NCBI RefSeq assembly: GCF_000381265.1
Contig: NZ_KB906278.1
Span: 1 to 64,000, forward strand
DNA length: 64,000 nt
From: Curvibacter lanceolatus ATCC 14669
GTDB taxonomy: Bacteria; Pseudomonadota; Gammaproteobacteria; Burkholderiales; Burkholderiaceae_C
Direction of reading: 5' to 3'
Shown here piece after piece: positions 1 through 64,000 of this stretch (its first letter is position 1; each line of letters begins with the position of its first letter). Under the pieces are notes generated by a model. It saw nothing but the letters and a program-made list of their open reading frames with translations, was not told the DNA's origin and did not search any database. The translations under genes and the position numbers were made by a program.

Positions 1-282
1 GAGCCTCGAATTATACATCGCTTTTTACAGCAGCAAACTCAAAACCAGAAAACTTCTCAAACCACTCACAACAACCAACCCAACCAAGCACCAGAGGCTT
101 CTCACCTCCGCCACTCGTAGAGCACTGTTCTGTGCAGTCGAGCCCGCTAGTATACACAGAGAAATGCGGCTGAAAGATGAATCGGCACAAGATTCATTAA
201 TAACCAAGTTACTAGATTGGTTATCTGGTATCAAATTAGGGCGGGGCTGCCCTGCTTCTGAAAGAGGGGCGGCTGCCTCTTC
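1..282. other. Gene-free left edge, AT-rich, with two inverted repeats
   Basis: No convincing coding region. It is visibly richer in A and T than the rest of the window. Two perfect inverted repeats lie next to each other: ATGAATC (177-183) with GATTCAT (191-197), and ATAACCAA (200-207) with TTGGTTAT (217-224). Neither is followed by a T-tract on either strand, so they are not classic terminators. Position 10-15 reads TATAAT on the minus strand and could be a -10 element for something left of the window. A 69-codon minus-strand frame exists (25-234) but has no ribosome binding site or recognisable product. Confidence 0.5.
10..37 (-). promoter_or_regulatory. Possible promoter firing off the left edge
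   Basis: Minus strand TATAAT (10-15) is followed by TCGAGGCTC; a weak TTTGCT lies 16 bases upstream. The sequence after the -10 resembles that after the rpsO -10 (33849-33854), which suggests a strong housekeeping promoter, but the gene it would serve is outside the window. Confidence 0.3.
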
Positions 283-1263
283 CTATTTGAAGCGATCTCG
301 CAGGGCCAGGATTTCACCCATGATGCCCCGCCTGAAGGCCAGCACGCAGATCACAAAGATCAGCCCCGTGACCATCGTGACCGACTCGCCCAGGGTCTTG
401 AACCAATCGACCCCACTGATGGCCGCCAACAGATTGCCGATCTCACCGAGCTTGTTCTCAAGGACGACCACGACCGCCGAGCCGAGCAGCGGCCCGGACA
501 AGGTGCCCAGCCCGCCGACCAGGGTCATGAGGATGACCTCGCCAGAACTGGTCCAGTGCACATCGCTGAGCGTTGCAAAACCCAACACCAGCGTTTTCAG
601 CGAGCCGGCCAGCCCTGCCAGCGCTGCAGACAGGACAAAAGCCAGCAGTTTGTAGCGCTGCGTGTCATAGCCCAGAGAGATCGCCCGCGCCTCGTTCTCC
701 TTGATGCCTTTGAGCACTTGCCCAAACGGCGAATGAATGATGCGGACGATCAACAGGAAAGCGAGCACCACCACGGCCAGCGCCACGTAGTACATGGCCA
801 GATCACTCTTGAGATCCAGCACACCGAACAGGGCCCCGCGCGGAACACCTTGCATGCCATCCTCGCCGCCCGTGAACGGTGCCTGGAGGCAGACAAAGAA
901 CAGCATCTGGGCCAGGGCCAGCGTGATCATGGAGAAGTAGATGCCTTGCCGACGGATGGCCAACATGCCGAAGATGCACCCCAGAAACGCACCGCCCGCA
1001 GTTCCCAACAGCAAGGCCCACTCGGGGTTCAAACCCCAGACCTTGATTGAGTGGCCACACAGGTAGGCTGCACCACCGAGAAAGGCGGCATGGCCGAAAG
1101 ACAGCAAGCCGGTGTAGCCCAGCAACAGGTTGAAGGCTGATGCGTACAAGGCAAAGCACATCAGCTTCATGACAAAGACGGGGTAGGCGCCAAGAAACGG
1201 TGCCGCCACCAAAGCCAGCAACAGCACCCCATAGGCCAGCAGATTGTTCGTGTTTTTGTTCAT
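283..1263 (-). CDS. livM: Branched-chain amino-acid type ABC transporter permease LivM
   Basis: 326 aa, the LivM family length. A polytopic inner-membrane protein with about nine hydrophobic segments; the N-terminal part carries the family block NLLLGYTGLLSFGHAAF (about residues 45-61), and the EAA-like cytoplasmic loop reads IKENEARAISLGYD (about 186-199). It pairs with LivH to form the channel of an amino-acid importer. It is the last gene of a five-gene minus-strand operon, 14 bp after livH. The substrate cannot be read from sequence: Liv-type systems also take up amides, urea and aromatic acids. ATG at 1263 is the first Met of the frame and fits homologs. Confidence 0.92.
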   Translation of the reverse strand: MNKNTNNLLAYGVLLLALVAAPFLGAYPVFVMKLMCFALYASAFNLLLGYTGLLSFGHAAFLGGAAYLCGHSIKVWGLNPEWALLLGTAGGAFLGCIFGMLAIRRQGIYFSMITLALAQMLFFVCLQAPFTGGEDGMQGVPRGALFGVLDLKSDLAMYYVALAVVVLAFLLIVRIIHSPFGQVLKGIKENEARAISLGYDTQRYKLLAFVLSAALAGLAGSLKTLVLGFATLSDVHWTSSGEVILMTLVGGLGTLSGPLLGSAVVVVLENKLGEIGNLLAAISGVDWFKTLGESVTMVTGLIFVICVLAFRRGIMGEILALRDRFK

Positions 1264-1277
1264 GCCCTGGGCTCCTC

Positions 1278-2162
1278 TTATTTTTCTTTGCCGAACAAGC
1301 CGGCGGGGCGAATCAGGAGAACGATGACCATGATGACAAACACGACCGTCGACGAGGCCTCCGGATAGAACACCTTGGTAAAACCTTCAATCACCCCCAA
1401 GCCCAGGCCGGTGAGGATGGAGCCCATGATGGACCCCATGCCACCGATCACCACCACGGCAAACACCACGATGATCAGGTTCTGCCCCATCAAAGGGGTG
1501 ACCTGGATGACGGGCGCTGCCAGCACCCCGGCAAAGGCGGCCAGTGCCACACCAAAGCCGTATGTCAGCGTGACCATCAAAGGCACGTTGATGCCAAAGG
1601 CCTCGACCAGCCGCGGGTTCTCGGTACCTGCACGCAGGTAGGCACCCAAACGGGTCTTTTCGATGACAAACCAGGTGGCCAGACAGACCACCACGGAGGC
1701 CACCACCACCCAGGCGCGGTAGTTCGGCAGCATCATGAAGCCCAGGTTGGTTGCACCCACCAATTGATCCGGTGTGTCGTAAGCCAATCCCGAGACACCA
1801 TAGATGGAACGGAAGACGCCCTCGATCAGCAGGGTCAGGCCCAAGGTGAGGAGCAGGCCATACAGATGGTCCAGTTTGTAGATCCATCGCAGCAACAGAC
1901 GTTCGATGAGGATGCCGAAAGCCCCAACGATCAGAGGTGATGCAATCAACATCACCCAGTAGCTGATGTTGAAGTAGGTCATCGCCATCCAGGTGAGGAT
2001 GGCCCCCATCATGAACAAGGCGCCATGCGCAAAGTTGATGACGTTGAGCAGGCCGAAGATCACCGCCAACCCCAAGCTCAAGATGGCGTAAAAGGACCCA
2101 TTGACCAGGCCGAGCAACAACTGGCTCAACATGGCGGGCACGGAGACACCGAAGATTTCCAT
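1278..2162 (-). CDS. livH: Branched-chain amino-acid type ABC transporter permease LivH
   Basis: 294 aa from ATG at 2162. The frame opens further upstream to a GTG at 2216, but the added residues are not membrane-like. Typical LivH N-terminus with the block GLAVIFGLLNVINFAHGA shortly after the first transmembrane segment, then about eight hydrophobic segments and the EAA loop RAGTENPRLVEAFGIN near the middle. Forms a heterodimeric channel with LivM. Between the binding-protein gene and livM in the operon, so probably co-transcribed. Confidence 0.92.
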   Translation of the reverse strand: MEIFGVSVPAMLSQLLLGLVNGSFYAILSLGLAVIFGLLNVINFAHGALFMMGAILTWMAMTYFNISYWVMLIASPLIVGAFGILIERLLLRWIYKLDHLYGLLLTLGLTLLIEGVFRSIYGVSGLAYDTPDQLVGATNLGFMMLPNYRAWVVVASVVVCLATWFVIEKTRLGAYLRAGTENPRLVEAFGINVPLMVTLTYGFGVALAAFAGVLAAPVIQVTPLMGQNLIIVVFAVVVIGGMGSIMGSILTGLGLGVIEGFTKVFYPEASSTVVFVIMVIVLLIRPAGLFGKEK

Positions 2163-2236
2163 AAGGTACTGGTGGGTGGACGGTAAAAAGCAGTCAGGCC
2201 GGCAGAGGGGGAACACCCTCCGCCGGTTTCAGGAGA

Positions 2237-3427
2237 TCATTTCCAAAGCGCGCACTTGGATTCGGCCTTGGTCGTGAAGACCTGATCGCCGGCCATCTTC
2301 TTGACCACCTTGTAGTAATCCCAGGGCTTGGTCGACTCAGACGGAGCCTTCACCTGCATGAGGTACATGTCGTGCACATAGCGCCCGTCGGCCCGCAGCT
2401 GACCTGAGGCGAAGAAGTCGTTCATCTTCATGCCTTTCCAGGTCGTCATCACCTTGTCGGCATCGACCGTCTTGGCCTCTTGCACGGCCTTCAAGTAATT
2501 CATGGTGGCCGAGTAATCAGCCGCCTGGATTTCGGTCGGCATGCGCTTGGTCTTCTCGAAGAAGCGAGCCGAGAATTTGCGCGTCTCCTCGTTCAGATCC
2601 CAGTACCAGGGCGCGGTCAGCAGCAGACCTTCGGTGTTCTTCAAGCCCAGGCTGTGCACATCAGAGATGAAGATCAGCAGACCCGCCAGCTTCATGGTCT
2701 TGCCGATGCCGAATTCCTTGGCCGCCTTGATCGAGTTGATGGTGTCGCCGCCCGCATTGGCCAGACCCAGGATCTGCGCCTTCGAACTTTGCGCCTGAAG
2801 CAGGAAAGACGAGAAATCCGACGCATTCAAGGGGTGGCGAACGCTGCCCAGGATCTGGCCTCCCTTGGCCTTCACGACCGCGGTGGTATCGGCCTCAAGC
2901 GCATGGCCGAAGGCATAGTCTGCTGTCAGGAAAAACCAGTTGCGACCACCGCCATCGACCACCGCACCACCGGTGCCCTTGGCCAGTGCTACCGTGTCGT
3001 AGGCGTAGTGCACCGTGTAGGGCGAGCATTGCTCGTTGGTCAGCGCCGATGTCGCCGCGCCGTTGTTCACGTAGACACGCTTCTTTTCCGATGCCACCTT
3101 GGCGATCGCCAGGGCCGTGCCGGAGTTGGTGCCACCGAAAACCATGGTCAGGCCCTGGGTGTCGATCCACTCGCGCGCCTTGGAGGCGGCGATGTCAGCC
3201 TTGTTCTGGTGATCCGCCGTTAGCAGCTCGATCGGCATGCCATTGACCTTGCCGCCGAAATCATCGATGGCCATCTGGATGGCCAAGGCCCCGTTCTTGC
3301 CTTCAACGTCGGCGTAGAGGCTGGACATGTCGGTGATGAAACCGATCTTGACCTTCTCCTGCGCTTGGGCGGCGGTCATGCCCGAGCAGGCCAGCAAGGC
3401 GGCGAGGACGGTGAGTTTGGTTTTCAT
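2237..3427 (-). CDS. Periplasmic substrate-binding protein of the Liv-type ABC importer
   Basis: 396 aa. Sec signal peptide at residues 1-22 (MKTKLTVLAALLACSGMTAAQA, cleavage after AQA), then a type I periplasmic-binding fold (Peripla_BP_6 family) starting KVKIGFITDMSS. Captures the ligand in the periplasm and delivers it to LivHM. It lies in the middle of the operon (livG-livF-SBP-livH-livM), so it is the cognate receptor. Ligand unknown: the sequence is closer to LivK-like receptors of broad amino-acid or aromatic-compound uptake than to anything with an assigned substrate that I can name. Confidence 0.88.
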   Translation of the reverse strand: MKTKLTVLAALLACSGMTAAQAQEKVKIGFITDMSSLYADVEGKNGALAIQMAIDDFGGKVNGMPIELLTADHQNKADIAASKAREWIDTQGLTMVFGGTNSGTALAIAKVASEKKRVYVNNGAATSALTNEQCSPYTVHYAYDTVALAKGTGGAVVDGGGRNWFFLTADYAFGHALEADTTAVVKAKGGQILGSVRHPLNASDFSSFLLQAQSSKAQILGLANAGGDTINSIKAAKEFGIGKTMKLAGLLIFISDVHSLGLKNTEGLLLTAPWYWDLNEETRKFSARFFEKTKRMPTEIQAADYSATMNYLKAVQEAKTVDADKVMTTWKGMKMNDFFASGQLRADGRYVHDMYLMQVKAPSESTKPWDYYKVVKKMAGDQVFTTKAESKCALWK

Positions 3428-3493
3428 GTTTGTCTCCTGTGGATGGATCGAAGGGTCACTGCCTGGTATCGGGGTGAATGCGGACTCTGGGGC

Positions 3494-4228
3494 TCAGACA
3501 CCCAGGAGTTCGTTGAGCACGGGCATCTTCTGGTCGAGTTCGGCGGCGCCAAACTGCTCGACCATCCGACCGTGCTCCATGACGTAGAAGCGGTCGGCCA
3601 GCGGGGCCGCAAAACGGAAGTTCTGCTCCACCATGACCACGGTGTAGCCCTTGGCGCGCAAGGTGGTGATCATGCGGGCCAGCGCCTGGACGATGACCGG
3701 GGCCAGGCCTTCGGAGATCTCGTCGAGCAAGAGCAATTTGGCCCCCGTCCGCAAAATGCGCGCCACCGCCAGCATCTGCTGTTCGCCCCCGGAAAGCCGC
3801 GTTCCCTGGCTGTGGCGACGCTCCGCCAGGTTGGGAAACATGTCGTAAATTTCTTCCACCGACATGCCACCCGTGGCGCCTTTCAAGCGCGGCGGCAACA
3901 GCAGGTTTTCCTCACAGCTCAGGCTGGAGAAGATGCCACGCTCCTCCGGGCAGTAACCCACGCCAAGGTGGGCAATGCGATGCGTGGGCATGGTGATGGT
4001 TTCGACGCCATCGATCTTGAGCGATCCCTTGCGGGCCCCGGTCAGCCCCATGATGGCCCGCATCGTGGTCGTGCGCCCGGCGCCATTGCGGCCCAGCAAG
4101 GTGACGACCTCGCCCGGCCGAACCACCATGTCGACGCCATGCAGAACATGCGATTCGCCATACCAGGCCTGCAAGCCCTGAATCTCGAGCGCTGCGGGCG
4201 CTGCGCTTTTGTGAATTGCCTCGCTCAT
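3494..4228 (-). CDS. livF: ABC transporter ATP-binding protein LivF, with Arg in the Walker A motif
   Basis: 244 aa from ATG at 4228, which sits one base after the livG stop codon (4230-4232); an in-frame GTG or ATG further up is inside livG. ABC domain with signature LSGGEQQ, Walker B LLLLDEISEGLAP and H-loop MVEQNF, as in LivF. The odd point is Walker A: it reads GRNGAGRTT, where the family norm is GRNGAGKTT, so the phosphate-binding lysine is arginine. The partner LivG keeps lysine. Energises import through LivHM as a LivG/LivF heterodimer. Confidence 0.92.
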   Translation of the reverse strand: MSEAIHKSAAPAALEIQGLQAWYGESHVLHGVDMVVRPGEVVTLLGRNGAGRTTTMRAIMGLTGARKGSLKIDGVETITMPTHRIAHLGVGYCPEERGIFSSLSCEENLLLPPRLKGATGGMSVEEIYDMFPNLAERRHSQGTRLSGGEQQMLAVARILRTGAKLLLLDEISEGLAPVIVQALARMITTLRAKGYTVVMVEQNFRFAAPLADRFYVMEHGRMVEQFGAAELDQKMPVLNELLGV

Positions 4229-4229
4229 C

Positions 4230-5000
4230 TCAGTGGGCTCCCTGCAACTGGCCATCGGTGGTGCCCATGTAGGCTTCCATGACCAAGGGGTTGCGCGACA
4301 CTTCTGCGTAAGGCCCCTCGGCCAGGACAGCGCCGCGCTGAAGCACGGTGATCTTGTCGGCGATGTTCGAGATCACGCTCATGTTGTGCTCCACCATCAG
4401 GATGGTGCGCCCCAGAGACACCTTCTTGATCAACTGGGTGACGCGGTCCACGTCTTCGTGGCCCATGCCCTGTGTGGGCTCATCGAGCAGCATCAACTCG
4501 GGCTCCATGGCCAGGGTGGTTGCGATTTCAAGGGCACGCTTGCGGCCATAGGGCAGGTTGACGGTCAGCTCAGTGGCCATGTCTTCCAGACCCACCTCGG
4601 CCAACAGGGCCAGAGCGCGGTCATTGAGCTGATTCAGGGTCTTCTCGCTGCGCCAGAAGTGGTAGCTCGTGCCCAGCATGCGTTGCAGGCCGATGCGGAC
4701 GTTCTCCAGCAAGGTCAGGTGCGGAAACACGGCAGAAATCTGGAACGAGCGGATGATGCCGCGGCGGGCAATCTGCGCCGGGCGCTCACGTGTGATGTCG
4801 ATGCCGTTGAAAAGGATGCGACCGGAGCTGGGCTCCAGGAACTTGGTCAGCAGGTTGAAGCAGGTGGTCTTGCCAGCGCCATTCGGACCGATCAACGCAT
4901 GGATGGACCCACGTTCAACTGCAAGATCCACCTGGCTGACCGCTGTGAAGCCCTTGAACTCCTTGGTGAGCTTCTGGGTTTGCAAAATGATGTCGCTCAT
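4230..5000 (-). CDS. livG: ABC transporter ATP-binding protein LivG
   Basis: 256 aa from ATG at 5000 (MSDIILQTQKLTKEF); an upstream in-frame start at 5063 would add a non-conserved tail. Walker A GPNGAGKTT, the long LivG insertion around VFPHLTLLENV, signature region LPYGRKRALEIA (the LivG form of LSGGQ), Walker B LMLLDEPTQGMG and H-loop VEHNM are all intact. First gene of the liv operon; its promoter should lie in 5001-5260, but I see no clear -35/-10 pair there. Confidence 0.93.
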   Translation of the reverse strand: MSDIILQTQKLTKEFKGFTAVSQVDLAVERGSIHALIGPNGAGKTTCFNLLTKFLEPSSGRILFNGIDITRERPAQIARRGIIRSFQISAVFPHLTLLENVRIGLQRMLGTSYHFWRSEKTLNQLNDRALALLAEVGLEDMATELTVNLPYGRKRALEIATTLAMEPELMLLDEPTQGMGHEDVDRVTQLIKKVSLGRTILMVEHNMSVISNIADKITVLQRGAVLAEGPYAEVSRNPLVMEAYMGTTDGQLQGAH

Positions 5001-5312
5001 CGTCTCTGGGGCGCTCCGGAAGATGGGAAAAGATGCAACAAGGTGCCGCTGGCTGCAATACACCTTGTTTCATGTGCATTGAAGTTCATGCTAATGCTGC
5101 GCCGCAGCGGCTGATACTGGGGCAAATGCCTAGGCTGGTCGCCAACCGGACATCAGCGCTTGGCACGGGCGTCACAGGGCCTCGCATCGCCCGCCCGGCT
5201 TGCAGATGCAATCCACCCACACCCCGTGCAAGCCCGCATGTGCGTCGCTTGTGAATTCCTATAAGGTCATTTGCGCATCAACCCAGAACAACGACCGGCG
5301 AGGAGGCCCCTG

Positions 5313-5378
5313 ATGATCGAAACACGCACGCGATTGAACCTGTCTGCGCTCGCAGACGGGCAGCCCCTGTCTCGCTGA
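5313..5378 (+). CDS. Candidate 21-codon leader ORF before the EgtD-like gene
   Basis: An ATG at 5313 follows a perfect Shine-Dalgarno AGGAGG (5301-5306) at normal spacing. It opens a 21-codon frame (MIETRTRLNLSALADGQPLSR) ending TGA at 5376-5378. The next gene starts 14 bases later and has no visible ribosome binding site, so its translation may depend on this ORF. No homolog is recognised. The rest of the 392-bp gap between livG and the methyltransferase (5001-5392) holds no other gene that I can support. Confidence 0.35.
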   Translation: MIETRTRLNLSALADGQPLSR

Positions 5379-5392
5379 AGCGCCCGCCCACC

Positions 5393-6433
5393 ATGGCCCC
5401 GGTCGGCCCGATGCACCAGTGGAACAGCGCACGCCGTGGCGCTGCCAAGGCCCCCCTGCCCTGGCCTGCCAGCGCCTTGCCCGCCACAACAGCCTCGGAG
5501 GAACTGCAGGCCCAGGTGTTGTGCGCTCTGCAAAAGCAGCCACGGCAATTGCCCTGGCCCTATCTGTTTGACCTGCAGGGGTCGGCCCTGTACGAACTGG
5601 CCACCGAATCTCCAGACTACTTTCTGGCCCGCACCGAGCTGGTGGTGCTGCATGAACATGCAGGCGACATCGCACGCCGCATGGGCCCCTGCCCCGAACT
5701 GGTCGAATATGGTGCAGGCGCCATGCGCGTGGTGCGGCGCCTGATTGAAGAAGCGGACCAACCTGTGCGCTACGTGGCCATGGACACCTCCGAGCAACAC
5801 CTGCAGGCGCGAGTTTCAGGCTTGCAGCACGACTACCCCAGGCTGGACATCCAGGCCCTGGTCGGTGACTTCACGCAGTCCCCGGCCCTGCCGGCGGCGC
5901 ACCCCGACGCAGCGCGACGCATCGGCCTGATCGGCGGCTCTGGCTGGAGCCGGATCCCCCGACAAGCCAGACTCCCCCTTCTTCAAGGGCTGGCCAGTGC
6001 GCTTCGAGGCGGCGCCTTGCTCATCACCGTGGACCAAGTCCAAGACCCTCAATTGCAGGAGCGCGCCTACAACGATGCGCAAGGGCGCATGGCCGACTTC
6101 AACCTCAATGGCCTGCGCCGATGCCAGAGGGACTTTGCACTGCGGCTGGGCAACGGACAATTCCAGCACCAGGTGAAGGCGGACGCATCAGGGCACAACG
6201 TGGTGCTGCAACTGGGCTGCACCCGGGCCCTGACACTCGAGCTGCGCCACCATGGGCAGGTGACGGCCATCGCACTGGCAGCGGGCGAGGCCATTCAGAC
6301 GCTGCAACTGCACCCCGGCACGGCCAGCGAGCTGCAGGCGCTGGCCCGTCGCGCAGGCTTCGCGCCCGGCCCCTGCTGGCAAGACCCCTTGAGCCGAGTG
6401 GCCCTGTGTTGGCTGGAAGCCCCGCCACTCTGA
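5393..6433 (+). CDS. EgtD-family (Methyltransf_33) SAM-dependent methyltransferase, divergent
   Basis: 346 aa. The N-terminal half keeps the family landmarks: YLFDLQGSALYELATESPDYF (residues about 58-78), RTELVVL, the SAM-binding block LVEYGAGAMRVVRRLI, and YVAMDTSEQHL. The later block DQVQDPQLQERAYNDAQG followed by FNLNGLRR also matches EgtD. EgtD proper trimethylates histidine in ergothioneine synthesis. Here the usual PGSxIGN block is GGSGWSRIP, and the C-terminal region that supplies the Glu and Ser histidine contacts is not recognisable. No egtB or other ergothioneine gene is nearby. I therefore call the family but not the substrate. Start taken as the ATG at 5393; no Shine-Dalgarno precedes it. 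Confidence 0.72.
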   Translation: MAPVGPMHQWNSARRGAAKAPLPWPASALPATTASEELQAQVLCALQKQPRQLPWPYLFDLQGSALYELATESPDYFLARTELVVLHEHAGDIARRMGPCPELVEYGAGAMRVVRRLIEEADQPVRYVAMDTSEQHLQARVSGLQHDYPRLDIQALVGDFTQSPALPAAHPDAARRIGLIGGSGWSRIPRQARLPLLQGLASALRGGALLITVDQVQDPQLQERAYNDAQGRMADFNLNGLRRCQRDFALRLGNGQFQHQVKADASGHNVVLQLGCTRALTLELRHHGQVTAIALAAGEAIQTLQLHPGTASELQALARRAGFAPGPCWQDPLSRVALCWLEAPPL

Positions 6434-6469
6434 TCAGGCGAAGCCCCCGTTTTGCCAGCGCGCTGGGGC

Positions 6470-8035
6470 TCAGTGAGCGCCAGCGGCAGCGTCGGCACTC
6501 CCCGCCGTTCCGGGCAGCGGGTGGGACAACCACACCAGCGGAATCAAAGCCAGGAAGATGAAGGCCGAGGCCAGAAACACGTCGTTGGCTGCCAGCATGA
6601 AGGCCTGCTGATCCACCAGGCGGTTGACCTGCGCCAAGGCCTGCTCCGGGCTCAACCCTGCCGCATTCAAGCCCTGCAAGGCACCCATGGCGGTCGCATT
6701 GCCTTGTTGAATGGACTCGACCAACTGCGCGTGGTGCAAGCTGGCCCGGTTCTCCCAGACCGTGGTCGAGATCGAGGTGCCAAAAGCACCCGCCGTGATG
6801 CGGGCAAAGTTGGACAAGCCTGATGCGGCCGGAATGCGGTCTGGCGTGATGCCCGACAGGGTGATGGTCACCAGCGGAATGAAGAAGAACGCCATGGCCA
6901 CACCCTGCACAATGGTCGGCACCATGATGGTCGCCAAATCAGCCTGCGTATTGAAATTGGATCGCATCCACAGCACCAGCGCGAACACGGCGAAGGCAAA
7001 GGTGGCAAAGTAACGCGGATCGAACTTGGCAATGTTCTTGCCCACCCAGGGCGACAGCACCAGAGCCATCAGCCCCACAGGGGCCATCACCATGCCCGCC
7101 TGGGTGGCGGTGTACCCCATGTACTGCTGCAACCACAGCGGCAGCAACACCACGTTGCCAAAGAACAGGCCATAGCCCACCGAAGTGGCCAGGGCCCCAG
7201 CCCAGAAATTGCGCCGCTTGAACAAGGCCAGGTCCACCACGGGATGGTCGTCGGTCAGCTCCCACACCAGAAACAGGGCCAAGCCTACCACGGCCACCAC
7301 GGCCAAGCCCACCACCATGTCCGAGTGGAACCAGTCGTTCTCCTTGCCGATGTCCAGCGTCACCTGCATGGCGCCGATCCAGATCACCAGCAAGGCCAGG
7401 CCCACCGAATCGATGGGCAGTTGCTTGGTCGGTGTCTCGCGCTTGTGGTACAGCATCCAGGTGACCAGGGCCGAGGCGATGCCCACCGGGATGTTGATGT
7501 AGAAAATCCAGGGCCAGCTCATGTTGTCGGTGATCCAACCGCCCAGCAAGGGGCCCATCACCGGCGCAATCAAGGTGGTCATCGACCACATGGCCATGGC
7601 CAGGCCCGCCAGTGCACGCGGGTAGCTGGACAGCAGCAGGCCCTGAGACAGCGGGATCATCGGGCCGGCCACAAAGCCCTGCAGCGCACGCAGCGCGATC
7701 AGGCTACTCATGTTGGGGGCCAGGCCACAAAGCCACGAGGCCAGCACGAACAGCAGCACGCTGATCACAAACAGGCGCACCTGCCCCACCCGCTGGGACA
7801 ACCAGCCCGTGAGAGGCACGGCAATCGCATTGGCCACGGCAAAGCTGGTGATCACCCAGGTGCCCTGATTCGGGCTCACCCCCAGGTCACCCGCGATGGC
7901 GGGCAGCGACACGTTGGCAATCGAGGTGTCCAGCACGTTCATGAACGTGGCCGCCGACAGGGCGATCGTGCCCCAGGTGCGGGCCGCCCCCTCCAGCGGA
8001 GGTGGGGGCGAGAAAGCCGCAGAATTGGACGACAT
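6470..8035 (-). CDS. emrB: DHA2-family (14-TM) drug efflux MFS transporter, EmrB-like
   Basis: 521 aa from ATG at 8035, preceded by GAAAGG; the frame also has a TTG at 8050. MFS motif A appears as GWLSQRVGQVRLF, and motif C (antiporter) around MGPLLGGWITDNMSWPWIF. About 14 transmembrane segments. Inner-membrane pump of a tripartite system: proton-driven export of hydrophobic toxicants through EmrA and the outer-membrane channel encoded upstream. Last gene of the marR-nodT-emrA-emrB operon. The emrA stop lies 9 bp before this start. Confidence 0.9.
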   Translation of the reverse strand: MSSNSAAFSPPPPLEGAARTWGTIALSAATFMNVLDTSIANVSLPAIAGDLGVSPNQGTWVITSFAVANAIAVPLTGWLSQRVGQVRLFVISVLLFVLASWLCGLAPNMSSLIALRALQGFVAGPMIPLSQGLLLSSYPRALAGLAMAMWSMTTLIAPVMGPLLGGWITDNMSWPWIFYINIPVGIASALVTWMLYHKRETPTKQLPIDSVGLALLVIWIGAMQVTLDIGKENDWFHSDMVVGLAVVAVVGLALFLVWELTDDHPVVDLALFKRRNFWAGALATSVGYGLFFGNVVLLPLWLQQYMGYTATQAGMVMAPVGLMALVLSPWVGKNIAKFDPRYFATFAFAVFALVLWMRSNFNTQADLATIMVPTIVQGVAMAFFFIPLVTITLSGITPDRIPAASGLSNFARITAGAFGTSISTTVWENRASLHHAQLVESIQQGNATAMGALQGLNAAGLSPEQALAQVNRLVDQQAFMLAANDVFLASAFIFLALIPLVWLSHPLPGTAGSADAAAGAH

Positions 8036-8046
8036 GCTGTGGCCTT

Positions 8047-9327
8047 TCAATGGGCGTTTTGAGCCACCACGGGCGCCGCAGCAAAAGCGGCCTTGGACAG
8101 GCGCACCGGGTGCCCCACATTGGCCGAGATGACCCGGTTGATCAGCGCAGTGGCTTCATCGTCAGGCACGGCATACACCTGGGTCTGCACCGCCGCGTTG
8201 TCGCGCGGTGCATCGGCCAGCGACTTGCCGTCGCGGTCCGTCACATCCACCTCGGCGTCCATGGACAGGCCGATGCGCAGGGGGTGCTTGGCCACCTCTT
8301 CGGGGTCCAGCGTGACGCGCACGGGCACCCGCTGCACCACCTTGATCCAGTTGCCGGTGGCGTTCTGGGCCGGCAGCAGGGCAAACGCGGCGCCCGTGCC
8401 CACGCCCAGGCCAGCCACCTTGCCGCTGTACTCGACCTTCTTGCCCCACAGGTCTGCCGTCAGCTTGACGGGCTGGCCGATGCGGATGTTGCGCAGCTGG
8501 ACTTCCTTGAAGTTGGCATCCACCCACAGCTGGTTCAGCGGCACGATGGACATCATCGGGTTGCCGGCGGCCACGCGCTGGCCCAGTTGAACCGTGCGCT
8601 TGGCCACATAGCCATCCACAGGGGCGGGCAAAGCGGCACGGCGCGAGGCCAGGAAGGCCTCATGCACCTTGGCTGCCGCAGCCAGCACGCTGGGGTGGGT
8701 CTCCACCGGGGTGCCGTCGGTCATGGCCTTGTTGCTGGCCAGTTGTTCGCGTGCGGCCACCACACCGGCCTGGGCGGCTGCCAGCACGCTGCGGGCATTG
8801 GCCAATTGCGTCTGGGTATGGGCCAGTTCTTCGCGGGACACGGCGCCATTGCCGCTCAGCGATTGGCGGCGATTCAGGTCGTCCTGGGCACGCTCGATCT
8901 CCAACTGGGCCTTGGCCACATCGGTTTCGCGCAGCTTGACCTGGGCCTCCAACGAGGCGTTGTTGGCATAGACCGTGCGCACTTGCCGCACTGTTTGCGC
9001 CAGGTTGGCCTGCGCCTGCTCCAGGGCCACAGCGACATCGGCGGTATCCAGGCGCACCAGGGGCGCACCGGCCTTCACAAAATCGGTGTCATCGGCCAGG
9101 ATGGCCGTGACGGTGCCGCTGATCTGCGGCGTGATCTGAATCAGATTGCCTTGCACATAAGCGTTGTCGGTGGTTTCGTAGTGGCTGGAAACCAGCCACT
9201 CGTAAGCAGCCCAGCCAGCGCCGGCAATCACCACCAATGCGGCAATCGACAGCAGGCCTTTGCGCCGCGAGGCCTTGGCAGAGGACGGATCGAGCGAAGG
9301 GGCAGCGTTGTTTTGTGGAGCGTTCAT
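8047..9327 (-). CDS. emrA: EmrA-like membrane fusion protein (HlyD family)
   Basis: 426 aa. One N-terminal transmembrane anchor (about 25-45), then the biotinyl-lipoyl-like half-motif SSHYETTDNAYVQGNLIQI, the phrase typical of EmrA, a long coiled-coil hairpin (about 110-220, rich in A, Q, E and R) and the beta-barrel. It bridges the EmrB pump and the NodT-type channel across the periplasm. Middle of the efflux operon, 75 bp after the channel gene. Confidence 0.92.
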   Translation of the reverse strand: MNAPQNNAAPSLDPSSAKASRRKGLLSIAALVVIAGAGWAAYEWLVSSHYETTDNAYVQGNLIQITPQISGTVTAILADDTDFVKAGAPLVRLDTADVAVALEQAQANLAQTVRQVRTVYANNASLEAQVKLRETDVAKAQLEIERAQDDLNRRQSLSGNGAVSREELAHTQTQLANARSVLAAAQAGVVAAREQLASNKAMTDGTPVETHPSVLAAAAKVHEAFLASRRAALPAPVDGYVAKRTVQLGQRVAAGNPMMSIVPLNQLWVDANFKEVQLRNIRIGQPVKLTADLWGKKVEYSGKVAGLGVGTGAAFALLPAQNATGNWIKVVQRVPVRVTLDPEEVAKHPLRIGLSMDAEVDVTDRDGKSLADAPRDNAAVQTQVYAVPDDEATALINRVISANVGHPVRLSKAAFAAAPVVAQNAH

Positions 9328-9402
9328 GATGAATCCTGTGTGGGGGATGAGCGGGGCGCATCAGCCATGGCCCGCGCTGAAATCAAAGGGGTCAGGGGGC
9401 TT

Positions 9403-10962
9403 TCAAGGGGTGGCCGGGGCCGCTGCGGTGTCCGGGCGCTGGCCGGCCAGCGCCGACTGCAGACGGATGGCGCCGTTTTCCAGCGCCCCACGGTCATTGG
9501 CCAACGCCACCGGAGAGGTCGGCAGGCCGCCACCCAGAGCGCGCCACAGGGCCACCTGGGTGTCGATGACGCGGGCCTTCAGATCGACTGCCGCACGGCG
9601 CTGCTGCAGCACATTGCTTTCCGTGGCCAAGACCTGCAGGTAGGTGCTCAAGCCCGCCTTGTAACGCTGCACCGCGATCTGGTGGGCATCTTCCGCGGCT
9701 TGCTGGGCATTCCTTTGCTCGGTCTGCTGGCGCTCAAGCGATTGCGCGGTCACCAACTGGTCGGCGACATCGTGAACGGCTTCCAGCACCGTGCCGTTGT
9801 AGGACTCAATGGCCGTGTCCAGATCGGCCGTCTTCACGCGCAGATTGGCCCGCAAGCGCCCGCCTGAAAACAAGGGCAGGTTGATGGCGGGGCCGACACC
9901 CCACTGCTCACTGCTGGACTTGAACAGATTGGAAAACCCCAAAGCCGAGAAACCGGCATAGGCCTTCAGGTTGATGTTCGGGTAGAACTGCGCGCGGGCC
10001 ATATCAGTGTCACGGCTGGCAGCTTCAACCCGCCAGCGGGCGGCCACCACGTCGGCACGCTGACCGAGCAGATTCAAGGGCACTTCAGCCGGCGCCGAGA
10101 CCCCCAAGGCCGCAGGCAAGGAGGGCACCTTCAGCCGCTGTGCAATAGAAGGGTCGCCGACCAGGGTGGCCAGCGCATTCTTGGCCAGGGCTTGCTGCTC
10201 GCGCAGCGCCTCGATCTGCAGTTGGGCCTCGGGAATCCCGCCCTGGCTTTGGCGCAGCTCCAACTGGGTGTCCAGGCCCGCGGCGAGCCGTGAACGGACC
10301 AAACCCAGCATCTCCTTGCGTTGCTCCAGCGTGCGCTCGGCCACTTCCAGTTGTGCCCCTGCTCGGGCCAACTGGTAGTAGGAACGAACCACATTGCTCG
10401 CCAGCAGCAGGCGGGCGGCCTGTGCATCGGCCGCGGCCGCCTGCACAGAACCGATGGCGGAATCCAGGGCCGCCCGGTTCTTGCCAAAGAAATCCAGCTC
10501 CCAGGAGCCCTGCAACTGCACCGTGCCGGAATTGTCCACACTGCCAGCCAGCGGCGGCGGGTACAGGCTGTTGGCACTGTAGAGTTCACGGTTGATTTCT
10601 GCCCCTGCCCCCAGTTGAGGCAGCAAGGCCGCCCGAGCCACACCGGACTGCGCCTGGGCCCGCTCGAGGCGCAGACGAGCCTGTTGCAAGCTGGGGTTGC
10701 CGCTCAGGGCCTGTTCCAGCAAGGCGTCCAGCTGGGCATCGCCATACTCGCGCCACACATCCGAACGCAGCCAAGGCAAGGTCGGGCTTGCCTTGTCAGC
10801 CGCACCACTGGCTGCCAAGCTTGACGGTTCGCGCATCTTGGCGTGCCCTTGAATGCCGGAGAAGTCGGCACAACCGGCCAAAGCGGCCACAGCACCTGCT
10901 GCAGCCATCGCCAGGACAAAACGTTTGCGCCGATCGGTATGGCGCTGAGGATGTTGGATCAT
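9403..10962 (-). CDS. NodT-family outer-membrane efflux lipoprotein
   Basis: 519 aa. Signal peptide with lipobox LAGC (residues about 28-31; MAAAGAVAALAGC), so the mature protein starts with an acylated cysteine. Two OEP repeats follow, with the typical blocks PSLQQARLRLERAQAQSG and WELDFFGKNRAALDSA in the first half and AQFYPNINLKAYAGF in the second. TolC-like channel for the EmrAB pump. Its ATG overlaps the marR stop codon (ATGA), so the two are translationally coupled. Confidence 0.92.
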   Translation of the reverse strand: MIQHPQRHTDRRKRFVLAMAAAGAVAALAGCADFSGIQGHAKMREPSSLAASGAADKASPTLPWLRSDVWREYGDAQLDALLEQALSGNPSLQQARLRLERAQAQSGVARAALLPQLGAGAEINRELYSANSLYPPPLAGSVDNSGTVQLQGSWELDFFGKNRAALDSAIGSVQAAAADAQAARLLLASNVVRSYYQLARAGAQLEVAERTLEQRKEMLGLVRSRLAAGLDTQLELRQSQGGIPEAQLQIEALREQQALAKNALATLVGDPSIAQRLKVPSLPAALGVSAPAEVPLNLLGQRADVVAARWRVEAASRDTDMARAQFYPNINLKAYAGFSALGFSNLFKSSSEQWGVGPAINLPLFSGGRLRANLRVKTADLDTAIESYNGTVLEAVHDVADQLVTAQSLERQQTEQRNAQQAAEDAHQIAVQRYKAGLSTYLQVLATESNVLQQRRAAVDLKARVIDTQVALWRALGGGLPTSPVALANDRGALENGAIRLQSALAGQRPDTAAAPATP

Positions 10963-11486
10963 GACTTGCCCTTCGCAGCAGCAGCATCAGCGTCGGCCTG
11001 GATGCGCTCTGCGTTCTTGAAAATGCGTTGAAGAAATTCGACGAGTTGCAGCCACTCCGCCTCAGAGAAGCCTTCGAGCATGCTGTTTTGCATGTTGCAA
11101 AGCACCTCGGGAATGATGCGCGCGGCCTCCTCCCCTTCCGGTGTCAGCTCCAGATTGACAACACGCCTGTCTGAAAGAGATCGCACCCGACGACACAGGC
11201 CCTTGCTCTCAACCCGGTCCAGCAGGCGGGTCATGGCCCCGTTGTCCAGCTGGCAGGAGCGGGCCAATTCAGCAACGCTGCCGCCTGGGCGTTCGTAAAG
11301 CTTGATCAGAGGAATCCACTGGGCATTGGTCAAACCGTGGGGCTCCATCTTGCGATCGATCTCCAGGCCCATCAGCCTGACGATGTGACGCATGGTGTAA
11401 CCCACACTGATTTGGCCCCCGTAAGACTCGGGGCGGTAGAACCCAGGCGCAGAGGCACCCTGTGGGCTTGAAGAATCGGATGACAT
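10959..11486 (-). CDS. MarR-family regulator of the efflux operon
   Basis: 175 aa from ATG at 11486. Winged-helix MarR fold: dimerisation helix from about ISVGYTMRHIVRLMGLEID, recognition region SVAELARSCQLDNGAMTRLLDRVE, and wing RRVRSLSDRRVVNLELT. Typically a repressor released by phenolic or cationic drugs. Heads the operon marR-nodT-emrA-emrB. The start is at or within a base or two of the predicted transcription start, so the message may be leaderless; no Shine-Dalgarno is present. The frame stays open upstream to 11606, but that part crosses the promoter. Confidence 0.9.
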   Translation of the reverse strand: MSSDSSSPQGASAPGFYRPESYGGQISVGYTMRHIVRLMGLEIDRKMEPHGLTNAQWIPLIKLYERPGGSVAELARSCQLDNGAMTRLLDRVESKGLCRRVRSLSDRRVVNLELTPEGEEAARIIPEVLCNMQNSMLEGFSEAEWLQLVEFLQRIFKNAERIQADADAAAAKGKS

Positions 11487-11493
11487 GGCGAAA

Positions 11494-11522
11494 ATATTAT
11501 TTGCCCAGGCAATTATTGTCAA
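11494..11522 (-). promoter_or_regulatory. marR promoter with an operator in the spacer
   Basis: On the minus strand TTGACA (11517-11522) and TAATAT (11494-11499) are separated by exactly 17 bases. The spacer contains the imperfect palindrome AATTGCC-TG-GGCAAAT, the size and form of a MarR operator. A bound dimer would cover both hexamers, so autorepression of the efflux operon is likely. The predicted start site (about 11487) is essentially at the marR ATG. Confidence 0.75.
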
Positions 11523-11648
11523 GGCTGAGTCTGCTGAAGCAATGTTAATTTTTGGTAAACACAGCGTCTGCGGACCGGGAACGTTACAGTCGCGAAAACC
11601 CAGCACACTCGCTGCACAGCAATCCGCTCACAACGCAGGCATGTCACG

Positions 11649-13439
11649 ATGAACTCCCCCGCTTCCGCCAAAGCCTCCCCCCGTGCACTCGGGGGCTTGC
11701 GCCCCTTCCTGTCTCCGTACCGGGGTGCCATCGGGCTGGCCCTGCTGTTTCTGCTGCTGGCCGCCGGCGCAACGCTGGTGTTTCCACAAGCCCTGCGCAG
11801 CCTGATCGACGGCGGCCTGCTGCCAGCACACCGCGACCAGCAGGCGCTGGCGCTGGGCCAGCACTTTGGCGCTCTGTTTGGCGTGGCAGCGGCCCTGGCG
11901 GTGTTCTCGGCAGCGCGCTTCTACACCGTGAGCTGGTTGGGCGAGCGCATCACCGCCGACCTCAGAGATGCGGTCTATGCCCATGTCCTGGACCAAAGCC
12001 CGGCCTTTTTTGAAACCACCCAGACCGGCGAGGTCCTGTCACGCCTCACCGCCGACACCACGCTGGTGCAGACGGTGGTGGGTTCCTCCTTGAGCATGGG
12101 CTTGCGCAATGGCGTGATGGGCCTGGGCGCCCTCGGCATGCTGGTGTGGACCAATCCGCTCGTCATGGGCCAGGTCTTGCTAGCCCTGCTGCTGATCGTG
12201 GCGCCCTCCGTGTGGTTCGGGCGCCGGGTACGACGCCTGTCGCGGGCCAGCCAGGACAGGGTCGCGGACGCCAGCGCCGTCGCCGCCGAAGTGCTGAATG
12301 CGGTGAGCACGGTTCAAGCCAACAATGCGGGTCTGCGCGAAGCCACTCGCTTCACCGCAGCCACTGAAGCAGCGTTTCAAACTGCAGTACGCCGCAGCAA
12401 AGCCCGCTCCGTGTTGGTGGCCTTTGTGATCATGGCCACCAGCGCGGCCTTGCTCTGGGGGCTGTACGAGGGCACCCAGGCGGTGATGCGGGGCCGGCTG
12501 AGTGCCGGCGAATTGGGACAGACGGTGGTCTATGTGCTGATTCTGGCCAGCTCAGCCGCCGTGCTGGGCGAAGTGTATGGCGACCTTTTGCGGGCGGCCG
12601 GGGCCACAGAACGCTTGATGGAATTGCTGCACACGCCCCCCACCCTCCGCAACGGCCACCATGTTCCGGCGTCCGCAGACCTTGCGGCGGGTGTGGCGAT
12701 CGACTTCGAGAACGTGCAGTTTCATTACCCCTCACGCCCCCAGCAAGCGGCGCTGAACCATTTCACGCTGCAGATCGCTCCGGGTGAGACAGTGGCCTTG
12801 GTGGGCAGCAGCGGTGCAGGCAAATCGACCGTGTTGCAGCTGTTGCAACGCTTTTACGATGTGAGTCCGACACAGGCCATCCGTCTGGACGGTGTGCCCC
12901 TGGCCGACTGGGATCTGGACGCCCTGCGCGCCCAGATCGGTGTGGTGCCCCAGGACGCGGTGATCTTTTCGAACACCGCCCTGGAAAACATCCGTTACGG
13001 CACCCCCCAGGCCACCGATGCCGAAGTGATGGCCGCCGCTCGCGAGGCCTTCGCAGACGAATTCATCCGTGCCCTGCCCGAGGGCTATCACACGTTCTTG
13101 GGAGAGCGCGGCGTGCGCCTGAGCGGTGGGCAAAAGCAACGGCTCTCGATTGCCAGGGCCTTGCTGCGCCGGCCCCGCCTGTTGCTGTTGGACGAAGCCA
13201 CCAGTGCGCTGGACGCCGAGAGCGAACGCATGGTGCAGGCCGCACTGGACGCCGCCCTCAACGCTGGCGAGCGCCAACGCACCACCCTGGTCATTGCGCA
13301 CCGCCTGGCCACTGTCCAGAAGTCAGATCGCATTGTGGTGCTCGATCAGGGACAGGTCGTGGAACAGGGCAGACATGAAGATTTGATGGCCCTGGGTGGC
13401 GTATATGCCCGATTTGCCAACATGCAGTTGCTGAGCTGA
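11649..13439 (+). CDS. ABC exporter, fused membrane and ATPase domains (MsbA/ABCB type)
   Basis: 596 aa half-transporter. Six transmembrane segments in residues 1-310, then the nucleotide-binding domain with Walker A GSSGAGKST, signature RLSGGQKQR, Walker B LLLLDEATSALD and H-loop IAHRLATV. Homodimeric exporter by family. Relatives are annotated as lipid A/multidrug exporters, but a second MsbA normally sits beside lpxK; here there is no lipid A gene nearby, so the substrate is open. Divergent from the marR operon with 162 bp between the starts, so a link to drug export is possible. Confidence 0.9.
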   Translation: MNSPASAKASPRALGGLRPFLSPYRGAIGLALLFLLLAAGATLVFPQALRSLIDGGLLPAHRDQQALALGQHFGALFGVAAALAVFSAARFYTVSWLGERITADLRDAVYAHVLDQSPAFFETTQTGEVLSRLTADTTLVQTVVGSSLSMGLRNGVMGLGALGMLVWTNPLVMGQVLLALLLIVAPSVWFGRRVRRLSRASQDRVADASAVAAEVLNAVSTVQANNAGLREATRFTAATEAAFQTAVRRSKARSVLVAFVIMATSAALLWGLYEGTQAVMRGRLSAGELGQTVVYVLILASSAAVLGEVYGDLLRAAGATERLMELLHTPPTLRNGHHVPASADLAAGVAIDFENVQFHYPSRPQQAALNHFTLQIAPGETVALVGSSGAGKSTVLQLLQRFYDVSPTQAIRLDGVPLADWDLDALRAQIGVVPQDAVIFSNTALENIRYGTPQATDAEVMAAAREAFADEFIRALPEGYHTFLGERGVRLSGGQKQRLSIARALLRRPRLLLLDEATSALDAESERMVQAALDAALNAGERQRTTLVIAHRLATVQKSDRIVVLDQGQVVEQGRHEDLMALGGVYARFANMQLLS

Positions 13440-13470
13440 AGGCCTCACAGCCAGCCAGGCCAGCCCACCT

Positions 13471-13497
13471 GAAACGCCTTATTGGAGCGTTTCTTTG
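13471..13497. terminator. Convergent hairpin between the ABC exporter and the DUF1178 gene
   Basis: GAAACGC (13471-13477) pairs with GCGTTTC (13487-13493), followed by TTTGG on the plus strand. The hairpin overlaps the stop codon of the minus-strand gene. It probably serves the exporter gene and perhaps both genes. Confidence 0.5.
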
Positions 13498-13967
13498 GCG
13501 GACACGGGCATGGGAAGCGGCAACACTGGAATGCCCTCCTCCACCAAGGCCAGGGTTTCCTGAACCGTGGCCTGCCCCCGGATGCCACGCTCGGGGGCCT
13601 CTCCGTGGTGGATGCGCCGCGCCTCCTCGGCAAAGTCCGATCCCACGTCCTCGGTCTGACGAGCCACTTCGCGGGCCAATTTCAGCCAAGCGGCCTGAAG
13701 CTCCCGTTGGTCAACTGGCTGCCCAGTCTGCGATTCAGGCCGGGTTTCGGTTCGGGACTCAGGCCTCGAAGACGGGGCGCGCGAAGCAAGCTCACGGGAG
13801 GCGCTGAGATTCAATCGAGGCGCTGCAGGAAGCTTGTGGATGGCGTGATCGCCACAGACCGGGCAATTCACCAGGCCCTCGGCGAGCTGACGCTGAAACT
13901 CGGCCTCGGAGGCAAACCAGCCTTCAAACCCGTGTTGGGCGGCACACTGCAGGTTCAGAACCTTCAT
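13479..13967 (-). CDS. DUF1178 family protein
   Basis: 162 aa. Starts MKVLNLQCAAQHGFEGWFAS and carries CPVCGDHAI (about residues 35-43), the conserved N-terminal pattern of DUF1178, suggesting a zinc-ribbon-like fold. The middle is low-complexity (repeated SRPESRTETRPES). The C-terminal RRIHHGEAPERGIRG is also typical. Function unknown. It closes the minus-strand block after nuoN and DUF2818, the same order as in many Burkholderiales. Confidence 0.85.
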   Translation of the reverse strand: MKVLNLQCAAQHGFEGWFASEAEFQRQLAEGLVNCPVCGDHAIHKLPAAPRLNLSASRELASRAPSSRPESRTETRPESQTGQPVDQRELQAAWLKLAREVARQTEDVGSDFAEEARRIHHGEAPERGIRGQATVQETLALVEEGIPVLPLPMPVSAKETLQ

Positions 13968-13982
13968 GACGGAAAACCGAAG

Positions 13983-14291
13983 TCAGGCGCCGCGGCGGTG
14001 CTTGAGCAGATAGCGGTACACAAAGCCCGGAAAGGCCAGTGTGAGAAACAGGCAAAACGTGGTCGCATAGAACTCCCACCCTTGCGGGGCGGCCTGACCG
14101 GCGCTTTGCTCCATGCCCCAGGCAAAAACACCCACCAGACCGTAAAAAAACACCAGTTCGAGCAGACGCCAGGGCAAGGCTTTCTCCGCTGCAAACGGAA
14201 TCACCGCCAGCAGGCGGTGATTCACAAAGGGCAAGTTGGCGGCAAGCAATGCCGCCAAAATGACCAGCCAAACAGAAACCGTCTGGTTCAC
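13983..14291 (-). CDS. DUF2818 family membrane protein
   Basis: 102 aa, starting at a GTG (14289-14291). Three hydrophobic segments (about 6-26, 41-61 and 73-91). DUF2818 genes regularly follow nuoN in betaproteobacteria, and here the gap to nuoN is only 10 bp, so it is probably part of the nuo transcript. A role in complex I assembly is a guess from position only. Confidence 0.85.
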   Translation of the reverse strand: MNQTVSVWLVILAALLAANLPFVNHRLLAVIPFAAEKALPWRLLELVFFYGLVGVFAWGMEQSAGQAAPQGWEFYATTFCLFLTLAFPGFVYRYLLKHRRGA

Positions 14292-14301
14292 AGTGGCCGA
14301 C

Positions 14302-15789
14302 TCAGGAACCCAGCGTCAGCACGATGGCGCGGGCGCACAGGGTCATCAGGCCACCGGGCAACAGGCCCAGCAACAGAATCAGCGCTGCGTTGATCGACAT
14401 CACGATCCGCACGTCAGCCGGTGCCGACACGGTGGTGGCCGTCAGAGGCTGGTCAAAGTACATGACCTTGACCACACGCAGGTAGTAGAAGGCACCGATC
14501 AAGGACATCAGCACAGCAAACACAGCCAGGGCGATGTAGCCATTTTCACCCGTGGTGACCAAGGCCTGGAGCACCGACAGCTTGGCGTAGAAGCCTGCCA
14601 ACGGAGGAATACCAGCCATGGAGAACAGGCACACCGACATCACCGCGGCGTAGAAAGGGCTGCGCTGGTTGAGACCGGCCAGATCGGAGATCTCTTCGCT
14701 CTCAAAACCCTCACGGGCCAGCAGCAGGATCACACCGAAGGTGGCCAGGGTGGTCAGCACGTAGACGACCACGTAGAACATCGCCGAGCTGTAGGCATTG
14801 GCCGCCGGCAAAGTGGTGCCATTGACCACACCGGGGATCAAACCCAGCAGGACAAAACCCATCTGGGAAATCGTCGAGTAAGCCAGCATGCGCTTGAGGT
14901 TGGTCTGCACCACACCCACCAGGTTACCGATCAGCAACGAGCAGACCGACAACACCAGCAGCATCTGCTGCCAGTCGATGGCCAGCGGCAGCAGGCCTTC
15001 CACCAACAGACGGATCACGATGGCAAAAGCCGCGAACTTGGGCGCACCACCGATCATCAGGGTGACAGCGGTCGGCGCCCCCTGGTACACATCGGGAACC
15101 CACATGTGGAAAGGCACCACGCCCAACTTGAACGCCAGACCCGCCACCACAAAAACCAAGCCGAAGACCAGCACCTGATGATCCACCTGGCCCGAACCCA
15201 CGGCCTTGAAGACCTGGCCCAGATCCAGCGAGCCGGTTGCACCGTACAGCATGGACAGGCCATACAGCAGGAAACCGCTGGCCAGCGCACCCAGCACAAA
15301 GTACTTCATGGCCGCCTCAGACGAAGTGGCATGGTCACGGCGCAGTGCCACCAGGGCATAGCTCGACAGGGTCAACAGTTCCAGGCCGAGATAGATCAAC
15401 AGGAAGTTGTTGCCCGAGATCATCACGAACATGCCGAGCAAGGCGAACAGGCTCAGCGTGAACAACTCACCGCCGCGCAGCATGCCACGCTCGGAGGCGT
15501 AGGGGCGACCATAAACCAGGGTCACCAACACCGCCACGGAAGCAAAGCACTTGAGCCAGTTGCCCATCGGGTCGCTGACCACCATGCCGCTGAAGCCATA
15601 GAAGGTCTGACCACTGTCGGCATACAGGGCCTGCATGCCCGCCACCACCACCAGGGTGATCACGGTCAGCAAATAGGTGGCGGTGCGACGTGGGCTGCTC
15701 ACGCCCAGGTCGAGAATGGCGATCACGCTGGCCATGGCCAGCAAAATGACCTCTGGGTAGATCGTGATCCAGCTGAGTTTGTCAATCAT
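14302..15789 (-). CDS. nuoN: NADH-quinone oxidoreductase subunit N
   Basis: 495 aa, normal length. Antiporter-like proton channel subunit with about 14 transmembrane helices. The ND2-type core blocks are present: YFVLGALASGFLLYG, FKLGVVPFHMWVPDVY (channel lysine and discontinuous helix), and LAYSTISQMGF. Last of the fourteen nuo genes, 24 bp after nuoM. Confidence 0.95.
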   Translation of the reverse strand: MIDKLSWITIYPEVILLAMASVIAILDLGVSSPRRTATYLLTVITLVVVAGMQALYADSGQTFYGFSGMVVSDPMGNWLKCFASVAVLVTLVYGRPYASERGMLRGGELFTLSLFALLGMFVMISGNNFLLIYLGLELLTLSSYALVALRRDHATSSEAAMKYFVLGALASGFLLYGLSMLYGATGSLDLGQVFKAVGSGQVDHQVLVFGLVFVVAGLAFKLGVVPFHMWVPDVYQGAPTAVTLMIGGAPKFAAFAIVIRLLVEGLLPLAIDWQQMLLVLSVCSLLIGNLVGVVQTNLKRMLAYSTISQMGFVLLGLIPGVVNGTTLPAANAYSSAMFYVVVYVLTTLATFGVILLLAREGFESEEISDLAGLNQRSPFYAAVMSVCLFSMAGIPPLAGFYAKLSVLQALVTTGENGYIALAVFAVLMSLIGAFYYLRVVKVMYFDQPLTATTVSAPADVRIVMSINAALILLLGLLPGGLMTLCARAIVLTLGS

Positions 15790-15813
15790 CTCGTTTCTCT
15801 CTGGTCAGGCTGG

Positions 15814-17289
15814 TCAGTTCAGCTTCGAGGCTGCGACGTGTTGCAGCAAGTCAGTGACCGACGCGTTCATCACATCGGTGAAAGGCTTGGGGTACAGACC
15901 CATTGCCAGAACAGCAATCGCCAGCAGGGTCATGATCAGGAACTCACGGGCGTTGATGTCCGTGAGTTCGCGCACGTGGTCATTGGTCACCGGGCCCAGA
16001 TAGACGCGCTTGAACATCCACAGGGTGTAAGCCGCGCCGAAGATCAGGGCCGAGGCGGCCAGCAGACCCAACCAGAAGTTGGACTGCACCGCACCCAGGA
16101 TCACCATCCACTCGCCCACAAAACCAGCGGTGCCCGGCAGGCCGCAGTTGGCCATCGAGAACAGCAAGGCGAAGGCGGCGAACTTGGGCATGGTGTTCAC
16201 CACGCCACCGTAGCTGGCGATCTCACGCGAGTGGACACGGTCGTACAGCACACCGATGCTCAGGAACATGGCACCCGACACAAAACCGTGGGCAATCATC
16301 TGCACCAGACCACCGGCCACGCCGAGGTCGTTGAAGATGAAGAAGCCCAGGGTCACAAAGCCCATGTGCGCCACAGACGAATAAGCCACCAGCTTCTTCA
16401 TGTCCTTCTGGACCATGGCCACCAGACCCACATAGATCACAGCCGTCAGCGACAGACCGATGATCAGCCAGGCCCACTCACGCGAGGCGTCGGGGGCGAT
16501 GGGCATCGAGAAGCGCAGGAAACCATAGGCACCCAGCTTCAGCATGATGGCGGCCAGCACAGCAGAGCCGCCGGTGGGGGCTTCAACGTGCACGTCCGGC
16601 AGCCAGGTGTGCACCGGCCACATCGGCACCTTCACAGCGAACGCAGCGAAGAAGGCAAAGAACAGCAGGGTCTGGGCCGTCGAACCCAGCGGCAGCTTGT
16701 GCCAGGTCTGGATGTCAAAGCTGCCACCCGAAGCGGCGTACAGGTAGATCAGGGCCACCAGCGTCAGCAGCGAGCCGAGCAAGGTGTACAGGAAGAACTT
16801 GAACGCCGCGTAGATCTTGTTCGGACCACCCCAGATACCGATGATCAGGTACATCGGAATCAGCGTGGCTTCGAAGAACACGTAGAACAGCATGCCGTCC
16901 AGGGCAGAGAACACACCGATCATCAAACCGCTGAGGATCAGGAACGCGCCCATGTACTGGTTGACGCGCTCAGTGATCACTTCCCAGCCCGCGATCACGA
17001 CGATCACGGTGATGAAAGCGGTCAAGGGCACGAACCAGAACGAGATCCCATCGAGACCCAGGTGGTAGTGGATGTTGAAACGCTCGATCCAGCTCACGTT
17101 TTCAACAAACTGCATGGCCGAGGTTCCGATCTCGAAGCCCGTGTACAGGGGCCAGGTGACCAGCAGACCGCAGACCGCGCCGATCAAGGCGATCCAACGG
17201 ACCACCTTGGCGTGTTCATCCCGGCCCAGGGCCAGCAGCACGACACCAAAAACAATCGGTGTCCAGATTGCAAGACTCAACAATCCCAT
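15814..17289 (-). CDS. nuoM: NADH-quinone oxidoreductase subunit M
   Basis: 491 aa. Proton-pumping antiporter-like subunit. It has FNIHYHLGLDGISFWFVPL near the N-terminus, FAVKVPMWPVHTWLPDVHVEAPT with the conserved lysine and discontinuous helix, and LVAYSSVAHMGFVTLG. The catalytic-helix glutamate lies in the expected FEATLIPMY block. Membrane arm of complex I, between nuoL and nuoN. Confidence 0.95.
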   Translation of the reverse strand: MGLLSLAIWTPIVFGVVLLALGRDEHAKVVRWIALIGAVCGLLVTWPLYTGFEIGTSAMQFVENVSWIERFNIHYHLGLDGISFWFVPLTAFITVIVVIAGWEVITERVNQYMGAFLILSGLMIGVFSALDGMLFYVFFEATLIPMYLIIGIWGGPNKIYAAFKFFLYTLLGSLLTLVALIYLYAASGGSFDIQTWHKLPLGSTAQTLLFFAFFAAFAVKVPMWPVHTWLPDVHVEAPTGGSAVLAAIMLKLGAYGFLRFSMPIAPDASREWAWLIIGLSLTAVIYVGLVAMVQKDMKKLVAYSSVAHMGFVTLGFFIFNDLGVAGGLVQMIAHGFVSGAMFLSIGVLYDRVHSREIASYGGVVNTMPKFAAFALLFSMANCGLPGTAGFVGEWMVILGAVQSNFWLGLLAASALIFGAAYTLWMFKRVYLGPVTNDHVRELTDINAREFLIMTLLAIAVLAMGLYPKPFTDVMNASVTDLLQHVAASKLN

Positions 17290-17302
17290 TTTTGTTTTTC
17301 TC

Positions 17303-19324
17303 CTACTTGTTGAGCCAGACGAAATACGTCATGAAGACAAACACACCCAGGATCATCACCAGCGCATAGTGATAGATGTAGCCGGATTGGATCCAGCGCA
17401 CCAAGCCAGCGACCCAACCGACCAGCTTCCAGGAGCCATTGACCACCGCGCCGTCGATGATGGCTTGGTCACCGGCCTTCCACAGGCCCAGACCCAGACC
17501 ACGAGCACCGCGGGCGATGATGTTTTCGTTGATCCAGTCGAGGTAGTACTTGTTCTCGAGCAGGTTGTAGATCGGCTTGCAGGCCGACTTGATCGCCGCG
17601 GGCAATGCCGGGTTGATCATGTACATGTAGTAGGACAGTGCCACACCCGCCAGAGCCAGCCAGAACGGGGCCGTGCTGACAGCATGCAGGGCCATGGCAG
17701 CCGAGCCGTGGAAGGCATGAGCCAGCTCTTCCATCACCTGGTGCTTTTCGCCATCCACAAAGATCACGTCCTTGAAGAAGTCGCCGAACAGCATGGGCTC
17801 GATGCCGATGTAACCGATGATCACGGAAGGGATGGCCAGCAGCACCAGCGGCAGGGTCACCACCCAAGGCGATTCATGCGGCTCATGGTGGTCGCCATGG
17901 TGGCCATGGTCGTCGTGTCCATGGTGAGCGTCTGGGTTCTGGTCAAAGCGCTCTTTGCCGTGGAACACCAGGAAGTAGAGACGGAACGAATAGAAAGCCG
18001 TGACGAACACACCGGCCAGCACCGCGAACGAGGCGAAACCGGCAGCCGGCAGATGGCTCTCATGCACCGCTTCGATGATGCTGTCCTTGGAGTAGAAGCC
18101 TGCGAAGAACGGCGTACCGATCAAAGCCAGCGAACCGATCAGCGAGGTGATCCAGGTGATGGGCATGTACTTGCGAACGCCACCCATCCAACGGATGTCC
18201 TGGTTGTGGTGCATGCCCATGATGACCGAGCCTGCGGCAAGGAACAGCAGCGCCTTGAAGAAGGCGTGCGTCATCAGGTGGAACACCGCCACGGAGTAGG
18301 CCGAAGCCCCCAGGGCCACAGTCATGTAACCGAGCTGCGACAGGGTCGAGTAGGCCACAACGCGCTTGATGTCGTTCTGGATGATGCCCAGGAAGCCCAT
18401 GAACAGCGCCGTGATCGCACCGATCACCATGATGAAGTTCAAAGCCGTGTCGCTGAGCTCAAACAGCGGCGACATGCGAGCCACCATGAAGATACCAGCG
18501 GTCACCATGGTGGCCGCGTGGATCAGGGCAGAAATCGGGGTCGGGCCTTCCATCGAGTCCGGCAGCCAGACGTGCAGCGGGAACTGGGCGCTCTTGCCCA
18601 TGGCCCCGATGAACAGGCAGATGCACGCCACGGTAATCAGCATCCAGTCGGTGCCCGGGAAGGTCAGCTTGGCGAGTTCGTCGGCCTTGGCAAAGGTCTC
18701 GGCGTAATTCAAGGTGCCACCATAGGCAGCCAGCAGGCCAATGCCCAGGATGAAGCCGAAGTCGCCCACCCGGTTGACCAGGAAAGCCTTCATGTTGGCG
18801 AAGATGGCCGTCGGCTTGTTGAACCAGAAGCCGATCAGCAGGTAGGACACCAGACCCACAGCCTCCCAGCCGAAGAACAGCTGCAGCATGTTGTTGCTCA
18901 TCACGAGCATCAGCATGGAGAAGGTGAACAACGAGATGTAGGCAAAGAAGCGGTTGTAGCCTTCGTCTTCTTCCATGTAGCCGATGGTGTAGATGTGAAC
19001 CATCAGCGACACGAAGGTCACGACGCACATCATCATGGCCGTCAGGCTGTCGATGAGGAAACCGACCTCCATCTTCAGGCCACCGACCACCATCCAGGTG
19101 TACAGGGTTTCGCTGAAACGGGCCCCTTCAAAAGCCACGCTCTTGAAGGTGAGGGCCGACAGCACGAAGGCGACGAACACGCCCAGGATGGTCAGCGAGT
19201 GGCTCAGGCGGCGACCAATCCAGTTGCCGCCGAACGCCGTGCCAAAAATCCCGGCCAGGATCGACCCGGCCAGCGGTGCCAGCGGCACCGCCAGCAGTGT
19301 GGATGCAGAAAGCGTTGCGCTCAT
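17303..19324 (-). CDS. nuoL: NADH-quinone oxidoreductase subunit L
   Basis: 673 aa. Largest membrane subunit; ND5-type core with LMVHIYTIGYMEEDEGYNRFF, GKSAQFPLHVWLPDSMEGPTP and VVAYSTLSQLGYM, then the long lateral helix expected in the C-terminal part. A histidine-rich loop (HHGHDDHGHHGDHHEPHE, about residues 466-483) precedes the lateral helix; such loops are seen in other betaproteobacterial NuoL and could bind metal, but this is not needed for pumping. Confidence 0.95.
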   Translation of the reverse strand: MSATLSASTLLAVPLAPLAGSILAGIFGTAFGGNWIGRRLSHSLTILGVFVAFVLSALTFKSVAFEGARFSETLYTWMVVGGLKMEVGFLIDSLTAMMMCVVTFVSLMVHIYTIGYMEEDEGYNRFFAYISLFTFSMLMLVMSNNMLQLFFGWEAVGLVSYLLIGFWFNKPTAIFANMKAFLVNRVGDFGFILGIGLLAAYGGTLNYAETFAKADELAKLTFPGTDWMLITVACICLFIGAMGKSAQFPLHVWLPDSMEGPTPISALIHAATMVTAGIFMVARMSPLFELSDTALNFIMVIGAITALFMGFLGIIQNDIKRVVAYSTLSQLGYMTVALGASAYSVAVFHLMTHAFFKALLFLAAGSVIMGMHHNQDIRWMGGVRKYMPITWITSLIGSLALIGTPFFAGFYSKDSIIEAVHESHLPAAGFASFAVLAGVFVTAFYSFRLYFLVFHGKERFDQNPDAHHGHDDHGHHGDHHEPHESPWVVTLPLVLLAIPSVIIGYIGIEPMLFGDFFKDVIFVDGEKHQVMEELAHAFHGSAAMALHAVSTAPFWLALAGVALSYYMYMINPALPAAIKSACKPIYNLLENKYYLDWINENIIARGARGLGLGLWKAGDQAIIDGAVVNGSWKLVGWVAGLVRWIQSGYIYHYALVMILGVFVFMTYFVWLNK

Positions 19325-19339
19325 TGTTGGATTCTCTGG

Positions 19340-19648
19340 TTAGCCTTTGAGCGTGTTGAGTTCATCGACATTGATGCTGTTCTTGTTACGGAACAGGAGC
19401 ACCAGGATCGCCAGACCGATGGCGGACTCAGCGGCCGCGACGGTCAGGATGAAGAACACGAACACCTGACCGTGCACATCACCCAGGAAATGGGAGAAGG
19501 CGACGAAGTTCATGTTGACAGCCAGCAGCATCAGCTCGATGGCCATGAGCAGAACGATCAAGTTCTTGCGATTCAGAAAAATCCCGATCACCGACAGCGC
19601 AAACAGCACGGCACCGATCGAAAGAAAATGTCCCAGGGTCAGTGTCAT
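19340..19648 (-). CDS. nuoK: NADH-quinone oxidoreductase subunit K
   Basis: 102 aa, three transmembrane helices. The two buried glutamates needed for coupling are visible in [10 protein letters not shown] and [10 protein letters not shown]. Starts [20 protein letters not shown]. Its ATG overlaps the nuoJ stop codon (ATGA, 19645-19648), so it is translationally coupled to nuoJ. Confidence 0.95.
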
Positions 19649-20301
19649 TTGGCTTTCTCCGGTTCAGCGGCGGGGGTCGCTTCAGCCTTGCGGGTGGCGG
19701 CCACCTTCACCAGCTGCATGCGATCACGGGCCTTGACGCGCACCTGCTCGGAGGCATCGACAAACTTGCTGTCCTTGCGCTGGCGCAGGGTCAATGCAAT
19801 GGCCGTGATCATGGCCACCAGCAGGATCACGGCGGCAATTTCAATCGGGTAGACATATTGCGTGTAGAGCAGCTTGCCGACTTCCTGGGCATTGGAGTAC
19901 TGGATGCCCTTGGCAGCCGCTTCGGCCATGGCGGCCGTGGCGGGTTCTTCCGTCAGACGGAAACCACCCAGCAGCACACCCGCCATTTCCAGAGCCACCA
20001 CGGCACCCATCAGGGCCGCCAGTGGGAAATGCTTCCAGAATCCCTTGCGCATGCTGTCGACATCGATATCGAGCATCATCACGACGAACAGGAACAGCAC
20101 CATCACCGCACCCAGGTAGACAAGCACCAGGGCAATGGCCAGGAACTCGGCCTTGAGCAGCAGCCAGATGGCCGAGGCCTGCGAAAAGGCCAGCATGAGG
20201 TAGAGGACAGCGTGCACGGGGTTGCGCGCTGTGATCACTCGGAAGGCCGCAAAAAGCAGCACCACCGAGAAGAGATAGAAGAAACCAGTCTTGGCGTCCA
20301 T
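19645..20301 (-). CDS. nuoJ: NADH-quinone oxidoreductase subunit J
   Basis: 218 aa with five transmembrane helices and the ND6 block [19 protein letters not shown] and [19 protein letters not shown], which contains the pi-bulge helix. The C-terminal tail (about 165-218) is charged and alanine-rich, as in related bacteria. Membrane arm of complex I. Confidence 0.95.
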
Positions 20302-20338
20302 GAATCAGATCTTTTCAGGGTTCAGGCGAGGAAGCTGA

Positions 20339-20848
20339 TCAACGGTATTTCGCGTCTGCCGCCTTGGCAGCCGCAATATCGCTCTCGTAACGGTCGCCCA
20401 CCGCCAACAGCATGTCTTTGGTGAAGTACAGGTCGCCCCGCTTTTCACCGTGGTACTCAAAAATATGGGTTTCCACGATCGAATCCACCGGGCAGCTTTC
20501 TTCGCAAAAACCGCAGAAGATGCATTTGGTCAGATCGATGTCGTAGCGCGTGGTGCGGCGCGAACCATCGGCACGCACATCGGATTCGATGGTGATGGCC
20601 ATGGCCGGGCAAACCGCTTCGCAGAGCTTGCAGGCAATGCAGCGCTCTTCACCGTTGTCGTAACGGCGCAAGGCGTGCAGGCCACGGAAGCGCGGCGAAA
20701 GAGGCGTTTTTTCCTCGGGGAACTGAACCGTCACCTTGCGTTTGAAGGCGTAACGGCCCGTCATGGCCATGCCCTTGAACAACTCGAAAAGCATGAAGCT
20801 CTTCAAGAAGTCCGTGAGCGAAAAAGGGGAAGCTGCAGCGACTGTCAT
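20339..20848 (-). CDS. nuoI: NADH-quinone oxidoreductase subunit I
   Basis: 169 aa from ATG at 20848; a GTG at 20860 directly after the nuoH stop is an alternative that adds four residues. Carries the two 8-iron ferredoxin motifs [12 protein letters not shown] and [12 protein letters not shown] for clusters N6a and N6b, which pass electrons towards NuoB. N-terminal amphipathic helices dock it on NuoH. Confidence 0.95.
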
Positions 20849-20860
20849 GTTCTTGCCCAC

Positions 20861-21943
20861 TCAGTTCCAGATGTTCCAGGGGCTCTGCATCCAGAAACCC
20901 ACCACGAGCAGCCACACCAGGGTGACCGGGATGAAGATCTTCCAGCCCAGACGCATGATCTGGTCATAGCGGAAGCGCGGGAAAGTGGCGCGGATCCAGA
21001 TGAACATGGACACCACGATGAAGGTCTTGGCACCCAGCCAGATCCAGCCCGGCACGGCGTTGAAGATGGCATGGTCGATCGGCGACAGCCAACCGCCCAG
21101 GAACATCAGCACGGCCAGGATGGAGACCAGCCACATGCTGGCGTATTCGGCCAGGAAGAAGATGGCGAAGCCCATGCCCGAGTACTCGACCATGTGACCG
21201 GCCACGATTTCGGCTTCGCCTTCTACCACGTCAAACGGGTGGCGGTTGGTCTCTGCCACGCCCGAGATCAGGTAGACCATGAAAATGGGCAGCAAGGGCA
21301 GCCAGTTCCATGACAGGAAGTTGAGCCCCAGGCCGGCCGCAATGCCTTTGGCCTGCCCTGCCACGATGACCGACAGATTCATGCTGCCGCTCACCATCAG
21401 AACCACCAGGAAGCAGAAGCCCATGGCAATTTCATAGCTCACCATCTGAGCCGAGGCGCGCAGAGCACCCAGGAAGGCGTACTTCGAGTTCGAGGCCCAG
21501 CCAGCGATGATGACGCCATAGACTTCGATCGAGGTGATCGCCATCACCAGCAGCAAGCCGGCGTTCAGGTTGGTCAGGGCCACTTCGGGGCCGAAGGGGA
21601 TGGCCACCCAAGCGGCCAGAGCCGGCATGATGGCCATGATCGGCCCCAGACGGAACAGGCCATTGCTGGCAGCGTCAGGGCGGATCAATTCCTTGGTCAG
21701 CAGCTTGAGCGCGTCGGCAATCGGCTGCAGCAGACCGGCCGGGCCCACACGGTTGGGGCCATAGCGGACCTGGATGAAACCCAGCAGCTTGCGCTCCCAC
21801 AGCGTGAGGTAGGCCACGGCGCCCATCAGGGGGGCCAGCACCGCCACGATCTTGAGCAGAATCCAGATCACAGGCCAGGCGGCCGCAGTCCACCAGCTGG
21901 CGGGCAGCAAACCCAGTCCGGCGTTGTACAGCGCGTCGATCAT
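20861..21943 (-). CDS. nuoH: NADH-quinone oxidoreductase subunit H
   Basis: 360 aa, eight transmembrane helices. Family blocks: [25 protein letters not shown] and [19 protein letters not shown], which holds the acidic residues of the E-channel near the quinone site. Its ATG overlaps the nuoG stop (ATGA). Confidence 0.96.
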
Positions 21944-24069
21944 GCGGTCACCTCGTTCGTGGTCGACCGTGCATCGGCCGTCAATTGCAGAGACGGCGAG
22001 CGGCGCACCAAACCGTCAAGCTGGTAGATGGAAGCCGTCACCGGAGCCGATTCGCCGGCCACCGAGGCGCGGATGGCAGCACCCGTGTCGTTGCTCAGCT
22101 GAGCGCTGGCCACCTGCTGGCTGCCAGCCGGAACCAGAGCGGCACGTGCCAGAACATCTTGCGAAGACTCATCGGCAAAACCATTCAGACCCAGCATATT
22201 GCCCAGCACGCGCAGCACCTTCCAGGCCGGACGGGTTTCGCCCAGCGGCTTGACCACGGCGTGGAAACTTTGCAGACGCCCTTCGGCATTGACAAAGCTG
22301 CCCGAGGTTTCGGTGAACGGAGCAATCGGCAACAGCACGTCGCTGATGTCGAGATTGGTCTTGAAGGGACTCAGCGTCACCACCATCTCGGCCTTGTTCA
22401 GACCCGAAACAGCGGCTTGACCGGCGGCCAGATCGGCACCCGGCTCGACGTTCAGCAGCAGAGCAGCCTTCAGGGCACCTTGCGCCATCTGAGCTGCATT
22501 GAAGCCGGCAGCCAAGGGTTGGGCCTTGACGAGTTGAGCACCCACGGTGTTGGCAGCCTCGGTGAGGTAACCGACCGAGGCGCCGGTCTCGCGGGCAATC
22601 CAGTTGGCCAGGGCCAGCAGGCTGGAGGCATTGGCATGGTGCGCTGCGGCGTTGCCCAGCAGCACGGCCTTGCGATCACCACCCAGCAGCGACTTGGCCA
22701 CCGCAACAGCAGTCGGGGTCACCTCAACCGCCCAGGGAGCCACCAAGCCTTTTTCAGCTGCCACGGCAGCCGCAATGCTCGCCAGCACGTTCAGCCACTC
22801 AGACGCCGGAGCCACCTGGAACTGGGCCACAGGCAGCGCCCAATCGGCTTCAACCGAGTACAGCGCATGAACCTTGGCACCCCTGCGGGCCGCTTGGCGG
22901 ATGCGTTGGGCAAACAGCGGGTGATCCTTGCGCAGGTTCGAACCCACCACCAGAACACGTTGCAACTCGGACAGCGAGGCAATCGAAGTGCCCAGCCAGC
23001 GGGCGCCTTCGGAAGCGGTGAATTCTGCGTTGCGCAGGCGGTAGTCGATGTTGTCACTGCCCAGGCCGCGCACGAGCTGAGCGGCCAGGAAGAGTTCTTC
23101 CACTGTGTTGTGCGGGCTGACCAGGGCGCCAATGCTGGCAGCACCGTGGTTGGCACCGATCTGCTTCAGACCATTGGCAACATACTCCAGAGCGGTCTGC
23201 CAATCCACGGTCTTCCACTCGCCACCCTGCTTCAGCATGGGCTGGGTCAGACGATCCGGGCCATTGAGCGATTCGTAGGAGAAGCGGTCGCGGTCAGCAA
23301 TCCAGCATTCGTTGACGGCATCGTTCTCCAGAGGAACAACGCGCAACACCTGGTGGTTCTTGACCTGCACGATCAAGTTGGCACCGGTGGAATCATGCGG
23401 GCTCACGCTCTTGCGACGCGACAGTTCCCAGGTACGGGCGCTGTAACGGAAGGGCTTGCTGGTCAAGGCACCCACCGGGCAGATGTCGATCATGTTGCCG
23501 GACAGCTCGGAATCCACCGTGTCGCCTGCAATGGTGGTGATCTCGGAGTGCTCACCGCGGTTGATCATGCCCAGTTCCATCACGCCGGCCACTTCCTGGC
23601 CGAAGCGCACGCAACGGGTGCAGTGGATGCAACGGCTCATCTCTTCCATCGAGATCAGCGGACCGACATCCTTGTGGAAGACCACGCGCTTTTCTTCCTC
23701 GTAACGGGAAGAGGAGCCACCGTAGCCCACGGCCAGATCCTGCAGCTGGCATTCGCCGCCCTGATCGCAGATCGGGCAGTCCAGCGGGTGGTTGATCAGC
23801 AGGAACTCCATCACCGATTGCTGGGCCTTGATGGCCTTGTCGCTCTTGGTGCGGACGATCATGCCCTGCGTCACCGGGGTGGCGCAGGCCGGCATCGGCT
23901 TGGGGGCTTTTTCAACATCCACCAGGCACATGCGGCAGTTGGCCGCAATGCTCAGCTTCTTGTGGTAGCAAAAGTGCGGAATGTAGGTGCCGGCCTTTTC
24001 AGCAGCATGCATGACCATGCTGCCTTCATTGACCTCTACCTTTTGACCGTCGAGTTCGATTTCAACCAT
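21940..24069 (-). CDS. nuoG: NADH-quinone oxidoreductase subunit G
   Basis: 709 aa from ATG at 24069. [2Fe-2S] domain with [19 protein letters not shown], a His-ligated cluster segment [11 protein letters not shown], and a [4Fe-4S] segment CIHCTRC, then a molybdopterin-oxidoreductase-like domain that is structural only in complex I. Peripheral arm. Between nuoF (15-bp gap from its stop) and nuoH. Confidence 0.95.
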
Positions 24070-24083
24070 ATGTTCTCTCGCGA

Positions 24084-25439
24084 TCAAGCGTGCGCAGTCT
24101 TTTGCGACTTGGCTTGCTCAATCAATGCCTGGAATTCGGGCTTGAAGTGCTTCAGCATGGCCCGCACGGGCATGGCGGCGGCGTCACCCAAGGCGCAGAT
24201 GGTGCGGCCCTGGATGTTGTCGGCCACCGAGTTCAGCAATTCGAGATCGCCATCGCGACCCTGGCCGTGCCAGATGCGGTCGATCACGCGCCACATCCAA
24301 CCTGTACCTTCGCGGCAAGGTGTGCACTGGCCACAGGATTCATGCGAATAGAAGTAGGACAGTCGCAGCAGGCTCTCGACCATGTTGCGCGAGTCGTCCA
24401 TCACGATCACAGCACCAGAACCCAGCATCGAGCCGGCCTTGGCGATCGAGTCGTAATCCATGGTGCATTCCATGATGACGGACGCAGGCAACACCGGCGA
24501 AGAGGAGCCCCCAGGGATCACGGCCTTCAGCTGACGGCCTTTGCGCACACCACCGGCCAGTTCCAGCAACTTGGCGAACGGCGTTCCCATCGGAATCTCG
24601 TAGTTGCCCGGGCGCTCAACGTCACCGCTGACCGAGAAGATCTTGGTACCACCGTTGTTGGGCTTGCCACATTCCAGATAGGCCGCACCACCATTGCGGA
24701 TGATCCAGGGGACCGCAGCAAAGGTTTCGGTGTTGTTGATCGTGGTGGGCTTGCCGTACAGACCGAAGCTGGCCGGGAACGGCGGCTTGAAACGGGGCTG
24801 GCCCTTCTTGCCTTCGAGGGACTCGAGCAAGGCGGTTTCTTCACCGCAGATGTAGGCGCCAAAGCCATGGGCGGCATGCAGCTGAAAGCTGAAGGCGCTG
24901 CCCATGATGTTGTTGCCCAGGTAACCTGCGGCGCGGGCTTCTTCGAGGGCTTCCTCGAAACGGTCGTAGGTCTGGAAGATTTCGCCGTGAATGTAGTTGT
25001 AACCCACCGAGATGCCCATGGCATAGGCGGCAATGATCATGCCTTCAATCACGATGTGCGGATTGAATTGCAGGATGTCACGGTCTTTGCAAGTACCCGG
25101 CTCACCTTCGTCCGAATTGCAGACGAGGTACTTCTGGCCCGGGAACTGACGCGGCATGAAGCTCCACTTCAGGCCGGTCGGGAAACCGGCACCGCCGCGA
25201 CCGCGCAGGCCGGATTCCTTGACCGTGGCGATCACCTGGTCCTGGGTCAGGCCTTCGCCGCCGTCTTGCGCCAGGATCTTGCGCAGAGCCTGGTAGCCAC
25301 CACGGGCTTCGTAGTCCTTGATGCTCCAGTTGCTGCCGTTCAGGCCGGCATAGATCTGCGGGCCAATGTGGCGGTCGTGGAAGCAAGTCTCGACACCGGT
25401 CGACTGGAACTGGGAAAGAATGCTTTGAGCGGAGGCCAT
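24084..25439 (-). CDS. nuoF: NADH-quinone oxidoreductase subunit F
   Basis: 451 aa from ATG at 25439, which overlaps the nuoE stop codon (ATGA). NADH and FMN site [31 protein letters not shown], and the N3 [4Fe-4S] ligands in [11 protein letters not shown] with a later cysteine in [13 protein letters not shown]. Entry point for NADH electrons. Confidence 0.96.
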
Positions 25440-25927
25440 CACTTCACCTCGGCAGCGCGCAGGCCGTCCACCAGTTGATCGAGCTTGTCGTTGCTCATGA
25501 AACTGCACATGGTGCGGTCATTCACCAGCATCACCGGCGAATCAGCGCAAGCGCCCAGGCATTCGCATTGCTGAAGCGTGAACAGGCCGTCCGGGGTGGT
25601 TTCACCCATGGCGATGCCCAGCTTCTTCTCCAGGTGGTGCAGCGCCTTGTAACCGTCGCGCAACTGGCACGGCAGGTTGGTACAGACGTTGAGCTTGTAC
25701 TTGCCCACCGGCTGCTGGTTGTACATGTTGTAGAAGGTGGTGACTTCGTGCACCGCGATCACGGGCATCTCCAACACCTCAGCGATGACTTTCTCGCTGT
25801 CTTCACTCACGTAGCCCTGCTCTTGCTGAACGATAGACAGGCAGGCCATGACGGCCGACTGCTTTTGATCAGCGGGATACTTGGCAACTTCACGGGCAAA
25901 ACGAGCCCTGGTCGAATCAGAGATCAT
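25439..25927 (-). CDS. nuoE: NADH-quinone oxidoreductase subunit E
   Basis: 162 aa thioredoxin-like [2Fe-2S] protein. Cluster N1a ligands are visible as C-x4-C (CTNLPC) and C-x3-C (CLGAC). Start ATG overlaps the nuoD stop (25924-25927). Forms the NADH-oxidising tip together with NuoF and NuoG. Confidence 0.95.
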
Positions 25928-27177
25928 CGATCAATCTCTCCAAACACAATGTCCATGGTGCCAATGATGGCCACCGCATCCGCCAGCATGTGGCCGCGGG
26001 CCATTTCGTCCAGGGTTGCCAGATGGGCAAATCCCGGGGCGCGGATCTTGAGACGATAGGGCTTGTTGGCGCCATCGCTCACGAGATAAATACCGAACTC
26101 ACCCTTGGGGTGTTCCACGGCAGCATAGGCCTCGCCTTCGGGCACATGGAAGCCTTCGGTGAAGAGCTTGAAGTGGTGGATCAGCTCTTCCATGCTCGAC
26201 TTCATGGCTTCACGGGCCGGTGGAGCCACCTTGTGGTTGTCCGTGATCACCGGGCCCGGGTTGGCACGCAGCCAGTCCACGCATTGCTTGATGATCTTGT
26301 TGGACTCGCGCATTTCAGCGACACGCACAAGATAGCGGTCGTAGCTGTCGCCGGTCTTACCCACCGGGATGTCAAAGTCGACGCGGTCATAGACGTCGTA
26401 GGGCTGCGTCTTGCGCAGATCCCAGGCAAAGCCGGAGCCACGCAGCATCGGGCCGGTCATGCCGAGGTTCAGAGCACGCTCGGGCTCGACCACGCCGATG
26501 CCCACGGTGCGCTGTTTCCAGATGCGGTTTTCGGTCAGCAGGTTTTCATACTCATCCACGCACTTCGGGAAGCGACGCGTGAAGTCTTCGATGAAATCGA
26601 GCATCGAACCCTGACGGTTCTGATTGAGCTCGGCCAAGGCCTTGGCGTTCTTGATCTTGCTGACCTTGTACTGCGGCATGGTGTCCGGCAGGTCGCGGTA
26701 GACGCCACCTGGACGGAAATATGCCGCATGCATGCGTGCGCCCGACACAGCTTCGTACATGTCGAACAGATCTTCACGCTCACGGAAGGTGTAGATCAGG
26801 ATGGTCGAGCTGCCGATGTCGTTGCCGTGCGAGCCCAGCCACATCAGGTGGTTCAGCAGGCGGGTGATCTCGGAGAACATCACACGGATGTACTGTGCAC
26901 GAACCGGCACTTCCAGACCCAGCAGCTTTTCAATGGCCAGGCAGTAAGCGTGCTCGTTGCTCATCATCGACACATAATCCAGTCGATCCATGTAGGGCAG
27001 CGACTGGATGAAGGTCTTGTGTTCGGCCAGCTTTTCAGTGGCACGGTGCAGCAGACCGATGTGGGGATCAGCGCGTTGAACGACTTCGCCGTCCAACTCC
27101 AGCACCAGACGCAAAACGCCGTGGGCTGCCGGGTGTTGAGGCCCGAAGTTCAGAGTGTAATTTTTGATTTCAGCCAT
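25924..27177 (-). CDS. nuoD: NADH-quinone oxidoreductase subunit D (49-kDa subunit)
   Basis: 417 aa, separate from nuoC rather than fused as in E. coli. Quinone-site blocks: [22 protein letters not shown] at the N-terminus with the key histidine, and the C-terminal [19 protein letters not shown]. Evolutionarily related to the NiFe-hydrogenase large subunit but without the metal cysteines. 25 bp after nuoC. Confidence 0.96.
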
Positions 27178-27202
27178 GATGCATCACACAAGGCAGAGCG
27201 CC

Positions 27203-27811
27203 TCAGTGCAGGCCTCCATACTTGTCTTCACGAATGATGCGGGGCGTGATTTCCCGCGGCTCGATGGTGACGGGCTCGTACACCACACGGCGGCGTTCTG
27301 CGTCGTAACGCATCTCGACATGACCCGAAATCGGAAAATCCTTGCGGAAGGGGTGACCGATGAAGCCATAGTCCGTCAGGATGCGGCGCAGGTCGTTATG
27401 ACCTTCGAAAACGATGCCGTACAGGTCGAATGCTTCGCGCTCGTACCAGTTGGCAGAGTTCCAGATGTCGGCCACCGAGACCACCTGAGGAGCATCGTCG
27501 TCGGGGCAGAAGACCCGCACGCGCACGCGCTGGTTCAGACTGACCGACAGCAGGTGGCTGACGACGCCGTAACGCAGGCCGTCCCAGGTGCCATCACCAT
27601 AGGTGGAGTAGTCCACACCGCACAGGTCGACCAATTGTTCAAAGCGGCAAGTGGGCGCATCACGCAGAATCTGCATGGCCGCCAGATAGTCGGCAGCTGC
27701 CACCTCGATGGTGACCTCATCCAACGCCACAACCGCCGTTTTGATCTTGTCACCCAAGGCGGCAACAATCGCGTCCTTCAGGGCTTCTGCCTGGATTGCA
27801 ATCTGTGTCAT
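27203..27811 (-). CDS. nuoC: NADH-quinone oxidoreductase subunit C (30-kDa subunit)
   Basis: 202 aa. Carries the family signature [29 protein letters not shown]; the C-terminus ends with [18 protein letters not shown]. Structural subunit of the connecting module next to NuoB and NuoD. Confidence 0.96.
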
Positions 27812-27820
27812 GGTGCTATC

Positions 27821-28300
27821 TCAAACCCGGGCGATCGTGTTGGTACGGCGGATTTTCTGCTGCAGCTGCATGATCCCGTAGATCAAGGCCTCAGCCGTCG
27901 GTGGGCAGCCGGGCACATAGACGTCCACCGGAACAATGCGGTCGCAGCCACGCACCACGGAGTAGCTGTAGTGGTAGTAGCCACCACCGTTGGCACAGGA
28001 ACCCATGGAGAGCACCCAGCGCGGCTCGCTCATCTGGTCATACACCTTGCGCAGAGCCGGAGCCATCTTGTTGCAAAGCGTACCGGCCACGATCATCAAA
28101 TCGCTTTGACGCGGACTGGCGCGGAACACCTCAGCACCAAAACGGCCGATGTCGTAACGCGCAGCCGCTGCGTGCATCATTTCGACCGCGCAGCAAGCCA
28201 ACCCGAAGGTCATGGGCCACAGCGACCCCGTCTTTGCCCAGTTCACCACCGCGTCGTAGCTGGTGGTGACAAAGCCCTCTTTCATGACACCTTCAATCAT
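27821..28300 (-). CDS. nuoB: NADH-quinone oxidoreductase subunit B
   Basis: 159 aa. Holds the terminal cluster N2: tandem cysteines in LACCAVEMM, then [10 protein letters not shown] and [11 protein letters not shown]. These are the four ligands that hand electrons to quinone at the NuoB/NuoD interface. Nine bases before nuoC. Confidence 0.96.
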
Positions 28301-28327
28301 TGCATGCGTCCTTGTTGATGCTTTCGC

Positions 28328-28687
28328 TCATTCCCAATCCAGCGCGCCTTTTTTCCACGCGTAGATGAAGCCCACGAGCAGATCGATGAGGAACACCACC
28401 CCGGTCCAGAAGCCACCCGAACCGGTGTCGGTCAAAGACACAGCCCAAGGGACGAGGAAGGCAATTTCGAGGTCGAAGAGAATGAAGAGGATGGCCACGA
28501 GGTAGTAGCGCACGTCAAACTTCATGCGCGCGTCTTCAAACGCTTCGAAACCACACTCGTAAGGGGAATTTTTGGCCGGATCAGGCCGATTCGGGCCAAG
28601 CAGGTAGCCCAGCGCTTGAGGGATGACCCCAACGCCTAGACCAACCAGAATGAACAAGAGAACGGGGAGGTATTGATCGAGGTTCAT
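28328..28687 (-). CDS. nuoA: NADH-quinone oxidoreductase subunit A
   Basis: 119 aa, three transmembrane helices, with the ND3 loop [23 protein letters not shown] and [15 protein letters not shown] (conserved acidic residues). First gene of the nuo operon. Its upstream sequence has a strong 12-bp hairpin (28708-28736) and then tRNA-Leu. Confidence 0.96.
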
Positions 28688-28707
28688 CTGGAGGATTTCA
28701 TCACCGC

Positions 28708-28745
28708 AATCCTTCCTGTGAATTACAGGAAGGATTTTTATTTTG
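28708..28745 (+). terminator. Strong hairpin between nuoA and tRNA-Leu, with its T-tract on the plus strand
   Basis: AATCCTTCCTGT (28708-28719) pairs perfectly with ACAGGAAGGATT (28725-28736) around a 5-base loop, then TTTTATTTT on the plus strand. All neighbouring genes are on the minus strand, where the T-tract would be upstream of the hairpin. It therefore looks like a terminator of antisense transcription, or a structure in the nuoA leader. It starts 21 bases before the nuoA ATG. Confidence 0.6.
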
Positions 28746-28828
28746 GTGCCGTCGGCGAGACTCGAACTCGCACAGCTTTCGCCACTACCCCCTCAAGATA
28801 GCGTGTCTACCAATTTCACCACGACGGC
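28744..28828 (-). tRNA. tRNA-Leu (anticodon GAG)
   Basis: 85 nt including an encoded CCA. Acceptor stem GCCGTCG pairs with CGACGGC. The anticodon arm is CTATC-TTGAGGG-GGTAG with GAG at the 34-36 position. A long variable arm (GTGGCGAAAGCTGTGC region) and the T-arm GCGAGTTCGAGTCTCGC mark a class II tRNA, leucine type. Reads CUC and CUU codons. Sits between secG and nuoA, as in many Burkholderiales. Confidence 0.96.
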
Positions 28829-28900
28829 GGGATGTTGCTGCTCGGATGGCATGAGGACCTTGCGGTTTTGGCTTTCCGAACAGAAGTCAATTCTACCCGG

Positions 28901-28921
28901 AAAAACCCACCCCTCTGGGGT
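28901..28921 (-). terminator. Possible terminator after secG
   Basis: On the minus strand ACCCC-AGA-GGGGT, then GGG and five T. The stem is short and the T-run is offset by three bases, so it is a moderate candidate only. It would separate secG from the tRNA-Leu/nuo unit. Confidence 0.45.
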
Positions 28922-28943
28922 TGCCGGGCAGAAAATCAAGAGC

Positions 28944-29306
28944 TCATTTGGTCGGAATTGCGGCCGCACCCTTGGCCGGTTCAGCAGGCGCCACAGGCAC
29001 AGCCGCAGGGGCGGCCGGCGTCACGATAGCAGCACCTTCCAGCACGCTGCCCGAGCTGGCTGCCGGACGCAGGTTGCCGAAATAGGCCAGTGCCAACGTG
29101 CAGACAAAGAAGACCGCTGCCAGCACAGCTGTGGTGCGCGACAGGAAGTTGGCACTGCCACTGGCACCAAACAGGCTGCCCGAGCCGCCGCTGCCAAACG
29201 CTGCACCCATGTCAGCGCCCTTGCCGTGCTGAATCAGGATCAGACCGATCATGCCCAGGGCCGTCAGCATCTGTACCGCCAGGATGATGGTGGTGATGAT
29301 GTTCAT
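28944..29306 (-). CDS. secG: Preprotein translocase subunit SecG
   Basis: 120 aa from ATG at 29306; the frame opens further up but MNIITTIILAVQMLTALGMIG is the normal SecG start. Two transmembrane helices separated by the glycine- and serine-rich loop HGKGADMGAAFGSGGSGSLFG, then an Ala/Pro-rich tail. Stimulates SecYEG export. 19 bp after tpiA. Confidence 0.94.
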   Translation of the reverse strand: MNIITTIILAVQMLTALGMIGLILIQHGKGADMGAAFGSGGSGSLFGASGSANFLSRTTAVLAAVFFVCTLALAYFGNLRPAASSGSVLEGAAIVTPAAPAAVPVAPAEPAKGAAAIPTK

Positions 29307-29325
29307 AAAAACTCCAGATAAAAAA

Positions 29326-30075
29326 TCAAACAGCCAACGCAGACGCGGCGGCCACAATGGTCAGGAAATCAGGTGCCTTCAATGAGGCCCCGCCGATCAG
29401 GCCGCCGTCAATGTCCGGCTGAGCCAGCAATTCAGCCGCATTGGCCGCATTCATGCTGCCGCCGTACAGCAGCTTGACGCGGTCAGCACTTGGCGTAGCC
29501 GCCTGCAGCTGAGCACGCAACACCGCGTGCACAGCCTGCGCCTGCTCGGGCGATGCGGTGCGGCCCGTGCCGATGGCCCACACCGGCTCATAGGCCACCA
29601 CGATCTCGCTGATGCAATGGCCGTTGAGGTGGATCACGGCCGCCAACTGGCGCTTGACCACCAACTCAGTCTCACCCGCTTCACGCTGCGCCAGCGTCTC
29701 ACCGACACAGACAATCGGCACCAGGCCCGCGGCCAGCGCGCGTTGCGCCTTGCGCGCGACCAACTCGTCGGTCTCGCCGTGGTACTGGCGTCGCTCAGAG
29801 TGCCCCACGATCACGTAGTGCACACCCAGATCACGCAGCATGCCCGCAGACACCTCGCCGGTGTAGGCGCCCGACTCGTGGGCCGACAGGTCTTGCGCCC
29901 CCAGAGCCACAGCACCGCGCAACGCGGCCACCTGCGACAGGTAGGGCGCCGGCACGCACACGGCCACTTCAGCGGCTGCATCAGCCACACCGGCCGCCAC
30001 AGCGCGCACCAGGGCATCGTTGGCAGCCAGGCTGCCATTCATTTTCCAGTTGCCGGCAATCAGCTTCTTTTTCAT
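29326..30075 (-). CDS. tpiA: Triosephosphate isomerase
   Basis: 249 aa. TIM barrel with substrate lysine in GNWKMNG, the catalytic histidine in IVGHSERR, the catalytic glutamate in [13 protein letters not shown], and the phosphate-binding LLYGGSMN. Interconverts dihydroxyacetone phosphate and glyceraldehyde 3-phosphate in glycolysis/gluconeogenesis. Between quinone oxidoreductase and secG. Confidence 0.97.
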
Positions 30076-30079
30076 GAAT

Positions 30080-31066
30080 TCACCAGGTCAAAACAATTTT
30101 TCCGACATGCTGACCAGACTCCATCAGCGCATGCGCCTGGGCAGCCTGTTCAGCAGGGAAGGTAGCAAAAATGATGGGCGCAATCTCACGGCGCGCCAGC
30201 ACAGGCCAGACCTGCTCACGCAAAGAGCGGGCAATGGCCGCCTTGAACGCCACAGGACGGGGGCGCAGGGTCGAGCCCGTGATGGTCAGGCGCTTGCGCA
30301 GCACCATGCCCGCATTGAACTCGGCTTTCACACCGCCTTGCACGGCAATGATCACAATCCGACCATCCTCCGCCAGGCACTCGACCTCGCGGGCCACATA
30401 GGCCCCGGCCACCATGTCCAGCACCACATCCACACCGCGGCCATTCGTGAGTTCCTTGCAGACCTGCACGAAATCCTGGGTCTTGTAGTTGATCGCATGG
30501 TCGGCGCCCAGCTTCAGGCAGGCCGCGCATTTGTCATCACTGCCCGCCGTCACGATGACGCGGGCCCCACGGGCCTTGGCCAACTGGATGGCCGTGACGC
30601 CAATGCCGCTGGCACCCCCCTGGATCAACAGGGTTTCACCCGCCTGCAAGCGGCCACGATCGAAGACATTGCTCCAGACGGTGAAGAAGGTCTCGGGCAA
30701 CGAGGCTGCCTCGACAGCCGTCCAGCCCTGAGGCACCGGCAGGCACTGGGCCACAGGCGCCACGCACAACTCGGCGTAACCCCCACCAGCCACCAGCGCA
30801 CACACCGCATCACCGACCTGAAAACCCGCTTCGGCCATGGCCACCGGATCACCGGAAACCACCACCCCTGCCACTTCCAGCCCGGGAATATCCGAGGCGC
30901 CTGGCGGCACCGGGTAGTTGCCGGTGCGCTGCAGCACATCAGGACGGTTGATCCCGCTGGCCGCAACGCGGATCAGCAGCTCGCCCTCACCCGCAACCGG
31001 CTCGGGGCGCTCTGCAGGCTGCAACACCTCCGGAGCGCCGTAGGTGGTGATTTCAATGGCTTTCAT
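30080..31066 (-). CDS. NAD(P)H:quinone oxidoreductase, zeta-crystallin type (MDR family)
   Basis: 328 aa from ATG at 31066. GroES-like N-terminal domain with [20 protein letters not shown], then a Rossmann fold with [21 protein letters not shown]. Zinc-ligand residues of alcohol dehydrogenases are absent, as in the quinone oxidoreductase branch (PIG3-like). NADPH-dependent reduction of quinones or enones by family; substrate not known. Only 4 bp before tpiA, so co-transcribed. Confidence 0.88.
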
Positions 31067-31126
31067 GAGACCTCTCACCGAAGACCACCCGCCAGCCCAG
31101 CCGGCGGACAGCCCTCGCAACCGGGA

Positions 31127-33265
31127 TTACTGTTGCTGTTGTTGCTGCTGGGGAGCAGCTTCACCATGCGCAGGGCGATCGGCCAATGCCTTCATGGACA
31201 GCTTGACGCGGCCCTTGTCGTCGGTTTCGAGCACCTTGACGCGCACGATCTGGCCTTCGGACAGGAAGTCGGTGACCTTTTCAACGCGCTGGTGCGCAAT
31301 CTGGCTGATGTGCAGCAGACCGTCCTTGCCAGGCAGCAGGTTGATCAGAGCGCCGAAGTCCAGGATCTTGGTGACCGGGCCTTCGTAGATCTTGCCGATC
31401 TCGACCTCAGCCGTGATCTGCTCGATGCGACGCTTGGCTTCGTCAGCCTTGGCGCCGTCGGTGGCGGCGATGGTGATGGTGCCATCTTCCTCGATGTTGA
31501 TCTGGGTGCCGGTTTCTTCGGTCAGCGCACGGATGGTGGCGCCGCCCTTGCCGATCACGTCACGGATCTTCTCGGGGTTGATCTTCATGGTGAAGAGCTT
31601 GGGAGCGAAGTTCGACACTTCGGTCTTGGCCTCGCCCATCGCTTCTTGCATCTTGCCCAGGATGTGCAGGCGGGCTTCCTTGGCTTGCGCCAGGGCCACT
31701 TGCATGATTTCCTTGGTGATGCCCTGGATCTTGATGTCCATCTGCAAGGCGGTGATGCCGTTGGTGGTACCGGCCACCTTGAAGTCCATGTCACCCAGGT
31801 GATCTTCATCGCCCAGGATGTCGGTCAGCACGGCGAAACGGTTGGCGTCCTTGATCAGACCCATGGCAATGCCGGCCACGTGGGCCTTCATCGGCACACC
31901 GGCGTCCATCAGCGACAGGCAGCCGCCGCAGACCGAAGCCATCGACGACGAGCCGTTCGACTCGGTGATTTCAGACACGACACGCATGGTGTACGGGAAC
32001 TCTTCCTTGGTCGGCAGAACCGCCATCAGAGCACGCTTGGCCAGACGGCCGTGGCCGATTTCGCGGCGCTTGGTGCTGCCCATGCGGCCCACTTCGCCGG
32101 TGGCAAAGGGAGGCATGTTGTAGTGCAGCATGAAGCGGTCTTCGTATTCGCCAGCCAGGGCGTCGATGCGCTGGGCATCGCGCTCGGTGCCCAGCGTGGC
32201 CACGACCAGCGCCTGGGTTTCGCCACGCGTGAACAGGGCCGAGCCGTGGGTGCGGGGCAGCACCGAGTTGCGGATCTCGATCGGGCGCACCGTGCGGGTG
32301 TCGCGGCCGTCGATGCGGGGCTCACCCGCCAGGATCTGGCCGCGCACGATGCGGGCTTCGATCTCGAACAGCAGGCCTTCGACCTTGACGCTGTCGAACT
32401 CCACGCCTTCGGCCTTCAGGCCGGCCATCACGGCAGCGTAGGCTTCGCGGCAGGCCTGGGTGCGGGCTTGCTTGTTGCGGATCTGATAGGCCGCGCGCAG
32501 GGCTTCTTCAGCCAGCGTGTTGACCTTGGCGATCAGGGGTTCGTCCTTGGCCGGGGCTTCCCATTGCCAGACCGGCTTGCCGGCTTCGCGCACCAGCTCA
32601 TGGATGGCGTTGATGGCGATGTTACCTTGCTCATGACCGAACACCACGGCGCCTAGCATGATGTCTTCGGACAGTTGTTGCGCTTCGGATTCGACCATCA
32701 GCACGGCCGCCTCGGTACCGGCCACCACCAGATCCAGCTGACTGCTCTTGCGCTGGGTCTGACCCGGGTTCAGCACGTATTCGCCGTTGATGTAACCCAC
32801 GCGGGCGGCACCGATCGGGCCGTTGAACGGGATGCCCGACACGGCCAGAGCGGCCGAGGTGCCGATCATGGCGGCGATGTCGGCGTCCACTTCGGGGTTC
32901 AGCGACACGGTGTGGATCACCACGTGCACTTCATTGAAGAAACCTTCGGGGAACAGCGGGCGGATCGGGCGATCGATCAGGCGGCTGGTCAGGGTTTCGA
33001 GTTCGCTGGGCTTGGCTTCGCGCTTGAAGAAGCTGCCCGGGATCTTGCCGGCGGCGTAGGCCTTCTCGATGTAATCCACGGTCAGGGGGAAGAAGTCCTG
33101 ACCCGGCTTGGCGCCCTTGGAAGCCACCACGGTGGCCAGCACCACGGTGTCATCGATGTTCACCAGCACGGCGCCGGTGGCCTGACGGGCGATTTCACCG
33201 GTTTCCAGGGTGACGGTGTGCTGACCCCACTGGAAGGTCTTGGTGACTTTGTTGAAAATGCTCAT
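31127..33265 (-). CDS. pnp: Polyribonucleotide nucleotidyltransferase (PNPase)
   Basis: 712 aa from ATG at 33265 ([14 protein letters not shown]). Two RNase PH-like domains (the second with [21 protein letters not shown]), a KH domain with [20 protein letters not shown], and an S1 domain around [21 protein letters not shown]. The C-terminus ends in a run of seven glutamines. 3'-to-5' phosphorolytic RNA decay. Downstream of rpsO, the usual order; a terminator lies between them, so pnp may depend on read-through or its own promoter. Confidence 0.97.
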
Positions 33266-33429
33266 GTTCAGCTCCTGCTGCTTGACCGGCCGCGAGGCCA
33301 GCCTCATCTCCACCCAGCCCGGGTGGCAAGGGACAGTTGAAAACCCGGAACACGATGCCATTCCAGAAGACCCGGCGAGCCCGAGGGCCGACCCTTTTGG
33401 AATGACACAGCGCGCATCCCTGCTTTCAG

Positions 33430-33480
33430 CTGTGGAAAAACAAAAAACAAACGCCTGAGCTAGTGAACTAACTCAGGCGT
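33430..33480 (-). terminator. Rho-independent terminator of rpsO
   Basis: ACGCCTGAG (33451-33459) pairs perfectly with CTCAGGCGT (33472-33480), with inner pairing TAGT/ACTA. On the minus strand it is followed by TTTGTTTTTTGTTTTT. The stop codon of rpsO is 20 bp upstream of it. Confidence 0.9.
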
Positions 33481-33499
33481 CCAGCATTCGTTGCTCGAA

Positions 33500-33766
33500 T
33501 TACTTGCGCAGACCCAGCTTGGCGATCAGTGCGGTGTAACGATCAGCGTCCTTGCCCTTCAGGTAGTCGAGCAGCTTGCGACGGCGGCTCACCATGCGCA
33601 GCAGACCACGGCGACCGTGGTGATCCTTGGCATGGGTCTTGAAGTGAGGGGTCAGTTCGTTGATGCGGGCGGTCAGGATGGCGACCTGAACTTCCGGGCT
33701 ACCCGTGTCGTTGGCGCTGCGTGCATTGGCCTTGACAACTTCGGCCTTGATTTCGGATGCGATCAT
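33500..33766 (-). CDS. rpsO: 30S ribosomal protein S15
   Basis: 88 aa from ATG at 33766, with AAAGGA at the normal distance. Contains [17 protein letters not shown] and [21 protein letters not shown], the S15 core that binds 16S rRNA. The usual rpsO-pnp order. A longer frame runs up to 33865 but crosses the promoter. Confidence 0.98.
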
Positions 33767-33848
33767 TTTTGTTCCTTTGAATATTTGACTTGCGCTGACT
33801 GCCGGAAATGCGGCCAGCGTGCTGCCTTGCAAAACGCAAAGCCTCGAA

Positions 33849-33872
33849 ATTATAGCCCGAGCCAACGCTTGA
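33849..33872 (-). promoter_or_regulatory. rpsO promoter (-10 element)
   Basis: Minus-strand GGCTATAAT provides a perfect -10 (TATAAT at 33849-33854); no good -35 is visible. The -10 overlaps the TAA stop codon (33850-33852) of the upstream aminotransferase gene. The predicted leader is about 75 nt. Confidence 0.55.
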
Positions 33873-35019
33873 GGCGCAGCACCCCTTCGTCCAGGCGATT
33901 CAGATCACGCGAGGCGAAGCACCAGCGCAGCCAGCCATCAGCCTCCGGGGCAAAGGCGCTGCCCGGCGCCAGCCCCAGCCCGGCCTCTGCCACCAGGCGC
34001 TTGGCCACCGCCAGCGAATCGTCATGCCCCTGCAGCCGGAAAAAGGCATACATGCCGCCCGAGGCCGAGGCCACCTGCACCCCCGGCAGCGCCTGGAGTT
34101 GTGGCACCAGGCGATCCCGGCAGGCTTTCAGGTGTGCCACCACCCGCGGGGTGATGCTGCCGCCCTCACGCAAGGCGGCCAGGCCGGCGCGCTGGGTGAA
34201 CACCGAGGCGCACGAGGTGTTGAACTCGATCAGCTTGCCCATGGAGGCCAGCATCGACGGCGGCATGACCAGCCAGCCCAGGCGCCAGCCCGTCATCAGA
34301 AAGCTCTTGGAGAAGCTGTGCGCCACCACCAGGCGATCCTCGGGCTCCGCCAGGTCGAGGAAGCTGGGCGCACAGCCCTTGGCCGAGGGCTCGTAATAAA
34401 GCCGCTCATACACCTCGTCGGCCAGGATCCAGGTGCCGGTGCGGCGGCAATGCGCCAGGATCTGCGACTGCTCTTCGGCACTCAGCGTCCAGCCTGTGGG
34501 GTTGTTGGGCGCGTTCACGATCAGCAGCCGGGTGGCCGGCGTGATGGCGGCCAGCAACTCTGGCAGGTCCAGGCGCCAGCCCCCCTGATCGACCCCTTGC
34601 GCCACCGGCTTGAGCGACACCCTCTTCACCACGCCGCCCATGATGGCGGGCTGGGCCAGCAGATTGGGCCAGACCGGGGTCACGGCCACCACCTCGTCGC
34701 CGGGCTCCACCAGGGCCTGAATGGCCAGCATCAAGGCATTCACCCCGCCCGAGGTGACCGCAATGCGCTCCGGCCCCACCGGCCGGTGCAGGCTGCTGGT
34801 GTAGTCGGCCAGGGCCTGGCGCAGTTCGGGCAGGCCCAGGTTGTGGGCGTAAAAGGTCTCCCCCTGAGCAATCGAATCGATGGCCGCCTGGCGCACCGCT
34901 TCAGGCGTGACTTCGTCACTCTCGCCAAACCAGAAGGCCAACACATCGGCCCGGCCCATGCCGGCATTGGCCACTTCGCGGATTTTCGATTCTTCAAGCT
35001 GGAGGATGGCGGGTCGCAT
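33850..35019 (-). CDS. PLP-dependent class I/II aminotransferase
   Basis: 389 aa from ATG at 35019 ([20 protein letters not shown]); the frame opens up to 35142 without a better start. Fold-type I aminotransferase: [16 protein letters not shown]-like PLP loop (VTSGGVNA), [21 protein letters not shown], and the PLP lysine in [15 protein letters not shown] with Arg in the expected C-terminal position. Aspartate aminotransferase-like subgroup; amino donor cannot be told from sequence. Upstream of rpsO on the same strand, ending within its -10. Confidence 0.88.
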
Positions 35020-35115
35020 TCGGGGGTCCTGTAGTTGCACGGCGCAACGCGATTGAACAAGAGTCGCATGGTAGCGGAGCCACCCGGCCCCGCGCACCTT
35101 CAACCGGAGCCTCTC

Positions 35116-35355
35116 ATGCCCACCGCCCTCACCCGCCGCCAAGCCCTGTTCGGGCTTGGCGCCCTGCTCAGCGCCACGGCGCCGTTGGCCTTCGCCGCAT
35201 CAGGCGCCAAATCCAAAAGCAAAAAAAGCCAGGGACGCAGCAAACCAGCTGCGCCCTCGGGCACCGAGGAAAGCCGCGCCGACCGGGATCGCCGCCTCAG
35301 CCGCGAATGCCAAGGCCGCGCCAATGCCGGCGCCTGCCTGGGCTACGCCCAGTGA
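35116..35355 (+). CDS. Small exported protein of unknown function
   Basis: 79 aa from ATG at 35116, preceded by GGAG. The N-terminus MPTALTRRQALFGLGALL is a twin-arginine-like signal with cleavage near AFA-A. The mature part is short and basic (lysine, serine and proline-rich), ending with CQGRANAGACLGYAQ: two cysteines eight residues apart. I do not recognise the family. Divergent from the aminotransferase gene with 96 bp between starts. Confidence 0.6.
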   Translation: MPTALTRRQALFGLGALLSATAPLAFAASGAKSKSKKSQGRSKPAAPSGTEESRADRDRRLSRECQGRANAGACLGYAQ

Positions 35356-35364
35356 ACCACCCCC

Positions 35365-36654
35365 TCAGGGGCGCTGCATGCGGCAGGTGGTCGGCATCTC
35401 GGCCTTGCTGGCCGGAATCTGGCGGATCACCTTGAAGCCATAGCCCGAGCCTTCGACGTCAAATCGAACCCCCGGCTGGCCTTGCTTTTCCATCACCCCG
35501 ACCACCAGGCCTTGCTGGAACTGGTGATCGCTGGCCCGCACCGTGCCCGACTGGCCGTGCAAGGACACGCTGCTGCCTTCCAGCTTCGCCGCCACGGCGG
35601 CCGCCTCGGTCGAACCGGCCTTTTCGATGGCCTGGGCCAGGGCCTCGATCATCAACTGCATGCGCATGTGCACATAGTCATCGGCAGGCTTGGGAAAGCG
35701 CTGGCGGAAAGCCTGGTAGAAGGCCTCGCTCTGGGCCCCCGGCACATTGGGCAGCCAGTCGGCCACCGCCACCACCCGGCCCAGGCCGGCGTCACCGATG
35801 GCTGCCGGTGCGCCCAGCGCGTTGCCGTAGTAGGTGAAAAAGCGCCCTTCATAACCCACCTCGCGCGCCGCCTTGATCAACAGCGTCAGGTCATTGCCCC
35901 AATTGCCGGTGATCACAGCCTGCGCGCCGCTGGCCTTGATCTTGACCGCGTACGGGGCAAAGTCCTTCACCCGGCCCAGGGGATGCAGCTCCTCGCCCGC
36001 CACCTGCACATCCGGGCGTTGCTCACCCAGTTGGCGACGCGCCTCCTTGAGCACAGCCTGGCCAAAACTGTAGTCCTGACCGATCAGGTAGACGCTCTTG
36101 ACCGCGCGATCCTCCCGGATCACCTCCATCAAGGCCGCCATGCGCATGTCGGCATGGGCATCGAAACGGAAGTGCCAATAGCTGCATCGCTCATTGGTCA
36201 GCGCCGGGTCGACCGCCGAGTAATTCAGGAACAGCACCCGGCGGGCCGGATCGCGCTCGTTGTGCTTGTTGATGGCATCCAGCAGCACCGCCGCGGTGGC
36301 CGAGGAATTGCCCTGCAACACCACCCGGGCGCCATCGTCGATGGCCGAGCGCAGGGCCGACAAGGCCTCTTCGTTCTGGCCCTTGCTGTCGTAACGGTCC
36401 AGCTGCAGTGGACGAGCTCCACCTGTGGCCGCGGGCAGACGCACCCCACCCCGGGCATTGACACGCTCCACCGCCCAAAGGATGTTGCGATAGACCGCTT
36501 CGCCGGCATTGGCAAACGGGCCGCTCAGCCCTTCGATCAGCGCCACCCGGATCGGACCGGAGGCGCTGGCAGCCTGCGCCGACGCCCACGGCAAAGCCGC
36601 AGCAGATAACGCCGACAAAGCCCTTTTCAAGAGGGACCTGCGCAGATATTCCAT
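35365..36654 (-). CDS. Orphan Liv-type periplasmic substrate-binding protein
   Basis: 429 aa from ATG at 36654 with AAGGA upstream. Signal peptide up to about ASAQA-A (residue 30), then a Peripla_BP_6 domain starting IRVALIEGLSGPFANAGEAV. Cysteine pair C-x-n as in amino-acid receptors (NERCSYWHF; final CRMQRP). No permease or ATPase gene is adjacent, so it must work with a distant transporter, or it acts as a sensor. Convergent with the small exported protein gene, 9 bp apart. Confidence 0.82.
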   Translation of the reverse strand: MEYLRRSLLKRALSALSAAALPWASAQAASASGPIRVALIEGLSGPFANAGEAVYRNILWAVERVNARGGVRLPAATGGARPLQLDRYDSKGQNEEALSALRSAIDDGARVVLQGNSSATAAVLLDAINKHNERDPARRVLFLNYSAVDPALTNERCSYWHFRFDAHADMRMAALMEVIREDRAVKSVYLIGQDYSFGQAVLKEARRQLGEQRPDVQVAGEELHPLGRVKDFAPYAVKIKASGAQAVITGNWGNDLTLLIKAAREVGYEGRFFTYYGNALGAPAAIGDAGLGRVVAVADWLPNVPGAQSEAFYQAFRQRFPKPADDYVHMRMQLMIEALAQAIEKAGSTEAAAVAAKLEGSSVSLHGQSGTVRASDHQFQQGLVVGVMEKQGQPGVRFDVEGSGYGFKVIRQIPASKAEMPTTCRMQRP

Positions 36655-36746
36655 GAAGAAAAATCCTTGAAAAAAAGCCGCCGGATCGCACCTGTGATCC
36701 AAGCGGCACTCAGTTCGAGAGCCGCGCAGTGTAAAGGACTTGCACC

Positions 36747-37142
36747 ATGATCTTCGCCCCCGTGATTCGCTCCTCCGCCCACCTCAACGGCCTGCGCGCC
36801 ATGGACCGTGGCCTCGAAAGATTCCTGGCCCAGACCCTGCACCAACAAGCCCAGCGCCAACAGGCCAGCACCCAGTCGCTCGAAGAAACCGAGCAGGGCT
36901 ACCAGCTCCAGCTCGATGTGCCCGGCCTGAGCCGCGAGCAACTCCAGGTGGACATCGAAGGCCGCGTGGTGCGCATCGAAAGCACGGCCGAAGCGGCTCG
37001 TCGCTACCGCTGGGCCTTCGAGCTGCCGAACGAACTCGATGCGGCCTCCAGCTCAGCCCAATTGCTCAATGGGGTCCTCACACTGCAGCTCGGCAAGAAG
37101 GCACCGCCCCAGCCTCAAGGCACCCGAATCAACATCAGTTGA
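36747..37142 (+). CDS. Hsp20/alpha-crystallin small heat-shock protein
   Basis: 131 aa. Alpha-crystallin domain from about ETEQGYQLQLDVPGLSREQL to FELPNELDAASSSAQLLNGVLTL, ending with an IxI-type motif (INI) near the C-terminus that binds neighbouring subunits. N-terminal arm of about 45 residues, Gln-rich. Holding chaperone by family. AAAGGA precedes the ATG. Divergent from the orphan binding protein gene, with 92 bp between starts. Confidence 0.88.
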   Translation: MIFAPVIRSSAHLNGLRAMDRGLERFLAQTLHQQAQRQQASTQSLEETEQGYQLQLDVPGLSREQLQVDIEGRVVRIESTAEAARRYRWAFELPNELDAASSSAQLLNGVLTLQLGKKAPPQPQGTRINIS

Positions 37143-37166
37143 CCGGGTCAACACCCCAGCAAACAC

Positions 37167-37189
37167 AAGGCCCGTCAAGGGCCTTTTTT
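37167..37189 (+). terminator. Terminator of the Hsp20 gene
   Basis: AAGGCCC (37167-37173), loop GTCAA, GGGCCTT (37179-37185), then T-run. Starts 25 bp after the stop codon. The rest of the gap up to 37352 shows no gene. Confidence 0.9.
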
Positions 37190-37352
37190 CTGCCGCTCGT
37201 CCCCGCACACAACAGACCACAGCCAGCGTTGAGGTCTGTCAATTTAATCGCTTGCAGCAGTACACGCATACGGCTCAATCACCCTTGGTATTTCAAGCAC
37301 TTCGGTAGCAGGAATCACCGTTGGCACTTGTGAAGCGACCGAACACCGCGTG

Positions 37353-37391
37353 AAAAATGAAAAACCCCGCAGACCGAGAGGTGCTGCGGGG
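37353..37391 (-). terminator. Terminator of the HTH-receiver gene
   Basis: On the minus strand CCCCGCAG (37384-37391) pairs with CTGCGGGG (37365-37372), followed by TTTTTCATTTTT. It lies 35 bp after the stop codon. Confidence 0.88.
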
Positions 37392-37426
37392 CAAAAGCCG
37401 GCCTGAGCCGGCCAGGGAGGAAAAGA

Positions 37427-38089
37427 TCAGGCGACGGTGGCAGACCGGGCTTCTGGCGCCGCCGACGGGCTGGCATCCACCTCGTGCAGCAACCCACCCA
37501 GAAGCTTGGGCAGGTCCGTGACCAGGTTGGGCTTGTAGACCAGCGGAATGTCACGCAGCGCAAAGGCGTAGGGGCGGCGCTGCTCTTCGTCGAGCGAGGT
37601 GACCACCACCAATTGGCTCCGATTCAGCTCCGGGTGGGCGCGCAGGCTGGTCAGCAGCGTGGCCCCGTCGATGCCCGGCAGCAAGAGGTCCAGCAACAGC
37701 ACATCAGGCTGCAACTGCCCATACATGGCCAGGCCCACGATGCCATCGTCGGCCAAATGCAGCGACACCTCGGGAAAGTGCTGCTGCATCATCAGCGACA
37801 CCAGATTCTGGTAGTGGGCCGAGTCCTCGATGAACAGCACCCGACGCGGGTTGGCCGGGCTGCCCCGTTGGCTGCCTCGGCGGCCGGCGCGACGGTTGGC
37901 CAGCCAGCGGTCCACCGAGACCCTGGAGATCCGTCGGTGCCCACCGGGCGTTTTCCAGGCTTCCAGCTCGCCGCGGTCCACCATCATCTGGACCGAGCGC
38001 ACTGCCATGCCCAATTCACGAGCCACCTCGATCGTGGTGCAGTGCTCACCAGACGGAGGAACGGAGGAAAAGTTGTTTTCGGAGCTCAT
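37427..38089 (-). CDS. Regulator with N-terminal excisionase-type HTH and C-terminal receiver domain
   Basis: 220 aa. Residues about 17-65 form a MerR/excisionase-like HTH (HTH_17): TIEVARELGMAVRSVQMMVDRGELEAWKTPGGHRR, with SVDRWLANR after it. Residues about 80-205 are a response-regulator receiver: VLFIEDS acidic pair, phosphoacceptor aspartate in LLLDLLLPGIDG, T/S in VVVTSLD, and lysine in VYKPN. The order is reversed from the common receiver-then-output layout. No histidine kinase gene is next to it. Likely a phosphorylation-controlled DNA-binding protein; target unknown. It may regulate itself (direct repeats in its promoter). Confidence 0.85.
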   Translation of the reverse strand: MSSENNFSSVPPSGEHCTTIEVARELGMAVRSVQMMVDRGELEAWKTPGGHRRISRVSVDRWLANRRAGRRGSQRGSPANPRRVLFIEDSAHYQNLVSLMMQQHFPEVSLHLADDGIVGLAMYGQLQPDVLLLDLLLPGIDGATLLTSLRAHPELNRSQLVVVTSLDEEQRRPYAFALRDIPLVYKPNLVTDLPKLLGGLLHEVDASPSAAPEARSATVA

Positions 38090-38095
38090 GAATCA

Positions 38096-38126
38096 ATTCT
38101 ACCGAATTTGCCGAATAAATTGTCAA
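38096..38126 (-). promoter_or_regulatory. Candidate promoter with direct repeats, HTH-receiver gene
   Basis: Minus-strand TTGACA (38121-38126) and TAGAAT (38096-38101), 19 bases apart, which is long. Between them CCGAAT occurs twice on the plus strand at 38102 and 38111, a 9-bp direct repeat of the kind bound by HTH_17 dimers. An inverted repeat TTCAAC/GTTGAA lies just upstream. Confidence 0.4.
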
Positions 38127-38194
38127 GTTCAACAAAGTGATAGTTGAAAAAATTAGTTTTTCAAGACCCGCTAGCACACTGGGCCCCTGCCGGC

Positions 38195-39301
38195 TCAGGT
38201 GTCGATGGCATCCAGCGGCCAGCGCGGGCGCACATCAAAGCTGTAGTCCCGCCCCGCCTGAGCGCGACCGGACTGCAGGCGCATGGCGGCGGCCATGGCG
38301 ATCATGGCGCCGTTGTCGGTGCACAGGTGCAGCTCGGGGTAGTGCACACGCACCCGGGCCACCAGACAGGCGGCATTCAGCCGCTGGCGCAGCTCGCGGT
38401 TGGCCCCCACACCGCCCGCCACCACCAGACGGCGCAAGCCGGTCTGGCGCAAGGCCGCCATCGACTTCTTCAACAGCACTTCGACAATCGCGGCCTGGGT
38501 GCTGGCCGCGAGATCGGGCTTGCGCGACTCCAGCGCATCGCCCAGCTTGCGGGCCTGGGTCAGCACCGCGGTTTTCAGCCCGGCAAACGAGAAGTCCAGA
38601 TCGCCGCTGTGCAGCAAAGGCCTGGGCAGTTTGAAGGCGGCGGGGTCACCCGTCTCGGCCAGGCGCGACAAGGCCGGCCCACCCGGGTAGCCCAGGCCCA
38701 TGAGCTTGGCCGATTTGTCAAAGGCCTCGCCGGCAGCGTCGTCGATGGTCTCGCCCAGAATCTGGTACTCACCCACCGCGTCCACCCGCATCAGCTGGGT
38801 GTGCCCGCCCGACACCAGCAAGGCCACAAAGGGGAACTCTGGCGGATCGGCGCTGAGAAACGGCGACAGCAGGTGGCCCTCCAGGTGATGCACGCCCAGC
38901 ACCGGCCGGCCCAGGGCCGCCCCGAGCGCACAAGCCACGCCCGAGCCCACCAGCAAGGCCCCGGCCAAGCCGGGCCCGCGCGTGTAGGCCACCACATCCA
39001 CCTCGGCCAGGCTGCGCCCTGCGGCCGCCAGCACTTGGGTTGCCAGCGGCAACACGCGTCGAATGTGGTCCCGGCTGGCCAGTTCTGGTACCACCCCGCC
39101 GTAAGCCTGGTGCATCTCGATCTGGCTGTGCAGGGCATGCGCTTCCAGGCGCGGCACCCCTTGCCCACTGGCATGCACCAGGGCCACCCCCGTCTCATCA
39201 CAGGAAGACTCGATGCCCAGCACCAGGCCGGGTGCCCGGCCTGGGGTGTCATCAGCAAAAGAGGGGGTGGAAGCGGTCACGGACATGGGCAGACGGTTCA
39301 T
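38195..39301 (-). CDS. tsaD: tRNA N6-adenosine threonylcarbamoyltransferase TsaD
   Basis: 368 aa from the ATG at 39301; ATG at 39304 and 39286 are also possible. Core motifs [30 protein letters not shown], the metal-binding [12 protein letters not shown] and VSGGHTQLM, and the C-terminal [13 protein letters not shown]. Catalyses the last step of t6A37 modification of ANN-decoding tRNAs with TsaB/TsaE. No partner genes are nearby. Its start faces the nitrate region: the gap 39302-39734 is regulatory sequence for nrtA. Confidence 0.96.
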
Positions 39302-39412
39302 CATCGGTGCCGAAGTGTAGGCCCTGACGGCCTCGCCTGATCGACAGGCCGCCCATGCCCCCACCCCTGCAGGGCCACCGAAGGCGCATCGGCGGCGGGG
39401 TGATTGGTGCAT

Positions 39413-39471
39413 TGCACAAAAGCAGTGCAGCGCCCCCGCCCCAAGGCCTGCCCTGCGCACCAAGCCCGAAC
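39413..39471 (+). promoter_or_regulatory. Two candidate NtrC sites upstream of the nrtA promoter
   Basis: TGCAC-N7-GTGCA at 39413-39429 matches the NtrC consensus spacing (TGCACC-N5-GGTGCA). A weaker site GCAC-N7-GAAC lies at 39457-39471. Their centres are about 43 bp apart, close to four helix turns, and about 150 and 105 bp upstream of the predicted start, a normal enhancer position for sigma-54 promoters. Confidence 0.6.
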
Positions 39472-39543
39472 CGCGCGCACCGGCATGCGTCACAGCCAGC
39501 CCCGCCAGCCCCAGTCTAGCCAGCCATCCTGGCCATTTTTGCC

Positions 39544-39559
39544 TGGCACGCCCTTTGCT
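39544..39559 (+). promoter_or_regulatory. Sigma-54 promoter of nrtA
   Basis: TGGCAC (39544-39549), five bases, TTGCT (39555-39559): an exact match to the -24/-12 consensus TGGCAC-N5-TTGCW. Predicted start near 39570, giving a leader of about 165 nt that holds two hexaloop hairpins and a terminator. Confidence 0.88.
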
Positions 39560-39594
39560 TAACTGGTGCATGACCCCAACGGGTCAAACAACAT

Positions 39595-39692
39595 GTCAGA
39601 CCCAAAGGCGGGCCTGGCGCGTTGCCAGGACAAAGGCGTCCCCACCACGGCAGGCCCATCGGGCTCAGTCGTTGCGTGAGGACGCCTTTTTT
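39595..39692 (+). promoter_or_regulatory. ANTAR (NasT-type) antitermination leader of nrtA
   Basis: Hairpin P1 at 39597-39616: CCC/GGG around loop AAAGGC, an A-C mismatch, then CAG/CTG. Hairpin P2 at 39628-39641: GGAC/GTCC around loop AAAGGC. Both loops have six bases with A at position 1 and G at position 4, the known ANTAR-target rule. The loop and 3' arm of P2 are also the 5' arm of the terminator: AAAGGCGTCC (39632-39641) pairs with GGACGCCTTT (39680-39689), then a T-run to 39692. P2 and the terminator cannot form together, so binding of an ANTAR protein would allow read-through. Confidence 0.82.
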
Positions 39693-39734
39693 GCTTTGTA
39701 CGTTCCGAATGACTTCAGCTTCAAGGAGTAGCCC

Positions 39735-40979
39735 ATGACCGACCTGTTGAACACCCGCCTGAGCCGGCGCACCGTGCTGCAAACCGCTGCCGTGGCTGCG
39801 ACGGGCCTGTCCCCGGCCCTGCGCTCGGTCGTCTATGCGGGCGGCTCCGACAAGCCCGAGAAGGAAGAGGTGAAGATCGGCTTCATCCCCCTCACCGACT
39901 GCGCCAGCGTGGTCATGGCCTCGGTGCTGGGCTTCGACAAGAAGTACGGGGTGAAGATCATCCCCAGCAAGGAAGCCAGCTGGGCCGGCGTGCGCGACAA
40001 GCTGGTCAACGGCGAACTGGACTTTGCCCACGTGCTCTACGGCCTGGTCTACGGCGTGCACCTGGGCCTGGGCGGCCCCAAGAAGGACATGGCCGTGCTG
40101 ATGACCCTGAACAACAACGGCCAGGCGATCACGCTGTCCAAGAAGCTGGCCGACAAGGGCGCCGTCGACGCGGCCAGCCTGGCCAAGCTGATGGCCAGCG
40201 ACAAGCGCGAATACACCTTTGCCCAGACCTTCCCCACCGGCACCCATGCGATGTGGCTGTACTACTGGCTGGCCTCGGCCGGCATCAACCCGCTGCAGGA
40301 CGCCAAGGTCATCACCGTGCCGCCGCCCCAGATGGTGGCCAACATGCGCGTGGGCAACATGGACGGCTTCTGCGTGGGTGAGCCCTGGGGCCACCGCGCC
40401 ATCATGGACGGCATCGGCATCACCGGCGTCACCACCCAGGACATCTGGAAAGACCACCCCGAGAAGGTGCTGGGCACCACCGCCGAATTCACCAAGAAGT
40501 ACCCCAACACCTCGCGCGCCGTGATGATGGCCATCCTCGAGGCCAGCCAGTGGATCGATGCCAGCCTGCAGAACAAGCTGAAGATGGCCGAGACCATCGC
40601 CGACAAGTCTTACGTCAACACCGGTGTGGACGCCATCAACCAGCGCATCCTGGGCCGCTACCAGAACGGCCTGGGCAAGACCTGGGACGACCCCAACCAC
40701 ATGAAGTTCTTCAACGACGGCGCCGTCAACTTCCCCTACCTGTCCGACGGCATGTGGTTCCTGACCCAGCACAAGCGCTGGGGCCTGCTCAAGGAGCACC
40801 CCGATTACCTGGCCGTGGCCAAGCAGATCAACCAGATCGACCTCTACAAGCAGGCCGCCGGGGCCCTGAAGATCAACGTGCCCAAAGACCCCATGCGCAC
40901 CAGCAAGCTGATCGATGGCGTGGTCTGGGATGGCAAGGACCCCAAGAAATACGCCGAATCCTTCAAGGTTCACGCCTGA
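39735..40979 (+). CDS. nrtA: Nitrate/nitrite ABC transporter substrate-binding protein (NrtA type)
   Basis: 414 aa. Tat signal: TRLSRRTVLQTAAVAATG (about residues 7-24), as expected for NrtA/CmpA proteins. Mature part opens KIGFIPLTDCASVVMASVLGFDKKYG, the phrase of the NMT1/NrtA family, with FAHVLYGLVYGVHLGLGG and GFCVGEPWGHRA. Binds nitrate in the periplasm for the NrtBD importer. AAGGAG six bases before ATG. First gene of nrtA-nrtB-nrtD, behind a sigma-54 promoter and an ANTAR-type leader. Confidence 0.93.
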   Translation: MTDLLNTRLSRRTVLQTAAVAATGLSPALRSVVYAGGSDKPEKEEVKIGFIPLTDCASVVMASVLGFDKKYGVKIIPSKEASWAGVRDKLVNGELDFAHVLYGLVYGVHLGLGGPKKDMAVLMTLNNNGQAITLSKKLADKGAVDAASLAKLMASDKREYTFAQTFPTGTHAMWLYYWLASAGINPLQDAKVITVPPPQMVANMRVGNMDGFCVGEPWGHRAIMDGIGITGVTTQDIWKDHPEKVLGTTAEFTKKYPNTSRAVMMAILEASQWIDASLQNKLKMAETIADKSYVNTGVDAINQRILGRYQNGLGKTWDDPNHMKFFNDGAVNFPYLSDGMWFLTQHKRWGLLKEHPDYLAVAKQINQIDLYKQAAGALKINVPKDPMRTSKLIDGVVWDGKDPKKYAESFKVHA

Positions 40980-41017
40980 TCCGCCACTGAGCCCCACCCC
41001 CCCATCAGGAGCCCGCC

Positions 41018-41941
41018 ATGGTCAGTGCCGTCTTTCACAACCCCGTCGAACTACCCGCCACCCCCCAGGTGCCCGCGCCCAAGCCTGCTGCCTCGATCGC
41101 CCCAGCCCCCATGACAAAAGCCGCCCCCGCCGCCCCGCGCCCTGCCCGCCTGCCGTTTGACTGGCGCGCCTTCTGGCTGCGCGTGCTGCCCCCGGTTTTC
41201 GGGCTGGGCCTGATGCTGGGCCTGTGGGCCATCGTGTCGATCACCACCGCCAGCGCCATCCCGTCGCCGGCCGATACCTTCAAGCAGGCCCTGGAGGTGT
41301 TCAGCGACCCCTTCTACAGCAAGGGCCCCAACGACCAGGGCGTGGGCTGGAACGTGCTGTTCTCGCTCAAGCGCGTGGCCATGGGCTTCGGCCTGGCCGC
41401 CCTGGTGGGCATCCCGGCCGGCTTTCTGATCGGGCGCTTTGAATTCCTCTCGCGCATGTTCAACCCCTTGATCAGCCTGCTGCGCCCGGTGTCGCCACTG
41501 GCCTGGCTGCCCATCGGCCTGCTGGTCTTCAAGGGCGCCAACCCGGCCGCCATCTGGACCATCTTCATCTGCTCGATCTGGCCCATGATCATCAACACCG
41601 CCGTGGGCGTGCAGCGCGTGCCCCAGGACTACATGAACGTGGCCCGCGTGCTCAAGCTGTCCGAGTGGAAGATCTTCACCAAGATCCTTTTTCCCTCGGT
41701 GCTGCCCTACATGCTCACCGGCGTGCGCCTGGCCGTGGGCACCGCCTGGCTGGTGATCGTGGCGGCCGAGATGCTGACCGGCGGCGTGGGCATCGGCTTC
41801 TGGGTCTGGGACGAGTGGAACAACCTCAACGTCAAGAACATCATCATCGCCATCTTCGTGATCGGCGGCGTGGGCCTGCTGCTGGAGTACGCCCTGATCC
41901 GCATCGCCACGGCCTTCACCTTCGAAGAAGTCAAGAGCTGA
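41018..41941 (+). CDS. nrtB: Nitrate ABC transporter permease
   Basis: 307 aa. An Ala/Pro-rich cytoplasmic N-terminal tail of about 45 residues precedes the membrane part; then about six transmembrane segments with the BPD_transp_1 loop EWKIFTKILFPSVLPYMLTGVRLAVGTAW. Forms the channel for NrtA-delivered nitrate. AGGAG before the ATG; 38 bp after nrtA. Confidence 0.93.
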   Translation: MVSAVFHNPVELPATPQVPAPKPAASIAPAPMTKAAPAAPRPARLPFDWRAFWLRVLPPVFGLGLMLGLWAIVSITTASAIPSPADTFKQALEVFSDPFYSKGPNDQGVGWNVLFSLKRVAMGFGLAALVGIPAGFLIGRFEFLSRMFNPLISLLRPVSPLAWLPIGLLVFKGANPAAIWTIFICSIWPMIINTAVGVQRVPQDYMNVARVLKLSEWKIFTKILFPSVLPYMLTGVRLAVGTAWLVIVAAEMLTGGVGIGFWVWDEWNNLNVKNIIIAIFVIGGVGLLLEYALIRIATAFTFEEVKS

Positions 41942-41972
41942 ACCACCCCACCCCCTCATCAAGGACCACGCC

Positions 41973-42779
41973 ATGAACAGCGCCAAGTACATCGAGATCC
42001 AGGGTGTCGAACAGACCTTCCGCACCGCCAAGGGGGCCTTCCCCGCCCTGCGGGACATCCACCTCACCATCGCCAAGGGCGAGTTCGTGGCCCTCATCGG
42101 CCACAGCGGCTGCGGCAAGTCGACCCTGCTGAACCTGATCGCCGGGCTGACCTCGCCCACCCAGGGCGCCATGCTGTGCGCCAACCGCGAGATCAAGGGC
42201 CCAGGCCCCGAGCGGGCGGTGGTGTTCCAGAACCACTCCCTGCTGCCCTGGCTCACCTGCCACGAGAACATCCACCTGGCGGTGGAGCGCGTCTTCGGCC
42301 AGCGCGAAAGCAAGGCCCAACTCAAGGCCCGCACCGAGGCGGCCCTGGCCCTGGTCGGGCTGACCGCCGCCGCACAAAAGCGCCCAGGCGAAATCTCGGG
42401 CGGCATGAAGCAGCGCGTGGGCATTGCCCGGGCCCTGTCGATGGAGCCCCAGGTGCTGCTGATGGACGAACCCTTTGGCGCGCTCGACGCCCTCACCCGC
42501 GCCAAGCTGCAGGATGAGTTGCTGGAGATCGTGGCCCAGACCCAGGCCACGGTGGTCATGGTGACCCACGATGTGGACGAGGCCGTGCTGCTGTCCGACA
42601 AGATCGTGATGATGACCAACGGCCCGGCCGCCACCATCGGCGAGGTGCTGAGCGTCGACCTGCCCCGCCCCCGCTCGCGCGTCGCCCTGGCCGAAAGCAC
42701 CCAGTACCTGGGCTACCGCAAGGCCGTGATCGACTTCCTGTACACCCGCCAGGCCCACGTCGAAAAGACCGCCGCCTGA
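41973..42779 (+). CDS. nrtD: Nitrate ABC transporter ATP-binding protein
   Basis: 268 aa. Walker A GHSGCGKST, Q-loop VVFQNHSLLPWLT (typical of the nitrate/taurine group), signature EISGGMKQRVGIA, Walker B VLLMDEPFGALD, H-loop VTHDVDEAV. A single ATPase, i.e. like NrtD/NasD rather than the two-component NrtC/NrtD with a regulatory NrtA-like domain; so no C-terminal nitrate sensor here. AAGGA before ATG. Confidence 0.92.
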   Translation: MNSAKYIEIQGVEQTFRTAKGAFPALRDIHLTIAKGEFVALIGHSGCGKSTLLNLIAGLTSPTQGAMLCANREIKGPGPERAVVFQNHSLLPWLTCHENIHLAVERVFGQRESKAQLKARTEAALALVGLTAAAQKRPGEISGGMKQRVGIARALSMEPQVLLMDEPFGALDALTRAKLQDELLEIVAQTQATVVMVTHDVDEAVLLSDKIVMMTNGPAATIGEVLSVDLPRPRSRVALAESTQYLGYRKAVIDFLYTRQAHVEKTAA

Positions 42780-42780
42780 G

Positions 42781-42806
42781 CCCCCCCCCCCCCCCCCCCC
42801 CCCCCC
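42781..42806. repeat. 26-base poly-C tract just after nrtD
   Basis: An unbroken run of 26 C starts directly after the nrtD stop codon and ends five bases before the nrtD terminator stem. It is in no gene. Such a run is expected to vary in length by slipped-strand replication, and it is also a place where sequencing or assembly can fail. Confidence 0.9.
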
Positions 42807-42810
42807 AACC

Positions 42811-42846
42811 GCCCCTCCCGGCCCTGCGCCGTCGAGGGGCGTTTTT
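42811..42846 (+). terminator. Terminator of the nrtABD operon
   Basis: GCCCCTC (42811-42817) pairs with GAGGGGC (42834-42840), then GTTTTTCTT. It follows the poly-C tract. Confidence 0.82.
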
Positions 42847-42865
42847 CTTCGTCCGGGCCGCCCGC

Positions 42866-42880
42866 GCACCAAACCCGTGC
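42866..42880 (+). promoter_or_regulatory. Candidate NtrC site upstream of the narK promoter
   Basis: GCAC-N7-GTGC, the consensus arrangement, with CAAACCC between. It centres about 50 bp upstream of the predicted start, closer than usual. The left half (GCACCAA then CCCG) also occurs in the second nrtA site. Confidence 0.5.
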
Positions 42881-42898
42881 CAGAACCCCTTGTTTTGG

Positions 42899-42914
42899 CG
42901 GCATGGAGTTTGCT
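42899..42914 (+). promoter_or_regulatory. Sigma-54 promoter of the narK-like gene
   Basis: CGGCAT (42899-42904), five bases, TTGCT (42910-42914). The invariant GG and GC are correctly spaced; two departures from TGGCAC. Predicted start near 42925. Confidence 0.68.
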
Positions 42915-42950
42915 TGCCCTGGGTATCGGCCCTCAGGGGCCGTTGGGGCC

Positions 42951-43045
42951 CCAGGTGTGACGATGCACCCGGCCCCTCAGGACACAGGCGTCTCCACAGC
43001 GGGCTTCTCACCAGAAGCAGGCTGGTGCGGACGCCTTTTTTGTTT
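42951..43045 (+). promoter_or_regulatory. ANTAR (NasT-type) antitermination leader of the narK-like gene
   Basis: P1 at 42951-42972: GGTGT/GCACC around loop GACGAT, an A-C mismatch, then CC/GG. P2 at 42980-42993: GGAC/GTCT around loop ACAGGC. G is at loop position 4 in both; position 1 is A in P2 and G in P1. The terminator uses the P2 loop and 3' arm: AGGCGTC (42986-42992) pairs with GACGCCT (43030-43036), then TTTTTTGTTTT. The sequence after the terminator stem (TTTTTTGTTTTCCGGA) is nearly the same as in the nasC leader. Confidence 0.78.
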
Positions 43046-43077
43046 TCCGGAACGCCTGCGGGCCCGCAAAGACACCC

Positions 43078-44289
43078 ATGTTCAACTTCCGAGACTTCCA
43101 CCGCTCAGGTCACAGCCCCACGCTCTGGTCCGCCTTTTTGTACTTCGGCTTCTCGTTTGCCATCTGGTCCATCAACGGCGCCATGGCCCCCTTCATCACC
43201 GAGGCGCTGCAGCTCAGCCCCACCCAAAAGGGGCTGATGCTGTCCATCCCGATCTTTGCCGGGGCCTTCATGCGCTTTCCGCTGGGCCTGATGGCGCAGT
43301 ACATCGGGCGCAAGAACGCCACCCTGGTCGAGATGGGCGGCATCAGCCTCAGCATGGCCTATGGCTACTTCTTTGTGCAGACCTTCAATGACCTGCTGGC
43401 CATGGGCGTGCTGCTGGGGGTGGCCGGTGCCAGCTTCGGCGTGGCCATGTCGCTGGGCTCGGGCTCGTTCCCGCCCCGCTACAAGGGCCTGGCCATGGGC
43501 ATCGTGGGCGCCGGCAATGTGGGCACGGCCTTCGCGGCCTTGCTGGCCCCGGTGCTGGCCCAGAACTTCGGCTGGCAGACGGTGTATGGCATCGCGGCCC
43601 TCAGCGTGGCCATCCCGGCCGCCGTGATGGTGGTCTTTGCCAAAGAGCCGGCCGACCTGTCGCCCCACACCACGCTGCGCGAGCACCTGTCGTGCCTGTA
43701 CGAGAAAGACGGCTGGGCCTTCAGCCTGATCTATGCCGTCACCTTCGGCGGCTTCGTGGGCCTGTCGGCCTTTCTGCCCAGCTATTTCTACGAACAATTC
43801 GGGGTCAGCAAGGTTCAGGCTGGCCAGCTCACCATGCTCGCTGCCTTCCTGAGCGCAGCACTGCGGGTCATGGGGGGCTGGCTGTCTGATCTCTGGGGGG
43901 GCGTGAACACGCTCACCGGCGTGCTGGTCGTCACCGCCGCCTGCCTGCTGCTGTGCGGCTTCGCGCAAGGCTCGCTACCGGTCACGGTGCTGCTGTTTCT
44001 GGTCTGCTTCTCGGCCCTGGGCGCGGGCAATGGCGCACTGTTCCAGCTGGTGCCCCTGCGCTGGCCGCTGACCACCGCCGTGGCGGGCTCGATGATCGGT
44101 GAACTCGGTGCGCTGGGGGGTGGCCTGGTGCCCAACCTGATGGGCATCTCCAAGCAATACACCGGCTCCTACCTGCTGGGCTTTGCCTGCTTTGCGGCCT
44201 GCGCCGTGGGGGTGCTGCTGCTGTTGCGTGTGATGCAGATCCGCTGGACCCGCACCTGGGCTGAAAAAGGCGGGCGCGCCCGCCACTGA
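43078..44289 (+). CDS. narK: MFS nitrate/nitrite transporter, NarK/NasA type
   Basis: 403 aa, about 12 transmembrane segments. The two arginines that bind nitrate in the NNP family are visible in the TM2 block AFMRFPLGLMAQYIG and in the TM8 block AALRVMGGWLSDLWGG. Glycine-rich signatures GAGNVGTAFAALLAP and LGAGNGALFQLVP match NarK. Probably a nitrate importer or nitrate/nitrite antiporter for assimilation. It has its own sigma-54 promoter and ANTAR-type leader, so it is a separate unit from nrtABD. No strong Shine-Dalgarno. Confidence 0.92.
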   Translation: MFNFRDFHRSGHSPTLWSAFLYFGFSFAIWSINGAMAPFITEALQLSPTQKGLMLSIPIFAGAFMRFPLGLMAQYIGRKNATLVEMGGISLSMAYGYFFVQTFNDLLAMGVLLGVAGASFGVAMSLGSGSFPPRYKGLAMGIVGAGNVGTAFAALLAPVLAQNFGWQTVYGIAALSVAIPAAVMVVFAKEPADLSPHTTLREHLSCLYEKDGWAFSLIYAVTFGGFVGLSAFLPSYFYEQFGVSKVQAGQLTMLAAFLSAALRVMGGWLSDLWGGVNTLTGVLVVTAACLLLCGFAQGSLPVTVLLFLVCFSALGAGNGALFQLVPLRWPLTTAVAGSMIGELGALGGGLVPNLMGISKQYTGSYLLGFACFAACAVGVLLLLRVMQIRWTRTWAEKGGRARH

Positions 44290-44312
44290 AATCGGTCCCT
44301 GCGGCGCCCCGA

Positions 44313-44338
44313 CTGACTGGCTTGTGCAGCCCAGTCAG
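44313..44338. terminator. Convergent hairpin between narK and the kinase gene
   Basis: CTGACTGG (44313-44320) pairs with CCAGTCAG (44331-44338). No T-tract on either strand, so at most a weak bidirectional terminator. It overlaps the kinase stop codon. Confidence 0.35.
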
Positions 44339-46080
44339 CGCGGCAGGTACAGCAGGCAGTAGACCAGCGCCGCGTTGAACAACGCACTCACCACCAGGGC
44401 GATCTTCCAGACCGCCGCCGGGTCGCGCTGGATCAAGGGCGTGGCCACCGGCGCGCTCAAGGGGCGCGAGGCGCCGCGCTCCAGCGCCAGCAGCATTTCC
44501 TCGGCGGTCTCGAAGCGCTGGGCACGCTGCCGCGCCACCGCCTTCAGGGCCACGTGGTCCAGCCAGATGGGCACCTGCGGGTTGTGCCGACTCGGCGGCT
44601 GCGGGTCGCGGTGGTAGCGACCGCTCTGGTAAGGCAACACCTCGCCATAAGGCAAGCGACCCAGGCTGAGCAACTGGTACAGCGTCACGCCCAGGGCATA
44701 CAGGTCGCTGCCGGCATCAGGCAACTGAGCCTTGTGGCCCGCCTGGCCATGCCCATCCCATTGCTCGGGGTTCATGTAGGTGGGCGTGCCGGCATGCAGT
44801 TCGCGCGTGGCGGCTGGCTCACGCCCGCTCAGGGCCACGCCCAGGTCCAGCAGGCGCAGCACGCCGTCTTCACCCAGGTGCAGGTTGTCGGGCTTCACAT
44901 CGCGGTGCACCACCCCTTGCCGGTGCAACACGGCCAGCGTGCGCAAGGCCTGGGTGACCAGGTTCAGCACCTGGGGCAGCGGCAGCGCCGGCTGACGCTG
45001 CAGCAAGGCCCCCAGGGTCTCACCGTCGTACCAGTCGTACAGCAGGTAGAAGCCGCTGGCCGTGCCAGCCGCCTGCGGCGGCCAGTCATTGAGCCGGGCC
45101 AGATGCCCCGCCGCGCTGCCGCCCTGCATGCGGCGCGCCACCCAGGCCTCGTGGGCCAGGGTCTGGCGCTCCTCGGGGTCGTGCGCGCGCTGGGGGTGCA
45201 GCGACTTCAGGGCGTAGCGCCGCTGCGTCAGCGGATCACGCACCTGGTAGAGGCGGTGGATGCCGCTGTCGGCCACCAGCGCCAGCACTTCCAAGCCATC
45301 CACCGTGTCGCCCACCTTCAGCAAGGGCAGCACGGGCTGCTGCAGGGCGTGGCGGGCCTCGTCCTGCAGCGTGCCTTCAAGCGCTCCCTGCACCCGCACC
45401 ACGGCGGCCGTCAGGTTGTCGCCACTGCCGCTGCGCAGGGCCGCCTTGACCAGGGCTTCGCTCAGGGCCTGGGGCGCCAGCCCCTGCGCCAGCAGGCCCA
45501 GGATGTCGCGCCCTGGCAGGCTGCCATGCACCCCGTCGGACAGCAGCACAAAGGTGTCGCCACTTTGCAGATCGCCCTGGCTGTAGTCGACCAGCAAGCG
45601 CTCATCCAGCCCCACGGCCCGGGTCAGCTGGTGGGCCAAGTCGGTGTGCGGCATCACATGGTCGACCGTCAGTTGCTGCATCTCGCCGTCGCGCACCAGG
45701 TAGGCCCGGGTGTCCCCCACATGGGCCACCGTGTAGGTCTGCCCGCGCAGCACCAGGGCGGTGAGCGTGGTCAGCCCCAACGCCGGCTGCCGTCGCCGGT
45801 TGATGCCTGCCAGCCAGGCGTTCTGGGCGCTGATGACGCGGTCCAGGGCCACCGTGGTGTCCCAGGTCTCGGGGGTGCCGAAGTAGTCGCGCACCAGCGT
45901 CGTCACCGTGGTCTGGGCCGCCTCACGGCCAAAGCCCCCGGTGCTCACCCCATCGGCGATCGCGGCAATCGCACCACGGCCACGCTCGTGGCCCTGGCCG
46001 ACGGCCAGGGCGGCGAAATCCTCGTTCTCGGACTTGCGCCCAGGCAGCGAGACAAAACCAAATTCGAGATCAAAGCTCAT
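44335..46080 (-). CDS. Fused PP2C-type phosphatase and Ser/Thr protein kinase
   Basis: 581 aa. Residues about 1-235 are a PP2C phosphatase: ENEDFAAL, AIADGVSTGGFG, TVAHVGDTRAYLV, LSDGVHGSLP and SGSGDNLTAAVV hold the metal-binding aspartates. Residues about 275-545 are a Hanks-type kinase: ATP lysine in YALKSLHPQ, catalytic loop VVHRDVKPDNLHL, DLG in place of DFG, and GTPTYMNPEQW. The C-terminus ends in one transmembrane helix, so it is an inner-membrane-anchored cytoplasmic enzyme. Located between the nitrate transporter and the nitrate reductase genes on the opposite strand; I infer it acts on this pathway, target unknown. Confidence 0.9.
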   Translation of the reverse strand: MSFDLEFGFVSLPGRKSENEDFAALAVGQGHERGRGAIAAIADGVSTGGFGREAAQTTVTTLVRDYFGTPETWDTTVALDRVISAQNAWLAGINRRRQPALGLTTLTALVLRGQTYTVAHVGDTRAYLVRDGEMQQLTVDHVMPHTDLAHQLTRAVGLDERLLVDYSQGDLQSGDTFVLLSDGVHGSLPGRDILGLLAQGLAPQALSEALVKAALRSGSGDNLTAAVVRVQGALEGTLQDEARHALQQPVLPLLKVGDTVDGLEVLALVADSGIHRLYQVRDPLTQRRYALKSLHPQRAHDPEERQTLAHEAWVARRMQGGSAAGHLARLNDWPPQAAGTASGFYLLYDWYDGETLGALLQRQPALPLPQVLNLVTQALRTLAVLHRQGVVHRDVKPDNLHLGEDGVLRLLDLGVALSGREPAATRELHAGTPTYMNPEQWDGHGQAGHKAQLPDAGSDLYALGVTLYQLLSLGRLPYGEVLPYQSGRYHRDPQPPSRHNPQVPIWLDHVALKAVARQRAQRFETAEEMLLALERGASRPLSAPVATPLIQRDPAAVWKIALVVSALFNAALVYCLLYLPR

Positions 46081-46115
46081 GCATCAGCCAAAGCAGATTC
46101 CATGCCCGAAGCTGG

Positions 46116-46171
46116 TGCACCCGCGCGACACACCTTGTCCGCAGGCGTGACGCACCGCACCAATTTCGGGC
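46116..46171 (+). promoter_or_regulatory. Degenerate NtrC-like sites upstream of the nasC-like gene
   Basis: TGCAC-N7-ACACA at 46116-46132 and GCAC-N7-GGGC at 46157-46171. Each keeps one good half-site. Their centres are about 40 bp apart and about 113 and 73 bp upstream of the predicted start, mirroring the nrtA layout. Confidence 0.35.
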
Positions 46172-46210
46172 GCCGCCAGAAACTTCAGCGCCAGCGCGGC
46201 CCCCACAGGC

Positions 46211-46226
46211 TGGCACAGCCATTGCT
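46211..46226 (+). promoter_or_regulatory. Sigma-54 promoter of the nasC-like/nasA operon
   Basis: TGGCAC (46211-46216), five bases, TTGCT (46222-46226): exact -24/-12 match. Predicted start near 46237, leader of about 170 nt. Confidence 0.88.
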
Positions 46227-46258
46227 TGAAACCCTCAACGGCCCCCGGGCCGCCGGAA

Positions 46259-46356
46259 GGATCCCGTGCAATGGCGCACCGGATCCCTCCGGGACGAAGG
46301 CGTCCCCACATGCTGAATCGAGTCATCGAGCCAGCATCGTGTGGACGCCTTTTTTG
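46259..46356 (+). promoter_or_regulatory. ANTAR (NasT-type) antitermination leader of the nasC-like/nasA operon
   Basis: P1 at 46259-46286 is the best of the six hairpins: GTGC/GCAC around loop AATGGC (A1, G4), a C-C mismatch, then GGATCC/GGATCC. P2 at 46291-46306: GGGAC/GTCCC around loop GAAGGC. The terminator starts in the P2 loop (46297, AAGGCGTCC) and pairs with GGACGCCT (46343-46350), with further pairing CCACA/TGTGG and TGCTG/CAGCA as an alternative register, then TTTTTTG. Confidence 0.85.
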
Positions 46357-46408
46357 TTTTCCGGACCGACTGGCACGCCAGAGCGGCCCCAAGCGACGGA
46401 GCATGACG

Positions 46409-47644
46409 ATGAAAAAACTCAAGCTGGTGATGGTCGGCAATGGCATGGCCGGGGTGCGCACCATCGAAGAACTGCTGAAGGTCGATCCCTCGCTGTACGA
46501 GATCACCATCTTCGGCGCCGAGCCGCACCCCAACTACAACCGCATCATGCTGTCGCCCGTGCTGGCCGGCGAGCAGACGCTGGAGGACATCGTCCTCAAC
46601 CCCTACGACTGGTACCACGACCACGGCATCACCCTGCACAGCGGCAAGACAGTGGTGCAGATCGACCGCACCCGCCGCGTGGTGCGGGCCGAAGACGGCA
46701 CCGAGGCGGCCTACGACCGGCTGCTGCTGTGCACGGGCTCCACCCCCTTCATGCTGCCGGTTCCGGGCAAGGACCTCCAGGGGGTGATTGCCTACCGCGA
46801 CATCCACGACACCAACACCATGATCGAAACCGCCGCCAAACACCGCCATGCCGTGGTCATCGGCGGCGGCCTGCTGGGGCTGGAGGCCGCCAACGGCCTG
46901 ATGCTGCGCGGCATGAGCGTGACAGTGGTGCACGTGAACGCCTGGCTGATGGAACGCCAGCTCGACGATGTGGCAGCCCGGCTGCTGCAGCACTCGCTGG
47001 AAGAGCGCGGCCTGCAGTTCCGCCTGGGGGCGCAGACCCAGGCGCTGGTGGGTGGCGAAGACGGACGTGTCAAGGCCGTGCGCTTCAAGGACGGCACCGA
47101 GGTGCCTGCCGACCTGGTGGTGATGGCCGTGGGTGTGCGCCCCAACACCGAGCTGGCCGAGCAGGCCGGCCTGCTGGTGAACCGGGGCATCGTGGTCAAC
47201 GACACCTTGCAGACCGTGACCGACCCGCGCATCTGGTCGGTGGGCGAGTGCGCCACCCACCGCGGCACCGCCTACGGCCTGGTGGCCCCGCTGTTCGAGC
47301 AGGCCCAGGTGGCCGCCAACCACCTGGCCGAGTTCGGCATCGCGCGCTACCTGGGCTCGCACACGTCGACCAAGCTCAAGGTCACCGGCATCGACCTGTT
47401 CTCAGCCGGCAACTTCATGGGCGGCGAAGGCACCGAGGAGATCGTGCTGAGCGACCCCCGTGCCGGGGTCTACAAGAAGCTGGTCATCCAGGACGACAAG
47501 CTGATCGGGGCCTGCCTGTACGGCGACACGGTGGACGGCAGCTGGTACTTCAAGCTGCTGCGCGAGCGCTGCAGCGTGGCCGACTTCCGCGACCAGCTGA
47601 TGTTCGGCGAATCCAGTCGCCAGTCCAGCGCGCTCAAGGCCTGA
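46409..47644 (+). CDS. FAD/NADH oxidoreductase, NasC-like (N-terminal half of NirB)
   Basis: 411 aa from ATG at 46409, which is eight bases after GGAG; ATG at 46403 is too close to it. FAD-binding VMVGNGMAGVRTIEELL, NAD-binding VVIGGGLLGLEAANGL, FAD motif VWSVGECATHRG-type (IWSVGECATHRG). It matches the first half of NADH nitrite reductase NirB and stops after VADFRDQLMFGE. The [2Fe-2S] and siroheme domains of NirB are absent. This is the layout of NasC of Klebsiella, which feeds NADH electrons to nitrate reductase. First gene of an operon with a PilJ-domain protein and nasA. Confidence 0.82.
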   Translation: MKKLKLVMVGNGMAGVRTIEELLKVDPSLYEITIFGAEPHPNYNRIMLSPVLAGEQTLEDIVLNPYDWYHDHGITLHSGKTVVQIDRTRRVVRAEDGTEAAYDRLLLCTGSTPFMLPVPGKDLQGVIAYRDIHDTNTMIETAAKHRHAVVIGGGLLGLEAANGLMLRGMSVTVVHVNAWLMERQLDDVAARLLQHSLEERGLQFRLGAQTQALVGGEDGRVKAVRFKDGTEVPADLVVMAVGVRPNTELAEQAGLLVNRGIVVNDTLQTVTDPRIWSVGECATHRGTAYGLVAPLFEQAQVAANHLAEFGIARYLGSHTSTKLKVTGIDLFSAGNFMGGEGTEEIVLSDPRAGVYKKLVIQDDKLIGACLYGDTVDGSWYFKLLRERCSVADFRDQLMFGESSRQSSALKA

Positions 47645-47664
47645 GGCACGATCGGAGAAGCACC

Positions 47665-48444
47665 ATGGGTCTGAAACGCCGACACTTTCTGGGGCTGGCG
47701 ACCTGCTGGGCCGCCTCGGCCTGGGCCCAGGTCGACCTGGCCGACGCCATCAACATGGCCGGACGCCAGCGCATGCTCTCGCAGCGCATGGTCAAGGCCT
47801 GGCTGGCCTTGGCGGCCCAGGCCCCCACGCCTGCCGCACAGCAGGTGCTGGGCCAGTCGATGGCGCTGTTCGAGCGCCAGCAGGAACAACTCAAGACCTA
47901 CGCGCCCAGCCTGGCGATCCGCGGCACCTATGCCGCACTGGACACCGCCTGGCAGGCGCTGCGCGAAGGACTGAACGCCCCACCCGCCGCCGCACGGGCA
48001 CCCGCCCTGCTGCAGGCCGATGCCCAGGTCCTGGCCTTGGCCCAGCAAGGCACGACCCAGCTGGAAGCCACCTCCACCCGGCCCGCAGGCCCCCTGGTCA
48101 ACCTCGCTGGACGGCAGCGCATGCTGTCGCAACGCCTGGCCAAGTTCTACCTGGCCGGCGTGCTGCAGGTCGATCCAGGCCTGGTGGGCGCCGAAATGTC
48201 CCGGGCACGCAACGACTTTCTGCAGGCCCAGGACACGCTGCGCAAGGCCCCGGAGACCCACCCCCGCATCACGGAGGAACTGACCTTGGCCGACGGCCAA
48301 TGGGTGTTCTTCGATGCCGCACTGAAAAGAATGGTCTCGGCCACCCCCGGCAGCAAACCCCTGTCGGAGGTGTTCGTGACCAGCGAAAACCTGCTCTCGG
48401 TGATGGATCGCGTCACCGGGATGTATGCGGCCCTCAAGGCCTGA
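47665..48444 (+). CDS. Exported protein with two PilJ-type (P-box-like) motifs
   Basis: 259 aa, GGAG before ATG. Signal peptide residues 1-21 (cleavage near AWAQ). Two repeats of the PilJ N-terminal domain: DAINMAGRQRMLSQRM (about 27-42) and LVNLAGRQRMLSQRL (about 144-158), each followed by a helical stretch. The motif resembles the nitrate-binding P-box of the sensors NarX/NarQ (pattern IN-x-AG-xx-RM-x-S-x-R). No membrane or signalling domain follows, so it would be a soluble periplasmic protein. Placed between the NADH reductase and nitrate reductase genes; I infer a nitrate or nitrite binding role. Confidence 0.8.
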   Translation: MGLKRRHFLGLATCWAASAWAQVDLADAINMAGRQRMLSQRMVKAWLALAAQAPTPAAQQVLGQSMALFERQQEQLKTYAPSLAIRGTYAALDTAWQALREGLNAPPAAARAPALLQADAQVLALAQQGTTQLEATSTRPAGPLVNLAGRQRMLSQRLAKFYLAGVLQVDPGLVGAEMSRARNDFLQAQDTLRKAPETHPRITEELTLADGQWVFFDAALKRMVSATPGSKPLSEVFVTSENLLSVMDRVTGMYAALKA

Positions 48445-48456
48445 ACGGAGAACCCC

Positions 48457-48519
48457 ATGACCCTCTGGAAACCTGTCCGCCCCCAGGCGATGACTGCCGC
48501 AGGAGCCCCATGCCGATGA
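48457..48519 (+). CDS. Candidate 20-codon leader ORF coupled to nasA
   Basis: ATG at 48457 preceded by CGGAGAA. Frame of 20 codons (MTLWKPVRPQAMTAAGAPCR) ending TGA at 48517-48519, which overlaps the nasA ATG at 48516 as ATGA. No homolog recognised. It may help start translation of nasA, or it may be chance. Confidence 0.3.
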   Translation: MTLWKPVRPQAMTAAGAPCR

Positions 48520-51350
48520 GCGCCATCCCCCAGGAAACCCGTTCCACCTGCCCCTATTGCGGCGTGGGCTGCGGCGTGATCATCGAAACCCGCGCCCACG
48601 CCATCACCGGCGTGCGCGGCGACCCGGAACACCCGGCCAACTTCGGGCGGCTGTGCACTAAGGGCTCCACCCTGCACCTCACCGCCAGCGCCGCGGTCAC
48701 CCGCCAGACCCGGCTGCTGCAGCCGCTGCAACGCCTGCAAAGGCGTGGCCCGCCCCAGCCCCTGGCCTGGAACGCTGCCCTGGACCTGGCCGCTGACCAG
48801 CTGGGCCGCATCGTGCATGAGCATGGGCCCGATGCCCTGGGCTTCTACCTGTCGGGCCAGTTGCTGACCGAGGACTACTACGTCTTCAACAAGCTGGCCA
48901 AAGGCCTGCTGGGCACCAACAACCTCGACACCAACTCGCGCCTGTGCATGAGCAGCGCCGTGGCCGGCTACAAGGCCACCCTGGGGGCCGACGCCCCACC
49001 GGCCAGCTATGCCGATTTCGACCATGCCGACTGCCTGTTCATCGCCGGCAGCAACACCGCCTGGGCCCACCCGATCGCGTTTCGCCGCATCGAAGACGCC
49101 AAGCGCGCCCGCCCCGGCCTGAAGATCGTGGTGGTCGACCCGCGCCGCACCGACACGGTCGAGCTGGCAGACCTGCACCTGGCCATCCAGCCCGGCACCG
49201 ATGTGATGCTGTTCCACGGCATGCTGCACATCATGCTGTGGGAGGGCTGGACGAATCCGGCCTACATCGCGGCCCACACCAGCGGCTTCGACGCGCTGCA
49301 GGCCGTGGTGCGCGATTGCACGCCCACCCGCGTAGCCGAGGTCTGCGGCATCACCGCGCAGGACCTGCGCGAGGCCGCACGCCTGTTTGCCACCTCGCCC
49401 GCCACGCTGAGCCTGTACTGCCAGGGCCTGAACCAGTCCAGCAGCGGCACGGCCAAGAACGCCGCACTGATCAACCTGCACCTGGCCACCGGCCAGATCG
49501 GCCGCCCAGGGGCCGCCCCGTTCTCGCTGACGGGCCAGCCCAATGCCATGGGCGGGCGCGAGGTGGGCGGGCTGGCCAACCTGCTGAGCGCCCACCGCGA
49601 CATGGCCAACCCGCAGCACCGCGCCGAAGTGGCCGCCCACTGGGGGTTGGACCAGGTGCCCGGCACCCCGGGCAAGAGCGCAGTCGAGATGTTCGAGGCC
49701 GCGGCCGATGGCCAGATCAAGGCCTTGTGGATTGCCTGCACCAACCCCGCCCAATCGATGCCGGACCAGGCCACCGTGCGCCGTGCCCTGCAGCGCGCCG
49801 AGTTCGTGGTGCTGCAGGAGGCCTTTGCCAGCACCGCCACCGCCGAATTCGCCGACCTGCTGCTGCCCGCCACCACCTGGGGCGAGAAGCTGGGCACCGT
49901 GACCAACAGCGAACGGCGCATCAGCCGCGTGCGCGCCGCCCTGCCCCCGGCCGGTGAGGCGCGTCACGACTGGGCCATCGGCGTGCAACTGGCCCATCGT
50001 CTGGAGGCCCGGCTGCGCCCCGGCCAGGCCACGCTGTTCCCCTACCCCACCGAAGCCCCCGAGGCCGGAGTGGAAGCCATCTGGTGCGAGCACCGCGAAT
50101 CCACCCGTGGCCGCGACCTGGACATCACCGGCCTGAGCTACGCCCTGCTAGACCGCCAGGGCCCACAGCAATGGCCTCTGCCCGCCGGCGCGCAGACGGG
50201 CAAGGCGCGGCTGTACGAAGACGGCGTGTTCCCCACGCCCGATGGCCGCGCCCGCTTCAGCGCCACCGCCTACCAGCCGGTGGCCGAGAGCCGCGATGAG
50301 CGCTACCCCTTTTCGCTCACTACCAGCCGACTGCGGGATCAGTGGCACGGCATGAGCCGCACCGGCACGCTGGGCCGCCTGTTCGGCCATGTGCCCGAGC
50401 CCGCGGTGCAGCTCCACCCCCAGGACATGGCCCGCCACCAATGGCGAGACGGCGAGCTGGTGAGCGTGCAGTCGCGCCGCGGCGCCATCGTGCTGCCGGT
50501 GCAGGCCAGCACGGACATCGGCATCAGCCAGGCCTGCATCGCCATGCACTGGGGCTCTGAGTTTCTCAGCGGCTGCTCGGCCACCGGCGAGGCCTTGGCC
50601 GGCGTCAACACCCTGATGCCCAGCACCTTCTGCCCGGGCTCCAAGCAGCCCGAGCTCAAGCATGCCGCCGTGCGCATCAGCAAGGCCGAGCTGCCCTGGT
50701 CCCTGGTGGCCATGGCCTGGCTGCCCGCCGACCAGGCCCTCACGGTGCGCGAGCAGCTCAAGCCTCTGATGGCGGCCTTTGCCTTCAGTGCCTGCGTGCC
50801 CTTTGGGCCGTCTGGGCCGTCTGGGCCGTCAGGGCCCGCACAGGGCGAACGCACCGGCGTGCTGTTCCGCGCCGCCGCACTCGAAGCCCCCCCGCCCGAG
50901 CTGCTGGTGCAGATCGAGGCCCTGCTGGGCCTGCGCGACACCGACTCGCTGCGCTACATCGACGCGCAGCGTGGCCAGCGCCGCACCGTGCGGGTCGAGC
51001 CCCAGGGGGAGGACATCCGCGTCACCGGCCTGCTGCTGGGCGGCGACACCCGCGCCGAGGTGTGGCTCAAGACCTTGCTGCAAGAGTATCTGCCCGCCCA
51101 GGCCTACGGGCGCCTGCTGCTGTCGCCGGGCGCCGAAGCCCCGGTCGCCGTGGTGAGCCAAGGCCGAACCGTGTGCAGCTGCCTGGGTGTGACGGACCAG
51201 GCCATCGAGGCCAAGTTGGCGGTTTGCCAGGGCCCGGACGAGGATCGGCTCGGCCAGCTGCAGGGGGCGCTGAAATGTGGCACGAATTGTGGTTCATGTG
51301 TGCCGGAGCTCAAGCGCATGGTGCGGTTGATCAAGCCCGTGACCGGCTGA
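48516..51350 (+). CDS. nasA: Assimilatory nitrate reductase, molybdenum catalytic subunit
   Basis: 944 aa from ATG at 48516 (ATG at 48510 is an alternative, four bases after AGGAG). [4Fe-4S] site STCPYCGVGCGVII with later RLCTKGSTL; molybdopterin domains with LCMSSAVAGYK, TNPAQSMPD, and the C-terminal MoCo-binding region LTTSRLRDQWHGMSRTG. A collagen-like GPSGPSGPSGP linker (near residue 770) leads to a BFD-like [2Fe-2S] domain, VCSCLGVTDQAI ... CGTNCGSCVPELKRMV. Takes electrons from the NasC-like protein and reduces nitrate to nitrite in the cytoplasm. Confidence 0.95.
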   Translation: MSAIPQETRSTCPYCGVGCGVIIETRAHAITGVRGDPEHPANFGRLCTKGSTLHLTASAAVTRQTRLLQPLQRLQRRGPPQPLAWNAALDLAADQLGRIVHEHGPDALGFYLSGQLLTEDYYVFNKLAKGLLGTNNLDTNSRLCMSSAVAGYKATLGADAPPASYADFDHADCLFIAGSNTAWAHPIAFRRIEDAKRARPGLKIVVVDPRRTDTVELADLHLAIQPGTDVMLFHGMLHIMLWEGWTNPAYIAAHTSGFDALQAVVRDCTPTRVAEVCGITAQDLREAARLFATSPATLSLYCQGLNQSSSGTAKNAALINLHLATGQIGRPGAAPFSLTGQPNAMGGREVGGLANLLSAHRDMANPQHRAEVAAHWGLDQVPGTPGKSAVEMFEAAADGQIKALWIACTNPAQSMPDQATVRRALQRAEFVVLQEAFASTATAEFADLLLPATTWGEKLGTVTNSERRISRVRAALPPAGEARHDWAIGVQLAHRLEARLRPGQATLFPYPTEAPEAGVEAIWCEHRESTRGRDLDITGLSYALLDRQGPQQWPLPAGAQTGKARLYEDGVFPTPDGRARFSATAYQPVAESRDERYPFSLTTSRLRDQWHGMSRTGTLGRLFGHVPEPAVQLHPQDMARHQWRDGELVSVQSRRGAIVLPVQASTDIGISQACIAMHWGSEFLSGCSATGEALAGVNTLMPSTFCPGSKQPELKHAAVRISKAELPWSLVAMAWLPADQALTVREQLKPLMAAFAFSACVPFGPSGPSGPSGPAQGERTGVLFRAAALEAPPPELLVQIEALLGLRDTDSLRYIDAQRGQRRTVRVEPQGEDIRVTGLLLGGDTRAEVWLKTLLQEYLPAQAYGRLLLSPGAEAPVAVVSQGRTVCSCLGVTDQAIEAKLAVCQGPDEDRLGQLQGALKCGTNCGSCVPELKRMVRLIKPVTG

Positions 51351-51476
51351 TACTCAATGCAGGTGTGGCATCGCAGAAGCCGCACCAAAGTTGGGCATAT
51401 AGCCGAAAGTCAGAAGGCTTCAGGGACAATGCGCGGCTCTGTTTCAACAGACCTTCCAAAAAAAGCAGACCACGAC

Positions 51477-52382
51477 ATGGCAATCAGTCAGTACATCAAG
51501 GAAATTGGCCGCGGCAAAGAGGGCGCACGCCCCCTGAGCCGGGAGCAGGCGGCCGACCTCATGGGGCAGGTGCTGGATGGCACGGTGACCGATCTGGAAA
51601 TCGGCGCCTTCTGCCTGGCCATGCGCATCAAGGGAGAAACCCCCGAGGAGATGGCCGGGTTTCTCGATGCCACCCATGCCCGCATGACCCGCATGCCCCC
51701 CTCGCTCCAACCGATGGTGGTGCTGCCCAGCTACAACGGTGCACGCAAGCTGCCCGTGCTCACCCCCCTGCTGGCCTTGCTGCTGGCGCGCCGCGGTGCC
51801 AGCGTGCTGGTGCATGGCACCCCCACCGAGGAAGCCCGCGTTCCCGCCGCCGCCGTGCTGTCGGCGCTTGGCACCCCGTCGCTGGTGGCGGTGCGACCGC
51901 TCAAGGCCGGCGAACTGGTGTACGCGCCCACGGGCTTGCTGCTGCCGGGGCTGAAGCGCCTGCTGGAAGTGCGCCGGGCCGTGGGCCTGCGCAACTCCGC
52001 CCACAGCATGGTCAAGCTGATGAGCCCTTGCCAGGGCCCCAGCGTGCTGGTGAGCAGCTACACCCACCCCGAGTACGCCGAATCGATGGCCGCCACCCTG
52101 GCCCTGACCGGGCAGCGCGCCCTGCTGCTGCGCGGCACCGAAGGCGAGGTGGTGGCCGACCCGCGCCGCACCCCCGAGATGACGGCCTACATCGGGGGCC
52201 AGGCCCACCCCTGGCAGGAAGCCCAGCAAGGCCCGCTGGCAGCCTTGCCGGAGCTGCCCCGCGACATCAGCGCGGCCTCCACCGCCAACTACATTCAACT
52301 GGTGCTGGCCGGCAAGCTGCCGGTTCCGGCCCCCATCGCACGCCAGGTCGAACACATCCTGCGCCTTGTGGAACACCCATGA
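51477..52382 (+). CDS. ybiB: YbiB family protein (anthranilate phosphoribosyltransferase fold)
   Basis: 301 aa. Glycosyl transferase family 3-like fold; starts YIKEIGRGKEGARPLSREQAADLMGQVLDG. The substrate-binding GTGG of TrpD is not kept, in line with TrpD2/YbiB proteins, which are reported to bind nucleic acid rather than make phosphoribosyl anthranilate. YbiB commonly sits next to assimilatory nitrate reductase in Burkholderiales. Its stop codon overlaps the cobA ATG. Confidence 0.85.
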   Translation: MAISQYIKEIGRGKEGARPLSREQAADLMGQVLDGTVTDLEIGAFCLAMRIKGETPEEMAGFLDATHARMTRMPPSLQPMVVLPSYNGARKLPVLTPLLALLLARRGASVLVHGTPTEEARVPAAAVLSALGTPSLVAVRPLKAGELVYAPTGLLLPGLKRLLEVRRAVGLRNSAHSMVKLMSPCQGPSVLVSSYTHPEYAESMAATLALTGQRALLLRGTEGEVVADPRRTPEMTAYIGGQAHPWQEAQQGPLAALPELPRDISAASTANYIQLVLAGKLPVPAPIARQVEHILRLVEHP

Positions 52383-53215
52383 CAGACTCTTTCGCTTCCG
52401 ACGCCAAAACCTCAGCCACCCTGCCAGGCCACTGCACCCTGGTGGGTGCCGGCCCGGGTGACCCCGAATTGCTCACGCTCAAGGCCGTCAAGGCCTTGCA
52501 GCGCGCCACCGTGCTGCTGGTGGACGACCTGGTCAGCGACGACATCGTGGCCCTGGCCTCGCCCCAGGCCCGCGTGGTCTATGTGGGCAAGCGCGGCGGC
52601 TGCAAATCGACCCCGCAGGCCTTCATCGAGAAGCTGATGATCACGGCAGTGCACGAGGGCGAGCAGGTGGTGCGGCTCAAGGGGGGCGACCCCTTCATCT
52701 TCGGTCGGGGGGGCGAAGAGGTCGAGCACCTGCGCGCCGCCGGCATCGAGGTCAGTGTGGTCAATGGCATCACCTCCGGGCTGGCCGCGGTGACCTCGCT
52801 GGGCGTGCCCCTGACGCACCGCGAACACGCCCATGGCGTGGTGTTTGTCACTGGCCACGCCAAGCCCGGCGACAGCGGCACCGACTGGCCCGCCCTGGCC
52901 GCCACCGCCCACAGCGCCCGCCTCACCCTGGTGATCTACATGGGCGTGAGCGGGGCCGAACGCATCCAGCAGGAGTTGCTGCAAGGCTTGCCCGGCCACA
53001 CCCCGGTGGCCATCGTGCAGCACGCCACCCTGCCCACGCAGCGCCACGCCATCACCACCCTGGCGCAGCTGTGCCACACGCTGCAGGCCGAGCAACTGGG
53101 CAGCCCGTCGGTGATCGTGGTGGGCGACGTGATCGGCGGGGTGCAGGCCCTGGCCCACAACCCCTCCCTGCCTGCGGGCGACGAGGCCCTGGGCGAACGC
53201 ACCGGCACGTTCTGA
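52379..53215 (+). CDS. cobA: Uroporphyrinogen-III C-methyltransferase (SUMT)
   Basis: 278 aa, single SUMT domain (CobA type, not the CysG fusion). Motifs VGAGPGDPELLTLKA, VYVGKRGG, VVRLKGGDPFIFGRGGEE, GITSGLAAVTSLGVPLTHR and VIYMGVSGAERI. Makes precorrin-2 for siroheme, the cofactor of assimilatory nitrite reductase. Translationally coupled to ybiB (ATGA). The dehydrogenase/chelatase step is not encoded here. Confidence 0.95.
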   Translation: MTDSFASDAKTSATLPGHCTLVGAGPGDPELLTLKAVKALQRATVLLVDDLVSDDIVALASPQARVVYVGKRGGCKSTPQAFIEKLMITAVHEGEQVVRLKGGDPFIFGRGGEEVEHLRAAGIEVSVVNGITSGLAAVTSLGVPLTHREHAHGVVFVTGHAKPGDSGTDWPALAATAHSARLTLVIYMGVSGAERIQQELLQGLPGHTPVAIVQHATLPTQRHAITTLAQLCHTLQAEQLGSPSVIVVGDVIGGVQALAHNPSLPAGDEALGERTGTF

Positions 53216-53251
53216 AAGCGCCCTGCCGGCCTGACTCGGCACTGACAATTC

Positions 53252-53267
53252 TGGCCCGGCATTTGCT
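53252..53267 (+). promoter_or_regulatory. Sigma-54 promoter of the PilJ/chemoreceptor-like gene
   Basis: TGGCCC (53252-53257), five bases, TTGCT (53263-53267): one mismatch to the -24/-12 consensus. Predicted start near 53279, only about 28 bases before the ATG, with no leader hairpins. Confidence 0.7.
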
Positions 53268-53305
53268 TCGTGTCCGTTGTGTTCACCAGGGAAAGAGAAG
53301 TCCGC

Positions 53306-54034
53306 ATGACTGCATTGGCTCGACACCACTCCACGGCTCACACGGCCCCAACGGCCTATGCGCCAGCCCTGCCCACCGGCCCGGGCGCCGCAGCCAGGCC
53401 CAAGGAAGGCGACATCTCCCTGGTCAACATGGCCGCCCGCCAGCGCATGCTGTCGCAACGCATGATCCTGCAGACCGTGCTGGCCGCCCAGGGGCACGCC
53501 GGTCAGTTGGTGGCCGCACGCAAATCACTCGACCTGTTCACCAGCAGCCAGCAACACCTGCGCGAGACCGGCCGGGCCCTGCCCGCCGAGCAATCGCAGA
53601 CCATCCTGCGCGCCTATGAAGGCCCCCAAGGCGCGGGGCAGACCATCGACACCTTCATCGAACAACTGCGCTCCACCCTGGACCAGATCGAACGCCAGGA
53701 CCGGCGGGTGAATGACACCCTGGCCGCGCTGGTGGACAGCACCGATCGGGTGCTCGATGCCCTGAACCGTGCCACTACCGCCTTCGACCAGGTCACGGCC
53801 GCGCAATCGCAAGCCATGATGCGCGAGCTGACCGGCATCGTGGCCTCGATCCAGACGGTGGCCCGCGAAGCCAAGGTGGTGAGCTTCAACGCCCAGGTCA
53901 TGGCGGCCCGCGCCGGCCAGCACGGCCGCGAGTTTGCGGTGGTGGCCAACGTGCTGTCGGGCATCACGGCCGAGATTGACGGCCTGTCGCTCAAGGCGGT
54001 GTCGCTGGCCGGGCGCCAGGGCGTCAAGCACTGA
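53306..54034 (+). CDS. Cytosolic PilJ-domain protein with a degenerate chemoreceptor tip
   Basis: 242 aa from ATG at 53306, with AGAAG upstream. No signal peptide or membrane segment. One PilJ/P-box-like motif, LVNMAARQRMLSQRM (about 39-53), then helices. Residues about 180-230 resemble the signalling tip of methyl-accepting proteins: REAKVVSFNAQVMAARAGQHGREFAVVA. The tip glutamate of the usual EAARAGE is changed and the C-terminal half of the hairpin is missing, so normal CheA coupling is doubtful. I infer a soluble nitrate sensor or adaptor linked to the nas genes. Confidence 0.78.
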   Translation: MTALARHHSTAHTAPTAYAPALPTGPGAAARPKEGDISLVNMAARQRMLSQRMILQTVLAAQGHAGQLVAARKSLDLFTSSQQHLRETGRALPAEQSQTILRAYEGPQGAGQTIDTFIEQLRSTLDQIERQDRRVNDTLAALVDSTDRVLDALNRATTAFDQVTAAQSQAMMRELTGIVASIQTVAREAKVVSFNAQVMAARAGQHGREFAVVANVLSGITAEIDGLSLKAVSLAGRQGVKH

Positions 54035-54059
54035 ACGGGCTGCGCCGAAACAGCCCGTC

Positions 54060-55037
54060 TCAGGTGCCTGAACGGCGGGACACCTCCTCACGGTAGGCGC
54101 TGGGGCTCATGCCGTAGCGGCGCTTGAACTGCCGGCAAAAATGGGAGACATCGCCAAAGCCCCACTGAAAAGCAATGGACGCCACCGGCCGGGTCCGCTC
54201 GGTCTGGGCCAGGGCCTGCGCACAATGCGCCAGCCGCCGCGCCAGCACCTCCTGGGTGAAGGAGTGTTCCCGCCCCTCGAACAGTTTGTGCAGGTAGCGT
54301 TCGGACACCCGGAAATGCGATGCCACCTGGCGCACCTGCAGCGCTGGATCGCGCAGATGGGATTCGATGTAACGCAACATGGCGCCATACAGCTCCTGGC
54401 GCAGTGAATCGGCCTGTCGTGCATCGGTGCCCGCCGTCCCCTGCAAGGCCGCTGCCAGCAAGGTGTTCAGGTTGTCCGCCAGCACGCGCTGCTGCCCCAG
54501 ATCGAAGGCCACAGCCTGATCCGCCAGGGTCTGCACGAAATCAGCGGCCACCCGCCCCATGCCCGAATCCCGACTGAGGTGGCGCGCCGTCAACTCATGC
54601 GCCGGCCGCACCAGCAGGGGCGATAGACGGGCATGCGGCACGGTGCAACACAAGGACTGCCAATCGTCATCGGCCTGATCGATCTCGTAGGGGCGGGTGG
54701 TGTCCACCAGGTACAGGTCGCCTGCCTGCGCGAGGATCTCGCGCCCATCCTGCCGGACCAGGCAACGCCCCATGACTTGCAGGTTGGCAAAAAAATACTC
54801 TGAAGGCCTTCGACTGATTTCCGAGCGCCCCCGCCGCACGCTTTGAGCACGCGACTGCAACTGCGACACCCCCAGATCCGCAAAGGTGTTGCTGGTCACG
54901 CGGCTTGAAAAACCACCCCCGCGGTCCTGTTCAGACGGCACCACGCAATCCAGCGCCGTGAAGGCTTCACACAGCACTTCGCGCCAATAGGTGTACTGCT
55001 GCGAGGCCGGCAAATGCTGGGTGTTCCAGACGCGCAT
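54060..55037 (-). CDS. AraC-family transcriptional regulator
   Basis: 325 aa. N-terminal AraC-binding-like domain (as in FeaR/NitR activators) beginning WREVLCEAFTALDCVVPS, and a C-terminal double HTH: RQVASHFRVSERYLHKLFEG and VASIAFQWGFGDVSHFCRQFKRRYGMSPSAYR. Divergent from the flavoprotein gene at 55250 with a 212-bp shared intergenic region, so it is the likely activator of that gene. Inducer unknown. Confidence 0.9.
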   Translation of the reverse strand: MRVWNTQHLPASQQYTYWREVLCEAFTALDCVVPSEQDRGGGFSSRVTSNTFADLGVSQLQSRAQSVRRGRSEISRRPSEYFFANLQVMGRCLVRQDGREILAQAGDLYLVDTTRPYEIDQADDDWQSLCCTVPHARLSPLLVRPAHELTARHLSRDSGMGRVAADFVQTLADQAVAFDLGQQRVLADNLNTLLAAALQGTAGTDARQADSLRQELYGAMLRYIESHLRDPALQVRQVASHFRVSERYLHKLFEGREHSFTQEVLARRLAHCAQALAQTERTRPVASIAFQWGFGDVSHFCRQFKRRYGMSPSAYREEVSRRSGT

Positions 55038-55249
55038 GGTCTGCCTTTCCGGGGGGCGTGGATGAAGGGGGCTGTGGATGGCCGGGGTCAGCCAGGGGCC
55101 AACTTTGCAAGCATTTCCTGTTCCATGACAAGCGGGTTACACCCTGTGCCGAAAACGCCAAGACGCGGTGCGCCATTGCCCAAGCCAACGCGGCAGCCCC
55201 TCCCCAGAATCGATGACGGAATCACCCTCACCCCACCTCGGAGGACAAC

Positions 55250-56512
55250 ATGCCCATCGACTTTTCCATCACCCCGGCCCAAAAAGAACTTCAGCAATCC
55301 GCCCGGCGCTTTGCCCACCAGGTCTTGCGCGGCGTGGCCCCCGCGATTCGCCATCTGCCCACCCCGGACGAGCGCTTTCAGGCCACCCGCCCCTTTTACG
55401 AGGCACTGGTGCAGGCCGGCTTCATGCGGCGATTGGTGCCTGCCCCTTTCGGGGGCGATGGTCAGGGCATGGTCGAAATGGCCGTGATCACCGAAGAGTT
55501 TCACGCCGTCGACGTGAATGTGTCGCTCACGGCGCTGGCCAATCTGCTGGGCCTCACCCCCTTGCTGATCGCGGGCGATGCCGAGCTGCAGGCCCGTTGT
55601 CTGGCCCCTTTTCTGAGCCCATCCGGCGCCCCCCTGGCCGGCTTTGCCTCCAGCGAGCCCGGCGGCAGCGCCAACTTCGCCTCCCCAGCGCCCGGCGAGG
55701 GCGTGCGGACCGTGGCACGCCGAGAGGGCGAGCACTGGATCGTGGACGGGGCCAAGCAATGGGTTTCCAGCGCCACGGGCTGGGATGGCCGAGGCGCCGA
55801 CGTGCTGTGCCTGGTCTGCCGCACCGACCCGCAGGCCGAGCCCGGTCAGGCCCTGTCGGTGCTGGCAGCCGAGCGCCCCACGGGCGGCTGGGGGGCGGAT
55901 TGCTTCCGGCATGAACACAGTTTTGACACCCTGGGCCACCGCGGACACCTCACCCCGCGCTTTAGCCTGCAGGGTCTGCGCATCCCTGCGGGCAACCTGA
56001 TCGGCCCCCAAGGTGGCGGCCAAGCCCTGGTCGAAGCCAGCTTCTCGGGCACGGCCGCCCTGGTCGGGGTGATGGCCCTGGCACTGATGCGCGCCGCCTT
56101 CGACTTTGCCTTGAATTTTGCCCGCACGGAAAAGTGCGGCGGGGTCTTGCCCATCCTGGAACACCAGGCCGTCGGCTACGCCCTGGCCGACGCCAAGATG
56201 GCCATGGAAGCCGTGCGCAGCCTGAGCTACCGGGCCTGCCAGGCGCAGGACATTCAAGCGCCCGGTGCCCACGAGTTGTCGCTGCAGGCCAAAGTCTTCG
56301 GCTCGGAAACAGCCGTGCGGGTGATCACCGAGCTGATGCGGGTGGTCGGGGTGAACAGCTACGACCACGCGCTGCCTTTGGCGGGCTGGCTGCAGGATGC
56401 GCTGGCCTTGCCGATTTTTGACGGTGGCAACATGGGCATCCGGCGCCGCCAGTTGCACGACATGATGCGTGCGCCGGGCTACGACCCCTTGGGGGCCTCA
56501 GGAGGCGCCTGA
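55250..56512 (+). CDS. Acyl-CoA dehydrogenase-superfamily flavoprotein, nitroalkane oxidase-like
   Basis: 420 aa with a strong GGAGGACAAC before ATG. Full ACAD fold: N-terminal helices, middle domain with GFASSEPGGSANF and GAKQWVSSATG, and the C-terminal helical domain. In acyl-CoA dehydrogenases the catalytic base is the glutamate of YEG; here the block is FDGGNMGIRRRQL with aspartate (residue 391). An aspartate at this place is the hallmark of nitroalkane oxidase, which turns nitroalkanes into aldehyde, nitrite and H2O2. Plain acyl-CoA dehydrogenase with an unusual base remains possible. Next to nitrate genes and an AraC activator. Confidence 0.72.
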   Translation: MPIDFSITPAQKELQQSARRFAHQVLRGVAPAIRHLPTPDERFQATRPFYEALVQAGFMRRLVPAPFGGDGQGMVEMAVITEEFHAVDVNVSLTALANLLGLTPLLIAGDAELQARCLAPFLSPSGAPLAGFASSEPGGSANFASPAPGEGVRTVARREGEHWIVDGAKQWVSSATGWDGRGADVLCLVCRTDPQAEPGQALSVLAAERPTGGWGADCFRHEHSFDTLGHRGHLTPRFSLQGLRIPAGNLIGPQGGGQALVEASFSGTAALVGVMALALMRAAFDFALNFARTEKCGGVLPILEHQAVGYALADAKMAMEAVRSLSYRACQAQDIQAPGAHELSLQAKVFGSETAVRVITELMRVVGVNSYDHALPLAGWLQDALALPIFDGGNMGIRRRQLHDMMRAPGYDPLGASGGA

Positions 56513-56908
56513 CAACGCCCCCACCCCCAGGGCGCCCACCCGCCAGGCCCACTCCCCCAGCCAGAACACCACGGCGCTCCAGAACAGCCGCCGTTCCAGG
56601 GGCGCCCAGCGCTGGCGTGCCGCCGGGCTGGCCACGGAGCGCCACCCCAGCAACAGCCAGGCGCCCAGCAGCAAAGGCAGCAGGCCGGGCTGAGCCTGCC
56701 AGGCAGCCGCCCAGTCCCACTGCGTCAGCGCTTGGACCAGGTGAGTGCCCCCACACAAGGGGCAAGGGCAGCCCGTGAGGGCCTGAAAGCCGCAGACCGG
56801 CACCGCTTTGCCCTGCAGCAAGGCCTGGCTGAGGCCGCCCGCCAAAGGCCAGGCACCCAGCCAGAGGGCCCCCGGGCCCCAACGCCGAAGAGCCGGTGCC
56901 GCCCTCAT
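56498..56908 (-). CDS. DUF2752 family membrane protein
   Basis: 136 aa from ATG at 56908; a GTG directly before it is also possible. Motif CGFQALTGCPCPLCGGTH (about residues 39-56) is the DUF2752 cysteine block; three or four hydrophobic segments. Function unknown. Its ATG overlaps the stop of the upstream membrane protein gene (ATGA), and its 3' end overlaps the end of the flavoprotein gene by 15 bp on the opposite strand. Confidence 0.85.
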   Translation of the reverse strand: MRAAPALRRWGPGALWLGAWPLAGGLSQALLQGKAVPVCGFQALTGCPCPLCGGTHLVQALTQWDWAAAWQAQPGLLPLLLGAWLLLGWRSVASPAARQRWAPLERRLFWSAVVFWLGEWAWRVGALGVGALSGAS

Positions 56909-57477
56909 CACAGTGCGATGACCACCCGTGGGTCACCCGCCATCTGACGCGCCATGTGGTAGGCCCCCAGGTAGGCCAGCGGCAGGGTGAGCACGATGCC
57001 TACGCCACACAACAAGGCACCAATGCCGGCGAACACCGAAATCAGAAAGCTGCAGATCAGGGCCATGAACAGGTTGGGCCGCAGCTGGCCCCAGGCCGTC
57101 TTGATCGCCTGGATGGCGTCCTTCTCACCCTCGGCCACTTCATGCAGAGCCAAGGGCACCAGCGGCAGCAGCAACAGGCCCGGCAGCACGCAGAAGCAAA
57201 AGCCCACCGCCACCAGGATGCCGGCCAGCACGGCCGCCAGCAAGGCGGGCCCGAAATCATCAAAACCCCGGAACACATCGGTGAAGCTGACCGGCTGGCC
57301 GGCCTCCTCGGCCCGCATCATGCGCATGTAGCCCACCAGCAGGGGGCCCGTCAGCAAGCCGAAGAACAGGTTGCCGATGGCCGTGACCAGCACCGTGGCC
57401 ACGATGTGGGTCAGCATGTTCTTGCGGTACTGGGCCCAGGCCGCGCCCAGGCAGTCGCCGATGTTCAGAGTCGCCAT
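56908..57477 (-). CDS. Polytopic membrane protein (BPSS1780-like family)
   Basis: 189 aa from ATG at 57477. Starts MATLNIGDCLGAAWAQYRKNML, then about five hydrophobic segments, with an amphipathic loop RMMRAEEAGQPVSFTDVFRGF. This is a small betaproteobacterial membrane family with no known job. GGAGGGAATTTC-type sequence lies before the start. Translationally coupled to DUF2752. Confidence 0.75.
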   Translation of the reverse strand: MATLNIGDCLGAAWAQYRKNMLTHIVATVLVTAIGNLFFGLLTGPLLVGYMRMMRAEEAGQPVSFTDVFRGFDDFGPALLAAVLAGILVAVGFCFCVLPGLLLLPLVPLALHEVAEGEKDAIQAIKTAWGQLRPNLFMALICSFLISVFAGIGALLCGVGIVLTLPLAYLGAYHMARQMAGDPRVVIAL

Positions 57478-57639
57478 GAAATTCCCTCCGGTTGTTGAAA
57501 TAGGAAGCCTGATTCTCCCGATCGCCGCCCGCTTGCCAAGCGCTTTCACCTGGCCGACAACCCGCCCTGACCGGCAGGCTGACGATAATCAAGCCTTTTG
57601 CCACGGGGCCTCAGGCCCCGCGTTGCCCTGGAGCCTGGT

Positions 57640-58869
57640 TTGAATGTCGATGCCGTGATCGTGGGAGCCGGAGCCGCCGGCCTGTTTTGTGCCGGTGTGG
57701 CTGCGCAGCGTGGCTTGCGCGTGCTGCTGGTGGACCATGCGGAGAAAGTGGCCGAGAAGATACGCATCTCGGGCGGGGGCCGCTGCAACTTCACCAACCG
57801 TGACGCCAGCCCGGCCAACTTCCTGGGCGCCAACCCCCACTTCTGCCGCAGCGCCCTGAGCCGCTTCACCCCGCAAGACTTTGTCGCCCTGATCAAGCGC
57901 CACGACATTCCTTTTCACGAAAAGCACAAGGGCCAGCTGTTCTGCGACCGCTCGGCCGAGGACATCATCCAGATGCTGCTGCGCGAATGCGAGGCCGGCG
58001 CCGCCGGAGGCAGCGTCACGCGCTGGCAGGGTTGTGGCGTGAAGGCCGTGCGCAGCACCGAGGCCGATGGCAGCACCACCTATGAGATCGACACCGATCA
58101 GGGCACGGTGCGCAGCCCCAGCCTGGTGATCGCCACGGGTGGCCTGTCCATCCCCAAGATCGGGGCCACCGACTTCGGCTACCGGGTGGCGCGCCAGTTC
58201 GGCCTGCGCCTGGTCGAGCAGCGCCCCGGCCTGGTGCCCCTGACCTTCGACGGCGCCGCCTGGCAGCCTTATGCGCAACTGGCCGGGCTGGCCCTGCCGG
58301 TGGCCATGGAGACCGGCGCCAAAAAGAGCCGCGGGCATTTTCTGGAAGACCTGTTGTTCACCCACCGTGGCCTGTCGGGCCCGGCCGTGCTGCAGATCTC
58401 GAGCTACTGGCAGGCCGGCACCCCCATCCGCATCAACCTGATGCCCGATCTGGACCTGCCCGAGACCCTGGCCCGCGCCAAGGCAGTCTCGCGCAAGCTG
58501 CTGGTCAACGAGCTGGCGCACAGCCTGCCCAGCCGCCTGGCCGAGGCCTGGGTGCAGCAAGACCCCGGTCTGCAACGGCCTTGCAACGAAGTGACCGACA
58601 AGGCCCTGAACACCCTGGCCGAGCGCCTGTCGCGCTGGGAGCTGGTGCCCACCGGCACCGAAGGCTACAAAAAGGCCGAGGTCACCCTGGGTGGCGTGGA
58701 CACGCGGGACCTGTCGCAACAGACCTTGGAGTCCAAACAAGCCGGCCTGTATTTCATTGGCGAAGTGGTGGACGTGACGGGCTGGCTGGGGGGCTACAAC
58801 TTCCAGTGGGCCTGGGCCAGCGGCCATGCCTGCGCCCAAGGCCTGGCGGCCCGCGCGGGGCACGGCTGA
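57640..58869 (+). CDS. FAD-dependent oxidoreductase, HI0933/YhiN family
   Basis: 409 aa from a TTG at 57640, six bases after GGAG; no ATG or GTG fits. Rossmann motif [17 protein letters not shown], family signature [15 protein letters not shown], and the C-terminal [24 protein letters not shown] with the second FAD contact. Flavoprotein of unknown physiological substrate, common in proteobacteria. Divergent from the membrane protein genes. Confidence 0.88.
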
Positions 58870-58899
58870 TGCGGGCAAGGGCCCGGATGCACAAAAATC

Positions 58900-58980
58900 T
58901 TGTTTGCGCAAGCCAGAACGCTATAATCGCAGGCTTTGCTGGCAAATGCCCCGCCGGCCTGATCAATTTTTTAGGCGGGG
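58900..58980 (+). promoter_or_regulatory. rpsU promoter and leader hairpin
   Basis: TTGTTT (58900-58905), 16 bases, TATAAT (58922-58927). In the leader CCCCGCC (58949-58955) pairs with GGCGGGG (58974-58980) around an 18-base loop that contains six T. The leader is about 100 nt. Confidence 0.7.
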
Positions 58981-59035
58981 AACCTCGCTTGTGGGCCCGA
59001 TCTTCCCCGAGCACCTCATTGGAAAACATTACGTA

Positions 59036-59248
59036 ATGACCACCATCCGTGTTAAAGAAAACGAGCCCTTCGACGTCGCACTGCGTCGTTTCAAGCGCAC
59101 CATCGAAAAACTGGGTCTGCTGACCGACTTGCGCGCCCGCGAGTTCTACGAAAAGCCGACCGCTGAACGCAAGCGCAAGAAGGCTGCTGCCGTGAAGCGT
59201 CACTACAAGCGCGTTCGCAGCATGCAACTGCCGAAGAAGCTGTACTGA
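59036..59248 (+). CDS. rpsU: 30S ribosomal protein S21
   Basis: 70 aa, [21 protein letters not shown] at the start and [23 protein letters not shown] at the end; full S21 length. Often needed for translation initiation. Followed by its own terminator and yqeY; the usual dnaG/rpoD do not follow within the window. Confidence 0.97.
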
Positions 59249-59282
59249 TCGCAGCCCGCCTGCTGTTTCACAGCAGTCGCAC

Positions 59283-59316
59283 AACCCGCGCTCGGGACGC
59301 CAAGCGCGGGTTTTTG
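59283..59316 (+). terminator. Terminator of rpsU
   Basis: CCCGCGCT (59285-59292) pairs with AGCGCGGG (59303-59310), flanked by AA/TT, then a TTTTT run. 35 bp after the stop. Confidence 0.9.
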
Positions 59317-59349
59317 CATTCTGAAACCAAATTTCGAACGGAGAACACC

Positions 59350-59796
59350 ATGTCCCTCAAGGAACAGATCACCGAAGACATGAAGGCCGCCATGCGCGCC
59401 AAGGACTCGGAGCGCCTGGGCACGATCCGCCTGCTGCAGGCCGCGATCAAGCAGCGCGAGGTGGACGAGCGCATCACCCTGGACGACGTCGGCGTGGTGG
59501 CCATCGTCGACAAGCTGATCAAGCAGCGCAAAGACTCGATCGCCGCCTTCGAGCAAGCCGCCCGCCAGGACCTGGCTGACAAGGAATCGGCCGAACTCAA
59601 GGTGCTGCAGGCCTACCTGCCGGCCCGCCTGAGCGCCGAAGAGGTGAGCGCCGAAGTCAAGGCCATCGTGGCCGAACTGGGCGCCGCAGGCCCTGGCGAC
59701 ATGGGCAAGGTCATGGGCGCGGTCAAGACCCGCCTGGCCGGCAAGGCCGACATGGGCCTGGTCTCTGCCGCTGTGAAGGCTGCCCTGGCCGGCTGA
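59350..59796 (+). CDS. GatB/YqeY domain-containing protein
   Basis: 148 aa. YqeY family: MSLKEQITEDMKAAMRAKDSERLGTIRLL, with the C-terminal GDMGKVMGAVKTRLAGKADM shared with the GatB tail that binds tRNA. Usually follows rpsU, as here. Function not settled; a tRNA-dependent amidotransferase-related role is suggested by the fold. GGAG before the start. Confidence 0.92.
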   Translation: MSLKEQITEDMKAAMRAKDSERLGTIRLLQAAIKQREVDERITLDDVGVVAIVDKLIKQRKDSIAAFEQAARQDLADKESAELKVLQAYLPARLSAEEVSAEVKAIVAELGAAGPGDMGKVMGAVKTRLAGKADMGLVSAAVKAALAG

Positions 59797-59820
59797 GCCC
59801 CCAGCGCACCCCACTGCAAG

Positions 59821-59855
59821 CCACCCGCATCCGAGGATGCCGGTGGTTTTTTTTG
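59821..59855 (+). terminator. Terminator of the yqeY gene
   Basis: CCACC-c-GCATC pairs with GATGC-c-GGTGG around loop CGAG (59821-59846), then a run of T. The single C-C mismatch is symmetrical. Confidence 0.92.
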
Positions 59856-59948
59856 TGCCTTTTTGTGAGCAATTGCAGCCGCCTGCACCGGCGCGTTGAC
59901 CTTTTGGGGGGCTGGCGCGTTAATCCGCCAACACCTGTTGAGATCACC

Positions 59949-61868
59949 ATGTTCTTCAAGCCCGCCACCTCACCCACCCAGGCCTCCTGGGCCCGCCGCA
60001 CCCGCCAGGCCTGCCAAGGCCTGCTTCTTGGCCTGAGCCTGATGGGCACCCTGGCCTGGGCCCAGGTCGCGCCAGGCCGCGTGGGCTACCTGAACCTGAT
60101 CGAAGGCGTGGTACAGACCGGCCAGACCAACACACCCGACGCCGACATGGCGCTCTACAACCAGCCCCTGACCCGCGGCAACCGCCTGATACCGGCCCCC
60201 GGGGCCCGGCTGGACATGAGCACGGGCACCAGCAGTTGGCGCATGGAAGGGCCGGGCCAGCTCGACATCACCCAGCTGGACGATCAAACCACCCAGATGC
60301 AGCTGCGCCAGGGCCGCCTGGCCCTGCGGGTGCGCCAACTGCTGCCCGGCGAGCGCATCGAGATCGACACCCCCAACCTGGCCGTGCTGGTGCAGCAGCC
60401 GGGGGACTACCGCCTGGACGTGAACCTGGAACAGGGCAACACCCGGGTCAGCGTGCAGCAGGGCAGCCTGATGGCCTATGGCGAGAACGGCGCCAGCCAG
60501 GCCCTGCCCCAGGGCCTGCAATGGAATTTCGGGGGCCGTCTGCTGGCCCAGCTGCAAACCCCCGTGGTGCTGCGCCCCGACGGGTTTGACCAATGGGTGG
60601 CGCAACGCAACCAGATCGAAGACCAATCGCAGGCCGCGCGCTACCTGCCGCGCGAAGTCATCGGCTACCAGCAGCTGGATGGCTGGGGTGAATGGCGCAC
60701 CGACCCGACCTGGGGCACGGTGTGGTACCCCACCGTCACCGTGAGCGACTGGGCGCCTTATCGCTATGGGCGCTGGGAGTGGATAGAGCCCTGGGGCTGG
60801 ACCTGGATCGACGATGCGCCCTGGGGCTTTGCCCCCTTCCACTACGGGCGTTGGGTGCAGACCGGGCCGCGCTGGTGCTGGGTGCCCGAACGCTATGAAC
60901 GCAACCGCCGCCCCAGCTACGCCCCGGCCCTGGTGGGCTTTCTGGGCACGCCGCAAGCGGGCTCGCGCCCTCACGTGCGACATCCGGACGTGGGCTGGGT
61001 GCCGCTGGCCCCCGGCGAGGCCTGGCAGCCAGCCTGGGGTGCCGGCCGGCCCGGCTCGGTCGGCAGCCTGCCGCGCCCGGGCGGCTACCTGAACCAGCAG
61101 CGGCCGGACGCCATCACCCACCAACCCCAAGGGGGCCGGCCGACCTGGGGCCAACGCCCCGGCGGCGGAACGGCACAGACCGGTGGCAGCCAAGCGCCAC
61201 AGGCCCTGCCACGCCCGCAGGTGCAGATCGTGCCCGAACGCCCCGCCTTCGTGCAACCCGGTGGCGGCAGCGTGAACAACAACACCAACAACAACCCCTG
61301 GCAGGGCCGCGACGGCGAGCGCCGCCCCAACATGAGCCCCGCCCCCGCCCTGCAGCCCCCCCCGGAGCCCGCGGCGCAGCCCATGGGTCGCCCAGGCGTC
61401 TTTCAACAGGTGAGCCCTGTGCCCAACAACGCCCCCCGCACCGAGGCCGACCGCCAGTGGCGCGAGGCCCAGCAGCGCGAGCAGCAGGAGCAGGCGCAGC
61501 GCCAGTTCCAACAACAGGCCCAGCAGCAACTGCAGATGCAACAGCAACAGCAACAGCAGGCCGAAGCTGAGCGCCAGCGCCAGGCCTTGCAACAGCAGCA
61601 GCACCAGCAGCTCCAGATGCAGCAGCAGTTGCAACAACAGCAGCGCGAGCAGGCGCTGCGCGACCAGCAGATGCGCGAACAGATCCAGCGCCAGCAGCAG
61701 CAACAACAGCAACCGCAGTGGCAACAGCAACAACAGCAGCGCCAGCCCGCATCGGCGCCGCGCGAAAATCACGAAATCATGGTCCGGCCCGGGGTTCAGA
61801 TCAACGGTGGTGCGCGCGTCGGTGGGCCGGCACCCGAACGCCCCGAGGTGCGCGGCAACACACAGTGA
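59949..61868 (+). CDS. Secreted FecR-like/DUF6600 protein with Gln-rich tail
   Basis: 639 aa from ATG at 59949. N-terminal signal peptide (about 20-41, cleavage near AWA-Q). A FecR-like beta domain follows (GRVGYLNLIEGVVQ to about residue 230), then a tryptophan/tyrosine-rich block: WYPTVTVSDWAPYRYGRWEW and WTWIDDAPWGFAPFHYGRW, typical of DUF6600. The last 150 residues are almost wholly glutamine with Arg/Glu/Ala. No sigma or FecA partner nearby, so this is not a classic FecR. Probably an envelope protein; function unknown. Confidence 0.78.
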   Translation: MFFKPATSPTQASWARRTRQACQGLLLGLSLMGTLAWAQVAPGRVGYLNLIEGVVQTGQTNTPDADMALYNQPLTRGNRLIPAPGARLDMSTGTSSWRMEGPGQLDITQLDDQTTQMQLRQGRLALRVRQLLPGERIEIDTPNLAVLVQQPGDYRLDVNLEQGNTRVSVQQGSLMAYGENGASQALPQGLQWNFGGRLLAQLQTPVVLRPDGFDQWVAQRNQIEDQSQAARYLPREVIGYQQLDGWGEWRTDPTWGTVWYPTVTVSDWAPYRYGRWEWIEPWGWTWIDDAPWGFAPFHYGRWVQTGPRWCWVPERYERNRRPSYAPALVGFLGTPQAGSRPHVRHPDVGWVPLAPGEAWQPAWGAGRPGSVGSLPRPGGYLNQQRPDAITHQPQGGRPTWGQRPGGGTAQTGGSQAPQALPRPQVQIVPERPAFVQPGGGSVNNNTNNNPWQGRDGERRPNMSPAPALQPPPEPAAQPMGRPGVFQQVSPVPNNAPRTEADRQWREAQQREQQEQAQRQFQQQAQQQLQMQQQQQQQAEAERQRQALQQQQHQQLQMQQQLQQQQREQALRDQQMREQIQRQQQQQQQPQWQQQQQQRQPASAPRENHEIMVRPGVQINGGARVGGPAPERPEVRGNTQ

Positions 61869-61872
61869 GCGC

Positions 61873-61912
61873 CATGAAAAATGCCCCGGGCGCACCAGGC
61901 GCCGGGGGCATT
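61873..61912 (-). terminator. Terminator of pmbA
   Basis: On the minus strand AATGCCCC (61905-61912) pairs with GGGGCATT (61880-61887), followed by TTTC. It lies between convergent genes and may serve both. Confidence 0.75.
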
Positions 61913-61940
61913 CAATGCAGGCAGACGACGATCTGGCGGC

Positions 61941-63320
61941 TCAGCTGCCGGCGATCTTCATGCGGTTGATCAGCACCGAACCCACGGTCTTGGCGCCATA
62001 GGTGTACGCATCGGCCCCGATGGCCTCGATGCCCTTGAACATGTCCTTGAGGTTGCCCGCGATGGTGATCTCATGCACCGGGAAGGCGATGCGGCCGTTC
62101 TCGACCCAGAAGCCGCTGGCGCCGCGCGAATAATCGCCCGTCACGTAGTTCACGCCCTGGCCCATCAGCTCGGTCACGAACAGGCCGGTGCCCAGCTTCT
62201 GCAGCATGGCGTCCAGATCGTCACCAGCCCGGGTCAGGCGCGAGCGCAGCGTCAGGTTGTGCGAGCCCCCTGCATGGCCCGTGGTGCGCAGGCCCAGCTT
62301 GCGCGCCGAGTAGCTGGTCAAAAAGTAACCCTCCACGCGGCCGGCGTCCACCACCTTGCGGGCACTGACCTTCACGCCCTCCTCATCGAAGGGCGAGCTG
62401 CCCTTGCCGCGCAGCACAAAGGGGTCTTCCAGCACATCGATGTGCTTGGGGAACACCTTCTTGCCCAGCGAGTCGAGCAAGAACGTGCTTTTGCGGTACA
62501 GCGCGCCGCCGCTCACAGCCTGCGTGAAGCTGCCCAGCAGGCCGGCGGCCAGGGGCGACTCGAACAGCACCGGGCACTGGGTGGTGGCAATCTTGCGCGA
62601 CTTGAGGCGGCTCAGCGCACGCTGGGCCGCATAGCGCCCCACCGCCTCGGGGCTGGCCAGATCGTCGGCGCAGCGCTGCGAGCTGTACCAGGCGTCGCGC
62701 TGCATGTCGGCGTTCTTGCCGGGCAGCGATGCGATCGGCGCCACCGACAGGCTGTGGCGCGAGCTGGCATAGCCGCCGCGAAAACCGTGGGTGTGGGCGC
62801 TGAAGAAATGCGACTGCTGGGCCGACACGCCCGCCCCCTCGCTGTTGGTGATGCGCCGGCTGGTGGCCAGGGCGGCGGCTTCGCAGGCCTGGGCCAGGCT
62901 GACGGCCTGCTCGGCATTCAGCGCCCAGGGGTGGAACAGGTCCAGTTCGGGCTGGGCGGTGGCAATGTCGGCCTCGTCCGGCAAGCCGGCGCAAGGGTCT
63001 TCGGCGGTGAAGCGGGCAATGTCGTAGGCGGCCTGCACGGTCTGCAGAATGGCCCCTTCCGAGAAATCGGAGGTGCTGGCATTGCCACGGCGGTGCCCCA
63101 GGTACACGGTCACCCCCAGCGACTTGTCGCGGTTGCGTTCGACGTTTTCAAGCTCGCCCTTGCGCACGCTCACGCTGAGCCCGCAGCCCTCGGAGGCCTC
63201 CGCGCCAGCGTCGGTGGCACCGAGCTTGAGCGCATGCGCCAAGGCGGTGTCCACCAGGTGTTCAAAGGTTTCACGGGAGTAGCTGAAGCCGCTGGCGGCC
63301 GGTGTCTGGGGTTTCTTCAT
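61941..63320 (-). CDS. pmbA: Metalloprotease PmbA/TldE
   Basis: 459 aa, full length. TldD/TldE fold: VSVRKGELENVERNRDKSLGV near the N-terminus, LFESPLAAGLLGSFTQAVSG in the middle and the C-terminal GANLxxGA-like GVNYVTGDYSRGASGFWVENG. TldE lacks the zinc ligands and works as a partner of TldD in peptide processing. No tldD in the window. Divergent from the darP gene. Confidence 0.93.
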   Translation of the reverse strand: MKKPQTPAASGFSYSRETFEHLVDTALAHALKLGATDAGAEASEGCGLSVSVRKGELENVERNRDKSLGVTVYLGHRRGNASTSDFSEGAILQTVQAAYDIARFTAEDPCAGLPDEADIATAQPELDLFHPWALNAEQAVSLAQACEAAALATSRRITNSEGAGVSAQQSHFFSAHTHGFRGGYASSRHSLSVAPIASLPGKNADMQRDAWYSSQRCADDLASPEAVGRYAAQRALSRLKSRKIATTQCPVLFESPLAAGLLGSFTQAVSGGALYRKSTFLLDSLGKKVFPKHIDVLEDPFVLRGKGSSPFDEEGVKVSARKVVDAGRVEGYFLTSYSARKLGLRTTGHAGGSHNLTLRSRLTRAGDDLDAMLQKLGTGLFVTELMGQGVNYVTGDYSRGASGFWVENGRIAFPVHEITIAGNLKDMFKGIEAIGADAYTYGAKTVGSVLINRMKIAGS

Positions 63321-63383
63321 AGCGGAGGCTATGATACTTGCCGCTCAGGGTCCCCTGTGGCCCTCACCCCGGATACCCCCAAC

Positions 63384-64000
63384 ATGTCACGCAAACCCAA
63401 AAAAGGCTACTACGTCCGTGGCCAGTTCGTTGCCGAAGGCAGCGAGCTGGACCTCCAGCTCAAAGCTGAGCTGAAAGGCACCGATGAAGCCAGCAAAACC
63501 GATCTCAAACGCGAAAGCACCGCACTGCAAAAGCTGGGTGAAGACCTGCTCACGCTGCGCGCCGACCTGATGGAAAAGCTGCCGCTGTCCGACAAGCTGG
63601 TCGATGCCCTGGCCGAGGCCAAGCGCATCACCAACTTCGAAGGCAAACGGCGCCAGATGCAGTTCGTTGGCAAGCTGATGCGCCTGCTCGACGAACCCAC
63701 GGTCGAAGCCGTCAAGACGGCGCTTGAAGTGCAACGCAAGGGCTCGGCGGCCGACACGGCCGCCCTGCACCTGGCCGAGCAATGGCGCGACCGCCTGATC
63801 GGCACCGAAGAGGCGCTGGGCGTCTGGATGGACCAACATCCCGACACCGACACCCAGCAGCTGCGCGCCCTGATCCGCCAGGCCCGCAAAGATGCGCCAC
63901 CGGCCGACAAGGCCGCCGTGTCGCAAGGCCTGGCCCCGCGCCAGAGCCGCGCCTACCGCGAGCTGTTCCGCCTGGTCCGGCGCCACCTGAACCCCGAGGC
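63384..64000 (+). CDS. darP: Ribosome biogenesis factor DarP (YjgA/DUF615), 3' end cut by the window
   Basis: 205 codons are visible from ATG at 63384 to the edge, without a stop. Starts MSRKPKKGYYVRGQFVAEGS; the DUF615 core is ITNFEGKRRQMQFVGKLMR, and the end includes SRAYRELFRLVRRHL, which is near the normal C-terminus, so only a few residues are missing. Helical protein associated with late 50S assembly. Divergent from pmbA with 63 bp between, the usual order. Confidence 0.9.
   Translation, partial: MSRKPKKGYYVRGQFVAEGSELDLQLKAELKGTDEASKTDLKRESTALQKLGEDLLTLRADLMEKLPLSDKLVDALAEAKRITNFEGKRRQMQFVGKLMRLLDEPTVEAVKTALEVQRKGSAADTAALHLAEQWRDRLIGTEEALGVWMDQHPDTDTQQLRALIRQARKDAPPADKAAVSQGLAPRQSRAYRELFRLVRRHLNPE

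Follow-up and report, generated by a model that had tools for sequence, protein, structure and literature searches.

The window, a stretch of 64,000 nucleotides from Curvibacter lanceolatus ATCC 14669, carries three nitrate transcription units, each preceded by a leader and a match to a sigma-54 promoter (Table 1). The first unit comprises nrtA, nrtB and nrtC/D, the second narK, and the third begins with a gene for a NirB-N-like FAD/NADH reductase and includes a probable assimilatory nitrate reductase. The FAD reductase matched TIGR02374 with 474 bits over positions 1-399 of the 794 in the profile, under the cut-off of 578. The nitrate reductase subunit scored 500 bits with the Fdh-alpha model and 455 bits with the NasC/NasA model, and all models stayed under their cut-offs.

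Table 1 Features of the three nitrate units and their leaders in the 64,000-nucleotide window
Feature	Position	Strand	Evidence and remarks
nrtA unit, sigma-54 (-24/-12) promoter match	39544..39559	+	TGGCACGCCCTTTGCT
nrtA leader, P0 hairpin	39571..39586	+	6 bp, tetraloop CAAC, at predicted 5' end of leader; fold
nrtA leader, P1 hairpin	39594..39619	+	hexaloop AAAGGC, A-C mismatch after 3 bp; predicted folds, homologous stems covary
nrtA leader, P2 hairpin	39628..39641	+	GGAC-AAAGGC-GTCC; overlaps terminator 5' arm
nrtA leader, intrinsic terminator	39632..39692	+	fold -61.8 kcal/mol, against -48.8 with P2 enforced
nrtA, nitrate ABC transporter substrate-binding protein	39735..40979	+	PF13379, 341 bits
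nrtB, permease	41018..41941	+	TIGR01183, 253 bits (above cut-off 209)
nrtC/D, ATPase	41973..42779	+	TIGR01184, 338 bits (above cut-off 292)
narK unit, sigma-54 promoter match	42899..42914	+	CGGCATGGAGTTTGCT
narK leader, P0 hairpin	42927..42942	+	6 bp, tetraloop TCAG; fold
narK leader, P1 hairpin core	42954..42969	+	hexaloop GACGAT, without A1; predicted folds
narK leader, P2 hairpin	42980..42993	+	GGAC-ACAGGC-GTCT
narK leader, intrinsic terminator	42986..43041	+	fold -62.5, against -52.3 with P2 enforced
narK, nitrate/nitrite MFS transporter	43078..44289	+	PF07690; TIGR00886 220 bits (under cut-off 311.7)
FAD reductase/nitrate reductase unit, sigma-54 promoter match	46211..46226	+	TGGCACAGCCATTGCT
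FAD reductase leader, P0 hairpin	46239..46252	+	5 bp, tetraloop CCCG; fold
FAD reductase leader, P1 hairpin	46259..46286	+	hexaloop AATGGC, C-C mismatch after 4 bp; predicted folds
FAD reductase leader, P2 hairpin	46291..46306	+	GGGAC-GAAGGC-GTCCC; loop GAAGGC in 9/61 family leaders
FAD reductase leader, intrinsic terminator	46296..46355	+	fold -72.0, against -56.3 with P2 enforced
NirB-N-like FAD/NADH reductase, first gene of unit (nasC-like gene of the earlier note)	46406..47644	+	Pyr_redox_2; TIGR02374
Probable assimilatory nitrate reductase catalytic subunit, BFD-like C-terminus	48510..51350	+	PF00384, PF04324

An earlier note on this DNA had described one plan for all three leaders, in which hairpin P1 is followed by hairpin P2 and by an intrinsic terminator whose 5' arm begins inside the P2 loop. 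All three leaders lie at the coordinates that it gave and follow this plan in predicted folds, each with two hexaloop hairpins whose stems are at least 3 bp long. The partner of the terminator 5' arm, GGACGCC, lies just ahead of a T run, and P2 and the terminator are mutually exclusive in these folds. The note had also counted the loops correctly, with G at position 4 (G4) in all six P1 and P2 loops and A at position 1 (A1) in four; both bases occur in both loops only in the nrtA leader, and in the third leader P2 has a G in place of A1. The single P1 mismatch that it took to be shared is present in the nrtA (A-C) and FAD reductase (C-C) leaders, whereas a 3x1 internal loop is predicted for narK. 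Of the loops, that of narK P1 departs furthest from the rest, and the lack of A1 and the U-G pair that closes it may make binding there weak; the same loop is found in a close relative (G002, L040).

The P2 motif GGACNNAGGCGTCY occurs three times in the 64 kb and not once in 100 shuffles. Entire leaders outperformed all 200 dinucleotide shuffles in folding (z -3.5, -3.9 and -7.0), whereas the P1 and P2 parts alone were no better than shuffles in nrtA (z 0.05) and narK (z -0.80) and reached z -4.4 in the third leader. In one fold of nrtA a competing hairpin replaced the lower part of P1; with longer 5' sequence the full P1 was predicted.

Two features before P1 had been overlooked in the earlier note, a sigma-54 promoter match ahead of every leader and the 5'-terminal hairpin P0. 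Sigma-54 promoters have GG at -24 and GC at -12 with 10-nt spacing and consensus flanks. A strict pattern of this kind, composed after the window sites had been seen, has only three matches on both strands of the 64 kb, one before each leader, and was found upstream of 51 of 61 leaders from the family as against 0 of 61 controls. A loose pattern matched at all 61 leaders, yet also in 25 of 61 control stretches. An NtrC-like dyad lies near two of the three window promoters only. Hairpins at the P0 position are moderately enriched, being predicted in 43 of 47 long-class leaders against a mean of 28.6 and a maximum of 38 in shuffles. By longest stem, 12 of these 43 have hexaloops, seven of them A1/G4. 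Since sequences like AGCGAT and AACGAT can form an A-U pair that leaves a tetraloop, P0 was no longer taken to be an ANTAR hexaloop in every leader.

The leader was found in 54 of 299 genomes of the family (reversed-pattern control, 0) and in 30 of 399 in a search of the order (control, 0). An ANTAR gene is present in 53 of the 54 leader-bearing family genomes compared with 240 of 299 overall (Fisher p 5e-5); G035, which bears a leader without an ANTAR match, has a NIT gene and consists of 340 contigs. Nitrate genes follow 60 of the 61 family leaders (nrtA 39, the FAD reductase gene 16, narK 4, nirD-nasA 1), and the remaining one lies at a contig end.

Covariation of the P1 stem in relatives, on which the earlier note had let its reading depend, is strong. 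With the loop chosen by sequence alone, 249 of 276 cells at pairs 1-6 were paired across 46 distinct stems, against a mean of 151 and a maximum of 171 in partner shuffles, which do not preserve relatedness. Pairs 2-6 each show 5-6 pair types in these stems, the closing pair is C-G in 44 of the 46, and A1/G4 are conserved in the relatives' loops with positions 2-3 variable. Pairing is weaker around pairs 4-8, and RNAalifold placed a 2x2 internal loop after six P1 pairs; together with the 3x1 loop of narK, this means that an internal loop, not one specific mismatch, is common to P1 stems. The outer P2 pair is G-C in 55 of 61 family leaders and unpaired in three, the inner GAC/GTC pairs being fixed by the search pattern. 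In 57 leaders loop position 5 and the terminator base with which it pairs are G/C, and in four they are A/T, the pattern having allowed R and Y independently. An AANGGC loop is missing from nine of the 61.

A pattern search of the window's own genome returned three leaders, and the covariance model R1, which holds two of them so that these match by construction, scored the same three highest among the 150 of 7986 first-look candidates that were scored. Its other two matches below E 0.1 overlap two window leaders on the minus strand. Neither the pattern nor R1, within those 150 candidates, revealed any fourth leader, whether at nirB, at the other nrtA-like operons or elsewhere. At nirB a sigma-54-like site, AGGCACGGAAGCTGCTT, is present, and no hexaloop leader was seen there by eye.

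The reading of the earlier note presupposed an ANTAR-domain gene, and the genome (99.3% complete, 72 contigs) has one match. This lies downstream of nirBD on another contig and is a NIT-ANTAR protein (NIT 166 bits, ANTAR 72 bits; PF08376 and PF03861 together) that matches PDB 4akk with E 1.3e-41. The regulator would be NasR-like, resembling Klebsiella NasR, and this single protein may serve all three leaders. The note had instead proposed that one NasT-like protein switches all three and had suggested looking for nasS-nasT elsewhere in the genome. Among leader-bearing relatives, several, such as G085 and G042, do carry a short ANTAR reading frame some hundreds of bases ahead of the leader, and in the same genus G003 has a gene for an ANTAR protein of 208 aa located between tsaD and nrtA. 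The window, however, has no such gene between tsaD and nrtA, NasT is absent among the ANTAR matches of its genome, where the only one is the NIT-ANTAR fusion, and no NasS is evident because both other NrtA-like proteins are encoded next to ABC permease and ATPase genes. On these grounds NasT/NasS was rejected as the regulator; a NasT-like protein is probably the wrong choice, and it is very unlikely that a NasS-NasT pair reads these leaders. The other part of the proposal, ANTAR-type antitermination, is well supported by the architecture, P1 covariation, nitrate targets and ANTAR co-occurrence. By eye, the loops of NasR genomes looked no different from those of NasT genomes.

The terminators might also be constitutive attenuators or RNA-stability elements that escape ANTAR control, with P1 and P0 only stabilising the transcript. 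The tetraloops of P0 in the window, the moderate enrichment of P0-position hairpins and the unremarkable stability of P1 and P2 alone in two leaders would fit this, but the conserved A1/G4, the covarying P1, its C-G closing pair and the co-occurrence with ANTAR genes make it scarcely credible. A chief role in trans, the terminated leaders acting as small RNAs or as decoys of the ANTAR protein, strikes us as improbable. It draws on Rfam P11, which has the same architecture and which PMC12080996 regards as a Pseudomonas sRNA, on NfiR of P. stutzeri, called a P11 homologue in PMC6606865 and reported there to act on nifD mRNA, and on the exposure of P1 in a terminated leader. Against it, the leaders lie directly upstream of genes with the terminator between, which is the anatomy of a cis-switch. 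Roles in trans and in cis are compatible.

Reading from the sequence, that is, from the promoter matches, the hairpins, P1 covariation in relatives, the overlap of terminator and antiterminator and the single ANTAR match, we consider it highly probable that sigma-54 starts and NasR-like antitermination under nitrate operate at all three leaders. A sigma-54 promoter would start each unit, presumably activated by NtrC under nitrogen shortage, and RNA polymerase would make P0 and P1 first and P2 next. When nitrate is absent, the P2 sequence would refold as the intrinsic terminator, leaving only a short RNA of a predicted length of about 120 nt. When nitrate is present, the NIT domain of the single NIT-ANTAR protein would release the ANTAR domains, which would first occupy the P1 hexaloop and then keep P2 in its hexaloop form; this would block formation of the terminator and allow transcription of nrtABC, narK and the nitrate reductase unit. 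Since sigma-54 promoters precede the leaders, the units probably respond to nitrogen limitation and nitrate together, rather than to nitrate alone as the earlier note had it.

The leaders would be a new example of the already known NasR/nasF type of antitermination. The mechanism is established for EutV (PMC3369931, PMC8934654) and also, by the account in PMC3369931, for NasR acting on nasF. Klebsiella oxytoca NasR/nasF shares with them a NIT-ANTAR protein, a nitrate operon, dual A1/G4 hexaloops and a P2 that overlaps the terminator (PMC3369931), and PMC5424462 describes Ntr control of the operon. Unlike Klebsiella, with one operon leader, there are three separate leaders here, nasR lies with nirBD on another contig and the narK loop deviates. 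The window leaders also have P0 ahead of P1. The NasS-NasT systems of Paracoccus, Azotobacter and Pseudomonas are alike in their leader control of nitrate genes, and NasT, an ANTAR protein, binds the P. denitrificans nasA leader (PMC3795266), whereas the genome studied here is without NasT or an evident NasS. Enterococcus EutV, for which there is in vivo and structural proof, likewise has paired A1/G4 hexaloops with P2 inside the terminator (PMC3369931, PMC8934654). The eut linker is tightly constrained in length, in contrast to about 20 to 57 nt from P1 loop to P2 in relatives here, the long ones often with an extra hairpin. The covariance search of Ramesh et al. 2012 had found ANTAR leader matches in Pseudomonas and Burkholderia, matches preceding genes for nitrite reductase and nitrate/nitrite transporters, and several units per genome, and its main text names neither NasT nor narK (PMC3369931). 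The present genome offers an example in which three nitrate units with near-identical leaders would form a regulon under one putative NIT-ANTAR protein.

Two Rfam families, RF00625 (Pseudomonas sRNA P11) and RF03032 (narK RNA), match Pseudomonas hexaloop leaders of the same plan above the gathering score in a comparison that 18 loci entered. The Pseudomonas loci matched have a sigma-54-like element, A1/G4 hexaloops, the P2 loop AAAGGC or AAAGAC and nitrate genes, and in P11 another hexaloop, the third, adjoins P2. Unlike these, the window leaders lie far below the gathering score in both families, at 23.4 and 20.2 bits for P11 (gathering 70) and 23.5 and 22.1 bits for narK RNA (gathering 43.2), the third leader being unmatched in each; 20 loci of relatives gave sub-gathering scores only, at best 37.4 bits (narK RNA) and 36.8 bits (P11).

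Of 193 distinct leaders among the matches listed, 117 were left once 30 that lacked a sigma-54 anchor and 46 redundant leaders had been removed. Two unambiguous A1/G4 hexaloops upstream of P2, and therefore three in all compared with the published dual hairpin, occur in 27 of these 117 non-redundant leaders among the matches listed (shuffles: mean 0.08, maximum 2). We preferred this strict count to a loose one, which finds at least two upstream hexaloops in 47 of the 117 leaders among the matches listed. In a second set, 114 of 132 leaders among the matches listed match nitrate reference proteins; the other 18 include leaders from distant phyla and leaders close to where the available sequence ends. 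On balance we lean slightly towards the view that proteobacterial nitrate leaders are often sigma-54-started triple-hexaloop ANTAR switches, with two loading hairpins and an antiterminator, and that this class includes P11, narK RNA and, through its published homology, NfiR. In the lineage of the window the first loop would then have decayed to a tetraloop and the NIT-ANTAR protein would control every leader, perhaps once a nasT-like gene nearby had been lost. Such a class would tie two Rfam families to one mechanism, and the finding that many leaders have a third A1/G4 hexaloop is relevant to the model of sequential loading that has been put forward for ANTAR proteins. P11, studied for inherited avoidance in C. 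elegans, would therefore be a terminated nitrate-operon leader, in which case its reported nitrogen-gene effects and the conditions of its accumulation should track NtrC and nitrate status.

The three leaders that the earlier note had described upstream of nrtA, narK and an FAD reductase gene (there called nasC-like) were all located in the window sequence at the positions given in the table, each with a first hexaloop hairpin (P1) and a second (P2) overlapping an intrinsic terminator. The loop letters were as reported, with G at position 4 in all six hexaloops and A at position 1 in four (hereafter A1/G4, a trait of the RNA hexaloops bound by ANTAR proteins). The proposed shared P1 mismatch held exactly in two leaders, whereas the predicted fold of the narK leader has a 3x1 internal loop. 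Three copies of the P2 motif GGACNNAGGCGTCY are found in the window, whereas 100 shuffles contained none. A feature absent from the earlier note is a perfect 5-6 bp hairpin with a tetraloop (P0), which follows each predicted start. All three whole leaders folded better than 200 shuffles each; the P1 and P2 parts alone beat shuffles only in the third (z 0.05, -0.80 and -4.4), so the stability signal comes mainly from the terminator. In each leader the terminator fold was preferred over the P2-enforced fold (-61.8 vs -48.8, -62.5 vs -52.3 and -72.0 vs -56.3 kcal/mol), and P2 therefore needs help to persist.

Features of the window and of the C. lanceolatus genome (G000)
Feature	Position	Strand	Remark
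Leader of nrtA	39597-39692
Leader of narK	42951-43045
Leader of the FAD reductase gene	46259-46356
Candidate NtrC site	39413		TGCACAAAAGCAGTGCA
Site resembling it	42866		GCACCAAACCCGTGC
Run of 26 C	42781-42806		between nrtC/D and the narK promoter
PP2C phosphatase/Ser-Thr kinase fusion	44335-46080	minus	between narK and the reductase unit
PilJ-domain protein	47644-48444		RQRMLSQRM motif
PilJ-domain protein	53270-54034		RQRMLSQRM motif
NrtA-like protein	G000:C13:100802-101977		permease- and ATPase-like genes alongside
NrtA-like protein	G000:C1:729460-730284		permease- and ATPase-like genes alongside

The leader was present in 54 of 299 family genomes, where the reversed pattern gave none, and in 30 of 399 genomes of the order sample. 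An ANTAR gene accompanied it in 53 of the 54 family genomes, compared with 240 of the 299 overall (Fisher p 5e-5). Downstream genes, identified for 60 of 61 leaders, were nrtA (39), FAD reductase (16), narK (4) and nirD-nasA (1). In 52 of the 61 leaders an AANGGC loop preceded P2 by 12-70 nt, against 5 in the control region. When the P1 loop was picked by sequence alone, 249 of 276 cells at P1 pairs 1-6 were paired across 46 distinct stems, compared with at most 171 in partner shuffles, which do not preserve relatedness; pairs 2-6 each used five or six pair types. RNAalifold on 30 leaders recovered P1 with an internal loop, together with the terminator. The covariation test bears on P1, since the search pattern itself fixed P2. 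Position 5 of the P2 loop changes together with its terminator partner (G/C in 57 leaders, A/T in 4).

Each leader is also preceded by a sigma-54 promoter pattern, another feature that is not in the note. Its strict form, devised after the window sites had been seen, matches exactly three times on both strands of the 64 kb, once upstream of each leader. The strict site was found upstream of 51 of 61 family leaders and in none of 61 control stretches; a loose form was found before all 61 leaders and in 25 of the 61 controls. For the 43 family leaders that combine a strict site with an AANGGC loop, most distances between the -12 GC and the P1 loop are either 22-29 or 45-47 nt; one is 35 nt and three are 50-53 nt. 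In the window, the leaders of nrtA and of the FAD reductase gene belong to the longer of the two classes. Compared with the NtrC consensus, one sequence ahead of nrtA looks like an NtrC site and a second resembles it (see table); no such site was found upstream of the third promoter.

We identified a single ANTAR match in the C. lanceolatus genome (99.3% complete, 72 contigs), in an ORF combining a NIT domain (166 bits) with ANTAR (72 bits). Its closest solved structure is 4akk, annotated ‘nitrate regulatory protein’ (E 1.3e-41), which we take to be K. oxytoca NasR, and the ORFs upstream of it are nirB and a nirD of the Rieske type. The genome also encodes two more NrtA-like proteins (36% and 22% identity); no leader was found at either gene, and the transporter-like neighbours of both (see table) mean that NasS is not evident. 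The earlier observation is sound and its interpretation mostly upheld: the inferred antitermination mechanism is of a known kind, but a NIT-ANTAR fusion probably takes the place of the single NasT-like protein envisaged for all three units. On sequence grounds, this protein would bind the leaders in response to nitrate. In a same-genus genome (G003) a 208-aa ANTAR protein is encoded between tsaD and nrtA; in the window these two genes stand back to back without it, through either a loss in the window lineage or a gain in G003. In outline the case was expected. Ramesh et al. (2012, PMC3369931) had predicted ANTAR leaders for both Pseudomonas and Burkholderia, ahead of nitrite reductase and nitrate/nitrite transporter genes and with several units per genome, and a 2025 survey of sigma-54 placed predicted promoters at the genes for nitrate ABC transporters, for NAD(P)H-nitrite reductase and for ANTAR proteins (PMC12316311).

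In 117 non-redundant sigma-54-anchored leaders, 125 of 149 unambiguous hexaloops upstream of P2 (stems of at least 4 bp) were A1/G4. Eighteen leaders had no such upstream loop, 72 had one and 27 had two, including leaders from Pseudomonas fluorescens, Limnohabitans and Pseudoduganella (L103, L110, L142); shuffles gave two in a mean of 0.08 leaders and at most 2. The published ANTAR motif is a dual hairpin (PMC3369931). Walshe et al. favour a model in which single hexaloops are contacted one after another (PMC8934654), and a third loop would fit it. This result concerns relatives, as each window leader has no more than two hexaloops besides the tetraloop P0. Hairpins at the P0 position were only moderately enriched (43 of 47 leaders; shuffle maximum 38). 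Three leaders of relatives (L009, L018, L019) have an additional hairpin separating P1 from P2, with the A1/G4 loops AAAGTT, AGCGTT and ACCGCT. In two small same-genus genomes (leaders L006 and L007 of G007 and G006) the leader is short and its P1 loop, AACGAA, lies close to the promoter, roughly where the window leaders have P0.

The window leaders matched the Rfam families narK RNA and P11 below gathering score only, as did 7 of 20 relatives' loci tested. Of 18 chosen loci, most of which came from Pseudomonas or other gamma- and betaproteobacteria, 11 reached gathering score for P11 and 5 for narK RNA. Two P11 members inspected have the loops AACGTC or AACGAT, AGAGAA and AAAGGC, and four Pseudomonas narK RNAs have AACGGC with AAAGAC or AAAGGC. 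These hexaloops, together with a sigma-54-like element ahead of all members inspected, indicate that both families have the ANTAR-leader plan. The best downstream match of the narK RNAs was narK in four of five and a kinase/phosphatase in the fifth. P11, judging by name and location probably the Rfam family, is reported to be an sRNA that regulates the nirB-nirD-nasC operon of P. aeruginosa PA14 and to act as the signal behind inherited avoidance in C. elegans (PMC12080996). NfiR of P. stutzeri, called a P11 homologue, has an NtrC site, and the text of that paper, searched by term, contained neither NasT nor antitermination (PMC6606865). Among the open-access matches listed, a set that does not extend to Marogi 2024 and Weinberg 2017, no paper linked P11 or narK RNA to ANTAR proteins.

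The run of 26 C may be an assembly artefact or a slippage tract; a hairpin resembling a terminator, with a T run, comes next. The motif of the two PilJ-domain proteins resembles the P-box of the NarX/NarQ nitrate sensors; one lies inside the nitrate reductase unit and the other further down, the latter with a partial match to an MCP signalling domain that scores under the cut-off. A protein similar to the phosphatase/kinase fusion is encoded downstream of the narK RNA at one relative's locus (L145).
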